Shown here: one piece after another, positions 1 through 64,000 of the stretch
How positions within the stretch are numbered: the first letter of the stretch is position 1
How the letters are laid out: each line of letters begins with the position of its first letter
IMG/VR virus record: IMGVR_UViG_3300046542_000291
Coordinates: 239,641 to 303,640 of that record
Reading direction: 5' to 3' (one strand)
DNA from: a virus
DNA: 64,000 nt
Program-made: the position numbers and the translations under genes
Notes under the pieces: generated by a model
What the model saw: only the letters and a program-made list of their open reading frames with translations
The model's database searches: none
Told to the model about the DNA's origin: nothing

Positions 1-1899
1 GGCGTTCTCGATACCTGTGATGAATGCCAGTTGTTCGAACAGCCCTTTGATGAAGGCATCTGCATCTTCAGGGGTGGAAGTACCACGAGGACCGACGTTG
101 CTCAACCAGTCCAGTGGACCGCCATTACGCAGAATGGAATCATGCAGACGCTGTTGTGCATCGCGGTGGGTGGCCTTGAACAGGTCGTTGTTGCCGCTGA
201 GGGCGCGCTGAATGTCCAGCAGGCGTTTCGGGACAACACCATCGAGCTTCTGGGTGAATAGCGACTCAGGGAACTTGTACACGCCCGGGCCACCAAAGAT
301 AGATTTCTGCATGTGTTCGATACGCTCTTTTTCAAGTGGGCTTTCGTACGTTGCGGTTGGATCGTAGTTGACCGATTCCAGGAAGGCTTCGGCCAGGTGT
401 TGGTCAGGAACATTGAGATCGTTCCAGACGTTGATACCCACACCACGAGAACGCAGTTCTTTGATACCGGGATCGGTATCTTCCTGTTGTTTACGGCTAC
501 GGCCCAGAGGACCAGGCAAATTAGCAGCCGCCAGATCGGTTGGGAGAACCATAGGTTCCTGGTTGGTGATGTGATGACGTTGGGCAGCTTCTTGCCGTTG
601 GACGTGAGTCAGGCAATCACTGACATCCAACTGGCCCAGGTTGTCACCCTCGTATACGGAATCGAAGTTAGCCTTGGCATGCCGACGGGTCAGACCTTGG
701 ATCTCTTCGGCTTTAAGGGTGTTCAGCAGGTTGGTGGTAGTGTTGCTGTAGGTAATCTCACCAGTCTTTGCGTTGTACAGCACACCTTCGCCATGCAACA
801 TCGGCAGGCGAGTCACCATAACAGCCAGCAGGCGGTTGATGATTTCCTTGGCGCAGTTGGAATGTTTCGGGGTGTACTGGTGTTCGGCTTTGATGTACTT
901 AGCCAGTTGTGCTGGGTCGTACTGGTGACGTTCGCCGGTTTCATCGGTGACGTGGAAACCGATCAGGTTGAGGGGAGGTTCTGGTTGGTCATCTTGAAGT
1001 GACATGTCAGGAGCCTTGGGCAGTTTGGATTTGTATTCGCCGAGAGTTGAATGGCGGATGATGTTGTAACCATTATCCTGGAGGATGACCTGACAGCCAT
1101 CTTCTTTATCGTTGGCCAGAAGCGTTGCCATAATTTCGTCGTATTTCTGGTTGACCCAGTACGACATGTTGGCTGGCCAGAGGGTAGGAACCCCTTCGTG
1201 GATACCGTTTATACGGTCGTTGTAGTACATGGGCTTACCGTCAACATCAATGACCTTAATGTAAAGGTCGGTGCTGTCGATTCTGGGGTTAGCGCCCATG
1301 GCCTTTGCACCATCACCGATATCGCCAAGATCAGAGAACTTTACGAACTGCATATCTGATTCCACGAATGCGTGTTCCGGATGCCGATTAGCCATCATCT
1401 TGCGGACGTAATCTTTGGCATAGTCGGTGGCGGCCATGTTGCCCCCATTCATCACGAGCGGCTGGTATTGATGGCTGATACGGCCCAGTTGCCAATCGGC
1501 TAGCAGGTAGAGGTGATCTTCTTCGCCCCCTACATGTAGAACAACTGCATTGTCCGGCTTGTAGTCACGTGCCATCTGGCGATAGACGTCACGGACGCTC
1601 ATGATAACCAGTTCGTGATTGAGCCCAGGCGCAAACCAGATGTCCTTACCCACGTGTTCTGGGTAATGTGCAACAATGAGGTCATGCAGTGAACGGAGAT
1701 ACGCCCAGTTATCGTAACGGATATCGGGTTGATTCCATTTTACGATCTGGTTGTTGAGGTTGGGTTTACCAACAGTACGGTCCTCCAACCAGTAGTCTTT
1801 ATCGCCAATGCGAATGACTGGGGAGGTTGCATCACGAACGGACTGGTAGCCGTTCATCTTACCGAGGATCAATTCGCCTGGGTTAGTAATCTTGCTCAT
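1..1899 (-). CDS. Large unrecognised phage protein, C-terminus cut by window edge
   Basis: An open frame of 633 codons runs from an ATG at 1899 to the left edge with no stop, so the C-terminus lies outside the window. The start follows an AGGAGT ribosome site about six bases upstream. The protein begins MSKITNPGELILGKMNGYQS and looks soluble: I see no signal peptide or membrane segment. It is rich in charged and aromatic residues. I do not recognise a family. It is followed upstream by a small gene in the same direction and could be a virion or replication-associated protein; that is a guess. The rightward frames over this stretch are shadows. Confidence 0.85.
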   Translation of the reverse strand, partial: MSKITNPGELILGKMNGYQSVRDATSPVIRIGDKDYWLEDRTVGKPNLNNQIVKWNQPDIRYDNWAYLRSLHDLIVAHYPEHVGKDIWFAPGLNHELVIMSVRDVYRQMARDYKPDNAVVLHVGGEEDHLYLLADWQLGRISHQYQPLVMNGGNMAATDYAKDYVRKMMANRHPEHAFVESDMQFVKFSDLGDIGDGAKAMGANPRIDSTDLYIKVIDVDGKPMYYNDRINGIHEGVPTLWPANMSYWVNQKYDEIMATLLANDKEDGCQVILQDNGYNIIRHSTLGEYKSKLPKAPDMSLQDDQPEPPLNLIGFHVTDETGERHQYDPAQLAKYIKAEHQYTPKHSNCAKEIINRLLAVMVTRLPMLHGEGVLYNAKTGEITYSNTTTNLLNTLKAEEIQGLTRRHAKANFDSVYEGDNLGQLDVSDCLTHVQRQEAAQRHHITNQEPMVLPTDLAAANLPGPLGRSRKQQEDTDPGIKELRSRGVGINVWNDLNVPDQHLAEAFLESVNYDPTATYESPLEKERIEHMQKSIFGGPGVYKFPESLFTQKLDGVVPKRLLDIQRALSGNNDLFKATHRDAQQRLHDSILRNGGPLDWLSNVGPRGTSTPEDADAFIKGLFEQLAFITGIENA

Positions 1900-1926
1900 G
1901 GTGAAACTCCTAGTGATTGGATTGAA

Positions 1927-2214
1927 TTAATCGAGGTGATTTTTGAGCATATGGAACAGGTTCCAGTCTACCGAGTAGACACAGATCTGTGGTGCACTGA
2001 AGCGCATAACGGAAACAATTGTTTCTGGACTGGCTTGCTCGGCATTAACCAGATCACGATAAACGTAAGCAACCTTGGCAGTTGCTTCCCTCTCGTCTTC
2101 GGTTGACCAGGTAGCTACCATCCAGTCACCTTCAGGTGGCTTCACCTGCCCGTCGTTATGGAGGAACTTACTTGCCTTGTCGCCTTCTTTAACCATGATC
2201 AAATAAGTGGCCAT
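1927..2214 (-). CDS. Small hypothetical protein (95 aa)
   Basis: The ATG at 2214 has a clear AGGAG six bases upstream. The product is a soluble, mixed alpha/beta-looking protein with no Cys cluster and no membrane segment. It lies 27 bases upstream of the large gene at the left edge, so the two are probably co-transcribed. A perfect 10-bp hairpin and a TATATTAG element sit upstream, suggesting its own leader. No family recognised. Confidence 0.75.
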   Translation of the reverse strand: MATYLIMVKEGDKASKFLHNDGQVKPPEGDWMVATWSTEDEREATAKVAYVYRDLVNAEQASPETIVSVMRFSAPQICVYSVDWNLFHMLKNHLD

Positions 2215-2269
2215 TTGTAACTCCTATTGGGGGATTAAAAGCATTCGACTCTATTAAGAACAAGGAGGC

Positions 2270-2293
2270 GTGTAGTATCCTTAGATACTACAC
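2270..2293 (-). promoter_or_regulatory. Perfect hairpin in the 5' leader of the 1927-2214 gene
   Basis: GTGTAGTATC and GATACTACAC form a perfect 10-bp stem around a four-base loop, about 56 bases before the start codon. No U-tract follows in the leftward direction, so a leader structure fits better than a terminator. Function is inferred from position only. Confidence 0.5.
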
Positions 2294-2297
2294 TTAA

Positions 2298-2305
2298 CTA
2301 ATATA
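2298..2305 (-). promoter_or_regulatory. Possible degenerate early promoter
   Basis: Leftward TATATTAG differs by one base from the TATATTAC core seen at six other places here. It lies about 84 bases before the start at 2214. The GATTGAAAGC upstream box found at the strong copies is missing, so this is a weak call. Confidence 0.3.
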
Positions 2306-2374
2306 CGAAATAAAAGCCCTCCTCCTTTGACTTTAGTCACCTGTTCACATTAGGTAACGCAGCCGGGTATTTTA

Positions 2375-2941
2375 TCAAACTTCTTCCAGAACCAACTTGC
2401 CATCTTTGATGAACAACCAGGCATAGCAGTCCAAGCCCAAAGAGCGCAATGCACCCGACTCGATCAGCTTGATTGGATTGATCATGTGGTGAGCGAAAGT
2501 CTCACCTAAGACCAGATTCAGTTTGACTGTACTCTCGCCCATCCATTCAGTAGAGTGAACCACATAGCGGTCATTACCGTTGATCACGAAATGAGACGAT
2601 GCCTTGGTGGGATTCTTGAACACCAGCTCGTTTGCTGAACCTACCGCTACCGAAACATCCAGGTGATGAACACTCATCTCTTCCAGAGCTTGGGTAAGCT
2701 GACTGTGGTAGAACATCTGCAGCTCAGGAGCTTTCAGCATTACACTGAGTGGACTCTTGGCTTTTGGAAAGGCCAGGTAGAAGGCGTCGTCCGAGACGGA
2801 CTCGACAATGATTGGGGTGACTGCACCAGCATTCCAGCTGACCAGCATCTTCACAGTGGCCTTACGCAGGTCCTTCGAATCGGTTTCTTGGCCAGTGGTA
2901 TCAGCTTTATCGTGATAGTGTTGCGTTAACAGAGCATGCAT
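2375..2941 (-). CDS. Hypothetical protein (188 aa)
   Basis: The ATG at 2941 is preceded by AAGGA about nine bases away. The product is a soluble protein with alternating hydrophobic stretches, probably alpha/beta, and an acidic C-terminus (LVLEEV). No motif recognised. It is the last gene of the leftward accessory unit before the leader region of the next gene. Confidence 0.75.
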   Translation of the reverse strand: MHALLTQHYHDKADTTGQETDSKDLRKATVKMLVSWNAGAVTPIIVESVSDDAFYLAFPKAKSPLSVMLKAPELQMFYHSQLTQALEEMSVHHLDVSVAVGSANELVFKNPTKASSHFVINGNDRYVVHSTEWMGESTVKLNLVLGETFAHHMINPIKLIESGALRSLGLDCYAWLFIKDGKLVLEEV

Positions 2942-2977
2942 GAATCCATTCCTTTTAGGTGTATTAGATGTTAGGGG

Positions 2978-3226
2978 TTATTTAACGAGGTGGACGTTGT
3001 AATGGCGAAGCTTGTTGCACCGATCGCACTTACGAACGAAGACAACATGGGTTACGTACTTCCCAGCGTTGTCGATGGAGGTGAACGTACCATCACTGCG
3101 TTTAAGAACCGGGATGCGTTCGATGAGTTGGTACTCATGATTACACAAACCCAGCAAACTGCGGAACCATGGGATCAACCCTTTACTGGATGGCTGCCCA
3201 CCGCTTGCACAATCGAAACTTGCCAT
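2978..3226 (-). CDS. Zinc-ribbon-like small protein, copy A
   Basis: An 82-aa protein. I chose the ATG at 3226 because GGAG lies six bases upstream and the preceding stop is adjacent. Four metal-ligand candidates are visible: the block LGLCNHEY and, about 40 residues later, RKCDRCNKLRHYN. The same pattern occurs in the next two genes upstream (3228-3407 and 3410-3583), so this is the third copy of a tandem family. Compared with the other two it has an extra N-terminal extension of about 22 residues. A role in nucleic-acid or protein binding is inferred from the ribbon-like Cys pattern only. Confidence 0.8.
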   Translation of the reverse strand: MASFDCASGGQPSSKGLIPWFRSLLGLCNHEYQLIERIPVLKRSDGTFTSIDNAGKYVTHVVFVRKCDRCNKLRHYNVHLVK

Positions 3227-3227
3227 G

Positions 3228-3407
3228 CTACACTCCACGTGCCAGATGCTTGTGATTCTTCATACAGCCACAGCGGGTACAGCGCATCGTGAAGACTACG
3301 CCGATTACGTGCGGGCCGTCCGAATACGTTTTGTATTCGTTACCTTGCCAATGCACTACCCACTTGTGATTGCAGAGACCCAGCCAATGCCGAAGTCTTC
3401 TGTACAT
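3228..3407 (-). CDS. Zinc-ribbon-like microprotein, copy B (59 aa)
   Basis: The frame MYRRLRHWLGLCNHKW... runs from the ATG at 3407 to TAG at 3228, one base before the start of copy A. It contains LGLCNHKW and then MRCTRCGCMKNHKHLARGV, matching the Cys/His spacing of its neighbours. Its start lies three bases after the stop of copy C, so translation is probably coupled. It is shorter than 60 codons and easily missed; the shared motif and tight packing are the main support. Confidence 0.8.
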   Translation of the reverse strand: MYRRLRHWLGLCNHKWVVHWQGNEYKTYSDGPHVIGVVFTMRCTRCGCMKNHKHLARGV

Positions 3408-3409
3408 GG

Positions 3410-3583
3410 TTACCCCTTGACCGCGTGGTTCTTTAGGTTACCACATTTCTGACAACGAAGTGTGATGACCGTTTTGCGCTTGTAGACCTCACCGTCAAAG
3501 CCGATGTAGCGGAAAGTATCCCGCTCGTACTCGGCCCAGAGGTGAGGACACAAACCCAACTTCTTCCGAATCCAGGCGATCAT
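3410..3583 (-). CDS. Zinc-ribbon-like microprotein, copy C (57 aa)
   Basis: The frame MIAWIRKKLGLCPHLW... starts at 3583, where ATGA overlaps the stop of the gene upstream, and ends with TAA at 3410. The C-terminal block LRCQKCGNLKNHAVKG aligns with copies A and B, as does LGLCPH near the N-terminus. No strong ribosome site is seen, so translational coupling to the 281-aa gene is likely. Function unknown; the Cx(n)CxxC layout suggests one bound zinc. Confidence 0.8.
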   Translation of the reverse strand: MIAWIRKKLGLCPHLWAEYERDTFRYIGFDGEVYKRKTVITLRCQKCGNLKNHAVKG

Positions 3584-4425
3584 TCTTTCGAGAACTCGAA
3601 GGTGTAACCCTGGTCGGTGAACTCTTTGTAAAGCAGAGTGCCTTCTTTGGAATACACCGTGATACCTTTGGCAAAGCCATCGGCAAACGCGGCTAGTGCA
3701 GACATGGCTTCTGCTGCAGTGCGGTAAGCATGTCGAGTCTGACCATCTGGACGACCACGGTAATCTTCGTACAGATCCAGGTAGAAACAGATTACCTGCT
3801 TCGACTTGTCTTCAGCACGACCATAGACGGCGGTGTAGCCGTAGTCCGACAGCCTGTTAGTGACATTGATACGACGCAGCTCGAACTTGGTCAGTTCTTT
3901 ACCGGTTGGCGTGGGTGCCGTTGGGTTGACGAATTGATCCGGTGTACGACCCAGGTCGGTAGGTTTGTCGTATTCACGACTGACCCGTCGTTTCTGCATG
4001 GCGTCCAGCGCTCGCAACACATCCGTTTCAAAGAAGTATTCCGGGCCATGTGGTAGGAACGCGTCTTCAAACTCCGACATGTATTCCAGGACGATTGCTG
4101 GAACTGCTGGTCGGCCCACAAATGTCTTGTCAACCAACTGAATGCGGAAGTGGTTGCTTCCGACGTACAATGGGTATTCGATGCCGTCCAACAACATACG
4201 AGCGAACATCGTCCGGAAACGATCAGCACCATCTGACACAGTGACCGGTGGTGCACTGATCAAACCTTTGCAGTGATTAAACCAAGCCGCATTGGCTTCT
4301 TCGGTGTGAATGAATTGCTCGTACAGTTGACAGACAAGTGCCTGAAGTGTAGCCAGGAAGGTACCTGGAAGCTCCGGCTGGATAATACCCAGTAGGGTTG
4401 AGGTGTTCTGGTCAAGTTTGATCAT
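3580..4425 (-). CDS. Hypothetical protein (281 aa)
   Basis: Starts MIKLDQNTSTLLG at 4425. It is soluble, with a mid-region rich in Phe/Tyr and an internal linker (PTAPTPTGKE, about residue 170), suggesting two domains. The stop overlaps the start of zinc-ribbon copy C by four bases. No family recognised. It lies in the early accessory region and may act on the host, but nothing in the sequence says how. Confidence 0.8.
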   Translation of the reverse strand: MIKLDQNTSTLLGIIQPELPGTFLATLQALVCQLYEQFIHTEEANAAWFNHCKGLISAPPVTVSDGADRFRTMFARMLLDGIEYPLYVGSNHFRIQLVDKTFVGRPAVPAIVLEYMSEFEDAFLPHGPEYFFETDVLRALDAMQKRRVSREYDKPTDLGRTPDQFVNPTAPTPTGKELTKFELRRINVTNRLSDYGYTAVYGRAEDKSKQVICFYLDLYEDYRGRPDGQTRHAYRTAAEAMSALAAFADGFAKGITVYSKEGTLLYKEFTDQGYTFEFSKE

Positions 4426-4431
4426 TTTGAA

Positions 4432-4587
4432 TTACTCTTTGTTGAGTTGATAGGTAACCAGGCTGCAAGGCGTTTTAACGCTCATACAGAAGCGATCGTC
4501 CACTTGGCCGACCGGTTGAGTCAGTTGGAAATACAGCACCCCTAACGCAACGAGAGGGGCTAACAGCAGGGATGCACCTTTTAGCAT
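4432..4587 (-). CDS. Small membrane protein (51 aa)
   Basis: The frame MLKGASLLLAPLVALGVLYF... starts at 4587 and ends with TAA at 4432. It has one N-terminal hydrophobic segment (residues 5-20), then a short tail with two Cys (residues 34 and 41). The start codon overlaps the stop of the gene upstream, so translation is coupled. The stop is seven bases from the next start. It is too short for ordinary length cut-offs, but packing and codon use are coding-like. Confidence 0.7.
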   Translation of the reverse strand: MLKGASLLLAPLVALGVLYFQLTQPVGQVDDRFCMSVKTPCSLVTYQLNKE

Positions 4588-4919
4588 GTGTAGATACTCT
4601 TTACGGAATAGTGTTTGTCCATGTGTTCAGCGTACCAGCCTTTCAATGGACGTGGAACCGTGTCAACCAAACGGTCATCGATGTACTTACGCAGATACGC
4701 CATTTCTTTTGCATGTCGCACTTTGTAGGTGATGCTGTGGTCCTTTGCATACGCACGGCGCATTTCGTGCCACTCTTTCGAACGACGCGCCTCAACGTCC
4801 AACGCTTTAACCAGTTCTGTCAAATTTGTTTCGCCGTTCAGCTTAGCATGCTTAGCGGTATAAAACACGATAGCGCCAAGACCGAAGGCCACAGCACACA
4901 GGGTATGTTTAACACTCAT
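4581..4919 (-). CDS. Membrane-anchored small protein (112 aa)
   Basis: The ATG at 4919 has GAGG upstream. An N-terminal hydrophobic stretch (about residues 7-20, LCAVAFGLGAIVFY) is followed by a basic, helical, Lys/Arg/Glu-rich tail of about 90 residues. This anchor-plus-tail layout recurs in genes at 5027, 5460, 7773 and 8130. Function unknown. Confidence 0.75.
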   Translation of the reverse strand: MSVKHTLCAVAFGLGAIVFYTAKHAKLNGETNLTELVKALDVEARRSKEWHEMRRAYAKDHSITYKVRHAKEMAYLRKYIDDRLVDTVPRPLKGWYAEHMDKHYSVKSIYTC

Positions 4920-4989
4920 GGGAATTACCTCAAGGATTAGAATAGGAATACAAAAGGCAAAACGCCTGGGGTGAAAAGAATAAACGATA

Positions 4990-5011
4990 AAGCCTCCCCG
5001 AAGGGAGGCCT
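4990..5011 (-). terminator. Terminator of the 5027-5359 gene
   Basis: GCCTCCC and GGGAGGC pair around a CGAA loop (UUCG in the leftward transcript), followed by TTTATCG. The TTATGCCGG tag is on the other side, as in a bidirectional element. Confidence 0.75.
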
Positions 5012-5026
5012 TATGCCGGGTAATAC

Positions 5027-5359
5027 TTAAGCCGCTTTTTCCGCAGCTTCTTTCTTGGCGGCGCGTTCAGCGTCATGCTGGTCGCAACGCTTTTGCAGAT
5101 GAGCTTTCATCGCGGTTTGAACGAGTTCACGCTCAAATGGAAAATCCATCAGTTGAATGATGATGGACAGGCCGACACCGAGGCTCCAGCCAGTAGACGA
5201 TACGTCCTTGCCTTCCAGGTGTTCTTTGTAGCTTTCATCGATGGCATTGATGCCTTCTTTGATTGCCATTTTGACTAGGGCTTCTTTTGCAGCCTTGCCC
5301 AGGAAGTAGACGCCAACACAGCTTGCAGCCACAACCGCAATTTTAGTGAGAGTGTTCAT
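5027..5359 (-). CDS. Membrane-anchored small protein (110 aa)
   Basis: Begins MNTLTKIAVVAASCVGVYFL, a helix anchor of the MNxxxKIA type shared with 5788, 7773 and 8130. A second weakly hydrophobic stretch (WSLGVGLSIIIQL) lies near residues 58-70, and the C-terminus is a charged Ala/Lys/Glu helix. A tetraloop terminator follows. Function unknown; probably an early inner-membrane protein. Confidence 0.78.
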   Translation of the reverse strand: MNTLTKIAVVAASCVGVYFLGKAAKEALVKMAIKEGINAIDESYKEHLEGKDVSSTGWSLGVGLSIIIQLMDFPFERELVQTAMKAHLQKRCDQHDAERAAKKEAAEKAA

Positions 5360-5431
5360 GGTGTTTCCTCTTTACTTGGTTTAGGTTTGTTACAAATGGA
5401 CAAAGTGTCCAGGGGTGGAGAAAATAAAAGA

Positions 5432-5449
5432 GGAGCCCTTTCGAGCTCC
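5432..5449 (-). terminator. Terminator of the 5460-5744 gene
   Basis: In the leftward transcript GGAGCTC-GAAA-GGGCTCC forms a 7-bp stem with one G-U pair and a GNRA loop, followed by TCTTTTATTTT. Confidence 0.75.
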
Positions 5450-5459
5450 CCACCATTGC

Positions 5460-5744
5460 TTAGTCGGCAATGCTATTAAAGTAGATCTCGAAACGCTTGT
5501 CAAGCGCTTTCAGCGTTGCCGCCATCCACACTTTGTCACGGGCTTCGTCCATGATATCCTTCGCTTCAGAGCGCAGGGTTTCACGGATGGTGCCGACCAG
5601 GTTCTTGCGTTTGCGGATATCTTCCTGCAGCTCGTTGAGCTTGGTGAAGACATCGTTGCACTTGTATTCGTCGTAGACGAGTTGAACAACAACTACGCCG
5701 GTGGCGAACAGTGCGGTTTTGAATGCGCCGGAAATGAGGCCCAT
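5460..5744 (-). CDS. Membrane-anchored small protein (94 aa)
   Basis: I chose the ATG at 5744 because AGGAG lies seven bases upstream; the frame stays open further but without a ribosome site. Residues 6-23 are hydrophobic (GAFKTALFATGVVVVQLV). The rest is a charged helical region, likely coiled coil (LNELQEDIRKRKNLVG). It has the same architecture as 5027 and 7773. Function unknown. Confidence 0.78.
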   Translation of the reverse strand: MGLISGAFKTALFATGVVVVQLVYDEYKCNDVFTKLNELQEDIRKRKNLVGTIRETLRSEAKDIMDEARDKVWMAATLKALDKRFEIYFNSIAD

Positions 5745-5787
5745 GGTGTTACTCCTTGCTATTGAGAGAGGGTTATGAAACGGTGGA

Positions 5788-5982
5788 TTATTCGGAGAAA
5801 ACAGCGGCCATACCAACGAGCGCGCCAGCCGTAAGAGTGGCAACGCCCAGGATGATTTTGTTGTCGCGCTTGACTGGTTCACCGTCAATCAGTACGGTGG
5901 TTTTATCTTCCAGCAGTGTCCAGCCAGCAGCCAGAGCAGTACCGGAAACAGCTACGAATGCAATGCGGGTGAAAAGGTTCAT
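5788..5982 (-). CDS. Two-helix membrane protein (64 aa)
   Basis: Two hydrophobic segments (about residues 5-21 and 43-60) flank a polar hairpin with DGEPVKRDNK. It resembles the next gene upstream (5989-6180): both have an N-terminal helix, a short V-[DN]-G-[EK]-x-[VL] loop, and a Gly/Ala/Val-rich second helix. The pair looks like a local duplication. Topology is probably hairpin-like in the inner membrane. Confidence 0.75.
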   Translation of the reverse strand: MNLFTRIAFVAVSGTALAAGWTLLEDKTTVLIDGEPVKRDNKIILGVATLTAGALVGMAAVFSE

Positions 5983-5988
5983 GTTGGA

Positions 5989-6180
5989 TTACCCGAAGAT
6001 GGCTTTGATTGCGGCAGAGACGCCGATGGAGGACATAATAGTGCCGACGGCAACGCGGGCGTTGTCATCGAGCTCTTTGCCGTTTACACGGACTTTAGTA
6101 GCGTTGTTCAGAATACGTACACCAGCGTAAGTGGTGGCGCTACCAACAGCCAGCAACGCAGCACGAGCGATAAGGGACAT
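5989..6180 (-). CDS. Two-helix membrane protein, paralogue of 5788 (63 aa)
   Basis: Begins MSLIARAALLAVGSATTYAG. The middle loop VRVNGKELDDNARVAVG matches the neighbour's VLIDGEPVKRDNKIILG in length and polarity. AGGAG precedes the start at 6180. It ends six bases before the neighbour's start. Confidence 0.75.
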   Translation of the reverse strand: MSLIARAALLAVGSATTYAGVRILNNATKVRVNGKELDDNARVAVGTIMSSIGVSAAIKAIFG

Positions 6181-6207
6181 GGTGGAACTCCTAGTATTTG
6201 AATTGGG

Positions 6208-6369
6208 TTATTTGACCAGCAGCATTTCTTGACCCGCAGGTCCGATGCGATGACCGATGATGGTCTCCGCTTTAACTTGTACAACGGGTTCTTTTGGGGA
6301 AGCAAACAAGTTAGCTGCGCCAAGGGAACCGATGGTTACGCCGATGATCAGGAACAGTGCGTTTTTCAT
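6208..6369 (-). CDS. Small membrane or exported protein (53 aa)
   Basis: The frame MKNALFLIIGVTIGSLGAAN... starts at 6369, with GGAG eight bases upstream, and stops at 6208. A hydrophobic N-terminus (residues 4-20) ends near Ala-Ala-Asn and may be an anchor or an uncleaved signal. A polar tail of about 30 residues follows. Short but well supported by its ribosome site and position between coding neighbours. Confidence 0.7.
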   Translation of the reverse strand: MKNALFLIIGVTIGSLGAANLFASPKEPVVQVKAETIIGHRIGPAGQEMLLVK

Positions 6370-6428
6370 GAGTGGTACTCCGAAGAAGTTGATAGATAAA
6401 AAGAAAGAGGTTGTGTTAAGAATAAAAA

Positions 6429-6460
6429 GGACGAGGATACTCTTTCGAATACCCTAGTCC
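6429..6460 (-). terminator. Strong terminator of the 7.1-6.5 kb unit
   Basis: A 14-bp stem (one mismatch, two wobbles) closes on a GAAA loop and is followed leftward by TTTTTATT. A second palindrome, AGGATCA-G-TGATCCT, at 6461-6475 touches the stop of the gene before it. Confidence 0.8.
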
Positions 6461-6474
6461 AGGATCAGTGATCC

Positions 6475-6894
6475 TTATTGTTCGATGATGCAGGTGTTAC
6501 CCAGCAGACCGAACACGTGATTCGGGTTGGTGTTGTCGCAGTCGTTGCGGTATTCCGGATGCTCGTGGTAATCACCATCGATGTTGATGACCTCGGCGTT
6601 GAATGTTGCCGCATCATTGAACTCTTCGCCGAAGACTACCAGCATGACCCGACGCAGAACGAATTGCTTCGTTTCACTGTCCAGGTCGTAGCGACGTTGG
6701 GAACGAGCCCCGTCGTCAAAGGCAATGGCGAACTCAGCGTGGTCGCGTTCTACGATGCAGCTAATCGATTGTACTCGAGCTTCATCGGTCATACCGCTGA
6801 CGGTGAAGAACGGAGACTGCTTACCGAACATGATGTTACACACCAGCACTCGGCGAGACAGAACGCGTTCGACTACCTTTGGTGTGTTCTTCAT
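6475..6894 (-). CDS. Hypothetical protein (139 aa)
   Basis: Starts MKNTPKVVERVLSRRVL at 6894, overlapping the stop of the 59-aa gene upstream by four bases. It is soluble and acidic toward the C-terminus, with four to five Cys, none in a clear zinc pattern. The stretch RRVMLVVFGEEFNDAATF resembles ERICFRAFGQEVTFAGIF in the 7382-7771 gene, so the two may be distant paralogues. Function unknown. Confidence 0.75.
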   Translation of the reverse strand: MKNTPKVVERVLSRRVLVCNIMFGKQSPFFTVSGMTDEARVQSISCIVERDHAEFAIAFDDGARSQRRYDLDSETKQFVLRRVMLVVFGEEFNDAATFNAEVINIDGDYHEHPEYRNDCDNTNPNHVFGLLGNTCIIEQ

Positions 6895-7070
6895 ACGTTC
6901 TCCTCAACCACTACGTCAACGATGGCCGAAACGATGCAACGGATTGCAACAGTAGCCACGACGTTGATGGCAACGACAGTGGCCGCGAACTTGACCGCGT
7001 CTTGCCAGCTCAGGTCAGTAGTGTCTTTCGAGTTCCGAGTTGGACGGGTGGATCTAACTACTGCAGTCAT
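6891..7070 (-). CDS. Small membrane protein (59 aa)
   Basis: The frame MTAVVRSTRPTRNSKDT... starts at 7070, with AAGGAAA upstream, and stops at 6891 inside the next start (ATGA). A single Val/Ala-rich hydrophobic segment spans about residues 28-53, with a short acidic C-terminus. Probably a one-pass inner-membrane protein with its basic end in the cytoplasm. Confidence 0.7.
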   Translation of the reverse strand: MTAVVRSTRPTRNSKDTTDLSWQDAVKFAATVVAINVVATVAIRCIVSAIVDVVVEENV

Positions 7071-7126
7071 GACGATTTCCTTTTTTCTTGAATTGGAGTT
7101 TTACAGCGGGGTGGGTACAACCTGGG

Positions 7127-7318
7127 TTATTCGCCCAGGATGGTGTCAGCGATCTTGTTACCCAGGAAGCTGCCGAGAGCAGCACAGCCGTAGACAGCTG
7201 CACCGAACGCCAAGACAGTACCGCCAACAACAGCGATGCAGATCACTTTGTCTTTGGTGGTGATTTCAGCTGGGGTGGGTTTGATTTCTTCAGCGGTTGC
7301 ATTGTTTTCAGTAGCCAT
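7127..7318 (-). CDS. Small membrane protein (63 aa)
   Basis: A polar acidic N-terminus (MATENNATAEEIKP) is followed by a hydrophobic stretch (about residues 25-50, VICIAVVGGTVLAFGAAVYG) and a short tail. It is the first gene after the early promoter at 7351-7383, so it should be made immediately after infection. Confidence 0.78.
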   Translation of the reverse strand: MATENNATAEEIKPTPAEITTKDKVICIAVVGGTVLAFGAAVYGCAALGSFLGNKIADTILGE

Positions 7319-7350
7319 GGTAATTCTCCGATTTACTGGGGTTTATTCAT

Positions 7351-7383
7351 GAAAGTAATATAGCGTTTAAAATGCTTTCAATC
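7351..7383 (-). promoter_or_regulatory. Leftward early promoter
   Basis: Read leftward it has GATTGAAAGC, an AT-rich spacer with TTTAAA, then TATATTACTTTC. Near-identical copies lie at 8486, 9392, 10112 and 49049, each 30-110 bases before a leftward start. The core equals the TATATTAC element known for phiKZ early promoters. Confidence 0.85.
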
Positions 7384-7771
7384 AGACTTCGTGTTTCCAC
7401 CCATCGAACAACAGAGCATCATGGGTGATACTGCGGCTATCTACCGACAGACCGAAGCCATCGAAGATACCCGCGAAGGTGACTTCCTGACCGAAGGCTC
7501 GGAAGCAGATGCGCTCGAAGATGAACTTATCCACTTCGGTGAGAAGAGGTTGGACCAACTCTTCCTTTTCACCGTTCATGAACTCGACGATAATGTTGGC
7601 GTAGTCACCCTGATTCTGGACAGTCAGTTTCTGGATGATTACGTTGTGGTGTTTCATCTTGGCGAACACACAGCGTTCACCGAAGTAGTTACCGAGCTGA
7701 CGCAGGCCAACAGTCAGGCCGCGCAGCTTGGTAGTATTGGGGGCTTTCGGATCGTACGTGTTGTGGGACAT
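7382..7771 (-). CDS. Hypothetical protein (129 aa)
   Basis: I chose the ATG at 7771, two bases after the stop of the gene upstream; AGG precedes it by a few bases. The protein is soluble, with a central beta-rich region (HHNVIIQKLTVQNQ) and a Phe-rich C-terminal half. Its last codon and stop overlap the early promoter that serves the next unit. Possible distant paralogue of 6475-6894. Function unknown. Confidence 0.75.
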   Translation of the reverse strand: MSHNTYDPKAPNTTKLRGLTVGLRQLGNYFGERCVFAKMKHHNVIIQKLTVQNQGDYANIIVEFMNGEKEELVQPLLTEVDKFIFERICFRAFGQEVTFAGIFDGFGLSVDSRSITHDALLFDGWKHEV

Positions 7772-7772
7772 A

Positions 7773-8087
7773 TTACACCTGTGCTTTGAAGTTGTCGATA
7801 GAGTGAGCAATGCGTTTGTTGCATTCCTCGTTGAACCAGTTACGGTTAGCCCGAGTACCAGCGATCAGCAGGTAGCCTGCCTTACGGGCACCGTTGGTGG
7901 CTTCGTGAACCTGGAAGGCTGCTGGAGCAACCGATTGCTTACCCATGAAGATACGCAGCTCGTCATCGAAGTTCTTCAGAGCGGTATCCAGCTTGTTGTT
8001 GGCACGGCTCTTCTGCCATTCGTCCAGAGCAACTTCGGCGGCAACACAAACAGCAACAACCAGAGCTATTTTAACGAAAGAGTTCAT
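7773..8087 (-). CDS. Membrane-anchored small protein (104 aa)
   Basis: Starts MNSFVKIALVVAVCVAAEVA. The anchor closely matches MNAFVKLIVGATVLVAG of the next gene and MNTLTKIAVVAASCVG at 5027. The remaining 85 residues form a charged, probably helical, cytoplasmic or periplasmic domain with a basic C-terminus. Function unknown. Confidence 0.8.
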   Translation of the reverse strand: MNSFVKIALVVAVCVAAEVALDEWQKSRANNKLDTALKNFDDELRIFMGKQSVAPAAFQVHEATNGARKAGYLLIAGTRANRNWFNEECNKRIAHSIDNFKAQV

Positions 8088-8129
8088 TTACACGTTTCCC
8101 TATTTTCTTTGGATTGGAGGTGGATCGAA

Positions 8130-8450
8130 TTACAGATCGATATCGTAGGTCAGGTAATCGGCGTAAGTGCTGATTACCGCATTGCGATAGTCTTCGGCGA
8201 ACGAGTAAGTGTCACCAAGATCGTTCATACCACAATCGATCAGATGAGCGGTGGCTGTAGCCCACTTGGCCGAGGATACTTCGGGGTGCTCGCGGCTCAG
8301 TGTAGTATCGCTATCCAGGATGTCGGAGAGACGGGCTGGGAGCTTCTTCATCAAAGCGCTGTGACGACGGTGAGTGTTAGCGAAGTCGATACCTTTCCAA
8401 CCAGCAACCAGTACGGTAGCGCCAACAATCAGTTTAACGAATGCATTCAT
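8130..8450 (-). CDS. Membrane-anchored small protein (106 aa)
   Basis: N-terminal anchor MNAFVKLIVGATVLVAG, then a soluble tail with HRRHSALMKKL and a Tyr/Asp-rich C-terminus. It is the first gene after the early promoter at 8486-8518. It shares only the anchor with its neighbours; the tail is unrelated. Function unknown. Confidence 0.8.
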   Translation of the reverse strand: MNAFVKLIVGATVLVAGWKGIDFANTHRRHSALMKKLPARLSDILDSDTTLSREHPEVSSAKWATATAHLIDCGMNDLGDTYSFAEDYRNAVISTYADYLTYDIDL

Positions 8451-8485
8451 GAGTGGTTTCCTTTGGAGTAAGTAGGTTTATTCAC

Positions 8486-8518
8486 GGAAGTAATATAGCT
8501 GTTTAATTGCTTTCAATC
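8486..8518 (-). promoter_or_regulatory. Leftward early promoter
   Basis: Same layout as 7351: GATTGAAAGC, AT-rich spacer, TATATTACTT. It ends about 36 bases before the start at 8450. Confidence 0.85.
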
Positions 8519-8538
8519 TAGTTTAAGTAATGCGTCAT

Positions 8539-8562
8539 AAAGCCACTCCGAAGAGTGGCTTT
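8539..8562 (-). terminator. Terminator of the macrodomain gene
   Basis: AAAGCCACTC and GAGTGGCTTT form a perfect 10-bp stem around CGAA (UUCG leftward), followed by the tag ATGACGCATT. Confidence 0.8.
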
Positions 8563-8570
8563 AGAACGAC

Positions 8571-9053
8571 TCACTCGACAACTTCTTCTTGCATCCATGG
8601 AGGGTAGATTACCACCATCTCGTTGGGCATCTGCTCAGAGGCCTGTTTGATCATTTCGGATACCAGAGGGAACTTCAGATTACCGTTACCGCAACCCAGA
8701 GGTGGAACAACGATCTTCCATTTCGGATTGATCTCACCGTCCTCTTCACCGACGTGCTCTGTCATCCAGTGCAGTCCTTCGGCGATGTAGTCGTAGCGAG
8801 AGTCATTCCGCCAGTTCTCTTTGGTGGGGAACATCATGTAATGCTTGCCATCTTCCGCTTGGTAGATGGCTGGATTACCGATGGTGATGATTTTCATTTT
8901 GCAGTCATGCTTGTAGCGTTTGAACAACTCTGGGAACTTGATCGCGAAATTCTCCGCCAATCCCTTGCCCATAGCACCGACTGTGTTAACTGTGATGAGG
9001 TAAAGATCACCTGACTCTTGAAAGATGTCCTTACCGATTACGAAATTAGCCAT
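8571..9053 (-). CDS. DarG-type macrodomain protein
   Basis: 160 aa, the length of a stand-alone macrodomain. Ligand-binding motifs are visible in order: VNTVGAMGKGLAENF (residues 22-36), FPTKENWRNDS (75-85) and VPPLGCGNGNL (116-126). These match the DarG/TARG1-like branch, whose members bind ADP-ribose and remove it from nucleotides or proteins. DarG is the antitoxin that reverses DNA ADP-ribosylation by DarT, and DarTG is known as an anti-phage defence. An early phage copy could therefore protect phage DNA; that role is inference. No DarT-like toxin gene is adjacent. An O-acetyl-ADP-ribose or Appr-1''-p hydrolase role is the alternative. Confidence 0.85.
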   Translation of the reverse strand: MANFVIGKDIFQESGDLYLITVNTVGAMGKGLAENFAIKFPELFKRYKHDCKMKIITIGNPAIYQAEDGKHYMMFPTKENWRNDSRYDYIAEGLHWMTEHVGEEDGEINPKWKIVVPPLGCGNGNLKFPLVSEMIKQASEQMPNEMVVIYPPWMQEEVVE

Positions 9054-9123
9054 GATAATGGCTCCCTATGAAAGTGATCTAAAGAGAGAGTTTAAGGAAC
9101 CCACTCATTAGATTGAACACGTT

Positions 9124-9291
9124 TCAAGACTTCAACGTGTCTTTCAATTTAATGCCGGCCAGAGTCAAACCAATAGCGGTTGTGACCAAGGCCAACCCCT
9201 GGGTGGCGTACTTCAACACCATCGTGTTATGGTGCATTTTCGCCTGTGCTGCCTTACGTTCTTCGTCGGTTTTATACGAGCTATGGAACAT
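9124..9291 (-). CDS. Small membrane protein (55 aa)
   Basis: I chose the ATG at 9291 because GGAG lies eight bases upstream. The polar N-terminus MFHSSYKTDEERKAAQAKMH is followed by a hydrophobic segment (about residues 29-47, GLALVTTAIGLTLAG). It is the first gene after the early promoter at 9392. Confidence 0.7.
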   Translation of the reverse strand: MFHSSYKTDEERKAAQAKMHHNTMVLKYATQGLALVTTAIGLTLAGIKLKDTLKS

Positions 9292-9339
9292 GGTTGAAAC
9301 TCCGGGAAAAAGAAATCGTAATGCGGATAAAGGAAGATA

Positions 9340-9362
9340 CCCGAGCCTCAAAAGAGGCAGGG
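9340..9362 (-). promoter_or_regulatory. Hairpin in the early leader
   Basis: GCCTC-AAAA-GAGGC with an outer CCC/GGG pairing lies between the promoter at 9392 and the start at 9291. It could be an attenuator or a 5' stabiliser. Confidence 0.4.
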
Positions 9363-9391
9363 GTATTAGGGGACTACTGCTGGTTATACAC

Positions 9392-9424
9392 GAAAGTAAT
9401 ATACACTTTAAAAAGCTTTCAATC
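9392..9424 (-). promoter_or_regulatory. Leftward early promoter
   Basis: GATTGAAAGC, a TTTTTAAA spacer, then TATATTACTTTC, matching the copies at 7351 and 8486. Confidence 0.85.
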
Positions 9425-9427
9425 GTG

Positions 9428-9874
9428 TTATCGACGTCCGCTGAACTCGCGGGGGATCATCGACTTCAACCAACGGCGTTCAGATTTCTTTTTCTTTGGG
9501 GTGAAGGTCACGTAGTGATTACCGTACAGTGCGATGTGGGTATCGTGAATACGGCGCATTGATTGTGGCTTGATACCGTCGTTCAATGCAACGCTAATGC
9601 CCTGCTCCTTCAATACCTTCTTCCACTCATCCAGGTAGAGTGGTGGAACTGCATGGAATGCTTCGAAGTCGAACTCCACGATCTCGTGATCCCGGGCCAG
9701 AAAGCGAGCAGCCTGCATTTCATTCATCAGGTCAGGCATCATTCTACGGAACCTGGATTCGGCGCGTGCGCTATTTACGATCACACTGATGAGCCAACCG
9801 AATAAGAACAAGAGCCATGGGACAGAAGCGTAACCCAATAATTGCATGATCATGTCAAAGTAGTTAAACGTCAT
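9428..9874 (-). CDS. Membrane-anchored protein (148 aa)
   Basis: A hydrophobic segment (about residues 12-34, LLGYASVPWLLFLFGWLISVIV) is followed by a soluble domain with FEAFHAVPPLYLDEW and a strongly basic C-terminus (PKKKKSERRWLK). The basic tail suggests contact with nucleic acid or membrane lipid. Function unknown. Confidence 0.75.
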   Translation of the reverse strand: MTFNYFDMIMQLLGYASVPWLLFLFGWLISVIVNSARAESRFRRMMPDLMNEMQAARFLARDHEIVEFDFEAFHAVPPLYLDEWKKVLKEQGISVALNDGIKPQSMRRIHDTHIALYGNHYVTFTPKKKKSERRWLKSMIPREFSGRR

Positions 9875-9909
9875 AAAAGCTTTTCCTTATTTTCAGCGTT
9901 TGAAGTGAA

Positions 9910-10080
9910 TTACAGCCCGTGGTAAGCGACTGTAAATACCAGAAAGATCAGAGTGAAAACCGTCAAGCCTCTAACGGTAATCCAACTCTTTGGTTGTTCA
10001 GGGGGATTCGGGTTGGAGCGCGGTTGTTGATCATCAGGTGTAGCTTGGCGTGGTGCGGGATCAATGTAACGAACAGCCAT
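9910..10080 (-). CDS. Tail-anchored small membrane protein (56 aa)
   Basis: The frame MAVRYIDPAPRQATPDD... starts at 10080 and stops at 9910. A proline-rich, Gln-rich N-terminus of about 34 residues precedes a single C-terminal hydrophobic helix (LTVFTLIFLVFTVAYHG). The early promoter at 10112 lies just upstream. Too short for usual cut-offs, but promoter position and composition support it. Confidence 0.7.
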   Translation of the reverse strand: MAVRYIDPAPRQATPDDQQPRSNPNPPEQPKSWITVRGLTVFTLIFLVFTVAYHGL

Positions 10081-10111
10081 GGTCAAGCCCTCTTGTGTGT
10101 ATTAGATTCAC

Positions 10112-10144
10112 AAAAGTAATATAGGCTTTTAAATGCTTTCAATC
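10112..10144 (-). promoter_or_regulatory. Leftward early promoter
   Basis: GATTGAAAGC, an ATTTAAAA spacer, then TATATTACTTTT. The upstream box also encodes the last residues and stop of the 10129-10503 gene. Confidence 0.85.
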
Positions 10145-10503
10145 AACCCAAACACGATACCGGTGATTTCTCCTTCAATGTCGTTGATCATGGTAAAGGT
10201 CTTAGCTTCCTTCGCCATGCAATCCAGAGCTCCCTTTAACAACCGGTACAGGTGATCAAAGCTGTGAATGAAATACGTTGGATAAATTTCGAATTGGTGT
10301 AGGTACTTAGTGAACGCTTCATAGAAAGCGTTGTACGTTACGGCATCCTTGGTCACATGGAAGTTATGCCGGGCTACCAGGTAGCTACCAACAAGCGAGA
10401 AGATCTCACTGACGTTCTTGTAGTCCAAGGTCAGAGCTTCTTTCAGTCCCCCCAGGAAGTTGTACGTCCAGACGGGATCAACACGGATGAAAACATTTTC
10501 CAT
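10129..10503 (-). CDS. Hypothetical protein (124 aa)
   Basis: Starts MENVFIRVDPVWTYNFLGG at 10503. It is an aromatic-rich soluble protein, probably helical, without a recognised motif. Its 3' end overlaps the early promoter of the next unit, so the promoter box is also coding sequence. A terminator for the structural operon lies just upstream. Confidence 0.75.
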   Translation of the reverse strand: MENVFIRVDPVWTYNFLGGLKEALTLDYKNVSEIFSLVGSYLVARHNFHVTKDAVTYNAFYEAFTKYLHQFEIYPTYFIHSFDHLYRLLKGALDCMAKEAKTFTMINDIEGEITGIVFGLIESI

Positions 10504-10522
10504 TTATAGTAACCTAAATAAA

Positions 10523-10542
10523 GTCCTCCCCGAAGGGAGGAC
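10523..10542 (-). terminator. Terminator of the 15.6-10.5 kb unit
   Basis: GTCCTCCC and GGGAGGAC pair around CGAA, with TTTATTTAGG following leftward and an ATGTCGTC tag on the stop-codon side. Confidence 0.8.
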
Positions 10543-10550
10543 ATATGTCG

Positions 10551-11945
10551 TCAAGTGACAGTTGGACCCAGATCCGTTTTGGGAACGTCTTCGCCATCCT
10601 TTCGGTTGATGAAGATAGCAAGCGTGACAATTCCGGGATATCTTGAAGCCTTAGCACTGTTATCCGCCGGCTTACGCTGTTCGTCTACACCTAATAGCAC
10701 ACCGTAGTATATTTCTACTAGGTTCCCGTTCACCGACATGAACTTCACAGGCATGCCTGGATAGAGCAAGTCTGTATCGCCATGCCACCATTCCATCTTC
10801 ACAAACTGTCCACGGCGTTTAGCCATTTCGGAGTAATGCTTGAATGGATTGGAAGTTGCTCTGTCTACTGCCCAACGGATGTTGTTGTAACCCGTCTGGA
10901 GAACTTCTGTCCCTACTTCGAAAAGATTGGATGCACGATCCACCAAGGTGCGGTTATCCTTCTCCACACCGAATTCCCCTAAGAACTTCGTCACATCACT
11001 GAAGCGTAGCCCGTTACCCTGCGTCAGGCTTTGTGCAAGCCCTTTGTCGAGGCTCTTGGCGTCACCTGTGGCAATGACGGTGATATCGTTCTCTCGCACC
11101 TTATACGTGCGCTCAGCGCCTTGGTAGCGATCGTTCGGTACGTTGATGACCTTGAGGGTCTTCGCATTCTTTCGATAGCGCAACGTATCGTAGAGGGGAT
11201 AGATGTACCAGTACTGGTCTTGTAGATACCGGCCGAGTCCAGTGGCGTAAACACCACCTTCGTCATTCTGCAAGTAGGCTGGAATATCCTTGATCATGAT
11301 CCCATCGGGGAAGTTGATTTGTTTTCTGATCTCAGTGTTAAAACCATCGACCGTATTGATCCCGAGGATGCGTTGGTGTTCCGCACCTTTCTGGTTCTGT
11401 AGCGTTTCCGCAAGAGCCGACTGCATGGCCATCATGGTTGTGCACTGGCGCAGTGTTGTGCCGTACGACATCATGTTGACACGGTAAGCCGATTCTTCAA
11501 TGAGCTGAAGAGCGACGGGAATCATTCCGACCTGGTTCATCGCTTCGCGCGATTTCAACTGAGAGCTCTTACCCGACAAAGACATGTCCTGTTGGGTGAT
11601 GAGTACAGCTCTGTAACGAATCGTTTCAATCTGCCGTGTAGGGTCGGGAGAAGTGGTGTTGATCTTCAGGGGAACGTACTTCACTTCCATAACCAAGTTG
11701 TCTCGGTTAGGGACGATGTCGTACTGGTAGTCCCCCATTAGGTACATCACTTCAACCATCCGGTGGTCGGCAAACTGTTTCCCTGCGTAATCACGGTTGA
11801 GGTGGTAGAAATCGGTGCGCATGGGCGTCAACCACTGGCCTTCCTTGACCATGAGGTTTAGATCGATACGCCAATTGGAGTTCGAATCCCCGGACGCTTT
11901 AATCTCATCCACTTCTCGCATGATTTGCGTGCTGTCAATGGACAT
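10551..11945 (-). CDS. Probable virion structural protein (464 aa)
   Basis: I chose the ATG at 11945 because GGAGG lies upstream and the start meets the preceding stop. The protein is soluble and has no membrane segment. It is the last of four leftward genes (15585 to 10551) packed end to end after the inner-body-like genes, a position held by virion genes in phiKZ relatives. No catalytic motif recognised. The virion role is inferred from position. Confidence 0.75.
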   Translation of the reverse strand: MSIDSTQIMREVDEIKASGDSNSNWRIDLNLMVKEGQWLTPMRTDFYHLNRDYAGKQFADHRMVEVMYLMGDYQYDIVPNRDNLVMEVKYVPLKINTTSPDPTRQIETIRYRAVLITQQDMSLSGKSSQLKSREAMNQVGMIPVALQLIEESAYRVNMMSYGTTLRQCTTMMAMQSALAETLQNQKGAEHQRILGINTVDGFNTEIRKQINFPDGIMIKDIPAYLQNDEGGVYATGLGRYLQDQYWYIYPLYDTLRYRKNAKTLKVINVPNDRYQGAERTYKVRENDITVIATGDAKSLDKGLAQSLTQGNGLRFSDVTKFLGEFGVEKDNRTLVDRASNLFEVGTEVLQTGYNNIRWAVDRATSNPFKHYSEMAKRRGQFVKMEWWHGDTDLLYPGMPVKFMSVNGNLVEIYYGVLLGVDEQRKPADNSAKASRYPGIVTLAIFINRKDGEDVPKTDLGPTVT

Positions 11946-11946
11946 C

Positions 11947-12528
11947 TCAATCCTCCAAGATGTAACGCTCGATGATATCAACCATCGACGTGTAAGGTTT
12001 AAGATGACCGGCAGCATCAGCAATACGTTTAGCAGCGTATCGTTCGGCGGCAGCCAGGTTACGACGGCGATTCAAATGCATGATCCGCTCAAAGATACCC
12101 GAGGGGTTTACATGATCCCCTGGTTTAATACGCATAGCCTCTGCGTAGATCTCGAGTGCGACCATCTCCAATAGACGAAGATCTTCAATTGGAGGGAACG
12201 CTCCAGGTGGTAACCCGGAGTATGTCAGATCCAGCCAATTCCGGAAGTGCTCCTGAATGTCGCTGTACATCTGAACACAGTCTTCCCGATTCATGATGGC
12301 GAAAGGGTGGCCTTCGGACAGAATGATTGCCAAACCCGCCAACGTTTGTTTCACGTCGACTAGCTGGTTCATCCGTTCTCTGTCTACCTTTTTATCACCG
12401 GTGGCCGGGACACCGTTCTTACGAATGTAATCAGCACTGTACTGTGACAGGGTCGGAACCTTTACGTGATAACGCAAGTTCCAAATCCGCCACGCAGCAG
12501 TGTGCCGTGTAACTAATGGCTTTTCCAT
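11947..12528 (-). CDS. Hypothetical protein in structural operon (193 aa)
   Basis: Helical, charged protein starting MEKPLVTRHTAAWRIWNLRY. The C-terminal third is an Arg/Ala-rich helix (RRRNLAAAERYAAKRIADA). It lies between two large structural-like genes with almost no spacing. Perhaps a tail, neck or assembly protein; not recognised. Confidence 0.75.
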   Translation of the reverse strand: MEKPLVTRHTAAWRIWNLRYHVKVPTLSQYSADYIRKNGVPATGDKKVDRERMNQLVDVKQTLAGLAIILSEGHPFAIMNREDCVQMYSDIQEHFRNWLDLTYSGLPPGAFPPIEDLRLLEMVALEIYAEAMRIKPGDHVNPSGIFERIMHLNRRRNLAAAERYAAKRIADAAGHLKPYTSMVDIIERYILED

Positions 12529-12536
12529 GTTGATAC

Positions 12537-13958
12537 CTATTTGGCGTATTTGAGCAGGGCGATTACTGCAGGGTAGTAATAGAACCTTTCAAGATTGTCC
12601 CAATACAGAACATTCTCCAGCATTGCATCAAACTGCTGTAGGTTCAACTCTTCGCCTTTGATCATAGAAGTGATCAGCATCTCCAGCTTAGACTGCAAGT
12701 GCTTATCACAGCGGTAGAACGATTCAGTGAAGACGTAATAACAATCACGGTTCACTGGGTGGATATCAGCCGGTACCCGATAAGGGGTAGAGGCATTGAA
12801 ACGTTCTTCCTCGGGAGGAATACGTTTGAACCACGGTGCATCCCGATCCATCTGTTTGATGTACGGACCAGGGAATGGCCGGCGAGGGCGACCCTCGTGA
12901 AAAGGGATACCCATAGGCCGTGCACGATCTTCACCATCGTACTGGCTATCCACATCAGTCGGTGCTTCCATCGGGAAGACCATTCGAGGGATACCGGTAT
13001 AACCGATAGCTTGCATCTCAGGACGCCAGCGCGAGATCTGAGTCGACACCAAGTGTGCTCGCTCCGTAGAGTCAGCGATCTTGTACATGTCGTGGTAAAG
13101 GACAGCATCCCAAACGGTATTCTGTCGCATCACTGGTTCAGACTGAACGTTGAGTTGCTTGACCTTACGCATACGACCATGCATGTTCGTGTCAACCATA
13201 GCGATCATGGCGTTAGTCACGAAGTGGTCGTAGGTCTTGTAGAGCTGATCCGGAACCAGGAAGGTGGAATGCTCAACCGAGAAGAAATCCGTTACATAGT
13301 TGTTGACCAACGTACGCAACAGTTTTGCATAACGATCCGAACGCTCTTTCTCTTCACCAGAAATGAATGGACCGCATCCGCTTGCCAAGGAGGCAGCAGA
13401 GTACCACCACTCTTTGATCGTCTTACGTTTCAGGTCGTCCAGACGTTCTTTGGTCAGTTCACCAACCTGCTTCCATTCCACCGCGTAAGTGGAACCTTCC
13501 TGGATGGTCACCCGTTTAGCCGAGGTGATGGTAAACAAACCAGTACGACCGTCACCGATACCGGCAGCGAACATGTCATGCTTGTTCGGCGTCAGGTAAC
13601 CGTAGGTGTGACCAGAACCTGTCCGTGCCCACGTGTTAATGGTGTCGTCTTGAGTTTGGTCAAGCGCGCTGTTCACTTTCAACAGGATGTTGTGCAACCA
13701 GCGGTACTGTTGGTAGGCCGGTTCACGGGCTACGTTCTGCACCATTGGCTGTTGGTTCTTGGTGAGTACTTGAGACCAGTAGTCCACCACCCAGTTGGAA
13801 CCGTTCGTCCAGGCCATCATGTGCGAAGGCGCAGCGTACTCCAAATCGATGGTGATGCCACGATAGACCTCAGGCTCCATCAGGACCGCATCGGGGAGAG
13901 GACCATCTCCTTCAACACAGGGTACATCCGGTTGTTTAGCTTTCTTGATAATTGCCAT
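12537..13958 (-). CDS. Probable virion structural protein (473 aa)
   Basis: I chose the ATG at 13958 because AAGGA lies seven bases upstream, giving a 23-base overlap with the gene upstream. The product is soluble, rich in Tyr/Trp, with a proline-rich stretch around residues 360-400 (GRPRRPFPGPY). No family recognised. Its place in the structural operon suggests a tail or head-tail protein. Confidence 0.75.
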   Translation of the reverse strand: MAIIKKAKQPDVPCVEGDGPLPDAVLMEPEVYRGITIDLEYAAPSHMMAWTNGSNWVVDYWSQVLTKNQQPMVQNVAREPAYQQYRWLHNILLKVNSALDQTQDDTINTWARTGSGHTYGYLTPNKHDMFAAGIGDGRTGLFTITSAKRVTIQEGSTYAVEWKQVGELTKERLDDLKRKTIKEWWYSAASLASGCGPFISGEEKERSDRYAKLLRTLVNNYVTDFFSVEHSTFLVPDQLYKTYDHFVTNAMIAMVDTNMHGRMRKVKQLNVQSEPVMRQNTVWDAVLYHDMYKIADSTERAHLVSTQISRWRPEMQAIGYTGIPRMVFPMEAPTDVDSQYDGEDRARPMGIPFHEGRPRRPFPGPYIKQMDRDAPWFKRIPPEEERFNASTPYRVPADIHPVNRDCYYVFTESFYRCDKHLQSKLEMLITSMIKGEELNLQQFDAMLENVLYWDNLERFYYYPAVIALLKYAK

Positions 13959-15585
13959 CGTCTGTCCTTCTTGTTGCAATGATCCCTGAGTTGAGAATGT
14001 TGAAAGGACCGTAGAACTTTCCGTTCATGTAACGACCCACGTACTTGTCCATTTCCTTACGGGCAGTCGTGACGTCATTCTGGAAGATCACACCGGACTT
14101 ATACGTGTCAACGTCTTTGGTCCAGTCGGTCGTCCCTTCACCCGGACATTCTGGGGAAGCATATCGTTCTTTCGCAGTAGCCCCCAGCAACTTCATTTCC
14201 GAGATAGGCTTACGCCCTACAGAAACGTTGAAGAGTCGGCACAGGTTCCAGAACACCGTCGGGTAACGACGCAAACATTGGAACGTGCTATCCGGAACAG
14301 CCCACCAGTTCACATCCACAGAAATCTGCAGGTGATAGTAAAGTGTCGGGTCAAGATCAGCTGGAGCACGAACAGCCAATGTGACCGGATCAATCTCCAG
14401 TGCTACACGCATCCGCTCATTGTTCTGGTAAAGCCAGAAGTTGAACAACCCACCTGGTCGTTGAATAGCCTTTGAACCCACGGTTGCAAAGTACTCCAGG
14501 AACCACTCAGTGAATTCCCAGTCGCCCAGATCGGTAAGGTGCAGCAGTGTCCGTAGATCGGACTTCTCCAAGACACACAACCCACAGTAGAACGTAAACG
14601 ATTCCCGGGGCTTGTCGTTGGTCGTCCAATCATTCACCGCTGGATACTGAACGTACTCGATGCCGTGTGGTCGAGGCAGAATAACCGAATGGTCCAACGG
14701 GCCACGGATGGCAGTTGTCTTCCGATCGATCTGCTGGTAGTTCGAGTAAGGAGCCTTTGGCCAGAACATGTCATGCATCGGGTTCTGGTGAGCAACCAAT
14801 GGATAACGGCAATACAGGTGGGTCGGACGATCGTAACGCATAGTGAAGGTTACAGTCGAGGTGTAGGCACCTGCCCCATCCGACGTCTGTACTGGAGCAT
14901 CTGGACCCGCCGTAAAGTCAAACCAACCAACAATGTCCACCTGGTGCTCGCGGATAGCGGGTTCCTGGTGGGTGTTGATCAGTGTGGCGATCTCAGTGTT
15001 GTTTTGCCAGAAGCGTCCAGAGAAGTATTCCTCCCACGTTTCATCGATTGGCCACTCACTGCACTGGATCGTGTCGTAAACGCCTCTGATGATTGCCTGG
15101 AGAGGCTTAGGGACCATGTAGTGGTACTTAACGCCAAAGGTGTACTCCGCGCCACCACGAGACAACCGAATACGCTGATCATCCAACCAACGCTTGGCAT
15201 GAACCACGCCGCTGGCTTGATACTCAATGTCAACTCGGAAGTCTACGTAACGTCGAACCGGTGTAACCGTTACGTCACGGATTGGGTCTTCCCACACCTT
15301 TAAGTTGAGGTGGGTATTAACAGCGGAGGTTAAGGTAAACCCTTCATCTGCAATCTCCGTGTAACGGACAACCATGCGTGCTTCTGGGTCATAATGAATC
15401 TTTGTTTTGCAGCAGCCTCCAAACGTGCCGTCATCCATTGGAACTTTGTCGGTTTCTCCTGGGAGATACACAACCGTGTCTTCTGGAATCGTCATGGCCC
15501 GGGACAGCTGGCTCATCACATCCACAGCCACACGTCGCTCGATGGACTCAGAGGTGTCTGGAAGGACTATTAATGCATGGGGCAT
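13936..15585 (-). CDS. Probable virion structural protein (549 aa)
   Basis: First gene of the 15.6-10.5 kb unit, with GAGGA upstream of the ATG at 15585. The sequence alternates short beta-type stretches with aromatic residues, typical of tail or baseplate proteins. No enzyme motif found. A tetraloop terminator separates it from the acidic inner-body-like gene upstream. Confidence 0.75.
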   Translation of the reverse strand: MPHALIVLPDTSESIERRVAVDVMSQLSRAMTIPEDTVVYLPGETDKVPMDDGTFGGCCKTKIHYDPEARMVVRYTEIADEGFTLTSAVNTHLNLKVWEDPIRDVTVTPVRRYVDFRVDIEYQASGVVHAKRWLDDQRIRLSRGGAEYTFGVKYHYMVPKPLQAIIRGVYDTIQCSEWPIDETWEEYFSGRFWQNNTEIATLINTHQEPAIREHQVDIVGWFDFTAGPDAPVQTSDGAGAYTSTVTFTMRYDRPTHLYCRYPLVAHQNPMHDMFWPKAPYSNYQQIDRKTTAIRGPLDHSVILPRPHGIEYVQYPAVNDWTTNDKPRESFTFYCGLCVLEKSDLRTLLHLTDLGDWEFTEWFLEYFATVGSKAIQRPGGLFNFWLYQNNERMRVALEIDPVTLAVRAPADLDPTLYYHLQISVDVNWWAVPDSTFQCLRRYPTVFWNLCRLFNVSVGRKPISEMKLLGATAKERYASPECPGEGTTDWTKDVDTYKSGVIFQNDVTTARKEMDKYVGRYMNGKFYGPFNILNSGIIATRRTDDGNYQES

Positions 15586-15627
15586 GTCTAATCCTCATGT
15601 TAGTAAGTTCATAAGATCCGGCATAAA

Positions 15628-15645
15628 GCCTCCCCGAAGGGAGGC
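15628..15645 (-). terminator. Terminator of the acidic inner-body-like gene
   Basis: GCCTCCC-CGAA-GGGAGGC hairpin; leftward it reads into TTTATGCCGG, the recurrent tag. Confidence 0.85.
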
Positions 15646-15652
15646 CGTATGT

Positions 15653-17974
15653 TTACTTGGCTACTCGACCAGTCACGCTCAGAACAGCGCGAACCAGATC
15701 GATGATGCGTTCCTGGAACAACCCGTAGGTTTCCAAGGAAGCCGAAGTGCACCACCAGGCTTGAGACATGAGCTCTTCCAAAGCCTTAGTGCCGCGCTTA
15801 ACTTCAGCAGCTTCACCAGCCTTCTTGTTAGCCATGTCGCTTTCGGTGCCACTGCGGTTGATGCTGTCGATTGCAGCAACCAACTTCTTGCCCATTACGC
15901 TCGAGGTAGCGTTGGACAGACCGACCAGAACCTTACACAGTTGCAGAAGCTTGACCACGTCAGCTTTCTTCAGCGAAGCCGAGGAGTGGCCGTTAGGGTT
16001 CTCCAGGTAATCGCACTGTGGCATCACCCGCTTACGCAGGGACTTCATGTCAGCAACCAGATCACCAGTCGCTTTCAGTTCAGGCTTGACGATTTCGAAG
16101 CCGCCTTTGAAGGTCCACACAGACGCAGGGTACTTGGTGTATGGAGCAGCCAGCTTCAGTGCCTTGTTGGCAGCCGCGGCAGCTTTGGTACCGTCAGGAG
16201 CCGAGATACCTTCCTTCACACATGCGATGAGGCTTTCGATGTAAACCGAATCCGCCTTGAAGACAGAGCTACCCATCTCGGTCAACGCTTTCAGTTCACC
16301 AGTGATACCTTTGATCACGCCGTCGTTGAAGTGCAAGACAGCGGGCAGGAGTTTGACTTCCAGTTCCGATTCCATCTTCGCTTCGCCGATCTTGGTGATC
16401 TGCAGGTCCAGCTTCTTGTTCAGCGCATCGATCTCGGCTTGTGGAGCCTTGAGGTGCATCTTGTCGTTCATTTTCTTGGCGAACGCATCGACCATGTTCT
16501 TACGAGCATGCTTCAGGCGTTTCCAGAACTCACCGAAGGATTCCAAGGAAGCCTTGTAGTGGTCTTCGATGTTGGCCGCGCTGTAGGATTCCACGGATGG
16601 AACCACTGGAGAATGGTTGCCCATTGCTTTGGCCAGGCTCAACATTTTCTCGGTGGCCAAGGCCATCGTTTGGTTGCTGAACTCTTTGTTACGGATGCCG
16701 TAACTCAGAACCCCCATGAAGTGCTCGACTGCGGCGGTTTCTTCGTCGACTTCGTTGATCGATTTGCTGGTGTCGATGATTTCATCTTCCAGCTTCTCGT
16801 CTTCTTCAACCTTGTCGTCCGCAGTGATCTCGGCGTCGGCTACGTCTTCGTCAGTGGTTTCGGTGTCCACATCGGGTACGTCGATATCGCCGTTTGCCAG
16901 ATCTTCTTCGGCTTGGGCGTCTTCTTCAGGCGTGGTTTCTTCTTCGCCTTCCGTTTCACCTTCACCTTCACCCGCGTCTTCGCCGCCTTCGTCACCACCC
17001 TCGGCGTCACCAGCTTCTGCATCGCCGCCTGCATCAGCTCCGGCATCGCCATCAGCTGCATTGGCGTCGTCACCGGTAGCTTCACCGCCACTATCGGCAC
17101 TTGCATCATCACCACCAAAGTCACCACCGGCATCAGCGCCGGTATCTACATCACCCGTTGCATCAGCGGCTGCATCGCCATCGGTACCCGCATCTGCGTC
17201 AGTACCAGCAGCGGTATCGTCAGCACCGGTATCGGTACCAGCGTCGTCACCGGCCGCAGCCGAGTCATCACCCGCAACGGCGTCAGCTGCTACATCAGGT
17301 TCAGCTTCGCCAGTAGTGCCTTCTGCGCCAGCATCGTCGGATGTACCTGCCGAATCACCAGCGTCCCCGCCCACGCTATCGCCACCGCCAAAATCATCAC
17401 TGCCGCCGTCACCCAGACCGCTATCGCTGCCAGTCCCAGTGTCATCAGCGCCAGAAGCATCTGCGCCCAGATCACCAGATGCTTCACCACCGGTGTCACC
17501 ACCCAGATCCGCTCCATCATCGCCACCTTCGGCGCCTGCGCCGTTGTCGGTACCGCCTTCGGGAATAGCGTCGATGTCACCACCAACTGCTTCCGCATCA
17601 GCAGCATCACCTTCAGTAACACCTGCGTCAGCTGCAGCAGGGGCATCACCCTCGGTCGAACCCGGGGCCACGTCTGCCGTTTCAATAACAGCAGCTTGTT
17701 GTTCGGTCACTTGCTGGGCTTGTTGTTCAGCTTGAGCATGTGCCGGATCTTCCTGGGCTTGAGCAGCTTGCGCTTCGTCAGCCGAGGCAATCAGATCTGG
17801 AGCCGATTCAGTCGGAACTTCCATGGAGGTCGGAGCTTGTTCGGTTGGCAGGGCAGCAGGAACTGCGCCCGCTACTGGTGCTACGGCACCTTCGTTGTGA
17901 GCCAGCGGAGCACCAGCAGGTGCCTGGTCGACGTACTCTTCGAACGCAGGCAGATACCGTGTAATATTCATCAT
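15653..17974 (-). CDS. Inner-body-like head protein with giant acidic prodomain (773 aa)
   Basis: Two parts are plain. Residues 7-387 contain no Lys or Arg at all. Most of this stretch, about 105-400, is a low-complexity Asp/Gly/Ala/Glu/Thr region. Residues 410-773 form a normal domain with the layout of the neighbouring inner-body family (VEHFMGVLSYGIRNKEFSNQ, then PSVESY at 459-464 and ASLESF at 475-480). SVE and SLE are candidate sites for a phiKZ-type prohead protease, which cuts after Glu in small-X-Glu. The acidic part would then be a propeptide lost during head maturation, perhaps a scaffold or DNA mimic. It is most like phiKZ gp97 by position; that identity is unproven. The start could be either of two adjacent ATGs. 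Confidence 0.8.
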   Translation of the reverse strand: MMNITRYLPAFEEYVDQAPAGAPLAHNEGAVAPVAGAVPAALPTEQAPTSMEVPTESAPDLIASADEAQAAQAQEDPAHAQAEQQAQQVTEQQAAVIETADVAPGSTEGDAPAAADAGVTEGDAADAEAVGGDIDAIPEGGTDNGAGAEGGDDGADLGGDTGGEASGDLGADASGADDTGTGSDSGLGDGGSDDFGGGDSVGGDAGDSAGTSDDAGAEGTTGEAEPDVAADAVAGDDSAAAGDDAGTDTGADDTAAGTDADAGTDGDAAADATGDVDTGADAGGDFGGDDASADSGGEATGDDANAADGDAGADAGGDAEAGDAEGGDEGGEDAGEGEGETEGEEETTPEEDAQAEEDLANGDIDVPDVDTETTDEDVADAEITADDKVEEDEKLEDEIIDTSKSINEVDEETAAVEHFMGVLSYGIRNKEFSNQTMALATEKMLSLAKAMGNHSPVVPSVESYSAANIEDHYKASLESFGEFWKRLKHARKNMVDAFAKKMNDKMHLKAPQAEIDALNKKLDLQITKIGEAKMESELEVKLLPAVLHFNDGVIKGITGELKALTEMGSSVFKADSVYIESLIACVKEGISAPDGTKAAAAANKALKLAAPYTKYPASVWTFKGGFEIVKPELKATGDLVADMKSLRKRVMPQCDYLENPNGHSSASLKKADVVKLLQLCKVLVGLSNATSSVMGKKLVAAIDSINRSGTESDMANKKAGEAAEVKRGTKALEELMSQAWWCTSASLETYGLFQERIIDLVRAVLSVTGRVAK

Positions 17975-18005
17975 TTTTTGTTACCTTCTGTACAGACGGA
18001 ATTTC

Positions 18006-18059
18006 GGCTATGTCGTTCGTCCTTAACATAGCCTCGACAATTGGACGAAACGTCGTTTC
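18006..18059 (-). terminator. Two inverted repeats after the 18066-19289 gene
   Basis: GAAACG-T-CGTTTC (18047-18059) directly follows the stop. GGCTATGT and ACATAGCC (18006-18033) pair around a 12-base loop. Either could end the upstream unit or structure the leader of the next gene. Confidence 0.45.
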
Positions 18060-18065
18060 AAAGGA

Positions 18066-19289
18066 TTACGTAAGATTACCTTCACAAACGTTAGTAGCCG
18101 CTTTCAGATCTCGGAGAACATACGAGTAGAAACCGATGTATGGATCAATGACCCAACTAACGTAAGTTTCAATCACAGCTACCAATGCACGGCTCTCTTC
18201 TTCTGAACGCAGACCTGGTACCGGGTTCTGGATTTGGTCACGGATACGTTCAATAGCAGACAACAGGGAGTTCATGCGGTTACGTCGAGCATTACGCTTC
18301 GACATATTGTTCGAGTCCAGCAACAACCGACCGACTTGTTCGATACGTTGAACAATGGTGTTCCACATGGAGTAGCTGAAGTACTCGAAGTGAATTTCTG
18401 CGGGCATGGGTTCAGGTTCTGGAATAGAAGGCATCAGTTCTACCGACATCCCACGAATGCGTTCATCACTCGTACCGTTCTGTCCATCGTCATGGATAAC
18501 CAACTTGTGGTTGCCCATCAGGTGCATGGATTCCTGGCGACCATTACGTTCACGCCAAACAGAACCTTGAACCATTTGCAGTGGATTAACGGCAAGGATC
18601 TGATCGGAAACTGTTTCCAACGTACCGTTGGAGTTAGCCAACGTTACGACGCTGTTCACCGGAACCAGTACGCCTTCTTGGTGCGTGGTGAAGTAGCACT
18701 TGGAAACGGCATACAAAACAGACAGGGAGTTCAGCAGTGTCGTTGCATCCTTAATAGGGCGGTATTTGACACACAGGTTAGGGATACGCGATTCGATGGA
18801 GAATTCACGGGCCGTAGAGCTACGCTTACCCCCACTGGATCGAGCGATCTCTTTCAACTGTTCCAATTTGACAAACATCATGTCAGTGGATACCGACAGA
18901 CGCAATTCAGAGTCGTTGAACAACTTCAACCAACGCTTGATCATGGCGATCAAACGGTTAAGCAATTGCAGCAGTGAATCCCCGAATCCTTCCAGACCAA
19001 TGTTGGCATGGAGGTATTGCAACTCACGTTGAATAGGGGTGTACCATTCCAAACTACCCAGCTCATCGGAAAGGATATCTGGGTCATCGGTACTTGCCAA
19101 CAGATCAGCCAAAGCTTCCGCTGTGTCCTGTTGATCTTTCACTACACCTTCGTTGAGCATTTGTGTTGCGTTGCTGGCTTTCTCGGCAGCTAACGACGTA
19201 GCTACTTCTTCACGGTAGCGGGCCATCCATTGCTCACGGGTTTCTCCCCGCCGCTCTTCAGCGCGCTTCAAACGTTCTTCAAAATCCAT
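18066..19289 (-). CDS. Inner-body-like family protein (407 aa)
   Basis: I chose the ATG at 19289 because AGGAG lies six bases upstream. Residues 97-125 (NIGLEGFGDSLLQLLNRLIA...) match the conserved block of this family: a small-X-Glu site followed by an amphipathic Leu/Ile helix. The N-terminal 97 residues are highly charged and would be the propeptide if Glu100 is cut. Internal-head proteins of phiKZ are matured this way. It sits between the 773-aa and 510-aa family members. Confidence 0.7.
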   Translation of the reverse strand: MDFEERLKRAEERRGETREQWMARYREEVATSLAAEKASNATQMLNEGVVKDQQDTAEALADLLASTDDPDILSDELGSLEWYTPIQRELQYLHANIGLEGFGDSLLQLLNRLIAMIKRWLKLFNDSELRLSVSTDMMFVKLEQLKEIARSSGGKRSSTAREFSIESRIPNLCVKYRPIKDATTLLNSLSVLYAVSKCYFTTHQEGVLVPVNSVVTLANSNGTLETVSDQILAVNPLQMVQGSVWRERNGRQESMHLMGNHKLVIHDDGQNGTSDERIRGMSVELMPSIPEPEPMPAEIHFEYFSYSMWNTIVQRIEQVGRLLLDSNNMSKRNARRNRMNSLLSAIERIRDQIQNPVPGLRSEEESRALVAVIETYVSWVIDPYIGFYSYVLRDLKAATNVCEGNLT

Positions 19290-19306
19290 AGGAACTCCTA
19301 ACATAA

Positions 19307-19330
19307 GACGGAGCTCTTTCGAGCCCCGTC
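19307..19330 (-). terminator. Terminator of the 19337-20869 gene
   Basis: Leftward GACGGGGCTC-GAAA-GAGCTCCGTC, a 10-bp stem with one mismatch and a GNRA loop, followed by TTATGTT. Confidence 0.75.
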
Positions 19331-19336
19331 CGATGA

Positions 19337-20869
19337 TTATGCCTTCGCGACTTGTTTGTCGTTCTGAGCACCGCTACCCATCTCAGCCAGGCACAGGTCA
19401 ACGTAAGCCGACGTGGTACGAGCAACGTACTTCACGATCTCAGCATTACGTGGGTTGGTCTTGTGCAGGATGGACATGGCAGCCGAAACAACAGCGCCAG
19501 CTTCAGACTTGGACTTCTCGTCCAGTTCACCACTTTCAGCAGCCTTCTCGATCTTCTCGATAGCCTGGGAAACCTTCTCGGCCGAGGCAGCGATCTTGTC
19601 GCTTTCAGCTTTGACTTGTTTCAGGGTGTTGCAGACTTCACGCATGGTGCCCAGGTCAGCCTTGATGGTCGAACCAGAGCGAGCAGCCACTTCGGCGTCA
19701 CCAGCTTCAGCGCTACCACCAGCTTGCTTCATGCCGTAGGTCATGCCATCGTTGGCCACGTCCAGCTGCATGTTGCCAGGGTAAACAGTAGCGTCACTGA
19801 TCAGTTCGTCCAGAGGGCGAGCCGCAGTGGCGATGTGATCGATCACGTCAGCGGAGTTACCCGAGGACACGTCGTATTGACCCAGGGTCGAGGCCAGGGC
19901 GTCGTAGAACGAGATCATGGCTTTCGGGTAGACACTGGAACCAAAGGTCGCCATACCAGCCAGAGCTTTCGGATAGGTCGGATTGATCTTGCCACCGACG
20001 TTGATCTTCTCAGGGCTCGGTACTTTCACCTTACCTGTAACGGCAGGTTTGGAACCCAGTTCGCCAGCGCGGGCTTCAGCTTTCTGCAGCTTCGATTCCA
20101 GGCCAGTGATACCTTGCATGAACTGCTCGGTGAACTCTTTAGCCTTGGCCCACATTTCTTTCAGCCAGGCAATGACCTTGGCACCTGCTTCTTTGATCTT
20201 GTCTTTCAAACCACCAGGCTTGACGTTGGACGGTTGGATAGCCGAACGAGGCTCAGCATCCATGTCTTCCAGGCCAACAGTCAGGTCGGACGTACCGAGT
20301 ACGCGGTTGCAGTGTTCCAGGCCTACACGCATGAATGCGGCAGCTTGCTTGGAGATACCGTCACGACCGGCTTGTTTGATCAGAGCAACGTATTGCTCCA
20401 TCGATTCACGGACTTCCAGAACTTGACCGATCTGGTTGTTGATGTGACTTTGCTCAGCCAACGGGGCACCCATCATTTCGAGGGTGTTGTCACTGTCGAG
20501 CGGAGCGTCGATGATCAGGCCCGATTGCTCAGGGGTAGGGATGACATCGGCAGCAGGAACTTCTGGTTCGCCTTCAGCACCAGCTGGGATGATCGCACCG
20601 GCGTCTGGAACTGGTGTAGGGATCGGCAATTCAGCAGGAGCGGCAATCACTGGAGCAGCAACTGCGGATGGAACGAAAGCTGGAGGCATCTCACCGTGTT
20701 CATCGGTAGGAACCATGGTACCTTGCACGCCATCGACGTTGGTAACGATTTGTGGATCGACGACATCACCATCGACCGCGGCAGCTACTGCTGGAGCGAT
20801 GGGGGCTTCTTCGTAATCTTCGAGGCCTTTCTTAAGGGCTCCGTAGCGGGACATGTTGAGACCGGCCAT
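19337..20869 (-). CDS. Inner-body-like family protein (510 aa)
   Basis: I chose the ATG at 20869, with AAGGA upstream. Residues about 1-150 are Pro/Ala/acid-rich. Next come the shared helix block (SMEQYVALIKQAGRDGISKQ, about 156-175) and the cut-site candidate TVGLEDMD (Glu201). The C-terminal region (YPGNMQLDVANDGMTYG and following) aligns clearly with 23659-24768. Probably packed inside the capsid; likely equivalent to phiKZ gp95 by order, which is inference. Confidence 0.78.
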   Translation of the reverse strand: MAGLNMSRYGALKKGLEDYEEAPIAPAVAAAVDGDVVDPQIVTNVDGVQGTMVPTDEHGEMPPAFVPSAVAAPVIAAPAELPIPTPVPDAGAIIPAGAEGEPEVPAADVIPTPEQSGLIIDAPLDSDNTLEMMGAPLAEQSHINNQIGQVLEVRESMEQYVALIKQAGRDGISKQAAAFMRVGLEHCNRVLGTSDLTVGLEDMDAEPRSAIQPSNVKPGGLKDKIKEAGAKVIAWLKEMWAKAKEFTEQFMQGITGLESKLQKAEARAGELGSKPAVTGKVKVPSPEKINVGGKINPTYPKALAGMATFGSSVYPKAMISFYDALASTLGQYDVSSGNSADVIDHIATAARPLDELISDATVYPGNMQLDVANDGMTYGMKQAGGSAEAGDAEVAARSGSTIKADLGTMREVCNTLKQVKAESDKIAASAEKVSQAIEKIEKAAESGELDEKSKSEAGAVVSAAMSILHKTNPRNAEIVKYVARTTSAYVDLCLAEMGSGAQNDKQVAKA

Positions 20870-20902
20870 GTTGCATTTTCCTTCATGAAGGTGGAATTCG
20901 GA

Positions 20903-20918
20903 GTTAATTGCAATTAAC
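20903..20918. promoter_or_regulatory. Perfect 16-bp palindrome upstream of 20869
   Basis: GTTAATTGCAATTAAC is a perfect palindrome 34 bases before the 20869 start. It may be an operator or part of a late promoter; no second copy was noticed. Confidence 0.35.
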
Positions 20919-20942
20919 ATAGCATTACGTAAGAGACGGCAT

Positions 20943-20965
20943 AAGGGCCCCACACGGGGACCCTT
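20943..20965 (-). terminator. Terminator of the 20983-22374 gene
   Basis: Leftward AAGGGTCCCC-GTGT-GGGGCCCTT with one bulged base, followed by ATGCCGTC, the common tag. Confidence 0.75.
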
Positions 20966-20982
20966 GTGTTTGAACAACCGAA

Positions 20983-22374
20983 TTACTCAGTGAGTTCTTT
21001 CCGCGACAGCATGGCACCAAACATGGCGAGCTGCTCATCTGCAACGTGGACGCAGTGATCGAAGACATGACGCAGGCCATTCGGGCTCAGTGCAGTCAAC
21101 GCTTTACCCAGCGAAGAGATACCGTCAGTCAGTTCCTGAGGTGCGCGGTTCTCTTTACCGAAACGCATGGTCAGTTCACCTTCCTTCTTGGCGAAGGCAT
21201 CGCCCAGTTCTTTCAACATGGTGTTGATGAAACCGGTGGTGGAACGCGATTCACCAACAGCCTTTACCAGGGCCTTGATTTTCTTGTTCGCAGCCAAGAT
21301 CTCAGCGTGAGACAGAACAGCAATCTCGGAAGGACCTTGGTTGTAGTTATCCGTGTTGAGCGAGATACCTACGCCATTGACAAGTTCACCCAGGGTAAAA
21401 CCACCACCCATGACATCACCTGGTACTTCACCCAGGCCAGCTGCCGAGACGGCTTTCTCGAGTGCCTCTTGACCGTACGAGGAATTGAGGTTATCGGCAT
21501 TGGCTGCCATGATCGAGGACTTCAGCGAGTCACCGAACTTCTTCATTGCTGGCAGGTAGGTGCCACTCAACCAACCAACGACCGCGGTTTCACCGGCCAT
21601 GTCACTGAGTTCATCACCCTTGGCAAACATGACGTTACGACCGTGTGCTGGAATGCTGGATGGTTTACCTTTGGCGCCTTCTTCTTCCGGTGCAGCTGCG
21701 GCTTTATCAACAGCCACTGCCTTCTGAAGAACGGCGTCGGTCTTCGAGAAGAACTTCTCGTACCAAGCAGCGAACTTCTCACGGAGAGCCTGAAAGATCT
21801 CAACGATTTTCTTACCGGCTTCGGCAAGCTTCTCTTTCAGGTCTTCCAGGGAAACGGTGGTATTGCTGGCAGCAGAGCGTGGAGTGGCATCGAATGCTTC
21901 CAGACCCAGTGACTTCTTGTCGCCCAGGATACGGTCAACGCGCTTCATGCCGACAGCCATGAATGCAGCCGATTGCTTGGAGATACCTTTACTACCCGCT
22001 TGCTTGAGCAGGCCGACGTACGCTTCCAGTGTGGACTGAGCTTCGCCCAGTTCTTCACTGCGTTGTTCGTCTTCCAAGTAGGCTTCTTCTTCAGCCAGTT
22101 CTTCTTCGCTGTCTTGGCGTGGATCAACGAATGGGAAATCGTCTTGGCCTTCTGGTGGAACGCCCGCAGCCAATGGATCGCCTTCAGCAACACCAGCACC
22201 TTCCTGGATTACACCAGTGGTCTCGTTGCTTTGTTCGCCACCATCGGCATCGACGATCAGGTTCTCTGGAATACCGAATGTAGCACCTACGCCATCGGCG
22301 GAAATGTCATTGGTCAGAGTATCAGGCAAACTGTCAAAAGACTCGTTGCCCAGGTAAGTTTTCAGGTTAAGCAT
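20983..22374 (-). CDS. Inner-body-like family protein (463 aa)
   Basis: Acidic N-terminal region (residues 40-110, EEELAEEEAYLEDEQ), then the shared block STLEAYVGLLKQAGSKGISK and LGLEAFDATPRSAAS (Glu159 a likely protease site), followed by VSLEDL. The remainder is helical. It parallels the 510-aa neighbour, including the PRSA residues after the site. Predicted to be an internal-head protein matured by the prohead protease. Confidence 0.78.
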   Translation of the reverse strand: MLNLKTYLGNESFDSLPDTLTNDISADGVGATFGIPENLIVDADGGEQSNETTGVIQEGAGVAEGDPLAAGVPPEGQDDFPFVDPRQDSEEELAEEEAYLEDEQRSEELGEAQSTLEAYVGLLKQAGSKGISKQSAAFMAVGMKRVDRILGDKKSLGLEAFDATPRSAASNTTVSLEDLKEKLAEAGKKIVEIFQALREKFAAWYEKFFSKTDAVLQKAVAVDKAAAAPEEEGAKGKPSSIPAHGRNVMFAKGDELSDMAGETAVVGWLSGTYLPAMKKFGDSLKSSIMAANADNLNSSYGQEALEKAVSAAGLGEVPGDVMGGGFTLGELVNGVGISLNTDNYNQGPSEIAVLSHAEILAANKKIKALVKAVGESRSTTGFINTMLKELGDAFAKKEGELTMRFGKENRAPQELTDGISSLGKALTALSPNGLRHVFDHCVHVADEQLAMFGAMLSRKELTE

Positions 22375-22413
22375 GTTGGAGCGCCTCGTAACAAAATTCT
22401 TGATAACATAAGA

Positions 22414-22433
22414 TCAGGAACCGCAGCTCCTGA
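22414..22433 (-). terminator. Possible terminator of the 26.1-22.4 kb genes
   Basis: TCAGGA and TCCTGA pair around an 8-base loop, followed leftward by TCTTATG. Weaker than the other hairpins. Confidence 0.4.
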
Positions 22434-22441
22434 CCGAATGT

Positions 22442-23662
22442 TTAATTGATTTCTTGCTGGCAGTACAGCACGTAAGCAGTCAAGACTTGCATGATGTAAG
22501 CGTACAGTTTCCGGTTCGCTTCGATCGCAGGCTTGAACTTAGTGATGGCTGCCGCTGACCCAGAATAGTCAACTGGTTGGCCGTTATCATCAACGACTTC
22601 GACCTTCTCGCCGAAACCATCAAGCAATTGAACGATGGCCTTTTCGATTGGCTCACCATCCCACTGCAATTTACCCAACAGCTTCTCAACTTCATTGAGA
22701 GTCTTGTTGATTGCAGCGTTATCACGAACAGGGCACTCAGGCTCGACGCTGTCGTCGTCTTCGTAAGCCAGTACCAGGGCCACGCCATCCTGATCCAAAC
22801 GCCAGTTACCTGGGAGAATGGTATTCAGATTGAAGCGGAAGTCGATACGCGCTTCACTGCCATCGGCGGAAGCTTCAATAGCGCGGGTGACAGCTTCAGG
22901 ATAACCTTTGTTAACAAAGGCAATAAGATTCTCGAGCGAGGTAAGATCCCCATCGAACTTTCCTTTAATGCAGGTGAAGCGAGCGACTTTCTGGAATGGA
23001 ACAATCCGGCGCTGGCCTTTAGGACCGTTTGGACCTTTCGAAGTCTTTACGGACTCGCGTGTCTGAGCGATGTTTTCTTTGAGGCGTTCTTTTTTATCGG
23101 TCAACCGATCCCACAACTTCTTGCCTTCTTCGATCAGTTTGTTGATCCAGGCTTTCAGTTGGTCGATGATCTTCTTCAGCATGCTGTCCGACTTACCTTG
23201 ATCGACATTGACGGCAGACTTGTTCGACCGGTTGTCGATCTTGTCTACAGCGAAGTCTTCCAGGGCAGCCATCATTGAGGTAGTACCGATGAGCTTCTCG
23301 ATACGTTCCAGCCCGATGCGCATCATGGCAGCCGATTGACCGGAGATACCATCGTGACCCGCTTGACGGATCAGACTACGGTAGCCTTCCATGGTGACGA
23401 TAGCGTCAGCCAGTTGGTCAACCTGATCGGACGCTTCTGCTTCAGCCAACTCAGGTTGGATAGCGAGGGAATCGTACAGTGGGTTGTTGGTTGGCAACAT
23501 GCTGGTTGGAATCTGGGTAGCGCCGATCTGATCTTCAGGAAGCATCTGGCCAGTGCCTGCAGGTGTTTGTTGATACGCGGAGTGATCACTCGCAGCGATC
23601 TCTTCTTCGGTTGGGTAATGCAACCCACCGTCGAATGCGGGGAGTACTGGGTCCATTGTCAT
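22442..23662 (-). CDS. Inner-body-like family protein (406 aa)
   Basis: Contains the shared block VTMEGYRSLIRQAGHDGISG (about residues 89-108) and MAALEDFAVD (Glu135 a likely cut site), then a basic amphipathic helix region (LIEEGKKLWDRLTDKKERLK). The start overlaps the stop of the next family member by four bases, so the two are translationally coupled. Confidence 0.78.
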   Translation of the reverse strand: MTMDPVLPAFDGGLHYPTEEEIAASDHSAYQQTPAGTGQMLPEDQIGATQIPTSMLPTNNPLYDSLAIQPELAEAEASDQVDQLADAIVTMEGYRSLIRQAGHDGISGQSAAMMRIGLERIEKLIGTTSMMAALEDFAVDKIDNRSNKSAVNVDQGKSDSMLKKIIDQLKAWINKLIEEGKKLWDRLTDKKERLKENIAQTRESVKTSKGPNGPKGQRRIVPFQKVARFTCIKGKFDGDLTSLENLIAFVNKGYPEAVTRAIEASADGSEARIDFRFNLNTILPGNWRLDQDGVALVLAYEDDDSVEPECPVRDNAAINKTLNEVEKLLGKLQWDGEPIEKAIVQLLDGFGEKVEVVDDNGQPVDYSGSAAAITKFKPAIEANRKLYAYIMQVLTAYVLYCQQEIN

Positions 23663-24768
23663 GCTCTCTGATGATTAGTAGCGGTTTCAACTTCGCGCTG
23701 GATAGCAGCGAGGTGAGTGTTCAACACACGGCCGACGTACTTGATGATTGATTTGTTACCAGGCTTGGCTTGTCGTGTAACAGCCATGGCCGCATTGATT
23801 ACAGCTTCGGCATTACTCACAGAAGCTTGGTCTGCAGACTTCTGGGCCTTTTCTGAAAGCACGTCAGCTGCTTCAACGACCTTCTCGACCGCTGCGGAGA
23901 TAGAGTCTTCTGCTGGAGCAATCTTCTCGACCACATCGATGATCGCACCGATCCCACCCAACAGCTTCTCCAACTCCTGACGACTACGGACAGGAAGTTC
24001 CAAGTCTTCGCCATTGGTGTCAGCGTCAACCTGAGCAACCGAATACGACAGACCGTCATCGGAGATGGCCAGCTTCATGTTACCGGGGAAGGTCACATCA
24101 CTCTCACCGAGTTGGTGCAAAGGACGAGTGGACTCTTCAATGGCACTAACCATTTCTTCAGGTCCGCCATCACTTGGGACGTACACCTTGATGATGGTAG
24201 CGAGTTCAGCGTAGAACTCTTCAACCACGCTTGGGTAAGTCACAGCGCCGAATTGCGCCAGACCACCGATGGATTTCAGATCACTACGTTCGAACTTGCC
24301 ATTAATAGACAGTTGGTTAACAATAGCCCCTGGGAGATGAACAGTCATCTTAGCCCCATCTGGCATTGTCTTGACTTGTTCCTGCACGCCTTGCAGTCGA
24401 GTACGCAAACCGGTAAAGCTGGTGACCAGATGACTCACTTGCTGACGGGCAATCTCAAACAACTTCTTGATCCATTCCTGGAACTGCTTCAAGGCAGCGG
24501 TGATCCGCGAACCAATGCCTTCCAATGGAACAGTCGTTGGGCTATTGCTTCTGGCCGTAGCCACAGCGAAGTCTTCTACCGAAACAGTCGAAGTAAACCC
24601 GTAGATTTTGTCGAAGCGCTGAAGGTCGGTATAAAGGAACGCAGCAGCCTGGTTGGTCAGTCCATGTTTCAGGACTTTGGAGTAAGCCTCCAGTGACGCC
24701 AACTCGCCTTCCAGCGAGATAAGTTGGTACGTGAGCTCTGCTTCACGCTTCTCAAGTTGGTGGTACAT
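23659..24768 (-). CDS. Inner-body-like family protein (369 aa)
   Basis: Short propeptide version: LASLEAYSKVLKHGLTNQAA (about residues 23-42), then TVSVEDFAVA (Glu65 a likely cut site). The C-terminal 200 residues align with those of 19337-20869: VTFPGNMKLAISDDGLSYS, and later a helical pair ending NKSIIKYVGRVLNTHL. It overlaps the gene upstream by 17 bases. Confidence 0.78.
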   Translation of the reverse strand: MYHQLEKREAELTYQLISLEGELASLEAYSKVLKHGLTNQAAAFLYTDLQRFDKIYGFTSTVSVEDFAVATARSNSPTTVPLEGIGSRITAALKQFQEWIKKLFEIARQQVSHLVTSFTGLRTRLQGVQEQVKTMPDGAKMTVHLPGAIVNQLSINGKFERSDLKSIGGLAQFGAVTYPSVVEEFYAELATIIKVYVPSDGGPEEMVSAIEESTRPLHQLGESDVTFPGNMKLAISDDGLSYSVAQVDADTNGEDLELPVRSRQELEKLLGGIGAIIDVVEKIAPAEDSISAAVEKVVEAADVLSEKAQKSADQASVSNAEAVINAAMAVTRQAKPGNKSIIKYVGRVLNTHLAAIQREVETATNHQRA

Positions 24769-26068
24769 TTCCGTTGCCCTTCATTTCGTCTTGAGTTGGT
24801 TTTCTCAGCGGTGGTTGATAAGCCTTCAACTCAAGCTCAGCCATGTAGGTGAGCGAACCCAACAGCCGAAGAATCCCAGCCATTGCGTTGTTGTAGTCCG
24901 TTACCATTCTCGCTACGTTATTGATCATCAGCGTAACGCTTTGGATGATGTCCGATACAGCAGGTCTCCCTTTAATCTGTTTCGGCTCTTCCGTTTGTTC
25001 GTCGGTCTCAACCTTAAAGGTGCCTGCCTTCGAACGAACTTTCTCTCCAGCCATTTGCATGCGCCGTAGGGACTGAGCCAACTTGGACTCGTAACCTTTC
25101 CGGGCCTGCATCCGTTTAGAGATAGCTTGTAATTGACCCAACCGCTGACGAATGTTCGACAATGGGTCAACTTGAATTACCAGCGCTTCAGAAGGAGCTG
25201 TCTTCATCCCCGGTACGGTGTACCAACGGAAAGAGAAGTCTCTAACTGTGTTCACCAGGAAAGCCCAGTTCTTCAGTTCGTCTGTCTTGGTCTCCGTTGG
25301 ACCAGAAGCGTAGATGGCTTTGTTCCCCTGCACCATTGGAGTGCGGAAGATGGGAGCACTGACACGGAAACGATCATCCTTCTCAACGGGTTCTGCTTTG
25401 GCCATCCACGAGGTAGGGGCCAATGGCGAGAAGTCCATTGCGGCTTCGTCGGTGAACTCGTCGTCAAACGACAACTTGCTCAGGATACCCGAAACAGAGT
25501 CGATGTATTTAACGAAGACTTTATCGAAGAAAGCAAAAGCGCTAGTGCTGACGGATACCAAACTAGCGACATCTTTAGGTTCGTACGTTCCATCACGGTT
25601 GAACTTCTTTGGAGACTTCAGCGTGAACTCAGTCTTGTAGGGTTTGTCTTTCAGGTTCTGTACCTGCCCATAAAGCATCTGAGTGCGCTCTACGATGCGA
25701 TCGGCTCCAAGGTTAATCACCCTTGCATATTCGATCGATTCGGTCTGTAGCTTCTTCAGAGCGTCTGTGGTACGTTCCCACACCTTCTTGGAGGCGTTGG
25801 AAATATCCTCCATTGAAACTTCGTTAGGTGAGATGACATCGGCATATTTACTGAGGTCATATTGGAACACACCGGCGTCTGGCTCGTAACGATGGTTCTC
25901 CAAAGTTACACCCAAAGCGAGGCTCTGGGCAATTTGACGCAGGGTTGCTTCTGTCCGCTGCTCCATTGCTTCGAATTGGGCTTCGAGCGAGACGATCATA
26001 TCGACGGGCTCACACCCGTCGACTGATTGAGAGGTCTCAGGAGCATGATGACGATGAACGTCAGTCAT
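24752..26068 (-). CDS. Inner-body-like virion protein (438 aa)
   Basis: N-terminal 87 residues end at NEVSMEDISN (Glu87, small-X-Glu). A long helical domain follows that lacks the KQAG..ISKQ block of the closest paralogues, so it is a more distant member or a separate internal protein. A Lys/Arg-rich stretch at about residues 335-375 could bind DNA. First of the closely packed inner-body-like genes; phiKZ gp89-like by order (inference). Confidence 0.65.
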   Translation of the reverse strand: MTDVHRHHAPETSQSVDGCEPVDMIVSLEAQFEAMEQRTEATLRQIAQSLALGVTLENHRYEPDAGVFQYDLSKYADVISPNEVSMEDISNASKKVWERTTDALKKLQTESIEYARVINLGADRIVERTQMLYGQVQNLKDKPYKTEFTLKSPKKFNRDGTYEPKDVASLVSVSTSAFAFFDKVFVKYIDSVSGILSKLSFDDEFTDEAAMDFSPLAPTSWMAKAEPVEKDDRFRVSAPIFRTPMVQGNKAIYASGPTETKTDELKNWAFLVNTVRDFSFRWYTVPGMKTAPSEALVIQVDPLSNIRQRLGQLQAISKRMQARKGYESKLAQSLRRMQMAGEKVRSKAGTFKVETDEQTEEPKQIKGRPAVSDIIQSVTLMINNVARMVTDYNNAMAGILRLLGSLTYMAELELKAYQPPLRKPTQDEMKGNGNVPPT

Positions 26069-26078
26069 GTAAAACTCC

Positions 26079-26600
26079 TTACTTGATGCGGATGGTCGCT
26101 TTACCGAAGAGCAGATGCAGTGTGAACATCAGGTCATCAAAGCCCTTAGGTTGCATGCACCATTTCTGGATCATGGCCTCGGTACTGGTTTGCAGTGCCA
26201 GGGTTTTGAAGAGATCAGCGATATCACGGCGACCACCTACCAGACTGAGTCCAGCTGGGGGTTCATCCGACAACAGCATCGGCCACTGGTGAATGCTAAC
26301 TTGACGACGACCAGTAGCGATGAAACGAATGGTGTCCATCAGGAACTTGTAGTTCCAATCGACGACCTGCGCATTGTTGTCCTGTAGGATGAACCAGTTG
26401 TAGTTGCCACTCAGCAAGCGCACGGCTTCCTGGATAACACGACTACGGAATTCCCAGTAGGCTGTCCGTTGTGGAAAGTTGGTGTACTCGGTGAACAGGT
26501 CTTGTACTCGTGGGTCACGTACGCTTGTGACGTAACGACGACCAGCACGGGCTTGACCACCGGAGTACTCGGAGTTCATCTTTACCGAGTTGGTACCCAT
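26079..26600 (-). CDS. Probable virion protein (173 aa)
   Basis: Starts MGTNSVKMNSEYSGGQARAG, a Gly/Ser/Arg-rich N-terminus, then an aromatic-rich helical domain. No known motif. It is packed between the 298-aa gene (11 bases away) and the inner-body-like genes in the structural operon. Confidence 0.7.
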   Translation of the reverse strand: MGTNSVKMNSEYSGGQARAGRRYVTSVRDPRVQDLFTEYTNFPQRTAYWEFRSRVIQEAVRLLSGNYNWFILQDNNAQVVDWNYKFLMDTIRFIATGRRQVSIHQWPMLLSDEPPAGLSLVGGRRDIADLFKTLALQTSTEAMIQKWCMQPKGFDDLMFTLHLLFGKATIRIK

Positions 26601-26610
26601 GGTGGCCTCC

Positions 26611-27507
26611 TTAGGCGACGTCTAGTGCTTCAGCTTCGACCTTGGCCAGATCGAACTCGTAGTCCGATACGCGTTTCTCGTACATCTCGATCTGCTTTTG
26701 CAGAACCGGAGAAGCCGGGCTATCAGCCAGACGCTCACGCAGTTCCAGCAAACGATGTTGAAGAGCGTAGTACTCTTCTTGTGCAGCCTTGTACCGAGCA
26801 ACACGTGCTTCGGCCAGGTACTTGCCCAACATCATGAACGGGTTCTGGTTCGGACTGAAGCCCTGCATACGCAGAGGGTCCATCCGAGCATCACCGAGGG
26901 TACGGGAAGCGATATCGAAGGTTTCCGGGTTGATCTCAGCGTTAGACGCTTGACCCAGTTTCATCTTCAACTCAGCGGCGTTCAGCGACATGGCCGGGAA
27001 CAAGGTAATGAACTGTTCCATATTGCTTTCGACCCAGCTGCGTTCTGCTGGAGTCCAGCGAGACGGAGCAGCCTTACCACGAGCAGCAGTTTCCTGCGCC
27101 AGGATAAAGAGGATCAGCTTACGGCCGTAGCGGACGTAGAAGTTCAGACCGTCAACAAACTTCAGCATGTTGGCACGGTCAACAGTCAGGCCAGCACTGG
27201 TGAACTGCAACGAAAAGAGTTTGCGAACTTGGTCTTCAACAACCGAGATGTTGGCACGTACGTTTTCGAGCGACTTGAACAGAAGCTCCAACATGTTGCC
27301 GCGATAGGAAACAGCACGACCCATGGACTGGCTGAAACGAATCGCCAGTTGGGACTTGGTTTCCATGGCCAGAAGCACTTCACGTACTTCCGGCAGGATT
27401 GGGGACAGTGTCGAGTCGAATTCGTCCTGCAGCTCACTGATGTGACGCAACAGTTCCCGACGCTCGGTGAATGGCGCCAAGGCGCGCACGTATTCCAGGA
27501 GATTCAT
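26611..27507 (-). CDS. Probable virion protein with C-terminal coiled coil (298 aa)
   Basis: Mostly helical; residues about 240-298 carry heptad-like charged repeats (AAQEEYYALQHRLLELRERL). No enzymatic motif. It lies downstream of 27523 with a 15-base gap. A structural or assembly role is inferred from the operon. Confidence 0.72.
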   Translation of the reverse strand: MNLLEYVRALAPFTERRELLRHISELQDEFDSTLSPILPEVREVLLAMETKSQLAIRFSQSMGRAVSYRGNMLELLFKSLENVRANISVVEDQVRKLFSLQFTSAGLTVDRANMLKFVDGLNFYVRYGRKLILFILAQETAARGKAAPSRWTPAERSWVESNMEQFITLFPAMSLNAAELKMKLGQASNAEINPETFDIASRTLGDARMDPLRMQGFSPNQNPFMMLGKYLAEARVARYKAAQEEYYALQHRLLELRERLADSPASPVLQKQIEMYEKRVSDYEFDLAKVEAEALDVA

Positions 27508-27522
27508 CGTGTGGGTCCTTGA

Positions 27523-28746
27523 TTAGACGTTGGTTTGCATGGACTTGTTGAACATCTTGAACAAGTCAGTGATGTCCGGCCCTTTGGATTTCTCGGATGC
27601 TTTAACGTCAGCCAGACGGTATTTGGACTCGAGGTCCAAACCACGGTGGTAAACCGTCACGCGGTCCCAACGCTCATCAACCACAATCAGCATCAGCAGG
27701 TAGCTGTTGTCGAAGATGGCTTTACGAACAGACAGCTGTTCGATTTTGCCGTGCAGCTTGTCGGTAGCCTTACGCAGAGTCTCAGCCGAAACGATGGAGA
27801 TGTTCGAAGCATCAGCCAACGATACACGACCGGTCTGGATAGCTTTACCGGTGTTGTTGCGACGACGATCGGTCACAGCCTTCAGTACACCCGACTTATC
27901 GTTCATCAGGGCTTTGAAGTGTTCATCGATCATGTCCTGACCCAGGACGAAGTCTTTCCAGAAACCAATCTGGCCAGTCTGCACCATGAAGAAGCGGTGA
28001 GCCCAGGAATCGCGACCGCCAGCCCCAAACATATGAACCAAGGAGTTCGGTGGAACTTCAGCTGGGATCAAACGGATCAGCACAGGCAGTTTGCCTTTGG
28101 CTCCGTCTTTACCAACCAGCTCGACGTTCAACAGCTTACCAACCACGAGACTTTCGTTCTCGTAGATCTTGGTATCACCAGACGACATGCCTGCTTGAAC
28201 AGGGGTCTTGTCATCTTTACCACCAGCAGGTGGGTTCGGGGTGCGGGAAACAACTTCGCCTTGAATTTCTTTGGCGTCGTCAAACGATTCCATGGCAAAC
28301 AGCAAACCTGGGCGGACGCGTTGTTCGAACGCTTCCATCGAAGGCAGGCCACGGGAGTAGACGTTCGAGTTGAACATCTCACCGGAGTACATGTTCTTGG
28401 TCGGATCAGATCCACCAATACCCAGACTACGGTCCGGGTTGAGTTGGTCCAGTACCTTCAGGGTATCGATACGACCGACACCGAGGATCAGGTTTACCGC
28501 TTGCAGGTAGTAACCCGCAAACTGCGAAGCCGCCATCTTCATCAGGTCGAGCATGTAGGGTTGGCCAACCAGAGTTTGGTCGATGATTACCAATGGTTCT
28601 ACACGCGCCGGGCGGGTCAGATCAGCAAGCGAGTTGATCTGCATGGAGTTTTGTACAACGTTGAAAACGGTCTTCATCAGCGTCGCGGCAGCTTTGCCCG
28701 ACGAAGATGCGGCACTGGCTGCGCCGGCTGCGGCAATTGGCAACAT
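27523..28746 (-). CDS. Probable virion structural protein (407 aa)
   Basis: I chose the ATG at 28746 with GAGGAAG upstream. An Ala/Ser-rich N-terminus (MLPIAAAGAASAASSSG) precedes a mixed domain that includes small-X-Glu motifs (PSMEAF, FAMESF). It heads the leftward structural operon and diverges from the rightward gene at 28784 with only 37 bases between them. No known family recognised. Confidence 0.72.
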   Translation of the reverse strand: MLPIAAAGAASAASSSGKAAATLMKTVFNVVQNSMQINSLADLTRPARVEPLVIIDQTLVGQPYMLDLMKMAASQFAGYYLQAVNLILGVGRIDTLKVLDQLNPDRSLGIGGSDPTKNMYSGEMFNSNVYSRGLPSMEAFEQRVRPGLLFAMESFDDAKEIQGEVVSRTPNPPAGGKDDKTPVQAGMSSGDTKIYENESLVVGKLLNVELVGKDGAKGKLPVLIRLIPAEVPPNSLVHMFGAGGRDSWAHRFFMVQTGQIGFWKDFVLGQDMIDEHFKALMNDKSGVLKAVTDRRRNNTGKAIQTGRVSLADASNISIVSAETLRKATDKLHGKIEQLSVRKAIFDNSYLLMLIVVDERWDRVTVYHRGLDLESKYRLADVKASEKSKGPDITDLFKMFNKSMQTNV

Positions 28747-28783
28747 CTTTCTCTTCCTCAATAATTAGCAGAGCATCTAGAAA

Positions 28784-29860
28784 ATGGCTATAAATGATTA
28801 TATCAATCAAATCTCACAAAACATTGGGCAGTCTAGCCGCAATGATGCGTTTAAGAACGCAAGCCTCGGCGTTAACATCCTAGGGCGAAATGCACCCCTA
28901 AGACTCAACACTGAGAACCATGGTTATACGTTCTTTACGAAGCCACTCCTCAATTTATCATACGATAACTGCATGGTGGACCGTCCCATGTCGATGTTGC
29001 TTCGAGAAGACCCAGATTGCATCGAACGGATGGTTCGTTCTTACCTCGATCCATGGGCCCATCGGGCAGGTCTGCAATGCAACCTCGTGGACCCACTGAG
29101 TCCATTCATTCCGTTTCTTTCCAACAACCTGATCTCTTTGAACGGGTGGGAAGACTTCTCCATTAACATGACCACCACAACCGCTGGTGTGTATCGTGAC
29201 GCGATGTCTTACGTCGATGACATCCCTTACCAGTACGGCACGTTCGATTTGAACGCGACTTACCGTAACGTGGAAGGTGACCCCATCACCATGATGCACT
29301 TCATGTGGGCTCGCATGGCGGCACTGGGTAAAGAAGGTCGGACCATGCCTTACCCAGAACTCCTGCTGATGAACGAGCGGGATTACGACACACGGATCTA
29401 CCGGATCATCACTGATCAGACCCGTACCTTTGTTACACGGATCTTTGCTTGTGGTGCAGCGACTCCAGTGAATGCCCCGACTGGACAGATTGCCAACTTC
29501 ACAGGTGACGGTTCGGAGACAGGCTCTTCGGTTATCAGTGAACAGCTGAACTTCAGCTACCGTTGCAATGGCATGATGTCTTACGACCACATCCTGATCT
29601 TTGAATTCAACGATCTGCAACAAGACTACAACCCGATGATGAAAGACGAAGCACGTGAGACGGCGATGCATTTGCTGTTCCCGTGGGAAAAGGCTTACTT
29701 CAACTACCGGGCGTACCCTCGAATCAATCCAACCAACATGGAGTTGGAATGGTGGGTACCGAAAGGCGACTACGAAGCAATCAAGGCGGGTAACTTCAAG
29801 ACGGCTCCAAAGCCGACAACTACCCAAGACCCTAACCAACCTACCGAGGCGACTCAATGA
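28784..29860 (+). CDS. Probable tail or baseplate protein (358 aa)
   Basis: Rightward gene starting MAINDYINQISQNIG; the ribosome site is weak. Rich in Asn, Met, Tyr and Pro, with beta-type segments, and ends in a Thr/Pro/Gln tail. Its stop overlaps the start of the 966-aa gene (ATGA), so the two are coupled and probably assemble together. Not recognised by motif. Confidence 0.75.
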   Translation: MAINDYINQISQNIGQSSRNDAFKNASLGVNILGRNAPLRLNTENHGYTFFTKPLLNLSYDNCMVDRPMSMLLREDPDCIERMVRSYLDPWAHRAGLQCNLVDPLSPFIPFLSNNLISLNGWEDFSINMTTTTAGVYRDAMSYVDDIPYQYGTFDLNATYRNVEGDPITMMHFMWARMAALGKEGRTMPYPELLLMNERDYDTRIYRIITDQTRTFVTRIFACGAATPVNAPTGQIANFTGDGSETGSSVISEQLNFSYRCNGMMSYDHILIFEFNDLQQDYNPMMKDEARETAMHLLFPWEKAYFNYRAYPRINPTNMELEWWVPKGDYEAIKAGNFKTAPKPTTTQDPNQPTEATQ

Positions 29861-32757
29861 GTACGTTTAAGGAAAAGCTTTACAACGTCCGGCGCAACCC
29901 GGCATTGATGCAACAGATCGCCCTGGAAGAACTGGATCAACAACTCAACGGAAAAGGCACCTACGACGTACCCGACGCAACGATCCCATTCGTGGCCTCG
30001 ATGGAATGCGGTACACTCGAAACAAGTATGGCTATCGGTGAGTTCGAAGCACAGATGCGGATGCTCTACAGCTCCCTGGCTTTGACCCCCGATGAAGTCT
30101 ACCGTCACATGACGGACGACGATTTCCTGGATCGCTTCGCTACGCCCGCACAGACGACGTTCCTGCTTTACCTTGGCTACGACGAGGTTATCTCCAAAGC
30201 AGTCGCCTACGGCAACCAGGGACAACGTAAGCTGGTGATTCCACGCCTGACTGAGTTCAGTGCAGCGGGTATCCCGTTTACCATGCAATATCCGATCGAA
30301 CTGCGGGTAATGCGCCATGGTGGTTTGCAAATCGTTTACGATGGCACTGACGTTTCTCCTGTAGAAACTTTGCGCACCAACATCGTCGATTGGGACATGG
30401 TTCTACTCGGTCGGAACAAAGTCATCCGGATGCGAATCCCAGTGAAGCAATTCCGTGTGGCTTCTCACACCGAAGCCCTGTCCCCAGGCACACTGTACGA
30501 AGCCTCGTTGCCATACGAGAACAACTTCTACTTCGCTCGGGCTTACCTGAGTACAGATAACCCAGCTTCCCCTTGGCGAGAAGTCACGACCACGCACAGT
30601 GATCAAGTCTTCGACCCGATGGACATGACGGTTGTCTTTACAGTGGCTGGAGATCGTTTGCAGGTGTCTATCCCTACAATCTATACCAACACCGGTATGG
30701 CACGGGGAACGTTGCGTGTAGACGTTTATAGCACGCTTGGTGAGATCGATCGAGCACTGGGGGATTACAAACCGGAGCAGTTCTCTGCTTTGTTCAATGC
30801 AACCGACGATGACACGACCTATGTGTCTCCATTGAACACCTTCTCCATCAAACAAGCGTTGAACACCAACCGGGTAACCGGCGGTAGCAACTCGATTGAC
30901 TTTGGCGTACTGCGTCAACGGGTCATCGACAACACCTTGGGTGACGGCGACATCCCAATCACCGGTGTACAACTCGAAGCGCGTTTGGATAAGCGTGGCT
31001 ATACCCTGGTGTCGAACATCGATAACATCACCGATCGTCAGTTCCTGGCTTCTCGTCGTTTGGGTACACCTCAAGCACTGGCCGTTACTTCGGGTGCTGG
31101 TTGCGTGATGTCTCAGCTGTTGATCAACATGGCCACTGTGGCTAGCTCGGCTCACGTAGCGGACAACGGTGATCGGATCACCATCAAGCCTTCCATGCTC
31201 TACACCTTCACCAATGGTAAGGTGACCATGTTGTCCGATGCAGAGATCCTTCAGATCAACGCCATGAACTCGGAAGGTAAGGCACGCTGGGCCAACGAGA
31301 ACCGTTCGGTCTATACGCCGTTCCACTACGTCATGGACGCAACGAACAACAACTTCGACTTCCGCCCTTATTACCTGGATAACCCGGCGATTACGGAGAA
31401 GACGTTTGTGGGTGAGAACGACACAGCTGGCTTCCAAGCGGCTGTCTCTTCTTACGACATCTCCCGTATCGAAGACGGCTACCGTGTTCGTGTTCGTTTG
31501 GATACCGGTAAGTCGTTTAAAGATTTGGGCGATGATCAAGTGGTGGTTCAGCTGGGCTATCTGCCTTTGCATGAAGAAAGCTACGCTTCGATGAACGGTA
31601 CGTTGATTGGTTTGGACAATGGCGAACGTGTGTATCAGTTCGACGTCAAGACCAACTACGACATCGATGACCTGGGTGGGTTGTACACCACGAACATGTC
31701 GATCTTCAGTGCCGACCAGTTCAACTTCCGTGCCCCACTCAACACTCACTTTGATGTGAGTATCTGCATTGTGGATGCTATCACTCCGGGCTATCAAGAG
31801 AACGCTATCGACGCAATGGTTCAGGCTCACCTGATGCCGTTGAATTGGATGGTGGTAACTCGTGAGCGTTTGGAGACTACGCTTGGTTACGACATGTCGG
31901 CTATCTGGCGCCGTAACCGTACTGTGCTGAGTGAGGAATCCTACAAGAAGTGGGAGAACAACATTCCAGCGGTGTGGGCAGACAACATCTACGAAACGGA
32001 TGAGACTGGTGCCACGGTTATCACCATCGGTCCTAACGGGGAAGTCATCACCAACCTGCTGCACGCAAAGGGTAGCCCTCAGTTGACTCCGAGTGGTGAT
32101 CCGATCTACGCACACTTGGCGGGTGATCCGGTAATCGTGGATGACAAGCCTGTGTTGGTTGAAGCGCGTAAGCTGTTGCGTGAAGTAACCATGCTGATGA
32201 TTGAGGGTCTGTTCTACTTCGCTACGGAGAAGAACGCTGTGGCTTACCGCACCGAGATCCCGATGTCGTTTGTATCGTGGTTGGAGTCGGACTTGCAAGA
32301 GATCGCCGACCGGTTGCTGGAGAAAGGCAAGTTGTTCCTTTACCCAACACAAACCTTCGGTGACACAGTTGTTACTGTTCGGGAAGGACAACAGGCTACC
32401 ATCCGTATCGATCAGGCATTTGCAATCAGCTTCTACCTGACCCCAGCGGATTACACCAACACCACCCTGCGTCCAGCCTTGGTCAGTAATGGCAAGGCTA
32501 ACATCGATGAACGCATCAGCCGTAAGACGGTATCGCGTTCGGACATCGTGACTCGCCTGGAAGATACTTCCGGTGATGGTGTGTTGGGTCTGGAGTTCAG
32601 TGGCTTGGGTGGCAAGGAGAACTACCCAGTCCTCACAGTTGAAGACGACGCGGTAAGCCTGTCGATCCGTAAGAAGATCACCGTACTGGCTAACCAAGAA
32701 CTCACTGTGGAAGACGATGTCACTACCAACTTCCTGAAACACGAAGTTTTGGATTGA
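29857..32757 (+). CDS. Large virion protein, probably baseplate (966 aa)
   Basis: The longest gene in the window. The ATG at 29857 follows GAGG. The protein is beta-rich over residues 150-950 with an N-terminal helical part (KEKLYNVRRNPALMQQIALE). The C-terminal repeats of short extended segments (VTVREGQQATIRIDQ) resemble wedge or hub proteins of contractile tails. Identification rests on size, composition and coupling to 28784-29860; it could also be another large tail protein. Confidence 0.7.
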   Translation: MSTFKEKLYNVRRNPALMQQIALEELDQQLNGKGTYDVPDATIPFVASMECGTLETSMAIGEFEAQMRMLYSSLALTPDEVYRHMTDDDFLDRFATPAQTTFLLYLGYDEVISKAVAYGNQGQRKLVIPRLTEFSAAGIPFTMQYPIELRVMRHGGLQIVYDGTDVSPVETLRTNIVDWDMVLLGRNKVIRMRIPVKQFRVASHTEALSPGTLYEASLPYENNFYFARAYLSTDNPASPWREVTTTHSDQVFDPMDMTVVFTVAGDRLQVSIPTIYTNTGMARGTLRVDVYSTLGEIDRALGDYKPEQFSALFNATDDDTTYVSPLNTFSIKQALNTNRVTGGSNSIDFGVLRQRVIDNTLGDGDIPITGVQLEARLDKRGYTLVSNIDNITDRQFLASRRLGTPQALAVTSGAGCVMSQLLINMATVASSAHVADNGDRITIKPSMLYTFTNGKVTMLSDAEILQINAMNSEGKARWANENRSVYTPFHYVMDATNNNFDFRPYYLDNPAITEKTFVGENDTAGFQAAVSSYDISRIEDGYRVRVRLDTGKSFKDLGDDQVVVQLGYLPLHEESYASMNGTLIGLDNGERVYQFDVKTNYDIDDLGGLYTTNMSIFSADQFNFRAPLNTHFDVSICIVDAITPGYQENAIDAMVQAHLMPLNWMVVTRERLETTLGYDMSAIWRRNRTVLSEESYKKWENNIPAVWADNIYETDETGATVITIGPNGEVITNLLHAKGSPQLTPSGDPIYAHLAGDPVIVDDKPVLVEARKLLREVTMLMIEGLFYFATEKNAVAYRTEIPMSFVSWLESDLQEIADRLLEKGKLFLYPTQTFGDTVVTVREGQQATIRIDQAFAISFYLTPADYTNTTLRPALVSNGKANIDERISRKTVSRSDIVTRLEDTSGDGVLGLEFSGLGGKENYPVLTVEDDAVSLSIRKKITVLANQELTVEDDVTTNFLKHEVLD

Positions 32758-32767
32758 CGGCATAAAA

Positions 32768-32785
32768 GCCTCCCTTCGGGGAGGC
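32768..32785. terminator. Bidirectional terminator between convergent genes
   Basis: GCCTCCC-TTCG-GGGAGGC with CTTATG on the right and, leftward, TTTTATGCCGTC. It separates the rightward 966-aa gene from the leftward 401-aa gene. Confidence 0.85.
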
Positions 32786-32796
32786 CTTATGTTGTT

Positions 32797-34002
32797 TCAC
32801 ACTTTCAGCTTGGAAATCAAGTTGACTTGTTCGTTGAAGGCTTGACGCACTTCAGCCGAGGCATTGGTCTTCTTGAACTCAGCCACGAGGCGAGTCGATG
32901 CTTCGGTGTAGAACGCGTAATGTACTTTCAATGCAGCTACCTGGGAAAGCGCAGCGGAGTTCATGAAAGTGATCATGCTGTTCAGTTGGTTAACCGAGCA
33001 AGTCACGCCATCGATGACAGCTTGAACGTGGGTAACGTCACCACCGTGGTTTTCGGTCAGCTTCACGCCTTGCAGTTTACGCAGTTCGTTAGCACATTCG
33101 CCGTAAGCCTTGAACAGTGGATCGTAGTTGATGACCGCAACGCTGGTCAACCGCTTGGTGTCGTCCCACCAACCATCGCCGAGGGCATCAGTGATATAGC
33201 TGGAGAAGTCTTTGATCTCACGCATCTTCTCGGCTTGGTTAACAACCGCAGCCAGATCGTTCGAGCCATTGGAGGCATCGTCGGATACGTTCTCGTCTTT
33301 GTCCAGGGTTTCACGCAGTACTTTGACACGCTTACCGATTTCGTCGGCGGCATCCAGTGACTTGGTGTGGATAGCCTTGAGTGCACTGACTTGATCTTTC
33401 TGGTTGAAGCCGTAGAGAGTCAGATCGGTGTTTTCCAGCTTGGCGTCGAAGATGACTTTGGCCGAACATTCCTTCTCTTCAGATTGGAAACGAACGGTGT
33501 GAGCCAGGACGACCATTTGGTTGTAGATGGTACGGTATTCCAGGATGACTGCACGAACCTTCTCGAGCTTGGCTTCCAAGAGAGCATGCTTGTGCTTCAG
33601 CCCGGTAACCCAACGATAGCCATCGGCTACCAGGTCAACCAGCTTACGCAACCATGCTTTGATGGTGTCGGCAATAACCTTACCGATCGACTCCAAAGAA
33701 GCCTGTCGGTTGGTAAGAGAACGTTCTTCGGTGTAAAAGCCTTGGAAGCCTTCCATCGAGGCGCTAGGGCTGAGCACAAGGCCAGCAGCAGCGCAACGGG
33801 ACTGGACAGCTACCAAAGCTTTCATGTCCTGCTGACTCACGCCATGACGGCGTACAGTGGCGGACATATCCATGAGTTCGTTGATGGCTTCAGCAGCGAT
33901 GGTCAGAGCATTCACGATCCCGTCATCCAGAATGGCTTCTGGGTTCGGTTCTTCCATGGGGAGCTCTTCCAGGAGCTGGAGGTTTTCGAGTTCTTCAGAC
34001 AT
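32797..34002 (-). CDS. Inner-body-like family protein (401 aa)
   Basis: An acidic N-terminus (residues 1-30) is followed by INELMDMSATVRRHGVSQQD, echoing the ISKQ block, then SASMEGF (Glu84) and ASLESIGKVIADTIKAWLRK (Glu104), a site-plus-amphipathic-helix unit like those of 18066 and 23659. Probably a detached inner-body-like gene. The start has GAAGGA upstream and overlaps the stop of the next gene by eight bases. Confidence 0.72.
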   Translation of the reverse strand: MSEELENLQLLEELPMEEPNPEAILDDGIVNALTIAAEAINELMDMSATVRRHGVSQQDMKALVAVQSRCAAAGLVLSPSASMEGFQGFYTEERSLTNRQASLESIGKVIADTIKAWLRKLVDLVADGYRWVTGLKHKHALLEAKLEKVRAVILEYRTIYNQMVVLAHTVRFQSEEKECSAKVIFDAKLENTDLTLYGFNQKDQVSALKAIHTKSLDAADEIGKRVKVLRETLDKDENVSDDASNGSNDLAAVVNQAEKMREIKDFSSYITDALGDGWWDDTKRLTSVAVINYDPLFKAYGECANELRKLQGVKLTENHGGDVTHVQAVIDGVTCSVNQLNSMITFMNSAALSQVAALKVHYAFYTEASTRLVAEFKKTNASAEVRQAFNEQVNLISKLKV

Positions 34003-34300
34003 GACTTATTTCCTTCGGGCAGTTGGCCTCGTAAATGCGCTGACAATGTAAGTACTGTTCATAATCGATGATCTTGTCCAAGACCTTCTTTCGAGCAACA
34101 GTCCTTCCTTTAATAGGGTCGAACTGTTTATCCCAACCACAAGTGGCCGTCTCGGTAACTGTGCGCCCGTTGACTAAGCGAACGGAACACACAGTGGTAC
34201 GAGTCTCTACAATGTAGCGGACTTGTTCATCGATGATCAGGCTACTCACGTACGCTTTGGTAATCCTAGGGAAACCATCGTGCGTACTATGTTCAACCAT
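33995..34300 (-). CDS. Gp49/Sf6 gp66-family protein (101 aa)
   Basis: The core TTVCSVRLVNGRTVTETATC, followed by FDPIKGRTVARKKVLDKI, matches the N4 Gp49/Sf6 gene 66 family of small phage proteins of unknown function. The usual family length is about 100 residues, as here. It lies between an inner-body-like gene and a 146-aa gene in one leftward unit. Confidence 0.75.
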   Translation of the reverse strand: MVEHSTHDGFPRITKAYVSSLIIDEQVRYIVETRTTVCSVRLVNGRTVTETATCGWDKQFDPIKGRTVARKKVLDKIIDYEQYLHCQRIYEANCPKEISHV

Positions 34301-34305
34301 TTAAC

Positions 34306-34746
34306 TCACCCTTCACGCTCGGTAGCAGCAAGGATTTCAGACACTTCGGTCTGTACCTTGATGAATTCACTGCGGGAAGCCAGCCACTGAGCCATGGTGA
34401 ATTCACCAGTGGTCATGTTGTCTTGCGAAGTCTGCGAGCAGAAGGCTGCTTGAACCAGCGAAGGATCAGCAATGCCCAGGACCAACTCGTAACGGATACG
34501 GGTCAGTGTCTTGAACAGCTCTTGTGCCATCTTGGTATCGACGGCAACGTTCTCGTTGACCGAGTTCAGAATGTCACGGAAGAACTTCATGTTCTGGTCA
34601 GCGAATTCTTCGTGGGTCATCTGCATGTTCAGGGGCAGATGGAAGGCGATAGCGTGGGCCACGAACATGGCACGCGCCAACCGGTCATTACCGGAAGGCG
34701 ACTTGATTTCTTTCATGCGTTGAGCAATGAGGTAACCGGTTCTCAT
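34306..34746 (-). CDS. Hypothetical helical protein (146 aa)
   Basis: Starts MRTGYLIAQRMKEIKSPSG. All-helical appearance, no membrane segment, no Cys cluster. It lies 12 bases downstream of the metallopeptidase-like gene and six bases upstream of the Gp49-like gene. Function unknown. Confidence 0.72.
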   Translation of the reverse strand: MRTGYLIAQRMKEIKSPSGNDRLARAMFVAHAIAFHLPLNMQMTHEEFADQNMKFFRDILNSVNENVAVDTKMAQELFKTLTRIRYELVLGIADPSLVQAAFCSQTSQDNMTTGEFTMAQWLASRSEFIKVQTEVSEILAATEREG

Positions 34747-34758
34747 GGTTCTGATCTC

Positions 34759-35988
34759 TTAGGCGTTCTTGTAGCGATACGCGTCTACAAAAAGTGGGTT
34801 GTTCATAAGGTCTTCCAGGTTCTCTTCGTGTTTCATGAGAGCCTGCTCACGTCGCAATGACGGAGTGAAGAATTGCTGGAGCTTGTCGAAGAACGTTCGG
34901 TTGAGGTTGTACTCAGCCAGGATGTCTTCCACCGCCTTGATATCCTCCGCAATGCCATCCTTCAGTGAGTTGTCACTGATGTGCTTCAGTTGGAAGATCA
35001 GGTCTTTACGAATCTTGTTGATTCGCTCCTGTGGATTGTCGTACAGGTCCATGCCATTCATTTCAGAAGCGCCGGTCGAGAAGACCAGCCACAGAACGGT
35101 GAACGGGATGAAGGTGACTGCCAGCATAAGCTTAGCGATCAGACCCAACCAACTGGAACTGTTATCCAACTCGGCACCGAACGTCTTGTACAAGCGATGC
35201 AAACCCGAGGCCAGTGCCTTACCGTAACCCAGGCGCGTAGCGAACATGTCCGCCATTTGCTCTTCACGTTTCAGTGCAGTAGCCGGGTTATCGAACAGGT
35301 AGTGGCGTGGAGCTTTCTTCCAAGCCGACAGGATAGCGCGCTTGACCACGTCCGGAGAGCGGTGGTTGGCGAACTGATCACGTTGGTCAACTGGAATGTT
35401 CTTGGCCAGCCAGGTAGCGTCCAAGACTTCCAATTGGAACTCGTTACGCTTGTTACCCAGAACCACGTCGATGCCGTCAGCCAGCATGTAGTTCAGATAG
35501 ATGTAGTCGCCGAGTGTGGTGAACACGTTGAATGCGTGACCACACTCATGCAGGAGAATACCGGTAACTTCTTTGGTGGTCCAGCCTTGAGCTTCATTAT
35601 AGAAAGCTTGGCCGATGTTGCAAGTGAACTTGACCCGATCAACCATAGGCCCAGAGACCGTGAGGTTCTTCAGGTCAACTTTGGCCACTTCTTTCAGACC
35701 GACCTTAGGGGTCATGTCTGCTCGCCAGTATTGGGAGAAACCGGTGCCTTGGTGGCCAGCGTAGTTCCAGGTCATCATCCAGGCGTCGACACCAGGAGTC
35801 GAGATGAACTTTACGTTGAGGCCGGTGTGTTTCACGATGTCGCTGAGTTCACGCAGCATGTCTGGATCGATGACACGATAGTCAGTCCAGCTCCGGCGAA
35901 TCTTTTCGACCTGAGCTTCGATAAGCTTGCCGAACTCACGGGTCACATCAATCGAGATGACCTCGTTGGAGATAGTGTTATTGCTCAT
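34759..35988 (-). CDS. Membrane metallopeptidase-like protein (409 aa)
   Basis: A zinc-protease motif is visible: LLHECGHAF (HExxH at residues 147-151). A second acidic ligand candidate lies in REEQMADMFATRLG (241-254), as in M48-type peptidases. A hydrophobic segment at about 281-304 (LGLIAKLMLAVTFIPFTVLW) would anchor it in a membrane. The catalytic domain comes before the anchor. Possible roles are cleavage of a host envelope protein, processing of a phage membrane protein, or a virion lysis function. It neighbours virion genes, but I cannot tell whether it is in the particle. Confidence 0.75.
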   Translation of the reverse strand: MSNNTISNEVISIDVTREFGKLIEAQVEKIRRSWTDYRVIDPDMLRELSDIVKHTGLNVKFISTPGVDAWMMTWNYAGHQGTGFSQYWRADMTPKVGLKEVAKVDLKNLTVSGPMVDRVKFTCNIGQAFYNEAQGWTTKEVTGILLHECGHAFNVFTTLGDYIYLNYMLADGIDVVLGNKRNEFQLEVLDATWLAKNIPVDQRDQFANHRSPDVVKRAILSAWKKAPRHYLFDNPATALKREEQMADMFATRLGYGKALASGLHRLYKTFGAELDNSSSWLGLIAKLMLAVTFIPFTVLWLVFSTGASEMNGMDLYDNPQERINKIRKDLIFQLKHISDNSLKDGIAEDIKAVEDILAEYNLNRTFFDKLQQFFTPSLRREQALMKHEENLEDLMNNPLFVDAYRYKNA

Positions 35989-36051
35989 GGCATTGCCCTA
36001 GGGGGTGAATGTGATTAATCATAAAGATAAGGACAGGAGGAAATACTTGCG

Positions 36052-36072
36052 ATGGTTATCCTACGTGTTTAA
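36052..36072 (+). CDS. Possible six-codon leader peptide before DNA polymerase
   Basis: AGGAGG at 36035-36040 is the best ribosome site in this gap, but it serves ATG GTT ATC CTA CGT GTT TAA (MVILRV), not the polymerase ATG 48 bases further on. The mini-frame is in phase with the polymerase. It could couple or limit translation. Evidence is the ribosome site alone. Confidence 0.35.
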   Translation: MVILRV

Positions 36073-36099
36073 CTGTAACTTGGCCTGGGGTGTTTTGTA

Positions 36100-38049
36100 A
36101 TGTCGGATATTTCTTTTACCAAGGAAGACATTAAAGGTTACGAAGCAAAGCACATCACTTATGTCACGGACCAGTTCGGCAGACAGCATGATGCGCATTT
36201 TGTAAAAGAGATCATCCACCTTAAGGATGGTCGTAAGATCCCTCACTTACGTAAGTGGGAGGACTACCAACGTCCATACTGGATTACACAGAAGGGTCGT
36301 CAGAACCACCAAGAGAAGAAAGACTACGAAGTAGAGGAGAACCTCACTCGTTACATGTCTTCGCAGATCATGATGCCTTCAGCGATTGCTAAGGCGTTGA
36401 ATGATTACTCGATGGGTCCACGACCACGACTGAAACAGTTGGCGCGTTCTCCGTACCTGTACGGTGCGGATGTGAGTTCGGCATGTTGCTTAAAGAACGC
36501 ATACCAGACTCGATTCCCTGGCCTGATCTCCGGTAACACGGTAGCAGGTGGCGACATTGAGACCAACGTCTACGAGTCAGATCGTGACGGTGAAATCATT
36601 TGTATGTCCGTTACACATAAAAGCAATGTCTATCTGGCGTATCTGAAACGTTGGGTGCATGACATTGACGATCCAGTAAAGGAAACTCTGGATGGTATTG
36701 ATTCGATGCCTGAGTTGGCGGCATTGAAGAGAGCACGGGGATTGAACGTTGAAGTGGAAGTCTGTGAGACTCCTGCGGATATCGTGATCCAGTGTCTCAA
36801 GCGCCTGCACACATGGAAGCCTGACTTCTTTGCTTTCTGGAACATCGAGTTCGACATGACTCGCATGCTGAAAGCGTTGAACGACTACGGTGTTGATCCG
36901 AAGGATGTATTCTCGGACGAATCGATTCCAACTAATTATCGCTACTTTCACTTCAAGAAAGATCAGGCGATGATGACCACGGCTTCGGGTGTCACGAAGT
37001 CACGTGGACCTGAGGATCAGTGGCATTGGATTACAGCTCCGGCTTCGTTCCAGTGCATCGACATGATGGCGACCTACCGGGTAACGCGTCTGTCGAAAGG
37101 TAAGGAACCGAGTTATGCCCTGCAGCGGATTCTTCGTAAGGAGTTAGACGTTTCAGAGAAGGTAACGATTGTTGGTCCAGATGACTTGGCTAAGTTCCAT
37201 GCAAAATGTGACAAGCTGATCGAAGGTTCCAACGGTGGGTATCCGTACTGGTTCTTGAATGACAAGCAAGTGGATTGCTTGACTGAAGGTAGTGTGAACG
37301 TCGGTGACAAGGTTCACATGTCGATTGACTTCGGTAAGTTGAACTTCCCAGAAGCCGACCACTTGACAGGGATCGAGTGGCACCGTTTCATGCAAACGAA
37401 GCACAAGATCAAATACGGTCTTTACAACATCATCGACAGTATGCGTCTGGAACAACTGGACGAGAAGATCAACGACCTGGAACGCTCCGTGACGTTGTTC
37501 TCGAAATCTTCGGATTACAAGAACTTCTCCTCCAACCCTAAGCGTCTGGTTGACGACATGCACTTCTGGTACTTGAAGCGTGGCCAAGTAATTGGTACGT
37601 CTTCGGATCAGATGGTTCACGATCTCGACAAGTACGTGGTGGATCACAAGGAATGGATTGTTACTCTGCCCAGTTACATGGCGGGGCAGCATGGCATCAG
37701 GTGTATTAAGGATCTTCCTGACTACTGTACGTTAATCTTTGTTCACGTCGCCGACTTGGACATTGTATCGACTTATCCGAACGTTAGTCAGATCCTGAAC
37801 ATTGCTCGTGAAACAACCGTGATGGAATTCTCTGCTATCGAGGGGGTACCTGAACGGATCAGGCGTGCTGTCGGGGTGAACTTGACGGCAGGTCGTGTGA
37901 ACTCAATTGAGATTACACAGCAAGTCATGGGTGCTCCACGTTTGGACAATCTGTTGGCCGCTTACGCTGCGAAACGTGCAGGTGTGGCAATCAACCCATC
38001 GTCGAACGAGGACTCCATCGAAAAGAAGTCGGTTCCGGTGGCAGCGTAG
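36100..38049 (+). CDS. Family B-like DNA polymerase (649 aa)
   Basis: The 3'-5' exonuclease motifs are present: GGDIETNV (Exo I, D152/E154), FWNIEFDM (Exo II, D252) and YNIIDSM (Exo III, Tyr442-Asp446). A palm motif A-like segment, VADLDIVSTYP (551-560), follows. A motif B remnant may be GRVNSIEITQQVMG (598-611). I find no YGDTDS-type motif C before the stop, so the catalytic palm looks incomplete or very diverged, or the rest is encoded elsewhere. It copies phage DNA, presumably in the phage nucleus. The ribosome site is weak (GGGGTG). Confidence 0.85.
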   Translation: MSDISFTKEDIKGYEAKHITYVTDQFGRQHDAHFVKEIIHLKDGRKIPHLRKWEDYQRPYWITQKGRQNHQEKKDYEVEENLTRYMSSQIMMPSAIAKALNDYSMGPRPRLKQLARSPYLYGADVSSACCLKNAYQTRFPGLISGNTVAGGDIETNVYESDRDGEIICMSVTHKSNVYLAYLKRWVHDIDDPVKETLDGIDSMPELAALKRARGLNVEVEVCETPADIVIQCLKRLHTWKPDFFAFWNIEFDMTRMLKALNDYGVDPKDVFSDESIPTNYRYFHFKKDQAMMTTASGVTKSRGPEDQWHWITAPASFQCIDMMATYRVTRLSKGKEPSYALQRILRKELDVSEKVTIVGPDDLAKFHAKCDKLIEGSNGGYPYWFLNDKQVDCLTEGSVNVGDKVHMSIDFGKLNFPEADHLTGIEWHRFMQTKHKIKYGLYNIIDSMRLEQLDEKINDLERSVTLFSKSSDYKNFSSNPKRLVDDMHFWYLKRGQVIGTSSDQMVHDLDKYVVDHKEWIVTLPSYMAGQHGIRCIKDLPDYCTLIFVHVADLDIVSTYPNVSQILNIARETTVMEFSAIEGVPERIRRAVGVNLTAGRVNSIEITQQVMGAPRLDNLLAAYAAKRAGVAINPSSNEDSIEKKSVPVAA

Positions 38050-38095
38050 AGGTGGGTACGAGTGTAGCAGCGTAGGGGACACGAGGTTCTCAGCA

Positions 38096-38395
38096 ATGTT
38101 CGCTCGTATGCCCGATGGGCGAACCATTGAAGCTCATTATCAGTGTGACATTAAAGGACATGCTCCTGGGTCCAGTGATTGGAGACTAGGGAAGGGTAAG
38201 CCGCCGTTAGATACATCCATAGACACCTGGGCTGCTTACAAGCAGCTTTGGGTAGAGTGGGCACGGCATAACCCAGAACTTATCTCGGAGCTGTCTATAG
38301 TGGCTTCGGCTAACGACAACGTGCTATCGGACGTCTTTGCGAATACGGACATCTCACAAGCGAGAGCTTTGTGTGAAATCCTAAACGCGGCATAA
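38096..38395 (+). CDS. Small hypothetical protein after DNA polymerase (99 aa)
   Basis: The ATG at 38096 has GAGG nine bases upstream. The sequence MFARMPDGRTIEAHYQ..., GHAPGSSDWRLGKGKP, then a helical C-terminus ending TDISQARALCEILNAA. A GHAxxxS..LGK segment is also seen in the 47672 gene. A loose resemblance to DUF4326-like phage proteins is possible but unproven. A strong terminator follows directly. Confidence 0.72.
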   Translation: MFARMPDGRTIEAHYQCDIKGHAPGSSDWRLGKGKPPLDTSIDTWAAYKQLWVEWARHNPELISELSIVASANDNVLSDVFANTDISQARALCEILNAA

Positions 38396-38397
38396 TC

Positions 38398-38417
38398 GCC
38401 CCTCCTTCGGGAGGGGC
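38398..38417 (+). terminator. Terminator of the DNA polymerase unit
   Basis: GCCCCTCC-TTCG-GGAGGGGC, a perfect 8-bp stem with a UUCG loop, then TTTATGTCGTT. Confidence 0.88.
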
Positions 38418-38426
38418 TTTATGTCG

Positions 38427-39638
38427 TTACGGAATGAGTTCCAGAATTGGACGCCATGCGTAACCAGAAGTACCAGGGGAACCATCGTTGGTTGGCCAAG
38501 CGCTACCAATCGAAGTATAACCCCGAGTGCTACCGTCAAAAGTGTGTGCAAGACCGCCAGCAATTACGCCGCCAGTGCAAGTACCCAGTTGCGCATCTGT
38601 GTAAGCTGCCCAACCCAACGTGTTAACCGATACGTACGTGTTTCCGTACACGCCGTACATGTAGCGGTTCCATTCCGCTTCCGTCAAGAGACGGCACTTG
38701 TATTGCTTACCAGCGATTGTAACCGTCTTACCCGCAGCCGTGTTGCCAAGACCAGCGGTGTTCAGACTCGCTCGTGTACACTTGTCTCGAATAGACTTCT
38801 GGGCAACGTATACCTCTTTGCCATTGTCCTCGATGAAGTGCATCCACGGTGTAGCGTCGTCCATCAATGTACCGAAGGAGTAGCTAACCAATGTGGAGAG
38901 AGCAGATGGAGTAATGAAGCTTGCGGCCGCCACAAGGCCTTTATACGGAGTTGGCGGCAGTGTTGATTTCTTAATCAGCATAGGACGCCAACCATACCAG
39001 ACCTGAGGTGTATTTGGTTGGATGTACCAAAGACCCATAATGTTCGGGTCTTGGGAATCTGTCCACGTATTACCCCGTGTAGCGTGACCCCCCTGTGAAA
39101 CAGCTTCAGCCATAACCGAATGGGTGTAAGGGTCTTGTGAAACACGTGTATCCGACAGCCCCAACATGTATTCAGTGTAAGGTCCCCAATTCTCAGTGCC
39201 GGCTGGCAATGAGCCTTTATGCTGGCCGCCGTAAACATTGTACATGTAACGGTTCCAGTCGCCCCCACGGTTACCCGGGGAAGCTGCTACCCCATCGGCT
39301 GTCATGCCCTTCATGAACCTAACGACGTACACTTCGCCATTGATGGTAAGTTCGGCAGCCTGCTGGCGGGTATTGATTTCTTCCCACGTGATGTTGTAGC
39401 GCAATGGCTTCTTAGCAATGTAAAGTTCTTGGCCGCCGGTTTCGATGAAGTGTAGCCAACCAGCATCGCTATTGACTCCAGTGCCTTGTGTTAAGTTGAT
39501 AGCGGCCGCAAGAGCTGACCCTGTGATGAATTCACTCGACCTCACCACGCCCTTGAAAGGTGTTCCCGTGGGGTAGGGTAAGTCGGAGTTATCAGGTAGT
39601 CCAATGAAACTACCTGAACTTAACATGCATTCAAACAT
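38427..39638 (-). CDS. Receptor-binding-like protein with two tandem domains (403 aa)
   Basis: Two copies of a domain of about 175 residues (roughly 27-225 and 231-403). Each has PFKG/PYKG..., W(L/M)HFIE..G(K/Q)E.Y(I/V)A, EWNRYMYGVYG-type and WRPxLEL segments. The pattern resembles C-type-lectin or formylglycine-enzyme-like folds found in phage adhesins. The same domain opens the next gene. A virion surface protein contacting the host is inferred. Gly/Thr/Trp-rich composition fits a fibre tip. Confidence 0.7.
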   Translation of the reverse strand: MFECMLSSGSFIGLPDNSDLPYPTGTPFKGVVRSSEFITGSALAAAINLTQGTGVNSDAGWLHFIETGGQELYIAKKPLRYNITWEEINTRQQAAELTINGEVYVVRFMKGMTADGVAASPGNRGGDWNRYMYNVYGGQHKGSLPAGTENWGPYTEYMLGLSDTRVSQDPYTHSVMAEAVSQGGHATRGNTWTDSQDPNIMGLWYIQPNTPQVWYGWRPMLIKKSTLPPTPYKGLVAAASFITPSALSTLVSYSFGTLMDDATPWMHFIEDNGKEVYVAQKSIRDKCTRASLNTAGLGNTAAGKTVTIAGKQYKCRLLTEAEWNRYMYGVYGNTYVSVNTLGWAAYTDAQLGTCTGGVIAGGLAHTFDGSTRGYTSIGSAWPTNDGSPGTSGYAWRPILELIP

Positions 39639-39650
39639 GATATCTCCAAG

Positions 39651-41204
39651 TTAAGGGGTATATTTCCAGCAGGCTGTGAAGTTGGTACCACCAGAGCCAC
39701 CGAAGATATAGATGTCGTCACCCACACGTGCATAAGCCGAGTTATCAGCCATAGCCCATGGGATAGTACCCAGAGTTACCCAGGTATTACTGGATGGAAC
39801 GTAACGCATAACTTTCGTTTGATCCGCAGCAACACCAGCCACACCACCAATGACGTAAACGCCTTGTTTGATGTAGAAGCTTACATGTCCGTAACGGGTA
39901 CTTGGGACAGCTTGGCGAGCAGTCTGTACCGCGGTAGCTGTAACAATCGCGGTGTTGAGGGCGCTTGGAGAACCTGGGTAACCACCAGTGGCGTACAGCG
40001 TACCAAACGCGTCTGCCAAACCATAGAGCTGGTTACCGTAACTGCCGTAAGCTGTACCCCAGGTCTTAGTGCCCAGATCGTAGCGTTGGAATGTGGTATT
40101 GTTACCGCCACCCGTTGTCAATCCACCGACAGCAATGAAGCCGTTTCCATCCACAATGAGCTTATGTCTCGATCGAGCAGCAGCACTGCCCGTTGGCAAT
40201 GTAGACCAACTATTCAAGACAGGATCGTACATGACAATGTCGTTTAGATAGGTCGCGCCGTTAACGCCACCGAAGGCATACATTTTCCCATCAATCGCAA
40301 CTGCGTCATGCGATGCACGAGGGCTACCACTAACCAAAGCAGTAAACACTTTAGTTGCCGGGTCGAAGACGTGTAGTTGACCTTGGGTGGTGGTGTTCTG
40401 GTCGTACCCACCGTAGATATAAACCTTACCGTCAATCGCAACCGCACTCGCGCTTCGACGTTGAACAGGCATTACACCTTGATCTTCCCACGTGTCAGCG
40501 ATCGTTGGTGGTGGAGGAACGTAGTCAAGGATTGGCCGCCAACCATAAGCGTTGCGACCAAACCCGCCGTTACCTTCAGCTGCGTTGGCATCGTTGATAA
40601 CCGTTTTACGTTGGATAACCGCGATACTCTGACCACCGCTGTAGTCACGTCCCCGGCCAGCATAAGCGTTTGCAATAGTGCTGTGTAGATCAGCACAAAG
40701 GGAAATAGTACCGAGTTGAGCTGCACCTTCTACCAAACCCAAATCGCGGTTAGTGTAGTAGGACCACTGAACACCAGCGGGCCTGTCTGCCCCACCGTAG
40801 ATCGGATACATGTACTTATCCCATTCTCCACCAGATGGAACACTGATGATACTGCTGAATGGGTTTTGTGACATACCCGTCATCATACGGACTTTGTATT
40901 CTTTACCGGCGATGGTAACAGATTTACCGGCAACTTGTGCAGCAGCTGTCAGAGAAGCACCCGACATGCCGTAACGCACAGGTAAACGAGCGATGTAAAA
41001 CTCATGCTCTCCATCGATGTAGTGTAACCAACCAGCATCGACGTTGAATGGTGTACCCTCGGTAAGACCAACCAATGCAGCTAGGTCATCCCCTTTTACA
41101 AAAGAGGTTGAAGTAACAAAACCTTTGTAGGGTGTACCGGGTACAACAGCTGGGGGTTCAAAAACGTAACCTGTCGCCCCAGCAGTAATTAATTGTTCGA
41201 GCAT
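39651..41204 (-). CDS. Receptor-binding-like protein with kelch propeller (517 aa)
   Basis: Residues 22-230 are one copy of the domain repeated in 38427-39638 (AGWLHYIDGEHEFYIARLPV ... YGWRPILDYVP). After a Pro linker, residues 235-517 carry about five to six kelch repeats: RRSASAVAIDGKVYIYGG, ASHDAVAIDGKMYAFGG, GHVSFYIKQGVYVIGG, NSAYARVGDDIYIFGG. Kelch propellers are protein- or sugar-binding platforms. The start has GAGG upstream. It probably displays the propeller on the particle. Confidence 0.78.
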   Translation of the reverse strand: MLEQLITAGATGYVFEPPAVVPGTPYKGFVTSTSFVKGDDLAALVGLTEGTPFNVDAGWLHYIDGEHEFYIARLPVRYGMSGASLTAAAQVAGKSVTIAGKEYKVRMMTGMSQNPFSSIISVPSGGEWDKYMYPIYGGADRPAGVQWSYYTNRDLGLVEGAAQLGTISLCADLHSTIANAYAGRGRDYSGGQSIAVIQRKTVINDANAAEGNGGFGRNAYGWRPILDYVPPPPTIADTWEDQGVMPVQRRSASAVAIDGKVYIYGGYDQNTTTQGQLHVFDPATKVFTALVSGSPRASHDAVAIDGKMYAFGGVNGATYLNDIVMYDPVLNSWSTLPTGSAAARSRHKLIVDGNGFIAVGGLTTGGGNNTTFQRYDLGTKTWGTAYGSYGNQLYGLADAFGTLYATGGYPGSPSALNTAIVTATAVQTARQAVPSTRYGHVSFYIKQGVYVIGGVAGVAADQTKVMRYVPSSNTWVTLGTIPWAMADNSAYARVGDDIYIFGGSGGTNFTACWKYTP

Positions 41205-41250
41205 AGTAACCTCGGTAATTGTTCAGATACACAGGATAAGACGGCATAAA

Positions 41251-41268
41251 GCCTCCCCTAGGGGAGGC
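41251..41268 (-). terminator. Terminator of the 41275-42897 gene
   Basis: GCCTCCCCTAGGGGAGGC is a perfect palindrome; leftward it runs into TTTATGCCGTC. Confidence 0.82.
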
Positions 41269-41274
41269 CGTATG

Positions 41275-42897
41275 TTAGCAGTACTTCTGGAAGAATTCCA
41301 GCAGCCAGTTCTGACGATCGTGAGGGAACTTACGCAGTTCGCTCGGCACGTCACATTGCTTCTTGCTCAGACCGCTCGGGTCGGTATGAACCACGAACAG
41401 TTGCAGCAGAGTGATGTGGGTGTCCTGGATGTTGTTCTCGAGCTTCAGGCTACCCGTGAAGCGGTAGATGTAGGTGCCTTCGAACAGACCGGCACGGTTC
41501 GCGCCAACGAAGTCACGGACCTTGGCCATGGCCAGCATGAAGCCTTTCGGGTCTTCGAGTTTCAGGATGTAGCGGAACAGGTTGTCCAGCTGGCGTTGTT
41601 CAACAGCACCCTTTTCAGGGGAGCATGGTTGACCTGGTTTGCAGGCGTCGTAGTAGCGTTTCAGCTGACCGTCGATATAACTTACGTTCATTGCAGTGAG
41701 TCCATCTGGGATAGTCGATGCTGCGACCACAGGCGTCGCTTGAGCGAGCGTGTTGACCGGAGCGGGTTCTGCGGTTTGGGGTTCGCCGACCAACTTCACG
41801 CCCGTGGCGTTTTGGCTATTCTTCCAGGAACGGATGATAGCTTGTGGGTCATTGGATTGAACACCCAGGTTCAGTCGGGTGTTGAATTCCATTGCGACGG
41901 TAACGTCAGTGGCTTGACCACCAGCACGGATTTCACCTACAGCCCAGGCTTCGAGTTCCTGAGTGGTCCAGTCTTTGGCCGGACGCTGAGTACGGGTGAC
42001 GTCGTTCTTCCAGGCGCCGTTGGTGGTCTTGGCCGGGACGATACCTTGCTTCAGGTTGTCGATCAGTTCACGAGCAGACCATGCCGCCGAGATTGGAACC
42101 AGCTGACGATACGCCTTGACGATGGCGCCGTAATGACTTTCGTCAATGCCATCCAGACGATCTTCGATACCGTCAAGCAGTTCATCGGCTTGCCAGGAAA
42201 CAATCGCACGGCCATCAGCCGGTTGGTTGATCAGTCCGGTACCACGGCCATTACCGGATTGGCGGGTGGGGTCAACAATGAAGCTACCACGTTCGGTCTT
42301 GCCGTCGATCGGGCCACCTGAGGCTACCCAGCTGTCGACGTCGGCATTGGTCCAGTGGCTGGGGATTCCGTGTTCGATTCCGAAAGCGGCGTAGTCGAAT
42401 GCTGGTTCGCTCGGCGCTTCTTCCACGCCTGCAGCCCCTTCACCAATGGCTGGTTCCACAGCGACGACGTCATCGCCCCCTTTCGCATCTGCGTCATCTT
42501 CGCCTTCCTTCAGGATAGCGGTAGCTTCTTCGATCTTAGCGATCGTTTCGGCCGGGTTGTGTTCGATCATCCAGGCCACAGCCTGAGCGATGGTTTCGGA
42601 CTCACCGGCTTCGGAGCGGAATTCGATTTCGGTGTAAGCCAGTGCTTCTTCACTGAAGACATCGTAGACAGGCTTGTCTTCGCTACCGTCCAGTGCGGCG
42701 AACCACTTGTCCAGGATTTCTTTGTCACCCTTCATGAAGAAGTCGATCGCCAGGTAAGCAGGCGAGTAACCACCAGGCTCGACTTGGTTCGTTGGGATGT
42801 CCTGGTTTTCTTCGAACTGTACCGGCTCAACGGCCGGGGTTTCACTGACGACAGGTGCAGGAGTGGAACGTTGGCGCAGTTTGCTGTTGTTACCCAT
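41275..42897 (-). CDS. Probable virion protein (540 aa)
   Basis: An N-terminal Pro/Glu-rich region and an acidic linker (about residues 135-165, EGEDDADAKGGDD) precede a C-terminal domain with two Cys (ACKPGQPCSPEKG) and further Cys at the end. GAGG precedes the ATG at 42897. It follows the virion polymerase subunit, as phiKZ gp81 follows gp80; that correspondence is inference. No enzyme motif seen. Confidence 0.72.
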   Translation of the reverse strand: MGNNSKLRQRSTPAPVVSETPAVEPVQFEENQDIPTNQVEPGGYSPAYLAIDFFMKGDKEILDKWFAALDGSEDKPVYDVFSEEALAYTEIEFRSEAGESETIAQAVAWMIEHNPAETIAKIEEATAILKEGEDDADAKGGDDVVAVEPAIGEGAAGVEEAPSEPAFDYAAFGIEHGIPSHWTNADVDSWVASGGPIDGKTERGSFIVDPTRQSGNGRGTGLINQPADGRAIVSWQADELLDGIEDRLDGIDESHYGAIVKAYRQLVPISAAWSARELIDNLKQGIVPAKTTNGAWKNDVTRTQRPAKDWTTQELEAWAVGEIRAGGQATDVTVAMEFNTRLNLGVQSNDPQAIIRSWKNSQNATGVKLVGEPQTAEPAPVNTLAQATPVVAASTIPDGLTAMNVSYIDGQLKRYYDACKPGQPCSPEKGAVEQRQLDNLFRYILKLEDPKGFMLAMAKVRDFVGANRAGLFEGTYIYRFTGSLKLENNIQDTHITLLQLFVVHTDPSGLSKKQCDVPSELRKFPHDRQNWLLEFFQKYC

Positions 42898-42939
42898 TGT
42901 GGGAACCTCATTATTGAAACGGAAATAAGACGTAAGATT

Positions 42940-42960
42940 GGGGAACCCAGTAGATTCCCC
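42940..42960 (-). terminator. Terminator after the virion polymerase beta' gene
   Basis: GGGGAA and TTCCCC pair around a 9-base loop, followed leftward by AATCTTACGTCTTATTT. Confidence 0.6.
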
Positions 42961-42966
42961 TCTCCT

Positions 42967-44304
42967 TTAAGTGATACGGTTAGCCATGTCCCACTTGACT
43001 GTCTTCAGCGTAGAGGCGTGCATCTTCTTCATGAACAACGAGAGGAAGTTACCACCCACACCCGCAGCAGCAGCAGGAATACCGTTAGGGTTTTCAGCGA
43101 GGGATTGACCCGCGCAGACAGCACAGATGTTCTTTCCTTTACCCAAGATGCCTTTGTCAACATCTCGGCCCGATTTGCAGGACATAGGACCACGTACTTC
43201 GATCATCTTCCCAACAGACGCTTGAGCGATCTCGGGTGTGATGATGACTGTCTTACCGTCGACAATCATGCCGTAACCGATAAGGCTATTGACACTGTAA
43301 CCATGCACACGTGTTGGCATGCCGATGTGTGTGTTGCAGTCGTGTTCAGCAATCCGAACGTTACCCACCATCCGGTAAATCGTTTTAGTCGATTCACCAC
43401 CGAGTGCTGTCTGTGCACCACGCCCGTAAGAACCTGCCCGTGTCGAGTTGTTCATTACTGGTAGGTTGTCCATGTCAATCCCTTCTTCCAGGGATTTCTT
43501 AATGAACACCACCGAGGTACCGTCGGAGAATGGAGATTCACCACCGAACATGTAGAACACTTTCTTACGGGAGCCTTCAGACTTGGACGAGGCTTTGTAG
43601 AACTCTTCAGCTCCATCACCAGCCAAGTGTTCGTCATCAAGCTTCTTCAGAACTTGCCCAAGCTCTGCAATCGCAGCTGGGTCAGTCAGACGGTCTTTGT
43701 TCTTCACCATCCATTCATCCCGAACCTTGTTACGGTCAGGGTGAGCCATCATTGACTTCGGTGTAATAGAAGTCACCAGCTGATCTGCATATGCAGGGAC
43801 CGCCAAGATGTGTTCAGCAAACATGTGGTATTGCCACACGTACACCTTGCCATCTGCAGCTGGGGTAACTGTATCACCGTCTTCCGGATCGTCGATCATG
43901 ATGTCGAGCAGCCGACCTTCGATCTTGGTGATGTCGAAGTAACCAGCCTGGAACTCGAAGATGTCACCGAAAGGCAACACCAAACACAGGTGGTTTACAA
44001 AGACGTTGCCGTACGTGGTACGCAGTGGCTTGTCGCCTTTATAGTTGGCAATCTCACCCGGTTGAAGAATGAACTCATCCCGGAAGTGCAGGGGAGCCCG
44101 ATCAGGCTTGTAGTCTTCGATCTCATGGCGTTGACCAACGGGATCGTGGAAGTACATCACACCGTCATCGATGACAGGCATGTACGGGTAATGCGCTGTG
44201 TTCCCACCGTCACTGTAAACGATGGTGAACAGCATGGTCATCCAATGTTGCTTCTTGTGAAGCCCATGCTGAATGCCGAGCATGAAATACTCACGGAGTT
44301 TCAT
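42967..44304 (-). CDS. RNA polymerase beta' subunit, C-terminal half, virion type
   Basis: The beta' zinc site is visible: HDCNTHIG (C323), MSCKSG (C376) and NICAVCAG (C394, C397), followed by the GEAVGIIAAQSIGEPGTQ-like helix as NPNGIPAAAAGVGGNFLSLF and the trigger-loop-side MKKMHAST. Upstream, NNSTRAGSYGRGAQTALGG (285-303) corresponds to the SGARGNKQQ-type segment of beta'. At 445 aa it resembles phiKZ gp80, part of the polymerase carried in the virion that reads early promoters. It differs from the second beta' C half at 51868. Its start overlaps the 284-aa gene by 14 bases. Confidence 0.85.
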   Translation of the reverse strand: MKLREYFMLGIQHGLHKKQHWMTMLFTIVYSDGGNTAHYPYMPVIDDGVMYFHDPVGQRHEIEDYKPDRAPLHFRDEFILQPGEIANYKGDKPLRTTYGNVFVNHLCLVLPFGDIFEFQAGYFDITKIEGRLLDIMIDDPEDGDTVTPAADGKVYVWQYHMFAEHILAVPAYADQLVTSITPKSMMAHPDRNKVRDEWMVKNKDRLTDPAAIAELGQVLKKLDDEHLAGDGAEEFYKASSKSEGSRKKVFYMFGGESPFSDGTSVVFIKKSLEEGIDMDNLPVMNNSTRAGSYGRGAQTALGGESTKTIYRMVGNVRIAEHDCNTHIGMPTRVHGYSVNSLIGYGMIVDGKTVIITPEIAQASVGKMIEVRGPMSCKSGRDVDKGILGKGKNICAVCAGQSLAENPNGIPAAAAGVGGNFLSLFMKKMHASTLKTVKWDMANRIT

Positions 44305-45145
44305 TTACCGTCTCCAGCAATCGAGCGTAATACGGTTCGTTCGCTCGGTTCATTACTTGGACAGTCCAATTGTCGTCGGAGTAGTCAGCAATGATTTCCT
44401 TTGTTTTACTGACAATCTCAGGAGCGGGTACGTTGGAGAACAATACCAACCCGAAGATCTGTGCAGCTGCTTGTTCGGCATCGAGCTTATCCAGGGCTTG
44501 GATAGAGATCGTAACCAGGTTGTCGATGTTACCGCCGACACGTGTACCGGCATTGGCCAGCTCACGAACCATCGAGAAGGTTTCTTCCGGGGTGTTACGC
44601 AGGAAGTAGTTGATCAGCTTGATTCGCGATACAGGAGAGACAGCCTCTTCCGGAATACCACGGTACATGACTTGACGTTCCACTTCTTCTTTGATCGCCT
44701 TCATCAAGGCACGGTCTGCATCTTCGATCAAAGGCCACATCTCTTCAAAAGAAATGTCGGTGAACATCTGGCACATGTGGGCCAGGATCTCTTCGGGCAT
44801 GTATTGCCCTTCGAACAACATCAGCAGCTGATCGGGGATGATGTAGTTGTTGAAGGTACTGAGTACTTCAACCATGGCTTGACGTTGGGCTTGGGTAGCC
44901 AAGTCACTCATGGTTACTCGGTGCTTCTTGAAGATATCGTTGTGGGCATACCAGATGACGTCATCGATACGAGATAGTAACATCGCGTTATCTGAGATAC
45001 CATCTTGGATCTCCACGACCTGTTGTAGTTCATCAAGGGCAGCTTGGTAGTCTAGTGACTCCAATGATGCTACACAGCTGAGGAGTACATCCTTACGCTC
45101 CTCAGTGATGAGAGGAGTCAGGATACTGTCCAGGATATATTGCAT
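44291..45145 (-). CDS. Hypothetical protein upstream of virion polymerase beta' (284 aa)
   Basis: All-helical, acidic, Leu-rich protein starting MQYILDSILTPLITEERK, with AGGGGG upstream. No family recognised. It is coupled to the virion polymerase gene through a 14-base overlap and may assist its assembly or packaging, which is inference from position. Confidence 0.75.
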   Translation of the reverse strand: MQYILDSILTPLITEERKDVLLSCVASLESLDYQAALDELQQVVEIQDGISDNAMLLSRIDDVIWYAHNDIFKKHRVTMSDLATQAQRQAMVEVLSTFNNYIIPDQLLMLFEGQYMPEEILAHMCQMFTDISFEEMWPLIEDADRALMKAIKEEVERQVMYRGIPEEAVSPVSRIKLINYFLRNTPEETFSMVRELANAGTRVGGNIDNLVTISIQALDKLDAEQAAAQIFGLVLFSNVPAPEIVSKTKEIIADYSDDNWTVQVMNRANEPYYARLLETVNETP

Positions 45146-45281
45146 TTAAGCCCCCTAGGGGAAAGCGGTGATTATTAACATACTGTTAAACGTTCAAGTA
45201 CATGTTAAATTACAGTAAAAGTACTCTTGACTATCTAATTATGTTAACTTATTCCCTCAAGCCCAAACTGGAGCTCGTATC
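45146..45281. promoter_or_regulatory. Divergent AT-rich promoter region
   Basis: 136 bases between divergent genes, very AT-rich, with repeated GTTAA/TTAAC elements and a CCCCTAGGGG palindrome near the left edge. No TATATTAC early core. Probably holds middle or late promoters for both directions. Confidence 0.5.
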
Positions 45282-45893
45282 ATGCAAGACCAAATCGCTG
45301 TTGCAACCAACGTCACCCGTACCGAAGAAGGCACCCTCGTCGTGGAACACACTACCCCTACCATTCAGGAAACTCTGTCTCCAGCAGAAGAGCTGAGCCT
45401 CATCACCCCGCTGTCTCCCGAATTCGAAACCCTGTCGATCGAAGACCAGTTCGCCATCGCTGTCCAGGAAACCGGCATCGCCGCCGAGACCATGCTGCGT
45501 CTGACCGGCTGGGATATCCTGAACGGTTTGTTCAAAGCTTGCGCCAGCGGCCTGAACAGTACCCAATTGTTTGTGCTACCCGTCCTGTCCGACTTGCCAA
45601 ACATCCTGGCTAAGCTGGACGACCCACAGGCATTCGAATCTTCGTTCGACGCCCTGAAAGACGATATCGCGAACATGGCGCAAGCGCTTCGTATCGCATC
45701 GGCACAACACGTAGGTAAAGTCGGTATCCCAGAAGAAGGCGACCTCGAGAAGGTTAAGCTGCTCTCCCTGGAATACAGCAAAATCCAAACTCAAATCGAA
45801 AAGGCTGTACAGCCGCTGATGTTGGCTTTGATTGACACCCTGGAAGAAGCAGGTATCAAAGACCTGTCGATCGGCGCTCCTGAACAGGCGTAA
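45282..45893 (+). CDS. Probable structural or assembly protein (203 aa)
   Basis: Starts MQDQIAVATNVTRTEEG with GGAG upstream. Acidic and helical. The first 60 residues are Thr/Pro/Glu-rich and probably flexible. First gene of a three-gene rightward unit. No motif recognised. Confidence 0.75.
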   Translation: MQDQIAVATNVTRTEEGTLVVEHTTPTIQETLSPAEELSLITPLSPEFETLSIEDQFAIAVQETGIAAETMLRLTGWDILNGLFKACASGLNSTQLFVLPVLSDLPNILAKLDDPQAFESSFDALKDDIANMAQALRIASAQHVGKVGIPEEGDLEKVKLLSLEYSKIQTQIEKAVQPLMLALIDTLEEAGIKDLSIGAPEQA

Positions 45894-45905
45894 TGGAGTA
45901 ACACG

Positions 45906-47648
45906 ATGTCCACTGTAATCCCTGATGATGACCAGTTCGCTGGTGAAACACCTAATCCAGATTTGGCTGTTGCCATTGACTGGAACAATGTAGAAGAAGC
46001 CCCGACATACGAACTACCGACTGATGATCCTCAGTTCGTTGTTGATGATCGCCCTGTTGACTGGGACGCGATCAAGGATACACCTGAACTCCTCGAAGCT
46101 GCACCAGACAGCCGTACTCCGGCTGAAGTGCGTGGCTTCGAAAATGCACACGAAGTAGCCGAGCGTCTCGGCGGTGAAGACATCGGTGATGACGATGTCG
46201 ACCAGGATAAAGAAGAACGCCCGGCGTTCGAACCTCAACAGAAGCGTGTGAACTTCACCATCAAGCGTGCAGTGGATGGTCCAGCCATTCCAGCTGCCGC
46301 TGCCATCATCACGTTCATGCGTGAAAACCCAGAAACCTTCGAAGCGGTCATCGCTCACCACGACGACGACATTGCTTCCATGGAAAACGGCGAGACCGTT
46401 ACCACGGACAAGGACCTGGAATGGCTGGAACAATTGCGTCTGGCGATTGCCCACGCTGACATGAACGGTACGCCGCGTCGGGCTACCGAGCGTGAAGGTT
46501 CGCATTGGGTTCAATCGATGGAACACGAAGGCCGTTACGTAGGTCCTTCTCGTCCGAAGATGATCCTGGGTGATAAGCCTACCAAGGTTGAACTGCTGTC
46601 CTTCCTGACTCGTAAGTCGGGTATGGGTGCTACCCACGAATTCCCAATGCCGCACACCGGTCTGTGGATTCGCATGCGTACGCCTACGAATGCTGAAGTT
46701 GTGTCGATGATCCAACGTCTGCAATACGTGGCTGTCCGTCTGGGTCGTGATACCAAAGGTCAAGGCTTCTCCAACCGTCAAGCTATCTACAACAACGCTC
46801 TGACTGACCTGGCTCTGTCGTGCATCACGCACTGCAGCTTCAAGTACAGCACACCGAGTGATATCGAAGATCGGCTGTCGGCACTGGACGAACCGCTACT
46901 GCACCACGGCCTGGCTACTACCATGTACCCAGGTGGCTTCAACTACAAGCACCCATGTGTTGCTGACCCAACCAAGTGCAACCACGTTGAAGAAGCTAAG
47001 CTGGACATGTTCTCGCTTAGCTGGTACGACAACAGCTCGTTCAACCTGAAGCAGCGTCAACTGCTCAACGTTCGTTTCAGTCGTGAAGTCTTGGCTTCTG
47101 AACTGGCCGCGTACAAAGAGAACTCGGTTATTGGTCGGAGTCCCATCAAGTGGTTCGATCAGGTTGGTGTGCGCATGCGCGTACCTTCCATCGCTGAACG
47201 CCGTGAAGCTGGTCAACAGTGGATCGATGGTGTTGTTGAAATGACCCATGGTGCATTCAACGAATCTCCGGGTGATGCCAACCGTGGTTCCTTCATTGAC
47301 CGTCTGGGTCGTGTGACCAGTGCTCGTCAATACGCTCATTGGATCGACGCCATCTACATCAAGGATGGGGACGATGAGTCCGAGAAGTTGCTCACCGAAG
47401 ACCGTGAGGTTATCGATGAGTACCTGTCGACCATCATGTCCGATGCTCGCTTCGCCAAAGAGTTCGAGGAAGCGATTCTTCAGTTCATCGACGATAGCAT
47501 CATCGCCATGGTTGCAATCCCATCCTTCAACTGCCGGGTGTGTTCATCGGAAGCAGCTCACAAGTTCCACGAGCGTTTCGATCACTTGATCCCACTTGAT
47601 GTGATGTCGACGTTTTTTACGCTGGCGGGCCAGAAAGTCAACCAATAG
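45906..47648 (+). CDS. Possible baseplate protein with C-terminal CxxC (580 aa)
   Basis: An acidic N-terminal 110 residues (DDDQF, EDIGDDDVDQDKEE) precede a folded domain. Cys/His residues occur at CVADPTKCNH and near the end as NCRVCSSEAAHKFHERFDH, followed by LIPLDVMSTFF. A C-terminal CxxC-H region before a hydrophobic end recalls T4 gp26-type baseplate proteins of contractile tails; this is a weak family guess. GGAG precedes the start. Coupled to the small genes on both sides. Confidence 0.65.
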   Translation: MSTVIPDDDQFAGETPNPDLAVAIDWNNVEEAPTYELPTDDPQFVVDDRPVDWDAIKDTPELLEAAPDSRTPAEVRGFENAHEVAERLGGEDIGDDDVDQDKEERPAFEPQQKRVNFTIKRAVDGPAIPAAAAIITFMRENPETFEAVIAHHDDDIASMENGETVTTDKDLEWLEQLRLAIAHADMNGTPRRATEREGSHWVQSMEHEGRYVGPSRPKMILGDKPTKVELLSFLTRKSGMGATHEFPMPHTGLWIRMRTPTNAEVVSMIQRLQYVAVRLGRDTKGQGFSNRQAIYNNALTDLALSCITHCSFKYSTPSDIEDRLSALDEPLLHHGLATTMYPGGFNYKHPCVADPTKCNHVEEAKLDMFSLSWYDNSSFNLKQRQLLNVRFSREVLASELAAYKENSVIGRSPIKWFDQVGVRMRVPSIAERREAGQQWIDGVVEMTHGAFNESPGDANRGSFIDRLGRVTSARQYAHWIDAIYIKDGDDESEKLLTEDREVIDEYLSTIMSDARFAKEFEEAILQFIDDSIIAMVAIPSFNCRVCSSEAAHKFHERFDHLIPLDVMSTFFTLAGQKVNQ

Positions 47649-47671
47649 GTCATACTAACCATGACCCTAGG

Positions 47672-48139
47672 TTGAGCCGACTGTCCGTCGATCATAGCGA
47701 CCCATCTGGGCATGCCACACTTTACAGCTTCGGCCGTGACTTGGGCAAGGCGGATGGGCACGTCATGAGGCTTCGTACAGAAGGTCCTGTCGTAAGACCA
47801 GCGATCGCTGAACGACTGCTCAGAACAGCGTATCAAACAGAGTACGGTATCTTCGACCATCCTAACCATGGGAACTTCCCATTGGACTGTGTCAAGCTCC
47901 ATCCGAAAGAAGACTTCATCGAAGGCGGCGCAGTGCGCAGCAACATGAGGAAGTTTGCACGGCTGGAGGTAGGTGACATCTTCAAAGTGTCCTGGAACGA
48001 GTTTAAGGATCTCCCCTTTGACGAAGCCCAGTTCATGTTGGAGTATGCTGAGTCAGCTTTCAACAGAAAGGCAAGCGACACCGGTACACTGACACGTCAG
48101 TTGGAACGAGACATGCGTCAGGCAGGTATCAAACCGTAA
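47672..48139 (+). CDS. Hypothetical protein (155 aa from TTG; ATG at 47765 possible)
   Basis: The frame opens with TTG at 47672 without a good ribosome site. An ATG at 47765 with AAGG upstream would give 124 aa (MRLRTEGPVVRPAIAERLL...). The upstream part contains GHATLYSFGRDLGKADG, resembling GHAPGSSDWRLGKGKP at 38096, which favours the longer form. A terminator follows. Function unknown. Confidence 0.65.
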   Translation: MSRLSVDHSDPSGHATLYSFGRDLGKADGHVMRLRTEGPVVRPAIAERLLRTAYQTEYGIFDHPNHGNFPLDCVKLHPKEDFIEGGAVRSNMRKFARLEVGDIFKVSWNEFKDLPFDEAQFMLEYAESAFNRKASDTGTLTRQLERDMRQAGIKP

Positions 48140-48159
48140 CAAAAAAAATACGTCATAAG

Positions 48160-48179
48160 GCCAGCCCCGAAGGGCTGGC
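48160..48179. terminator. Bidirectional terminator between convergent genes
   Basis: GCCAGCCC-CGAA-GGGCTGGC, with TTTTATGTCG to the right and CTTATGACGT leftward. Confidence 0.85.
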
Positions 48180-48190
48180 TTTTATGTCGC

Positions 48191-48598
48191 TTAATGGATG
48201 TTGAAGAACTTACCGATACCCGCGATAGCCATGCTGATTCCTATTATCTCACCGAAGATTGTAGAAAAGGCGATAGCCATGCTTGTCTTCGACCCATAGA
48301 CACCCTGCAGGTAGTTGAACATGCAACGTGCACTGTAACCGGTCAACGCGACACCAGCAAACATTAAAAGCAAGTACATGGTCTTTTCGGTGAATGGATT
48401 AGTGGGTGGACCGAGGATAACGATAGCTGCTGATACAAACGTACCAATGGCACCGACCAGTGCAACCGAACCGTAGAAGATGGCTTTCTCGCGATAGCCT
48501 TGTTTCTTAGGTTGGGCTGCATACACGAGGGCGTTGACAAAACCACCACCCAACATAAGGCAGAACAGCAGAGCGAGACAGCCAAAGAGAGATTCCAT
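48191..48598 (-). CDS. Multi-pass membrane protein (135 aa)
   Basis: Four hydrophobic segments (about residues 3-28, 42-62, 73-93 and 105-130). Last of three overlapping leftward membrane-protein genes under the early promoter at 49049. No family recognised; an early envelope-modifying role is possible. Confidence 0.75.
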   Translation of the reverse strand: MESLFGCLALLFCLMLGGGFVNALVYAAQPKKQGYREKAIFYGSVALVGAIGTFVSAAIVILGPPTNPFTEKTMYLLLMFAGVALTGYSARCMFNYLQGVYGSKTSMAIAFSTIFGEIIGISMAIAGIGKFFNIH

Positions 48599-48841
48599 TT
48601 ACATGATCCGGTAGCAGAATTGAATGGGGTGCATAAAGCACAAGATCGGTGTCAGAAGCAAGAAGACAACTAAGCCTAGCCATAGGCCACCGAAGACAAA
48701 GGTTATAAAGTCATAGCGTGGATCATTGTGGTCCATGTTGCTAACCACTAAAACCCAAATGCAGAAGAAAAGGATGATAGGCACCAGCAAACCAATGCCA
48801 GTACCCACCAGATAGTTACCGAGTGACAGACTAACCCCCAT
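48599..48841 (-). CDS. Two-pass membrane protein (80 aa)
   Basis: Hydrophobic segments at about residues 8-34 and 47-70, with a polar loop SNMDHNDPRYD between them. Its stop abuts the start of the 135-aa gene. Function unknown. Confidence 0.72.
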   Translation of the reverse strand: MGVSLSLGNYLVGTGIGLLVPIILFFCIWVLVVSNMDHNDPRYDFITFVFGGLWLGLVVFLLLTPILCFMHPIQFCYRIM

Positions 48842-49019
48842 GGAGATGCCTTAGGAGGCTTGTGACGCCACTTGTCAGAACAACGAGTACCAACGCACCG
48901 GCTAGCGGACACAGTATCCGAGAGAGGGCGGTGAGCTCTTTGTTGAACACGCTGAGAACCAAGATAAGGCCACACCCACCTACAGCGACGATGAGTAGGA
49001 CTATGATTGCCCAAGTCAT
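48831..49019 (-). CDS. Two-pass membrane protein (62 aa)
   Basis: Hydrophobic segments at about residues 2-24 and 34-56. AGGTG precedes the ATG at 49019. First gene after the early promoter at 49049, overlapping the next gene by 11 bases. Function unknown. Confidence 0.72.
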   Translation of the reverse strand: MTWAIIVLLIVAVGGCGLILVLSVFNKELTALSRILCPLAGALVLVVLTSGVTSLLRHLHGG

Positions 49020-49048
49020 GATGCACCTATTTACTGTAGTGTATTCAC

Positions 49049-49081
49049 AAAAGTAATATAGGCCTTAAATCCACTTCAATT
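49049..49081 (-). promoter_or_regulatory. Leftward early promoter
   Basis: AATTGAAGTG box, a TTTAA spacer, then TATATTACTTTT. It is the most diverged of the five box-type copies, and it overlaps the end of the 49065 gene. Confidence 0.8.
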
Positions 49082-49301
49082 GTTCAACGATGATGGTAAT
49101 GGCCAGCAGTACCACGGTGACGATGAACCATTTGAAACCTTTCTGAGCGCGCGTGTCCCACTTCTTCTTTTGCATGCGATTGATTTCTTCGTCTGCCCGG
49201 TTCCAACGCAACTCGTACTTGTCACGGTAGTGACAGCACACAAGGATGTAGATAACGGCGATAACCATGAGTGTGAACGGATAGAAGGCGTACTGATACA
49301 T
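49065..49301 (-). CDS. Two-pass membrane protein (78 aa)
   Basis: Segments at about residues 5-22 and 56-74 flank a charged loop (RWNRADEEINRMQKKKWDTR). Its 3' end overlaps the early promoter. The start touches the stop of the 49302 gene. Function unknown. Confidence 0.72.
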   Translation of the reverse strand: MYQYAFYPFTLMVIAVIYILVCCHYRDKYELRWNRADEEINRMQKKKWDTRAQKGFKWFIVTVVLLAITIIVEQLKWI

Positions 49302-49532
49302 TTAGATGTGTCCATTGATGGCGAGGATGATAAAGCATACACCGAAGCCCGCTAAGAAAGCAGCAGTGGCTACAGTGCATATGAGAGCGGTAAGGTACAA
49401 CATGTAACGGTGAGCTACCCTGGGATCGTTTTCACCGTATAACTGCTCTAGCCGCAGTTGAGTGAACGCAGACCACACCAGGATACACAGGCTGATAGCA
49501 AACACAACTCCGACTACGATAAGCAGGTACAT
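49302..49532 (-). CDS. Two-pass membrane protein (76 aa)
   Basis: I chose the ATG at 49532 because AGGAG lies eight bases upstream. Segments at about residues 2-24 and 46-72 flank a polar loop with RLEQLYGENDPRV. Coupled to the 78-aa gene. Function unknown. Confidence 0.72.
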   Translation of the reverse strand: MYLLIVVGVVFAISLCILVWSAFTQLRLEQLYGENDPRVAHRYMLYLTALICTVATAAFLAGFGVCFIILAINGHI

Positions 49533-49543
49533 TGGTTTAACTC

Positions 49544-50233
49544 CTATAGGTAGAACCACTCCTTCCATTGAGGGAGATGGCTTCGAACTCGATGACGGAT
49601 TACCTGACGCTCAGTGCCATAGGCCTTCGCTGCTTCACGCAATCCATGATAAACATTGCCTTCGCAACTAATCTGTTTCTTGAGATGATCCTTTACTTCA
49701 CTGGCTTTCTGTTTCAAGTCGTCTGGCACTGGACGACCCCGTCGTTTGGCTGCGCCCTTTTCAATTGACTCCCGACTACGCTTTATACCCATTAAAGCTT
49801 GGCTTATTTTAGAGCGGTGTTCAGGGGAACTTTTCGTTCCGGATCGCAATGTCCTTAGTTTAGCGAGTCTCTCTGGTGACATCTCCTCGGCATTACCGCC
49901 ACCACCCCTCACATTAGAAGCCACGTTGTTAAGCAAGATTCCCTCAGCCTTGTACTTATCCGCTAACGCTTGCTCAAGATCGTAGGCGGTTTCTCGGTCG
50001 CTAACCTCGTAAACAACAGCGTACCAGTTAGGGCTTTCATCCACTAAACGTTGTAACTCGGCAACATGGTGTCGACGATGTTTCAGCATCGATTTATGGA
50101 CTGCTAAACGGTGCCCAACTTGCGATGAGCTACCCACGTACTTCATTCCGGAATCACGATGAGTAATAATGTACGCTCCACAGAAATGTACAGTTGTGAG
50201 GAGTGGACCCTCGTATGGAATTAGATCATTCAT
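49544..50233 (-). CDS. GIY-YIG homing endonuclease (229 aa)
   Basis: I chose the ATG at 50233 with GAGG upstream. The N-terminal nuclease domain shows GAYIITHRDSGMKYVG (residues 19-34), Arg42 in GHRLAVH and Glu87 in YDLEQAL, the catalytic set of the family. A NUMOD3-like motif (SPEHRSKISQALMG) and a C-terminal helix-turn-helix module (YHGLREAAKAYGTERQVIR) would bind DNA. Layout and length match free-standing phage Seg/Hef-type enzymes. It sits next to the helicase and RNA polymerase genes; in phiKZ the polymerase gene 71-73 is interrupted by an intron-borne endonuclease, so this may be a related mobile gene. Confidence 0.85.
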   Translation of the reverse strand: MNDLIPYEGPLLTTVHFCGAYIITHRDSGMKYVGSSSQVGHRLAVHKSMLKHRRHHVAELQRLVDESPNWYAVVYEVSDRETAYDLEQALADKYKAEGILLNNVASNVRGGGGNAEEMSPERLAKLRTLRSGTKSSPEHRSKISQALMGIKRSRESIEKGAAKRRGRPVPDDLKQKASEVKDHLKKQISCEGNVYHGLREAAKAYGTERQVIRHRVRSHLPQWKEWFYL

Positions 50234-50254
50234 TTCATCCTCTGACGACATAAA

Positions 50255-50270
50255 GTGGCCCGAAGGCCAC
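50255..50270 (-). terminator. Terminator of the helicase gene
   Basis: GTGGCC-CGAA-GGCCAC, then leftward TTTATGTCGTC, the tag sequence. Confidence 0.8.
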
Positions 50271-50276
50271 CTTAAG

Positions 50277-51812
50277 TTAAGACACACGGCGCACCACGGT
50301 TTTGTTGCATTTTCCTTCGAAGTGCTCGCTCTTTCGGTGATGGTACTTCACTTGCTGGGGGATGTTGATGCAGTACGTGTAGGTGAATCGAGGAGTGATG
50401 TCAGGGTACAACTTCAACTTCCTCAAACGCCCAGCGATCTGAATGTTGTCCTTCTTCGAGTCCGTGCTATGTAGCAGCAAGCACTCACGCAAGTTGGGAA
50501 TGTCCACCCCGGTACCAGACGACTTCATTGTCGAAACAGTGATGTTGTTCGTCAGGAGTCTTTCATATGGACATCCCGAGACGTGCTCGTTAATGACCAG
50601 GTCTGGAAGATGTTCCTTCAGATACTTCACCAACTGTTGAATGAACACAACCGTCGCACACAGCGTTAAGCATTTCTGCTCGGGCAGCATGTCATTGACG
50701 AATATGCCATTCAAGATCCGAAGCACCATGGTGTTGTAGATTGCCAGGCGCTTCTTGTTCTTCATCATCTCCGTTTCGTAACGCATGTGGTTATACGTGT
50801 TCTTGTACGGAGTGAGGTAATCTTTCGGTGTGACTGTGGGGTCACTGTACATTAACGCCATGACGTCGATGTACACGTCGTAGTTCGGGAGACGACACGC
50901 GGTGATCGGAGGCAACATCACCTCAATCATTTTGGTCACGTATGCGTTGCCCGTGTACGGCGTTGCCGACAGGTAGATCTGTTTTGCCACGTTGGTGTAG
51001 ATGTCAATCCGGAACACCAACCCAGGGTCTTCCTGGATCTCATCGTTGATCTGCAGGCCAACCTTCAACACCTCGTGGAAACGCGGTGGTGGAACGTTAT
51101 AGCCTACGGTGTGGAGATTACCGCCCAGTCGCTCGAAAGCTTCTATATAGCCACGGTACGTCACCTGAGACATGATGATAACGTCGATCCCATCAAGATC
51201 GTCATTCATGCCTCGATCAATCAACTTCTGCAGTTCAGCCGAACCAGAGCAGGTCATGAAACGACCGTAGATGTCTTCGTAGACATCCTGCAACGCCTCT
51301 TCCCAGATACCGAAGTACTTAGGTGGAACCATCACGAGCGTTCGACAACTTAATCCAGGATCAGCAGCAGACGCCAGAGATGTCAGCGTCTTACCTTTAC
51401 CAGTTTGCAAGTCCACCCGAGCAGAACGAACCAGAGGTCTCAGGATATCTTCTTTAATGATTTCCTGATAGTCATGCAGCGTGAACTTCTCTTTGACCCT
51501 GAACAGTGCTGGCTTTGCAGCAGGTACCGCAATGTCTGTGACTTCGATGTATTCCTTCGAGATACCGTTGTTCGCCAGATGGTTAACCAACGCATCATAG
51601 CAGTTCCGGTGAATGAACACCTGTCGGTGGTCATCCGTAATCCCGTAGTACTTCTTCTTAAGTTCCATGATCATTCGACCACGTTCCTTACGGGGTTCCT
51701 TCAACATTAAAGTTTCTAGGTACCCTTGCATCTTGTACAGTGTGTCGCGGTTGTAACCAGATAGTCTTACGCCATGCGAATAACGCTCTGCTTTTATTAA
51801 CGGTTGAACCAT
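50277..51812 (-). CDS. SF2 DNA/RNA helicase (511 aa)
   Basis: Helicase motifs in order: Walker A LQTGKGKT (residues 135-142), a DExx-type motif II INDEIQ, motif III YLSATPYTG, and motif VI QIAGRLRKL preceded by SSGTGVDIPN. This is the set of DEAD/DEAH-like superfamily 2 enzymes such as UvsW. It follows the two polymerase genes, as phiKZ gene 75 follows gene 74 (from memory). Likely roles are replication, branch migration or transcription-coupled unwinding. Separate terminators flank it. Confidence 0.87.
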   Translation of the reverse strand: MVQPLIKAERYSHGVRLSGYNRDTLYKMQGYLETLMLKEPRKERGRMIMELKKKYYGITDDHRQVFIHRNCYDALVNHLANNGISKEYIEVTDIAVPAAKPALFRVKEKFTLHDYQEIIKEDILRPLVRSARVDLQTGKGKTLTSLASAADPGLSCRTLVMVPPKYFGIWEEALQDVYEDIYGRFMTCSGSAELQKLIDRGMNDDLDGIDVIIMSQVTYRGYIEAFERLGGNLHTVGYNVPPPRFHEVLKVGLQINDEIQEDPGLVFRIDIYTNVAKQIYLSATPYTGNAYVTKMIEVMLPPITACRLPNYDVYIDVMALMYSDPTVTPKDYLTPYKNTYNHMRYETEMMKNKKRLAIYNTMVLRILNGIFVNDMLPEQKCLTLCATVVFIQQLVKYLKEHLPDLVINEHVSGCPYERLLTNNITVSTMKSSGTGVDIPNLRECLLLHSTDSKKDNIQIAGRLRKLKLYPDITPRFTYTYCINIPQQVKYHHRKSEHFEGKCNKTVVRRVS

Positions 51813-51833
51813 ATAAAAATTAACGTGTTGCCA

Positions 51834-51849
51834 GGGACCCGAAGGTCCC
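51834..51849 (-). terminator. Terminator after the beta' gene
   Basis: GGGACC-CGAA-GGTCCC stem with a UUCG loop leftward, then TGGCAACACG; no strong U-tract. Confidence 0.65.
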
Positions 51850-51867
51850 CGACGCTACGCCCTCCGC

Positions 51868-53841
51868 TTAGGCCATGACGCCCCCCAATACGGCCGAGTC
51901 GTACGGGTGGTCGTTCCTGTCTTGGTACAGGAAACTGCCTGGGTTGTTTAGTGGTTCGTGCTGCTTCTCAAACGCCATTGCACCGGCCAGAGAACGGTTC
52001 ATCATCAGCTTGTTATACTTCTCAAACTGACCACTGATTCCTGGCTTCGGCAGACGATAATCTTTGTTCGCAGCCGAACGGATCATCATAGCGTATACCA
52101 GAACTTCACAGTGAACCACATTCAGCTTGATCTTTTCATTGATCAGGCTAACAAAGGCAGCGAGCGCATCCACTGGGTTCTTGTAGTTCTTCAGGTAGGT
52201 TTTGCTAGTGAAGCCAACCTTATCTGTCGACAGTTTAGAACCATCTCCGTTGTCGCCGGAGTGAAGGAACGATTGAACCCGCTTCATCACTTCGTACATG
52301 TTCACGTGCTTATAAGGCAACGTGAGGAACGGCTCATCAAAGTCGAACCCATGGAGATCGATGGTGATCCGGGAATCATCGAAGTCCCAACGTCCTTGCT
52401 TCTGAATGTGCTGAAGCATTTCTGTCGAAAGACTCGCCTTACGGTTGTACAGCGAGACCGAAAGGATATCCCCTTGCTCTTGACCATCTACAGTTTTCAC
52501 CAAGCCGATGTGAGTCAGCTCGGAGGCGCTAGTCGCTGGGTAAGCCGACAAGTCCTGGATCATCAAAATGTCAGCGAGGTTCTGTGCTTCCGCTCGCTTG
52601 ATGATGAGTCTATATCCTTGCTCTGCCAGGTCTTTCTTTAAGTACAGCGTTTCAGCTGTTGCGCCTTCACGCAGGTAGTTCCGTTCTACACCGGTGATTT
52701 TGTATTGCTCAACCGCGGAGGTTGCATCGGTATGCTTGGTCGACAATACAGACGAGGTGATTTTGTCACCCATCGATACGGCCGACACTTGACCGATGTT
52801 GGTACCACGTGGAATGGAAAAACTCAGACGTCCGTAACAACGTGAGCAGACACCTGCCGGATCTGGATGTACGCAGCCCAAGATGGACCGCATCCGGATC
52901 TTAGTGTTAACCAAGTGCTCCTCGTTGCCACGAATCCAATCTTCCACACCGTCAGCGCGAAGGTAGTACTTACCCTTCAAGGCTTTGAGTGTCGACTTCA
53001 GAACAGGGAAGTCAACGTAGTGTGGAGTATGGCAGTCGCCTTTATGCAGGCGTTGAACGTACTGTGCGATCAGCTGAGACTTACGGTTGAAGTACTCAGT
53101 AACACGAAGCAACTCTTTGTTGTACAGCAGTGCCTTCGTACCCGAACGCGATTCCACCATGGAACCGTACAGATCCCAGATACCGTCGATGTAACCAACG
53201 GTTACCGGGTGTGCGAAAATGTCGGAGTTGATGTCGGTTGGATAACCACGAGGACCGAACGCTTGAAGCAACTGCTCCAGCTTCTGAGTACCCGAGCGAT
53301 AACCTTCAATGATGGAGTTACCACGGAAGTTGTTGTCATCGTCAAACGCATCACGAATCTTGGCGTAAGAGATCTTCTCGATCCCGTACGTGGACTCTTC
53401 TACGTTGGTGTTCGCTTCCCGAATCAACGGATGGTTGTACACCTCGGCAATGTCGAAGATCGACAGCGTGGCTACGTATGCCGACAGTTTCGTCGTACAC
53501 TCGTTATACAACCAGTTCTTACCTTCGATAGCAAGCTTAGCCAGAACCTCCGGATCGACCGTTTCATTACTGTGAGCATGAATGCCCCAGATGACGTCAT
53601 TGATATACGACACCAACGATTTCGAAGTCACCCGTGTATGGTTCAGGTGATACCCCGAAAGAATCGGTGTATCTGGGTATGCCTTGAGTGGGTACCAAAG
53701 CAGCACCGACAACTTGGTAATCCGATCTTTCACGATCAGTTCTTTCCCGTCGTCGAATACTACTTTGTGCCACTCGCTCGGCATTGCCCAGAGTTGATCG
53801 TAGCTCAGGTTCAACAGATCCCTGGCCTTGTACGTATTCAT
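51868..53841 (-). CDS. RNA polymerase beta' subunit, C-terminal half, non-virion type
   Basis: 657 aa. The four beta' zinc cysteines are in place: GDCHTP (C270), LGCVHPDPAGVCSRCYGR (C323, C332, C335). They are followed by GTNIGQVSAVSMGDKITSSVLSTKHTD, the counterpart of the bacterial segment GEPGTQLTMRTFH at the trigger-loop side. It matches phiKZ gp74, a subunit of the polymerase made after infection, because it directly follows a beta C-terminal half. Only ten bases separate the two. It transcribes middle and late genes with the remaining subunits. Confidence 0.9.
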   Translation of the reverse strand: MNTYKARDLLNLSYDQLWAMPSEWHKVVFDDGKELIVKDRITKLSVLLWYPLKAYPDTPILSGYHLNHTRVTSKSLVSYINDVIWGIHAHSNETVDPEVLAKLAIEGKNWLYNECTTKLSAYVATLSIFDIAEVYNHPLIREANTNVEESTYGIEKISYAKIRDAFDDDNNFRGNSIIEGYRSGTQKLEQLLQAFGPRGYPTDINSDIFAHPVTVGYIDGIWDLYGSMVESRSGTKALLYNKELLRVTEYFNRKSQLIAQYVQRLHKGDCHTPHYVDFPVLKSTLKALKGKYYLRADGVEDWIRGNEEHLVNTKIRMRSILGCVHPDPAGVCSRCYGRLSFSIPRGTNIGQVSAVSMGDKITSSVLSTKHTDATSAVEQYKITGVERNYLREGATAETLYLKKDLAEQGYRLIIKRAEAQNLADILMIQDLSAYPATSASELTHIGLVKTVDGQEQGDILSVSLYNRKASLSTEMLQHIQKQGRWDFDDSRITIDLHGFDFDEPFLTLPYKHVNMYEVMKRVQSFLHSGDNGDGSKLSTDKVGFTSKTYLKNYKNPVDALAAFVSLINEKIKLNVVHCEVLVYAMMIRSAANKDYRLPKPGISGQFEKYNKLMMNRSLAGAMAFEKQHEPLNNPGSFLYQDRNDHPYDSAVLGGVMA

Positions 53842-53850
53842 TCAGTCACC

Positions 53851-55980
53851 TCAGGCTGCTTGTTGAAGGTATTGGTCTGCACGGTACCGGAAACGGAGAC
53901 CACGACATTCCAGCAGGTGATTCAATAACCCAACCGGACGGCTATTGCCATACGGTACAGCTTTCCGATCTACAGCACGTGCAATATCGGTTGGTCGCTT
54001 CGCGGTAAGAATCGAGTGAACCACTGCAATGTGAGCCAGCGGGTTGTTCGTTTGATCGAGCAGCTCGGTAGTTGGTTCTGGACCCACCACGGAGTTGTAC
54101 GAACGCGTTTCCGATTCACCGAACGAACGGATAGCCGATTCACGACCAGGAGTACTGGCGCGGTCAGCGTTGTTCAGTTTCGAAGGAAGACCAAACTGTT
54201 GGGTTTTAACAGAAGCTACAGCCGACCAGTCTTCACCGATCTTCTCAAGCAGCATCATGTACAGCGGACCAACGAGTACCGGATCGTTGGTTACTACAGT
54301 TTTGCCCACCTGATCCACGTAGGTAACCGGAGCGTACAGCGGCTTAAAGCGGCTGTTGATGATCTGGTTAACAGCAGCCATCAGATCAACTTGATCGTCA
54401 ACTGGACTGTACAGGTAATATTGATCACGCAGTGTTGCACGCAGGTGGCGAGTACGATCCGTGTCATCGATCAGCAACGACCGTTGGGTCGGAGTTACGA
54501 TAGCATAGAAGTCCATGAGTTCCATGAACGCGTAGTCAACCCAATCCTTGTTAGACAAGGCTGCATTCAGCTGGGCATCGGTTGGAGTTTCATGACGATC
54601 CATCCCGGCTTCAACACGCAAGCGTTGAACCAGGTCACGAGCGGCAGCGCCAAACCCGTGCTCGTACATCCGACCGTAGTTGGAACGACGCATGGTCGAA
54701 CCGCCGAAGATGACGATGTCTACCCGATTACCATGTTGGTCAATCGGCATGTCCTTCTCAGGCTTCTCTTCGCAGACTACACCTTTACCGCCGTGGAAGT
54801 CAGTTGCCTTATAGGCACCCGATGGCTTCTTCAGAGCTTCGTAGGTAATTGCTACCCGCCACTCGTCCAAAGGTTCCAGACGATACATCCGACTCAGCTT
54901 ACGCTGATCCTGTTTCACAGGCAGATGGATTTGTGCTTCTACGACCAGCTGGTGGAACGTTTGACTGATCTTCAGGGTGTCTTTGCGACGACCCCACAGG
55001 CCAGCGTACACCTTCATGATCTCGCGATAGTAGTTCGCCAGTGCAGTGTGGTACTTAACCAACTGCTCATCCATACCCAGAGGAGTATGCGATGGGTTTA
55101 CCCGATCATCACGGTACACGTTGATGTCTGTAACAGTTGCACCCGGTTCACCGATAACTGCTCGGTCGAACGTCCGGTCCAGCATCATCAATGCTCTCGC
55201 CGTCATTTCGGCAGGAGCTAGATCTGGATCGAGATCCCGCAGTGCAAAGATCACACCATCTTCACGGATCTTCTGGCCGATGTCCGGGAACGGTTGATAG
55301 CGAGTTTCATCGCCATACATGTTCAGGAAGAACGCTTTACGACCAGCGTTACCGACTGCTTCGTTATATGTCCGTGGACTCAGACGTTGCAGGAACTCCG
55401 TTGAGATGATGAAACCATCTTCAATGGTGCCTGGCATGGACATGAACGCTACGTTAGCGTTGATACCCATTCCGTACAGACCGTTATCCTTCACTGCACG
55501 AGACTTAGCGATCACAGTGTTCTTGGAGAACATCGCCCCCACCGCCAAGTTCTCCCACACTACCGGGTTACGCTCAAGGCGATACCCGAAGTCCTGGTGA
55601 AGCGAGATGTAGTCAGGTACGTGGATGATGTCAACCGTCTTGTGTTGGTCATCCCAGTGTTCGAAGACAATGGTAGTCAGTGGGTTGTGGCGAATGCCAG
55701 ACCCAGACATACCACCGGTTGGGTATTTCCGAATGATGCCGATGACCATGCAGTCTTCAGGGAACCGCACGTCAAACGTGTATTCACCGTAACGCATTTC
55801 CATACCGGTTTGCACCCGGCGTGGCTCATTACCCTCACTTTGTGGAGACTGACCAATGTGCGACAGAAACATCGCACCCCGTGCAGCAGAGGTTGTGCCG
55901 TAATAGGGGTCGAGGCAGGCGTTACCCAAAAGGGTCGCATCCAGCTCACGTCTCCGAAACGGTGGGGGTGTGCTAATCAT
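53851..55980 (-). CDS. RNA polymerase beta subunit, C-terminal half, non-virion type
   Basis: 709 aa. NVAFMSMPGTIEDGFIIS (176-193) matches the bacterial beta GYNFEDAI region. FHGGKGVV and EKDMPIDQHGNRVDIV (395-423) match the RHGNKGV and DMPF..G..vDi segments that hold catalytic-site residues. RRSNYGRMYE follows, as in the beta PSRMN.GQ..E helix. This corresponds to phiKZ gp71-73. Unlike the phiKZ gene, no intron interrupts it here. A 50-aa protein overlaps its start by eight bases. Confidence 0.9.
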   Translation of the reverse strand: MISTPPPFRRRELDATLLGNACLDPYYGTTSAARGAMFLSHIGQSPQSEGNEPRRVQTGMEMRYGEYTFDVRFPEDCMVIGIIRKYPTGGMSGSGIRHNPLTTIVFEHWDDQHKTVDIIHVPDYISLHQDFGYRLERNPVVWENLAVGAMFSKNTVIAKSRAVKDNGLYGMGINANVAFMSMPGTIEDGFIISTEFLQRLSPRTYNEAVGNAGRKAFFLNMYGDETRYQPFPDIGQKIREDGVIFALRDLDPDLAPAEMTARALMMLDRTFDRAVIGEPGATVTDINVYRDDRVNPSHTPLGMDEQLVKYHTALANYYREIMKVYAGLWGRRKDTLKISQTFHQLVVEAQIHLPVKQDQRKLSRMYRLEPLDEWRVAITYEALKKPSGAYKATDFHGGKGVVCEEKPEKDMPIDQHGNRVDIVIFGGSTMRRSNYGRMYEHGFGAAARDLVQRLRVEAGMDRHETPTDAQLNAALSNKDWVDYAFMELMDFYAIVTPTQRSLLIDDTDRTRHLRATLRDQYYLYSPVDDQVDLMAAVNQIINSRFKPLYAPVTYVDQVGKTVVTNDPVLVGPLYMMLLEKIGEDWSAVASVKTQQFGLPSKLNNADRASTPGRESAIRSFGESETRSYNSVVGPEPTTELLDQTNNPLAHIAVVHSILTAKRPTDIARAVDRKAVPYGNSRPVGLLNHLLECRGLRFRYRADQYLQQAA

Positions 55981-56125
55981 TCTTTTTGTTCTCCTTCACG
56001 GGAATATCCTGGACCGACGGAATATTCCCAACGAACATTACTGCACGGCTATAAGTAACACAGCCATGCATTGGGCTAAGATTACTCGTGCCCAACAGTT
56101 CCGGACAGATCTTTTCTTTTTGCAT
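55973..56125 (-). CDS. Small protein leading the RNA polymerase operon (50 aa)
   Basis: I chose the ATG at 56125 because GGGAG lies five bases upstream. The sequence MQKEKICPELLGTSNLSPMH... ends in a Lys-rich tail (VKENKKND). Its stop lies inside the beta coding region. It is the first gene after the TATATAAC promoter at 56154 and may set translation of beta by coupling. No family recognised. Confidence 0.65.
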   Translation of the reverse strand: MQKEKICPELLGTSNLSPMHGCVTYSRAVMFVGNIPSVQDIPVKENKKND

Positions 56126-56153
56126 TGCTACTCCCATGGCCCTATCACTTGCA

Positions 56154-56180
56154 ACAATGTTATATAGATCTGAGATAAAA
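56154..56180 (-). promoter_or_regulatory. Leftward promoter of the beta/beta' operon
   Basis: Leftward it reads TCTCAGATC then TATATAACATTG. The copy at 61279 has the same TCTCAGATC box with TATATTACATTT. This is a second subtype of the early promoter. Confidence 0.75.
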
Positions 56181-56200
56181 TGCACTTAAAAGGTGAAGAT

Positions 56201-56566
56201 ATGGCATTTACAATTCTGACCGATATGGCGCAACCAGGAGACGACGTTTACTACGACCCCAAATTTCGCCTGATTGCAGAAACTCACATGGTGATTCTTC
56301 GACAGGAAGATATCTCCCGGCAACAAATCGACTTAGACCTTTTCTATCAATACGAAGGTAACTTCTACGGTTACTTGGTAGAGATTGGAGTTCAGCCAGA
56401 ACTCCATTGGTTGTACATGCGGGTTAACGGCATGACCAACCCAAACCAATTCGCCAAGGAAGTACGCGATCCTTACGGACGTGCGTATTCACCTGTGCTG
56501 ATTCGTCCCAATGACAACATCATCAGTGGGCTTGTCCAGTACTACATGAGTCGAAAATTTAAATGA
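56201..56566 (+). CDS. Hypothetical protein (121 aa)
   Basis: I chose the ATG at 56201 because AAGGTG lies upstream. The product is a soluble beta-type protein (MAFTILTDMAQPGDDVYYD..., LYMRVNGMTNPNQFAKEV). It diverges from the polymerase operon within 76 bases and has its own strong terminator. Function unknown. Confidence 0.75.
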   Translation: MAFTILTDMAQPGDDVYYDPKFRLIAETHMVILRQEDISRQQIDLDLFYQYEGNFYGYLVEIGVQPELHWLYMRVNGMTNPNQFAKEVRDPYGRAYSPVLIRPNDNIISGLVQYYMSRKFK

Positions 56567-56568
56567 CA

Positions 56569-56594
56569 ATTGGGGAACCCGAAGGTTCCCCAAT
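56569..56594. terminator. Bidirectional terminator between convergent genes
   Basis: ATTGGGGAACC-CGAA-GGTTCCCCAAT, a perfect 11-bp stem, then ATGCCGTCTT rightward. Confidence 0.88.
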
Positions 56595-56605
56595 ATGCCG
56601 TCTTG

Positions 56606-57991
56606 TTACAGCGAGCTACCTTGCTGCGGGAATCCACCGTACTGCGGCTGCTGAGGCATCATCATTGGTTGAGGCATCATTTGCTGCGGTTGAGCGAAGA
56701 TCTGCATGAACGGGTTCTGCTGCATTTGTTGCTGGTACTGCATGGCTTGTACCTGAGGCTGCAGCCATGGCAATTGAATGCCTTGGTTCTGCGGTTGTTG
56801 GAAGCCAGGCATGTTTTGCATCGGAGTAGCCATGGATGGTTGCAGCATTACCGGCTGGCCGTACTGGTTGTAAACCATCTGCGGTTGTTGTGACATCATC
56901 GGAGCAGGCTGCTGTTGGAACTGCGGCTGCTGGGATTTGAGGAAGTCACTTACCGAAATGGTGTCGCCAGGTTTGCTTGCTGTGGTTGGAGCGGCTGCAT
57001 TCAAGCCAGCGCCCATCTGCGGCATCTGGCCGACCATTTGTGGAACGTACTGGTTGGCTGGTTGAGCTGCAGGTTGCTGCTGTTGTGCTTGCGCTGCGGC
57101 TGGAGCACCGGCTTCGTCGGTTTCATTCACACCACCGTCGTTACCGTTCAGTGGTGGGATCTCGTTGTAAACTTCCGGGAAGGATTCCCAGATGTTCTCG
57201 TCGTACAGAGGGAACGGTTTGATCCCCAGGTGCAACGGTTCATTGAAACGAATGATCGACTTGTTCAGCTGGTTGCAGATTTTCCAGTACGCTTTGATCA
57301 GCGCAGTGAAGAACGGTGCAACGCGAGTAGTGGTACCCGCTGCGTACTCTTCCGGCGAATCGCCGAATGGAACGACCAGCTTGAACAGCTCCAGGATGAC
57401 CTTGCCGTGTTTCTTGCCCAGGTCTACGCCCAGCACTTCCTTCTCACCGCTGTTCAGCTCGTCGATGATTGGGAAACGAATCACAGCCATGCGATTCACT
57501 TTGGTACCGTCGATGGTACCGCCATGTTTCAAGAAGACCGATACGATCTTGTTCTTCTTGTTCGCACTGGACATCAGCTTGTTGTAAGCCACCAGCGTGT
57601 TCTTGTCCGCGTTGGCCAGCTTGGCCAGTACGGTTGCCATTTCTGGCGGCAGGTCTTTGTGCAGGCTGGTATCGACAGCGACGCGCAACAGCGCATCGGT
57701 CAGGTAACCGACCATGAATGCAATGTTGGCTTTCGCCGCACGCTGCATGTGTTGCAACACCGGTGACGTGCCTTTACGCGCCAGGTTTTCTGACAGTGGG
57801 TGGAACGGCTGATAATCTTCACCGAACCCATCACGCAGGAACTTGTTGGATGGGAAGGCCAGACGCTTACCGTCTACCTTCGCTGGTTCCAACGTACCGG
57901 TCGGAGTCAGGATACTGAACAAGTCATCCTCACCGATCGAGTAGTTGAATGCCGGGGCGATTGCCTTATAGACCTTCGAAAGGGATTGCAT
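56606..57991 (-). CDS. Conserved-block protein with Gln/Met/Pro-rich tail (461 aa)
   Basis: Residues 1-270 form a folded helical domain. From about 285 to the end the sequence is low-complexity Gln/Met/Pro/Ala (QQQQPAAQPANQYVPQM, QQMMPQPMMMPQQPQ), almost free of charge. Such a tail could drive self-association. It overlaps the gene upstream by 26 bases and ends the block that precedes the polymerase genes. Position suggests the phiKZ gp70 equivalent; function unknown. Confidence 0.72.
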   Translation of the reverse strand: MQSLSKVYKAIAPAFNYSIGEDDLFSILTPTGTLEPAKVDGKRLAFPSNKFLRDGFGEDYQPFHPLSENLARKGTSPVLQHMQRAAKANIAFMVGYLTDALLRVAVDTSLHKDLPPEMATVLAKLANADKNTLVAYNKLMSSANKKNKIVSVFLKHGGTIDGTKVNRMAVIRFPIIDELNSGEKEVLGVDLGKKHGKVILELFKLVVPFGDSPEEYAAGTTTRVAPFFTALIKAYWKICNQLNKSIIRFNEPLHLGIKPFPLYDENIWESFPEVYNEIPPLNGNDGGVNETDEAGAPAAAQAQQQQPAAQPANQYVPQMVGQMPQMGAGLNAAAPTTASKPGDTISVSDFLKSQQPQFQQQPAPMMSQQPQMVYNQYGQPVMLQPSMATPMQNMPGFQQPQNQGIQLPWLQPQVQAMQYQQQMQQNPFMQIFAQPQQMMPQPMMMPQQPQYGGFPQQGSSL

Positions 57992-59645
57992 TTACGTCAC
58001 CTTGTGCGTATTGAGGGTTGTATGGGGCGGCCGATGCAACTGGATGCTGGTACGGCTGGACCATGTACTGATTGTGTTGTTGTGGAGCGGCACTGCTCAG
58101 CGAACCGCCTTGAACCGTGGTATTGGAGCCACTGTTGAAGTTGTTCGGGATCACGTTCTGAACAAGCCAGATCATGTCCGTCGAGATCTTGTTCGCCTTC
58201 GCGCCATCACGGGTGATGACTGGCGAGAACAGACCGTCCGAGAATGTCGGAGCCACGAAGCGAGTTGGTGCTTCACCACCCAGGCTGATATCGATTACCG
58301 AATCACCGGCCAAGTCAGACGTGAGACTGATCTGGAACGGAATGCCGTTGTTGTGAGTGAGTGCGTTCAGGCAGTCTGTGCCCAAGCGACGCTCAAATTC
58401 CAGCAGGTAAGGCCGAGCATCGATACCCTCCATTACGAGCTTGGTACCTTCACCACTGATTTGGAACGCGTAGGTACCCGGCATGTTGCCATTCGTTACT
58501 GCAATGGTCACCAGACGCAGGTAGTTGTCCATCATGATCGATGGGATGGTTTGGGCCAGCATCGACGCTGCGATCGAAGTTGGGTCCGCGCCTTTGAAGT
58601 GGCAGGACTGTTCCGCATAGTTTACCTTGCGGATCGACTGGCCGTTGTCCATGGAGTACTTGGTGACTTCACCGTAGCGGAGCGTGTCCGGGAATTCCCG
58701 GTTCAGATCCGACAGCGTGATGAAACCACGTTCCATGTAACCACAGCGTTCCTTCAAGATAGCCAGGAAGGTGTTCTTGTGGATGTCGTCGTTTTGTACG
58801 TGAGCCTGTGCTTCGCCCAACAACAGTTCCATGTTGGAAGCTGTGTCATCGAAACCTTCAGCCGCCATGGCTGCTTCCTTCACGGAATGCTGGAAAGCGT
58901 TCAGCGAGTTGGAAACGTAGCGAGTCGGAGAAGTGTCCTGACGATGGGAGTACTGATACGCACCACACTCACCAACCATTGTACGGTAGTCGTACGCACG
59001 GTTGACTGTGCCCGGGAATGCCCCGGACTGTTGCAGACGGTTTACGGTCTGCAGAGTTTGGCCGATCGAGAAGACGTCTTCAGGACGGACCAGGTGAGAT
59101 GCTGCTGTCGAGTAGTAACCATTCGCACCGGCGTTCATGTCGAGCGGCGTTACGATCTGGTTGGACGAAACGATTTGTGCATGCTTCTGCATGCCCATCG
59201 GTGTGTGCTTCATCGCTTCCGTGATCACAGTCTCGGAGTTGAAGTAGATCCGCATGTTCGGATCAAGGTAGTTCATCGACGCATCACACTGGTCGGTGTA
59301 AACGAAGAAGATCCGTTGGGTAGTGGTACCCTTGTAGATTGGATGCTCTTCACGAACACGCAGCATGCCACGGAAACGGCGGGAGTTCCAACCGTTAGCG
59401 ATACCAACTGCACCTTCGGTCATTGCAGAAGGTTTTACGATTTCACCCGCGAGCGACTGTACAGCGGACACGCCAAGGTTAGCGCCCCCACGAGTTGCCC
59501 GCGCCAGATTTTCGATAACGCTTTCGTTGACGTGGACCTGGAACGGCCGAAGCTGTTGTTCCTGATAGGTCCCTGTCTGGGTCAGAAGGAACATGTCAAC
59601 GCGAACGTTGGCATTACCCAGACCTGGCATGGAGAAATTGGACAT
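57966..59645 (-). CDS. Conserved-block protein, candidate nuclear import factor (559 aa)
   Basis: A folded region (residues 1-490) is followed by a short Gln/Ser/Ala-rich tail (GSNTTVQGGSLSSAAPQQHN). No enzyme motif. Order relative to the polymerase subunits places it at phiKZ gp69. As I recall, gp69 is the protein reported to be needed for import into the phage nucleus (Imp1/PicA); this link is by gene order only. A strong alternative is an unrelated nucleoid or virion protein. The start has AGGT upstream. Confidence 0.6.
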   Translation of the reverse strand: MSNFSMPGLGNANVRVDMFLLTQTGTYQEQQLRPFQVHVNESVIENLARATRGGANLGVSAVQSLAGEIVKPSAMTEGAVGIANGWNSRRFRGMLRVREEHPIYKGTTTQRIFFVYTDQCDASMNYLDPNMRIYFNSETVITEAMKHTPMGMQKHAQIVSSNQIVTPLDMNAGANGYYSTAASHLVRPEDVFSIGQTLQTVNRLQQSGAFPGTVNRAYDYRTMVGECGAYQYSHRQDTSPTRYVSNSLNAFQHSVKEAAMAAEGFDDTASNMELLLGEAQAHVQNDDIHKNTFLAILKERCGYMERGFITLSDLNREFPDTLRYGEVTKYSMDNGQSIRKVNYAEQSCHFKGADPTSIAASMLAQTIPSIMMDNYLRLVTIAVTNGNMPGTYAFQISGEGTKLVMEGIDARPYLLEFERRLGTDCLNALTHNNGIPFQISLTSDLAGDSVIDISLGGEAPTRFVAPTFSDGLFSPVITRDGAKANKISTDMIWLVQNVIPNNFNSGSNTTVQGGSLSSAAPQQHNQYMVQPYQHPVASAAPYNPQYAQGDVNAIPFEGL

Positions 59646-59671
59646 GGTGATACCTCTTGTGGATTGTGCAG

Positions 59672-61252
59672 TTACTTATTGAGATTACCGAGGTGAATAA
59701 CCAGCTCAGTGATTGTTGCTTTGATCGTCGGTGGAACGATCAGTACGTTCGTGCCGGACACTTGACCGGCATCCTTGAACAACTGGTCTGGACCTCGATA
59801 CACCCAGTGACTGGAGTGGATGGAGGCGTTCACGTTGTTAATCGCAATGCCTGCCATGTTATCCGTCTTGAGTGCGGTACCGTTGTTCATGTACTGAGGA
59901 GCTTTCTGATGCGGAAACAACCGAATCATGTCTTCTTTGTACTTGATTGGGATACGCGCGTTAGAACGCGGTTGGCTGAGTTGGTTCTGAGACTGGTAGT
60001 CGCCGTACGTCACCAAGTCCACTTGCATGAACACCGCGATGTCTTTGAAACCCCAATGCCAGATCAACGCTTGCGCTGCAGCCAACATGTTGTTCACTGC
60101 CACCTTGTTGATGTGGTAGAACGCTCGTGCTGGGAATGACCGAGCCATGACCCATTGCGCCAGTTTGATCTGGTGCGGGTAGATCGGAGTAGAAGCCACA
60201 TTACTGATAGCATCCACACACAGCTTGAGTTTACCCAGATCGATTGTTGGATCAACCTTTCGTGCCAACTTCAGCACGTTCAGCGCATCGACGTTGAATG
60301 CTTCGATGTCTCCAGGGGAAACACGATGCTTAGTCTTGTGCGCTTCGATGAACGAAGTCTTATCGTCATCGTCCCCACCGGACTCAGGCCGCTTTTCGTT
60401 TACACGATCAGCAGTCGTACGCTCGGCTGGGTTAAGGTTCGACTTCACGTAGCGATACGTGTTTGCCACGATCGAGTGAGAGGTCGGATCATCCAGTGGA
60501 ACAATCGTCAAACGACGGACCAGGACTTTGGATTGGAGATGCACCGGTACTTCGACCGACGACATGCCACGCCACAGCTGACCCAGAGTTGTTGCTTCGG
60601 CTTCCACGCAGAACCTGACGTAGCCAGCCAACTTTTCAAACGCGGTGTCAACATCCTCACCATGAGGACCTTTCTCACCGACTGGCCAGTGTGCGATTTC
60701 GCAGTCACTGATCAGGCCGACTACTTCGTTCTCCTTATGGAGTTCGTTCTCAGTACCGGCTTCGATGTACTCACCCCAAATAGGGATCATTGGTCGAACA
60801 GCCAGTGCCACAGTAGCCAGGTTGATGTATTCGTGTTCCAGATACGTCTGGTCCACTTTGTTGTAACGGGACTCGGCAGTAATCTTCTTCTCGACTTCTA
60901 CCGGGATGTGCAAGTTCCCAACCGTCATCAACCAACGACGCATGTCATTCATCGACAACCGTTCGTACAGCTCACGGATGTAGTAGCGCAAAGACATCGC
61001 AACCCGCATGCTATCCAACGGCATATCCAAGATATCCCGAATTCGCGAGTAGCAATTCCAGATATGGTCCTTGTCTTCCTCGCTAACAAAGCTGCTATTA
61101 AGGAAGCCATTGAACTCTTTGAACACACGCTGCTGGTCTGGCAGTTTTACTTTGGCGTATGCCTTCGTTGAGAAGGCGATCTGTTGCATTTTGTGCTCTA
61201 CGGTGACCTGAGTAAAGCCGTTACCCTGAACACCAGTGACGGTAAGCTGCAT
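59672..61252 (-). CDS. Probable fifth subunit of the non-virion RNA polymerase (526 aa)
   Basis: AGGAG precedes the ATG at 61252. The protein is soluble, with an acidic-flexible linker at about residues 285-305 (NEKRPESGGDDDDKTS) separating two domains. Size (about 60 kDa) and order fit phiKZ gp68, the phage-specific subunit that acts like a promoter-recognition factor. It has no sigma-type motif, as expected for that family. The call rests on synteny and size, so it is moderate. It is first in its operon, under the 61279 promoter. Confidence 0.55.
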   Translation of the reverse strand: MQLTVTGVQGNGFTQVTVEHKMQQIAFSTKAYAKVKLPDQQRVFKEFNGFLNSSFVSEEDKDHIWNCYSRIRDILDMPLDSMRVAMSLRYYIRELYERLSMNDMRRWLMTVGNLHIPVEVEKKITAESRYNKVDQTYLEHEYINLATVALAVRPMIPIWGEYIEAGTENELHKENEVVGLISDCEIAHWPVGEKGPHGEDVDTAFEKLAGYVRFCVEAEATTLGQLWRGMSSVEVPVHLQSKVLVRRLTIVPLDDPTSHSIVANTYRYVKSNLNPAERTTADRVNEKRPESGGDDDDKTSFIEAHKTKHRVSPGDIEAFNVDALNVLKLARKVDPTIDLGKLKLCVDAISNVASTPIYPHQIKLAQWVMARSFPARAFYHINKVAVNNMLAAAQALIWHWGFKDIAVFMQVDLVTYGDYQSQNQLSQPRSNARIPIKYKEDMIRLFPHQKAPQYMNNGTALKTDNMAGIAINNVNASIHSSHWVYRGPDQLFKDAGQVSGTNVLIVPPTIKATITELVIHLGNLNK

Positions 61253-61278
61253 GGGTTCTCCTCTTGCAGGTGGATCTA

Positions 61279-61303
61279 CAAATGTAATATAGATCTGAGA
61301 TTT
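61279..61303 (-). promoter_or_regulatory. Leftward early promoter, RNA polymerase subtype
   Basis: TCTCAGATC, then TATATTACATTT, about 27 bases before the 61252 start. The upstream box matches 56154 and not the GATTGAAAGC copies. Confidence 0.8.
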
Positions 61304-61332
61304 TTTGCAGTCTCTCAGCTACGAGAGGGCAT

Positions 61333-61360
61333 AGAGCATCCTTCATACGAAGGACACTCT
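61333..61360 (-). terminator. Terminator of the Gly-rich protein gene
   Basis: Leftward AGAGTGTCCTTC-GTAT-GAAGGATGCTCT, a 12-bp stem with two G-U pairs, followed by ATGCCCTC. Confidence 0.7.
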
Positions 61361-61371
61361 TAGGCGTTCAA

Positions 61372-62148
61372 TCAGAAATCAGGGATGTCTTCGAAAGTTG
61401 CTTCAAAGTTGGTCTTGGCTGGAGCGCCGCCACCGTACGAGTTACCGCCGCCGCCACCATTACCACCGCGGTTGAAGTTGTTACCGCCACCGCCCTGGCC
61501 ACCGCGGTTGAAACCACCACCACCTTGACCGCCACCACCACCGCCAGCGAAGTTAGCCGGGTTGGCCACGTTCTTGGCGTTCGGATCGAACTGGGAAACC
61601 ATCAGGTTGTAGACCACTGCTTCCGCAGGAACCACGAAACCGTAAGCGTAGGCTTCCGACATTTCTTTCGGGCTGATGGTCGAGCCGTCAGCGTTGGTGA
61701 TGTTGTGGTATTTCGCTGGACCGAAGAAGAAGCGAATACGTGGACGGTTTGGCTGCGTGGAGATGATCGCGATGTAGATGCGACCACTTTCAGCTTCACG
61801 ACCAACCATCAGTTTGGCCAAGACCATCGGCTTGTCCAGTTTCTTGCCAGCGACGAAGTCATCTTCGTAAGTGAAGATACGTTCGGCTGGAACATCTTTG
61901 CCGTCCAGAAGTTGACGGACGTAGTGCACCATCGCACCGAAGGTCGGCAGATCGCACCGGAAATCAATCTTGCCGTGGTTCATGTCGCCTTCTACACCGG
62001 TCTTGACGACCATGCGTGGAACGTTCCCGATGACTTGGAAACGGAAGGACGGACGCTTGCTCCCACCCGAGACAGGTGCTGCGAACAACCAGTTGGACAT
62101 TACTGCAAAGGCGTTCAGGGTAGGGGCTGGAATGTTGTTTTGGGACAT
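61372..62148 (-). CDS. Gly-rich nucleic-acid-binding-like protein with acidic tip (258 aa)
   Basis: I chose the ATG at 62148 because GGAG lies nine bases upstream. Residues 1-190 form a beta-rich domain. Residues 195-245 are Gly/Asn/Arg-rich (GGGGFNRGGQGGGGNN), like RGG tails. The end, FEATFEDIPDF, copies the acidic tip of bacterial SSB that docks partner proteins. It may be a single-stranded DNA binding protein of the replisome, or the RNA-binding nuclear protein ChmC described in nucleus-forming phages. The sequence alone does not decide. Confidence 0.65.
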   Translation of the reverse strand: MSQNNIPAPTLNAFAVMSNWLFAAPVSGGSKRPSFRFQVIGNVPRMVVKTGVEGDMNHGKIDFRCDLPTFGAMVHYVRQLLDGKDVPAERIFTYEDDFVAGKKLDKPMVLAKLMVGREAESGRIYIAIISTQPNRPRIRFFFGPAKYHNITNADGSTISPKEMSEAYAYGFVVPAEAVVYNLMVSQFDPNAKNVANPANFAGGGGGGQGGGGFNRGGQGGGGNNFNRGGNGGGGGNSYGGGAPAKTNFEATFEDIPDF

Positions 62149-62177
62149 GCGAAAAAACTCCGGATATATTTTTCCAT

Positions 62178-62198
62178 TTGCCGTTAGCAATGCGGCAA
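62178..62198 (-). terminator. Possible terminator or leader hairpin
   Basis: TTGCCG and CGGCAA pair around a 9-base loop between the 62240 stop and the 62148 start. Leftward it continues ATGGAAAAATATAT. Confidence 0.4.
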
Positions 62199-62239
62199 TT
62201 CGGTCTTGTGGTGATCACGTACTATAGGGCTGGTGAGTA

Positions 62240-63067
62240 TTATTTCCTCAGCAGCTTATAGCAATTTCTTAGTTCTTGACTGGCACCCATGACATCGTGA
62301 TAAACTTTGTCTTGGCTGGTGATACCTGTCCATTTTTTGGTCTTCGCGAGTTCTTTCAGTTCGTCGCAGATCGCCTTTGGTTGTTTATCGATCATTACCG
62401 AATCACCGAACACCTGGAGTGTGAACTCCGTGAATGGCATTGGTGTATCCTCCTTTATACCGTTCAGCTTGGTGTACCAAGTTTGATAGGTCTTTAGCTT
62501 CCCCGTGTGGGATTCCAGCAGGAGCAATCGAGTGAACTGTGGTTTCCACAATAGCTCGTGTGGGTAATGCGTAAGAAGGGTTACCACCCCTTCACCGCCT
62601 TTCGGCTTTTGGTCAATCTCCATGATATCCATATCTTCAGCTTTCATCCTTGCGGCCAGCTCAATCGCTACAAAGCGTTCGAACATGTCGTAAGTCAGTT
62701 GCTTCGGTGTTTTGGCTTCTTTAAAGTTAGCCTTGGGGAAGTTCCATCTAACCCCATCTTTGGTAGCCAGATAGAATCGCACCTTTGCGGTGAACCCTTT
62801 CTGTAGTAGTGCTGCCGGAATCGTCTCTACTTCTTTCAGCAAGACTTCCACGGCCTGCTCGTAGTTGAGCGAGTCGCGTTTATCCGTTTTGACCGCTTCG
62901 AAAAGATTTCGGGCCAACGTTCTAATGTTGACCCAGATCTCCTTAACGGTTTTTACATCTACTGGTTGCCTGGGTGGATTCGGGTGTGTACCCAACAAAC
63001 CCTCGAAAGCATAAGAAGTACCGATGCTAACCGGTATCGAGCCCACGTCTCTCTCGATGATATCCAT
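62240..63067 (-). CDS. Hypothetical protein (275 aa)
   Basis: Starts MDIIERDVGSIPVSIGTSYA with AAGG upstream, four bases after the stop of the nuclease gene, so it is probably co-expressed with it. Soluble alpha/beta composition with no catalytic motif I can name. A DNA-metabolism role is suggested by its partner only. Confidence 0.72.
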   Translation of the reverse strand: MDIIERDVGSIPVSIGTSYAFEGLLGTHPNPPRQPVDVKTVKEIWVNIRTLARNLFEAVKTDKRDSLNYEQAVEVLLKEVETIPAALLQKGFTAKVRFYLATKDGVRWNFPKANFKEAKTPKQLTYDMFERFVAIELAARMKAEDMDIMEIDQKPKGGEGVVTLLTHYPHELLWKPQFTRLLLLESHTGKLKTYQTWYTKLNGIKEDTPMPFTEFTLQVFGDSVMIDKQPKAICDELKELAKTKKWTGITSQDKVYHDVMGASQELRNCYKLLRK

Positions 63068-63071
63068 GCTA

Positions 63072-64000
63072 TTACCTTTTGGCGATGTCTTCTAACCGCT
63101 TAAGACACCGTTGTGCTGTGGTCTGTTCGACTAATTGACGATCCATTTCTTCCGCCAATAAGTCCATGAGGGAATCAAAGGTGATTGCTTTAAACTTTGA
63201 CATGTCGAAAGCTTTATAAGTTTCCGCTACATTATTCTTCTTCTTGGTGGTTTTCTCCACCAAGACAGACCACTCATAGCTCGGGTACTCAAAACGAAAC
63301 GTCTCGATGTCTCCGTTGGCAACGTCATGGGGATCGCAGCGCAACCGAATGGCTGAACCCTTCTTCAACGTAGCGAGCAGTTCCTTGATGGCGAACTGAA
63401 GTTGCTTGGTGTCAAAACCATGGCACTCCAGTGTGACATACTTCTTGGCCCATCGGTTCTCAATGAACCGACGGTTCCAGGTGCCGTCCTCTTCAACGGT
63501 CACGTAGAACATACCCTTTGGATCTTCATCACCATGGCAGATCCGGTCAGTAGACCCGGCTGCTAGGATTCGTTCGTTCACCGTCATCAAGTGAACGTGA
63601 CCAATGAGGATTTGATACTTGACCAAGGCCAGGTACTCTTCTTCATTATGGGTAGGTTCTGGAACAATGGCAGGGAGCTGATAACTGAATGCCCCGTGCA
63701 TGATTGCAAAGTCAACCTGTGCCAAGCCCATTGATGCCATCTTTGCTTTCACCTCTTTCAAGGTTACTTCCGTTGATGGGTTGTGCTTGTCAGGGACATA
63801 AAGGAAATGTGCATCGAGCTTTTCAATGTACTCGATGTTCAGACCTTTGGAGTAAAACAGATCAACGTCAATTTCGGCGTTCTCTTTCTGTTCTACAAAG
63901 AACCGAGATTGCTCACGGTCGTGGCTTGGCGTTCCTTCTACGATGCGGATCATCACGTTGTATTTTGCACAACGACGCATGAAGAGCGTGATCCAACGGT
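63072..64000 (-). CDS. SbcD/Mre11-like nuclease, N-terminus cut by window edge
   Basis: The frame stays open to the right edge (codons for R-W-I-T-L-F precede MRRCAKYNVMIRIV), so the ATG at 63980 is probably internal and the start lies outside. Metallophosphoesterase motifs III to V are recognisable: VEGTPSHDREQ (the GNHD position), AIMHGAFS, and IGHVHLMTV (GHxH), followed by GSTDR. In T4 gp47 and SbcD these bind two metal ions for double-strand-end processing. Motifs I and II would lie in the missing part. Confidence 0.75.
   Translation of the reverse strand, partial: RWITLFMRRCAKYNVMIRIVEGTPSHDREQSRFFVEQKENAEIDVDLFYSKGLNIEYIEKLDAHFLYVPDKHNPSTEVTLKEVKAKMASMGLAQVDFAIMHGAFSYQLPAIVPEPTHNEEEYLALVKYQILIGHVHLMTVNERILAAGSTDRICHGDEDPKGMFYVTVEEDGTWNRRFIENRWAKKYVTLECHGFDTKQLQFAIKELLATLKKGSAIRLRCDPHDVANGDIETFRFEYPSYEWSVLVEKTTKKKNNVAETYKAFDMSKFKAITFDSLMDLLAEEMDRQLVEQTTAQRCLKRLEDIAKR

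Follow-up and report, generated by a model that had tools for sequence, protein, structure and literature searches.

A stand-alone DarG-type macrodomain of a giant Pseudomonas-type phage is probably a defence-countering remover of ADP-ribose tags

Judged from its sequence, a stand-alone DarG-type domain of a giant Pseudomonas-type phage is probably a defence-countering remover of ADP-ribose tags. It is encoded on the minus strand at 8571-9053 (ATG start, 160 amino acids plus stop) of the window, the whole analysed stretch of 64,000 nucleotides, which comes from a virus record of 310,396 bases. We consider it rather likely that the gene is expressed early and specifies a DarG-branch ADP-ribosyl hydrolase consisting of one domain, which undoes a host ADP-ribosylation, or an ADP-ribose signal, aimed at the phage. 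The protein would bind ADP-ribose in its conserved cleft, and K78, acting like K80 of DarG, would cleave the bond between C1'' of the distal ribose and the acceptor. Free ADP-ribose would be released and the ADP-ribosylation or ADP-ribose signal made by the host against the phage would be undone. DarT-type thymidine-DNA adducts may be one acceptor among several candidates. Our computational results concern family, fold, residues, an early-type promoter, a conserved position and a search for DarT that found none; hydrolase activity, expression timing and role we infer, counter-defence being the best guess for the role. Macrodomains can also act as mere binders, which is a point against a hydrolase.

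The open reading frame (ORF) is real. Pfam Macro (PF01661) scores the 160-aa protein with 30.5 bits against a cut-off of 22, which places it in the superfamily. The DarG profiles of NCBIfam (NF048014; E 5.9e-40, 137.6 bits) and PADLOC (E 4.2e-40) match as well, and tblastn against phage RVTF4 gives E 3e-70. Scores so far above chance rule out a chance ORF and confirm the DarG-type macrodomain that the earlier note had read from the letters alone. The product is a single macrodomain with no further domain: the NF048014 match covers profile positions 7-152 of 338, the macrodomain half only, and the full-length cut-off of 250 bits, which spans macrodomain and C-terminal part, is not reached. At E < 1e-3, 266 of the 50,697 phage records searched contain a homolog. 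The nearest among the matches listed come from phiKZ-like jumbo phages of Pseudomonas (RVTF4, 70.8% identity; phiKZ gp104, 59.9%). By its 60% identity and its place, the gene is classed as the ortholog of phiKZ gene 104 (PHIKZ104), whose family is known and uncharacterised. A nucleotide search for phages with the macrodomain region gave no match, and a single-protein viral scan with the macrodomain returned 1 locus. Some names in this family mislead: the RVTF4 ortholog (L004:5001-5477) is called a 'cysteine-type peptidase' and PHROG 335, to which the macrodomain protein belongs, a 'phosphatase'; the SEGD1 macrodomain (L016:3001-3345) is unannotated. Gene 104 is unmentioned in the Grad-seq paper, and in the open-licence literature we found nothing that places PHIKZ104 in the DarG branch or tests its activity. 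Its DarG-branch placement, a charge shift and a NARP1-like context are what this analysis adds.

By profile, modelled fold and catalytic residues, the 160-aa protein is assigned to the DarG branch of macrodomains. A profile built from eight phiKZ/Noxifer-type proteins and run against solved structures scored 114 bits with MtbDarG, 101 with TaqDarG and 89 with a DarT-DarG fusion, followed by TARG1 (26), Poa1p (15) and a Thermus macrodomain (13.9). The structure model (42-row alignment, mean pLDDT 93) gave Z 14.8-23.3 over all listed macrodomains, with MtbDarG (Z 23.3) and TaqDarG (Z 22.9), both at 1.5 A, ahead of TARG1 (18.9), Poa1p (18.3) and YmdB (15.1). Foldseek likewise ranked DarG entries at the top and TARG1 next. 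DarG therefore comes out best, ahead of TARG1, in the profile test that the earlier note had proposed and in the fold comparison alike. Moreover, the NCBIfam DarG profile matched 19/19 phage proteins of alignment A1.

The residues point the same way. Ligand contacts of TaqDarG have been named and its K80A exchange abolishes activity (PMC5179494). We aligned the protein to the TaqDarG structure 5m31 and counted conservation over 93 rows. T20, N22, K29, T79, K80 and W83 of TaqDarG are identical in the phage protein (T21, N23, K30, T77, K78, W81), as are G117, G119, N120 and G121 (G120, G122, N123, G124). With the G-rich loop G120-C-G-N-G124, K78 and N23, the residues expected of the DarG branch are present. 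The codons of the three catalytic-site residues are:

8820..8822, minus strand: K78, equivalent of the catalytic K80 of TaqDarG in the 5m31 alignment (93/93 rows)
8985..8987, minus strand: N23, equivalent of TaqDarG N22 (93/93 rows)
8811..8813, minus strand: W81, equivalent of TaqDarG W83 (90/93 rows)

G120 and G124 are invariant like K78 and N23, and W81 is tryptophan in 22/22 phiKZ/Noxifer and 40/40 DarT-linked rows. At the site of DarG K29, the 19 phiKZ-clade rows have A (13), K (4) or T (2), and at that of G119 they have G (10) or A (9), the window protein having K and G. Such variability of two helper residues within the clade also weighs against a hydrolase. The claim that all ligand-loop motifs are intact can be kept for the catalytic and phosphate loops, and needs a minor qualification for the pocket, where V31, Q34 and H82 are replaced by L32, N35 and N80, and N8-L9 by D9-I10. 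SCO6735-type macrodomains have a glutamine in place of the lysine (PMC9411070), so the window protein stands on the DarG/TARG1 side. It shares the catalytic lysine and the fold with TARG1 (C6orf130), and differs from it at the catalytic pair K84-D125: the lysine is there, but its loop G120-N125 offers no acidic equivalent of the catalytic partner D125 (PMC6397177).

Two hallmarks of a DarG antitoxin, the DarT operon and the second domain, are missing. The DarT profile (PF14487) found no match in the phage's own record. Of 38 related phage records none passed its cut-off, and one reached a sub-threshold 16.4 bits. This rules out a simple DarTG operon in the phage and upholds the view of a macrodomain without its toxin. 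PF14487 is present in 32 of the 45 short viral contigs bearing the nearest non-phiKZ DarG relatives (near-duplicates and fragments were left out of both sets), and in 32/32 of these DarT-positive loci a DarT-size ORF ends at or just before the start of DarG. A home-made DarT profile, run over 124 loci, added eight viral loci and 17/22 bacterial loci (14 of these 17 matches are weak, 23 to 45 bits) and matched no phiKZ-type locus. DarT-linked proteins mostly have 280-385 aa versus 157-176 aa in the phiKZ type, and the C-terminal part of DarT-linked DarGs is missing from the 160-aa protein. A predicted DarG-branch hydrolase without toxin is thus an apt description, since DarG is closest in profile and fold, K78 and N23 are invariant, no DarT was found and the C-terminal part is absent. 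A scan of genome contigs with phage-derived patterns returned mostly Clostridia, and in the plasmid matches the ten commonest genera do not include Pseudomonas. The Clostridia loci L103-L121 have a DarG-like protein of ~290 aa followed by a ~345-aa ORF with weak similarity to DarT (23-45 bits); with the DarG-like gene first, this is possibly a DarTG variant of reversed order.

The gene lies in a variable island, in agreement with the accessory position claimed before. The boundaries of the island are a gp101-like virion gene and, just beyond the window's edge, a divergent DnaB ATPase gene (PF20307, 515 bits). The upstream boundary is:

10554..11945, minus strand: gp101-like virion gene (the stretch used as query), conserved island boundary, syntenic in 28/28 loci

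This gene is found upstream of the macrodomain in 28/28 phiKZ/Noxifer loci (four are repeats of phages in the set) and in 0/9 other macro-bearing phage loci. Among seven gp101-bearing jumbo phages sampled outside the clade, two (FLC9, pPa_SNUABM_DT01) have a Macro match and five (EL, PCH45, PS1, N1M2, Aphrodite1) have none; the macrodomain gene is not core to the wider gp101-bearing group. It follows virion structural genes, and for this reason position alone is no pointer to early expression.

Promoters give that pointer. The core TATATTAC has the published early-promoter consensus of phiKZ behind it (PMC7058600). The features around the macrodomain are:

10116..10123, minus strand: early promoter core at the island head, from core search and context comparison
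9396..9403, minus strand: phiKZ-type early promoter core TATATTAC, exact match, its context comprising TTTTTAAAG upstream and GTG downstream
9337..9366, minus strand: leader hairpin (-18.5 kcal/mol for the folded 49-nt stretch, z -5.6)
9124..9291, minus strand: 55-aa ORF without a family match, located between early promoter and macrodomain
8538..8563, minus strand: UUCG-loop hairpin just past the macrodomain stop (z -7.3; no T-tract)
8490..8497, minus strand: early promoter core TATATTAC from exact core search, serving the genes downstream of the macrodomain

The core at 9396-9403 is 350 nt upstream of the macrodomain start. The window has 6 sites of TATATTAC against 0.47 expected, all on the strand of the gene; four lie inside the island and have a longer context in common. 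Over 29 loci, the window included, 74 cores are on the gene's strand versus 1 on the opposite one. An exact core is found upstream of the macrodomain within 900 nt in 14/29 loci and within 1200 nt in 21/29. PS119XW and PhiPA3 (L034 is a second PhiPA3 copy) have one-mismatch cores instead of exact ones, L039 has no core, and the four Noxifer-type loci have none anywhere in the stretch covered. Scans for sigma-70 promoters and terminators gave nothing above shuffles. The hairpin at 8538-8563 is a possible 3' end of the unit, whose order would be promoter, leader hairpin, 55-aa ORF, macrodomain and strong UUCG hairpin. The earlier note had called the gene early. The exact core on its strand bears this out by sequence, and early transcription itself may be expected from such cores.

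A tree of 93 rows, built after removing rows >93% alike along with eight named repeats or fragments, unites the 19 phiKZ-type rows with the 3 of Noxifer type in a single clade (support 99/99). Its stem has a length of 1.35 and the DarT-linked rows lie outside; a host DarG captured recently looks unlikely on this tree, in which support for the deep branches is weak and several long branches come together. The net charge of the macrodomain core, a crude measure in which the phiKZ clade counts as one event, has a median of -5 in the 19 phiKZ-clade rows (range -7 to -2; window -4) versus +3 in the 40 DarT-linked rows (-4 to 8), and +3 in 31 other rows. Close to the cleft loops the difference is smaller (median 1 vs 2, overlapping). 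For the surroundings of the DarG cleft a predominantly positive charge has been described, perhaps to accommodate single-stranded DNA (PMC5179494). With the positive charge lost in the phiKZ clade, RNA, protein and soluble substrates are worth weighing beside DNA.

Elsewhere in its genome the phage encodes a putative NAD+-rebuilding pair, a NAMPT/Namat-type gene (PF04095) adjoined by a PRPP-synthetase-like gene, which we class as NARP1-like by sequence:

G000:C1:99500-105500 (locus L132), 1752-3536 and 3547-4422, minus strand, outside the window: NARP1-like pair with aromatic-type clamp positions

PF04095 matches the phage's own record and, with it, 11/17 phiKZ-clade records, as well as 0/3 Noxifer-type records and 1/7 other macro-bearing phages. 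phiKZ, 201phi2-1 and PhiPA3 have the macrodomain and no PF04095 match, and Noxifer likewise has no PF04095 match. The NAMPT/Namat-type protein scores 372 bits to the phage Namat structures 9W5X/9W5W and 316 bits to another Nampt-named entry, further NAMPT entries reaching ~135-140 at best. The selectivity clamp of Namat is given as R40, F392 and Y396 (PMC12774641); the window phage's protein has R, Y and H there. Three relatives have Y/Y, F/F and Y/Y at the two helix positions, and the clamp loop motif was found, among these four, only in the window's phage. The PRPP-synthetase-like gene adjoins the NAMPT/Namat-type gene in 4/4 genomes examined, and the same pair was seen in RVTF4, PS119XW and Psa21. 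In PS119XW an RNA ligase gene lies two genes from the NAMPT gene.

What the enzyme acts on is the point at which the readings part. The strict proposal of an anti-DarT protein, which would remove ADP-ribose from DarT-modified thymidines of phage (and host) DNA, we regard as possible and on the whole doubtful. DarG is the nearest family by profile and fold; the TaqDarG macrodomain alone rescues from DarT, K80A abolishing the rescue (PMC5179494), and the related stand-alone macrodomain SCO6735 also rescues (PMC9411070). Phage anti-DarT factors of another kind exist in the form of AdfB (PMC11481870). Of that proposal the DarG branch, the lack of a DarT partner, the early-type promoter and the island have stood, but a DarT target does not follow from them: the lineage of phiKZ forms an acidic clade of its own on a long stem, not nested in the DarT-linked DarGs, and the K29 equivalent is not lysine in 15/19 clade rows versus lysine in 40/40 DarT-linked rows, K30 being kept in the window. 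Furthermore, a nucleus-forming phage presumably shields its DNA from cytosolic enzymes, and DNA adducts may therefore matter less. Such acidity would suit a protein that cuts or soaks up small ADP-ribose derivatives (e.g. Thoeris-type), with the NARP1-like pair, where present, rebuilding NAD+, a reading we hold tentatively and think unlikely. In the literature phage Macro domains in general are favoured to target soluble, low-molecular-weight ADP-ribose derivatives, DNA adducts being allowed for a few (PMC9503650), and the phage glycosidase RyDEP feeds NARP1 in this way (preprint PMC13232231). The frequency of the NAMPT/Namat-type gene in the clade fits; however, the pair is not positionally linked to the macrodomain gene, it would be wanting in phiKZ, 201phi2-1 and PhiPA3, and the protein retains the DarG-type catalytic lysine and W81. 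Improbable, in our estimate, is a recycling scheme in which the macrodomain strips ADP-ribose from macromolecules or immune signals and the genome's NARP1-like pair rebuilds NAD+ from it. The macromolecules would possibly be cytosolic RNA or protein, because the phage genome is shielded; a paper on reversible RNA ADP-ribosylation on uracil has reportedly been published. If the scheme were true, the phage would both erase the host attack and recover the cofactor consumed.

Control of a phage-encoded ADP-ribosyltransferase by the macrodomain, as antitoxin or off-switch, appears very improbable: jumbo phages often carry such transferases (PMC7824862), but the searches for DarT described above speak against it, and a search with PF03496 gave no match but carries little weight, its control likewise giving none. 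We give hardly any credence to an ADP-ribose-1''-phosphate phosphatase of RNA repair, suggested by the 'phosphatase' or Appr-1-p names of many records (PHROG 335 among them), by the Goslar note, which says Poa1p-like, and by the RNA ligase gene of PS119XW, since Poa1p lies far behind DarG (15 vs 114 bits). KptA, which makes the precursor, is absent in 8/8 clade records searched (control positive), which rules out a tRNA-repair role via a phage KptA; the host could supply KptA. NADAR was also absent in 8/8 records.

The preferred reading, a DarG-branch hydrolase that undoes host ADP-ribosylation or an ADP-ribose signal, has close and distant parallels. PHIKZ104 and its orthologs 201phi2-1 gp167, PhiPA3 gp108 and Psa21 gp123 resemble the window protein in size, in their place after the virion genes gp99-gp100-gp101 and in early promoter cores nearby, the best-matching relatives having 59.9-70.8% identity; the window protein differs in its lysine at the K29 site, as in only 4/19 clade rows. 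With DarG of DarTG it has in common the fold, the catalytic K/N/W, the phosphate loop and the best profile and structure matches, but it has no DarT neighbour and no C-terminal domain and is acidic, in a separate clade. AdfB of phage ICP1 is a phage protein that blunts an ADP-ribosylating defence; in contrast, it acts by binding DarT, is 77 aa long, and the account of it does not describe a hydrolase (PMC11481870). RyDEP, as a phage enzyme that releases ADP-ribose from which NARP1 rebuilds NAD+, is comparable, but it is a RyR-domain protein inside a NARP1 operon with its substrate shown (preprint PMC13232231).

The general idea of phage Macro domains as a counter to ADP-ribose-based immunity is already in print (PMC7824862, PMC9503650), the latter discussing their targets. 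Here the label 'macro domain' of a published phiKZ gene is sharpened to the DarG branch. Direct tests thereby come within reach in a model phage whose genes can be knocked down. Antisense (ASO) knock-down of PHIKZ104 in PAO1 did not change PFU and CFU substantially and lowered ChmA weakly; the authors suggest that such genes matter under stronger competition or where hosts have other defences (PMC12571901). With plaque and colony counts unaffected, a need for PHIKZ104 in PAO1 is not shown. The question raised is whether a nucleus-forming phage meets ADP-ribosylating defences, and on which molecule. According to a 2026 review, Tad1 is the only anti-defence protein so far described in jumbo phages (PMC13282480), and a second one would therefore count.

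The island around the gene varies in size, from ~12.5 kb here and ~9.5 kb in phiKZ to ~2.3 kb in EL, ~0.4 kb in PS1 and almost none in N1M2. It consists mostly of small ORFs, with one ORF of 914 aa in the window's phage. Family scans of the ten neighbouring ORFs gave one PHROG of unknown function and nothing in Pfam. By eye, three minus-strand ORFs (2978-3238, 3228-3407, 3410-3583) have a zinc-ribbon-like pattern in common, G-L-C-x-H ... C-x-x-C, and the trio resembles a tandem duplication within the early island. ORFs on the minus strand at ~5027-8450 (those at 5027, 5788, 5989, 7773 and 8130), again by eye, have similar hydrophobic N-termini, as if a small membrane protein family had multiplied in the island. 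Noxifer (MF063068.1) has, besides its syntenic macrodomain, a second, sub-threshold macrodomain match of 18.5 bits at 239864-240226.

Follow-up and report, generated by a model that had tools for sequence, protein, structure and literature searches.

The gene at 15653..17974 of the window (the whole 64 000-nucleotide stretch of viral DNA that was analysed) codes for a phiKZ gp97-type ejection protein, made as a precursor whose N-terminal leader is probably cleavable, disordered and selected for charge. Features were assigned as follows (basis in brackets).

15653..17974, minus strand: gp97-type inner-body protein precursor, 773 aa, ATG start (translation, tblastn, phrog_27812)
17930..17974, minus strand: CTS-like N-terminal motif, residues 1-15 (MMNITRYLPAFEEYV; about 15 residues, MMNITRYLPAFEEY) (PSSM)
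16814..17956, minus strand: stretch free of Lys and Arg (K/R), residues 7-387 (translation)
16889..17914, minus strand: disordered polyanion of variable length, residues 21-362, net charge -94 (ortholog comparison)
16769..16888, minus strand: conserved acidic island (DIDVPDVDTETTDEDV), residues 363-402 (alignment)
16613..16759, minus strand: helical-hairpin prodomain, residues 406-454 (AlphaFold, paralog alignment, hhalign)
16589..16597, minus strand: SVE-462 (460..462), predicted prohead-protease site (conserved motif)
16541..16549, minus strand: SLE-478 (476..478), second conserved protease-motif site (alignment)
15656..16588, minus strand: predicted mature domain, residues 463-773, mostly helical (AlphaFold, BFVD)
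13936-15585: gp98-type neighbour (phrog_3289)
18066..19304, minus strand: gp96-type neighbour, internal head protein (phrog_12254, PF12699)
19337..20977, minus strand: gp95-type paralog, K/R-free run of 139 (PF12699)
20983..22374, minus strand: gp94-type paralog, K/R-free run of 80 (PF12699)
22442-23662, minus strand: phiKZ_IP paralog (PF12699)
23659-24768, minus strand: phiKZ_IP paralog (PF12699)
24752-26068, minus strand: phiKZ_IP paralog (PF12699)

In the translation, K388 is the next basic residue after R6 and residues 7-387 are therefore without Lys or Arg, as a first-pass annotation of the DNA had reported. These 381 residues carry a net charge of -109. The same annotation had described residues 105-400 as almost pure Asp, Glu, Gly, Ala, Thr and Ser; these account for 262/296 residues (89%; D67 G66 A60 E33 T24 S12), with a net charge of -98. 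At the K+R content of the other ORFs of the window (10.6%), the probability of a 381-residue run is about 3e-19 per start, and the run is therefore not due to chance. The runner-up in the other ORFs of the window reaches 139 residues; this is also the longest run in the six other family members, which were rightly said to have none so long. Asp, Gly, Ala and Thr are each written with several codons in the polyanion region. An origin by repeat expansion was considered and rejected: TRF gave weak, short rows only and no significant tandem array.

Trypsin would release residues 7-388 as one piece of 382 residues (35.7 kDa, computed). Residues 105-387 contain 2 aromatic residues and 4 Leu/Met and are thus also poorly suited to chymotrypsin. 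The leader region is invisible to standard tryptic proteomics. Because the whole segment is a single tryptic peptide, absence of its tryptic peptides from virions is uninformative.

An antisense ORF of 874 aa (15407-18031, plus strand) lies opposite the polyanion gene and is longer than it. The codon composition of the gp97 strand probably accounts for it, and nothing supports its status as a gene. It would stay open because the sense codons rarely read as stops on the other strand.

When phage records were searched with tblastn, matches were obtained in Pseudomonas phiKZ-like phages only and the alignments were confined to residues 402-773. Identity to these relatives spans 24-42%: 42% for Psa21 (E 5e-61), 40% for D6 and RVTF4, 29% for phiKZ gp97 (E 6e-31) and 28% for 201phi2-1 gp159. 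PHROG matches, both in the head and packaging category, were phrog_27812 (virion structural protein, E 7.9e-56) and phrog_27483 (E 4e-49). The genes are arranged as in phiKZ gp92-gp98: six PF12699 paralogs lie to one side, and the gp98-type gene lies on the opposite side. The flanking genes at 18066-19304 and 13936-15585 have the order and sizes seen in phiKZ and Psa21. All features of the ortholog group are thus present (homologous C-terminal domain, gp96/gp98-type flanks, long acidic leader). On sequence grounds, the gene is an ortholog of phiKZ gp97 and 201phi2-1 gp159.

The six other genes (18066-26068) all pass the PF12699 phiKZ_IP Pfam model, in agreement with the six further family members counted earlier. 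The gp97-type protein itself gave no Pfam match at E 0.01 and did not reach the PF12699 cut-off; distant PF12699 homology was detected by hhalign (97.5%, E 7e-12, 327 columns). Assignment of the downstream domain to an inner-body-like family is thus borne out through gp97 orthology together with profile and fold homology to PF12699. For the gp95-type ORF (19337-20977), the probable start is an internal Met, that of MAGLNMSRY, which lies 36 codons after the first TTG, since no other start yields the family N-terminus. The gp94-type paralogs of Psa21, D6 and RVTF4 are about 800 aa long (L002:5735-8116, L003:5619-8084 and L004:5652-8105) vs 463 aa in the window, and their added length is not acidic filler.

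Going by alignment and model, the polyanion is flanked by a CTS-like N-terminus and by a conserved block of about 100 residues that includes the hairpin prodomain. The N-terminal PSSM was trained on gp97 N-termini only and compared with 186 control ORFs. Twelve gp94/gp95-type paralogs of other phages outscored all of these controls. The window's own gp94 and gp95 paralogs did not score high, and the motif is therefore looser there. In all orthologs with a recognized motif, the acidic island DIDVPDVDTETTDEDV starts 99-101 aa upstream of the junction, regardless of polyanion length. The two helices of the hairpin (406-428 and 434-454; AlphaFold model, mean pLDDT 82) align with the equivalent hairpins in 22 paralogs of PF12699 type. 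The mature domain has a computed net charge of +9 and pI of 9.2. Its fold matches in BFVD are internal head or structural proteins of Erwinia, Klebsiella, Vibrio and Ralstonia giant phages, and include PF12699-type proteins of Psa21 and 201phi2-1. A fold search of the PDB gave no significant match, and no gp97 homolog of solved structure was found by sequence; two paralogs, phiKZ gp93 and gp162, are present in structure entry 8y6v. The long polyanion was found in the Pseudomonas group only. Since the hairpin and the mature domain match paralogs and other giant phages, they look older and more widespread than the long polyanion.

Both SVE and SLE sites, which had been noticed at the junction, are present and conserved. 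At SVE-462, the motif [SA]-[VML]-E is kept in all aligned orthologs and a comparable site occurs in most paralogs; in the AlphaFold model it lies within a non-helical linker between the hairpin and the mature domain. SLE-478 is also conserved, and a comparable pair of sites occurs in several paralogs. A homolog of the gp175-type (MEROPS S80) prohead protease is encoded in the same genome (G000:C1:168602-169399, 64% identity, E 1e-114). Protease cleavages were mapped in phiKZ gp97, likewise in gp93 and gp95, and C-terminally FLAG-tagged gp97 was injected (PMC10449902). phiKZ gp97 is one of six abundant inner-body proteins, with 100-200 copies each per virion (PMC13282480). Work on SPN3US has established that the prohead protease removes long N-terminal propeptides from the head proteins of giant phages (PMC5694885, PMC10052503, PMC7411985). 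Two experimental cuts, 13 residues apart, are known in SPN3US gp54, and in vitro digestion led to the proposal of a cut at residue 12 of gp53 (PMC10052503). The internal proteins and Alt of T4 carry N-terminal capsid-targeting peptides that are removed by the protease (PMC9026906, PMC7411985).

As phiKZ gp97 has been published as gp175-cleaved and injected, a long propeptide that can be removed is an established feature of phiKZ-like phages. The observation made in the window is real and more general than first stated. The proposal of a removable N-terminal prodomain is supported by the conserved sites, the protease gene and the published processing of phiKZ gp97; by homology, the leader is very likely removed in the window phage. 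We give very little credence to the reading in which the leader is never removed and serves the virion's inner body as a permanent acidic spacer. Tryptic data would be blind to such a retained stretch and some SPN3US propeptides are incompletely cleared (PMC10052503), but the two conserved junction sites, the protease gene and the cleavage of phiKZ gp97 stand against it. A built-in shredder, i.e. an enrichment of protease motifs in the polyanion, was also tried and rejected: motif counts were mostly equal to or below the composition-shuffled expectation. Some ortholog polyanions are depleted in these motifs (phiPA3, 12 vs 24.4 +/- 3.8 expected).

Leaders were compared in 16 gp97 proteins including that of the window, 15 of them complete and one (L013) with a broken 3' part. 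The leader measures 140 aa before the junction Glu in Noxifer, 268 aa in L012 (net charge -63) and 392-625 aa in the others. Its net charge ranges from -30 to -197, which gives a density of -0.21 to -0.34 per residue. This density is near-constant though the GC content of the phages varies from 37 to 57%, and charge follows length with r = 0.985. The mature part is at +3 to +12 in all 15 complete orthologs. The filler differs by clade, being Asp with Gly/Ala in the window clade and Glu with Val/Thr in that of phiKZ. A long acidic propeptide occurs in 14 of the 15 other orthologs, the exception being Noxifer (-30). K/R-free runs longer than the 381 residues of the window were found in the IMG/VR relative L013 (390) and in 201phi2-1 gp159 (388); those of Psa21, D6, RVTF4, L008 and L009 reach 333-358, and a few Lys are tolerated in the phiKZ and phiPA3 polyanions. 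The long polyanion is thus shared among orthologs, and its implied uniqueness was wrong. The L013 gp97, which is 201phi2-1-like, ends early (L013:6270) while the match runs on; judging from the match, the early stop would be a frameshift or an assembly error.

Gains of K/R were counted in three separate ortholog pairs and compared with the expectation of a simple transition-weighted model of single-base changes, the pairwise alignments of the disordered region being approximate. In the polyanion, the seen and expected numbers of changes creating or removing a K/R were 0 and 13.1 for Psa21-L008, 0 and 10.7 for D6-L009, and 1 and 11.4 for 201phi2-1-Viktualia; the mature parts of the same pairs had 14, 7 and 4 changes, respectively. 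When pooled, 1 gain was seen in the polyanion vs 35.2 expected (P ~2e-14), a deficit of about 35-fold. In more distant within-clade pairs, the polyanion is 41-65% identical with many gaps. These alignments indicate that positive charge is excluded from the polyanion while its sequence drifts, i.e. that selection acts on charge. They disfavour a sequence-specific function over most of the polyanion and favour one that depends on charge or bulk. The charge function suggested in the first-pass annotation is therefore supported in spirit, since charge rather than sequence is conserved.

It is extremely unlikely that the leader is unselected, slippage-grown filler, K/R-free through its codon composition. 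Its wide length variation and poor sequence alignment would fit such low-complexity drift, but the K/R deficit, the charge density maintained over this GC range and in both Asp/Gly/Ala and Glu/Val/Thr clades, and the mixed codons without significant tandem array all oppose it. It is barely credible that the leader folds as a DNA mimic of the Ocr/Arn type or binds calcium through RTX-like repeats. Such proteins would share the Asp/Gly-rich, negatively charged character of the leader, but a Pfam search of the polyanion found neither RTX nor any other domain, and the strong length variation and the unconserved sequence also argue against them. Moreover, known DNA mimics fold into compact proteins.

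We propose that the propeptide (the N-terminal 462-478 residues) comprises three parts: the CTS-like motif, the disordered polyanion, and the acidic island with the hairpin prodomain common to the whole paralog family. The targeting motif and the hairpin would bring the precursor into the prohead core. The gp175-type protease would cut S/A/G-x-E sites, chiefly SVE-462 and SLE-478, and the leader would exit before or during DNA packaging. The remaining basic helical domain would pack with DNA and then be injected. Until cleavage, the charge and bulk of the polyanion would keep the basic domain, at +9 to +12, and its neighbours soluble, spaced and off nucleic acid while the prohead is still free of DNA. 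A targeting role of the N-terminal motif is fairly likely by analogy; a charge-masking or spacer role of the polyanion is put forward tentatively. The polyanion lies between two conserved modules (targeting and hairpin) whose roles are separable from its own. The question of why the leader is so long is thereby recast in a testable form: it would be selected for negative charge and bulk, not for sequence. The charge conservation, the island at a fixed distance and the shared N-terminal motif and hairpin were not found described in the literature searched, which did not cover the primary phiKZ processing paper, and no priority is claimed.

As the mature domain is merely at +9, the -117 of the leader is far above what intramolecular neutralization needs. 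Noxifer and L012 cope with short leaders, and the long form is therefore dispensable within the family. If the phiKZ copy numbers are assumed, the leaders bring about 12-23 thousand charges vs about 620 thousand phosphates (2-4% of what a 310-kb genome carries), and stoichiometric replacement of the DNA charge is therefore unlikely. Two readings remain, namely a local shield or spacer for basic domains, or a part of the scaffold core.

In the second reading, the leader would be a true scaffold, making up much of the interior mass of the prohead, shaping the shell and then being destroyed, as T4 gp22 and gp67 are; we consider this possible but doubtful. The same charge density is seen in T4 gp67 (-25 over 80 aa, or -0.31 per residue), which belongs to the prohead core and is a substrate of the protease. 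With 100-200 copies of 44.6 kDa (phiKZ copy numbers), the leaders together would reach about 4.5-8.9 MDa vs 15-20 MDa for the inner body. As of 2017, giant phages had no confirmed gp22 counterpart (PMC5694885). No homolog of the later SPN3US candidate, gp22 (PMC7411985), was detected in Pseudomonas phages or in the genome of the window phage, where divergence could hide one. This candidate is itself not acidic (net -9 of 617), which counts against the scaffold. There is a weak tendency for larger genomes to have longer leaders (rho 0.57, p 0.03, without correction for relatedness), but Noxifer has a 140-aa leader for 278 kb whereas phiKZ has 513 aa for 280 kb. Moreover, a polyanion that is disordered and unconserved in sequence offers no specific contact to the shell. 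It is rather unlikely that the gp97 leader is the scaffold-core material of Pseudomonas phiKZ-like phages, disordered, charge-selected and fused to its own ejected cargo. If this were true, a single protease cut would dissolve the core and free the basic, DNA-packing inner body. Either reading bears on how giant phages, which have no recognized scaffold, assemble the prohead with its inner body inside.

Compared with known systems, the window protein is closest to phiKZ gp97 and 201phi2-1 gp159, with which it shares the C-terminal half, the gene order, an acidic K/R-poor leader and the junction sites. Its leader is shorter (462 aa vs 513 and 614 aa, respectively) and rich in Asp/Gly/Ala where theirs are rich in Glu/Val/Thr; its K/R-free run exceeds that of phiKZ gp97 (381 vs 207). 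The PF12699 proteins (phiKZ gp93/94/95, SPN3US gp53/54) resemble it in the helical hairpin, the two S/A/G-x-E sites and the helical mature domain. Among them, gp94/95 also have the CTS-like N-terminus, but PF12699 leaders are shorter and weakly acidic. The T4 core (gp67/gp22) and CTS-bearing internal proteins offer a likeness in acidic core material, short targeting peptides and a homologous protease. In T4, however, different proteins provide the acidic core and the ejected cargo, whereas the window protein unites both in a single precursor. Sequence homology of the window protein to these T4 proteins is not known and none was found; the comparison of its leader with a T4-type core was one of charge density.

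Two further elements of the window were noted. The gene at 56606-57991 (minus strand, phrog_3520) has a Pro/Gln/Met-rich low-complexity C-terminal tail with a K/R-free run of 109 residues. A UUCG-loop hairpin of 34 bp (TAAACATACGGCCTCCCTTCGGGGAGGCTTTATG) starts at the gp97 stop codon (15622-15655, minus strand). An identical copy is present at an unrelated place in 201phi2-1, and near-copies were found at 41245 and 4986 of the window and in phiPA3 (L015:6536). This hairpin is probably a shared transcript-end element.
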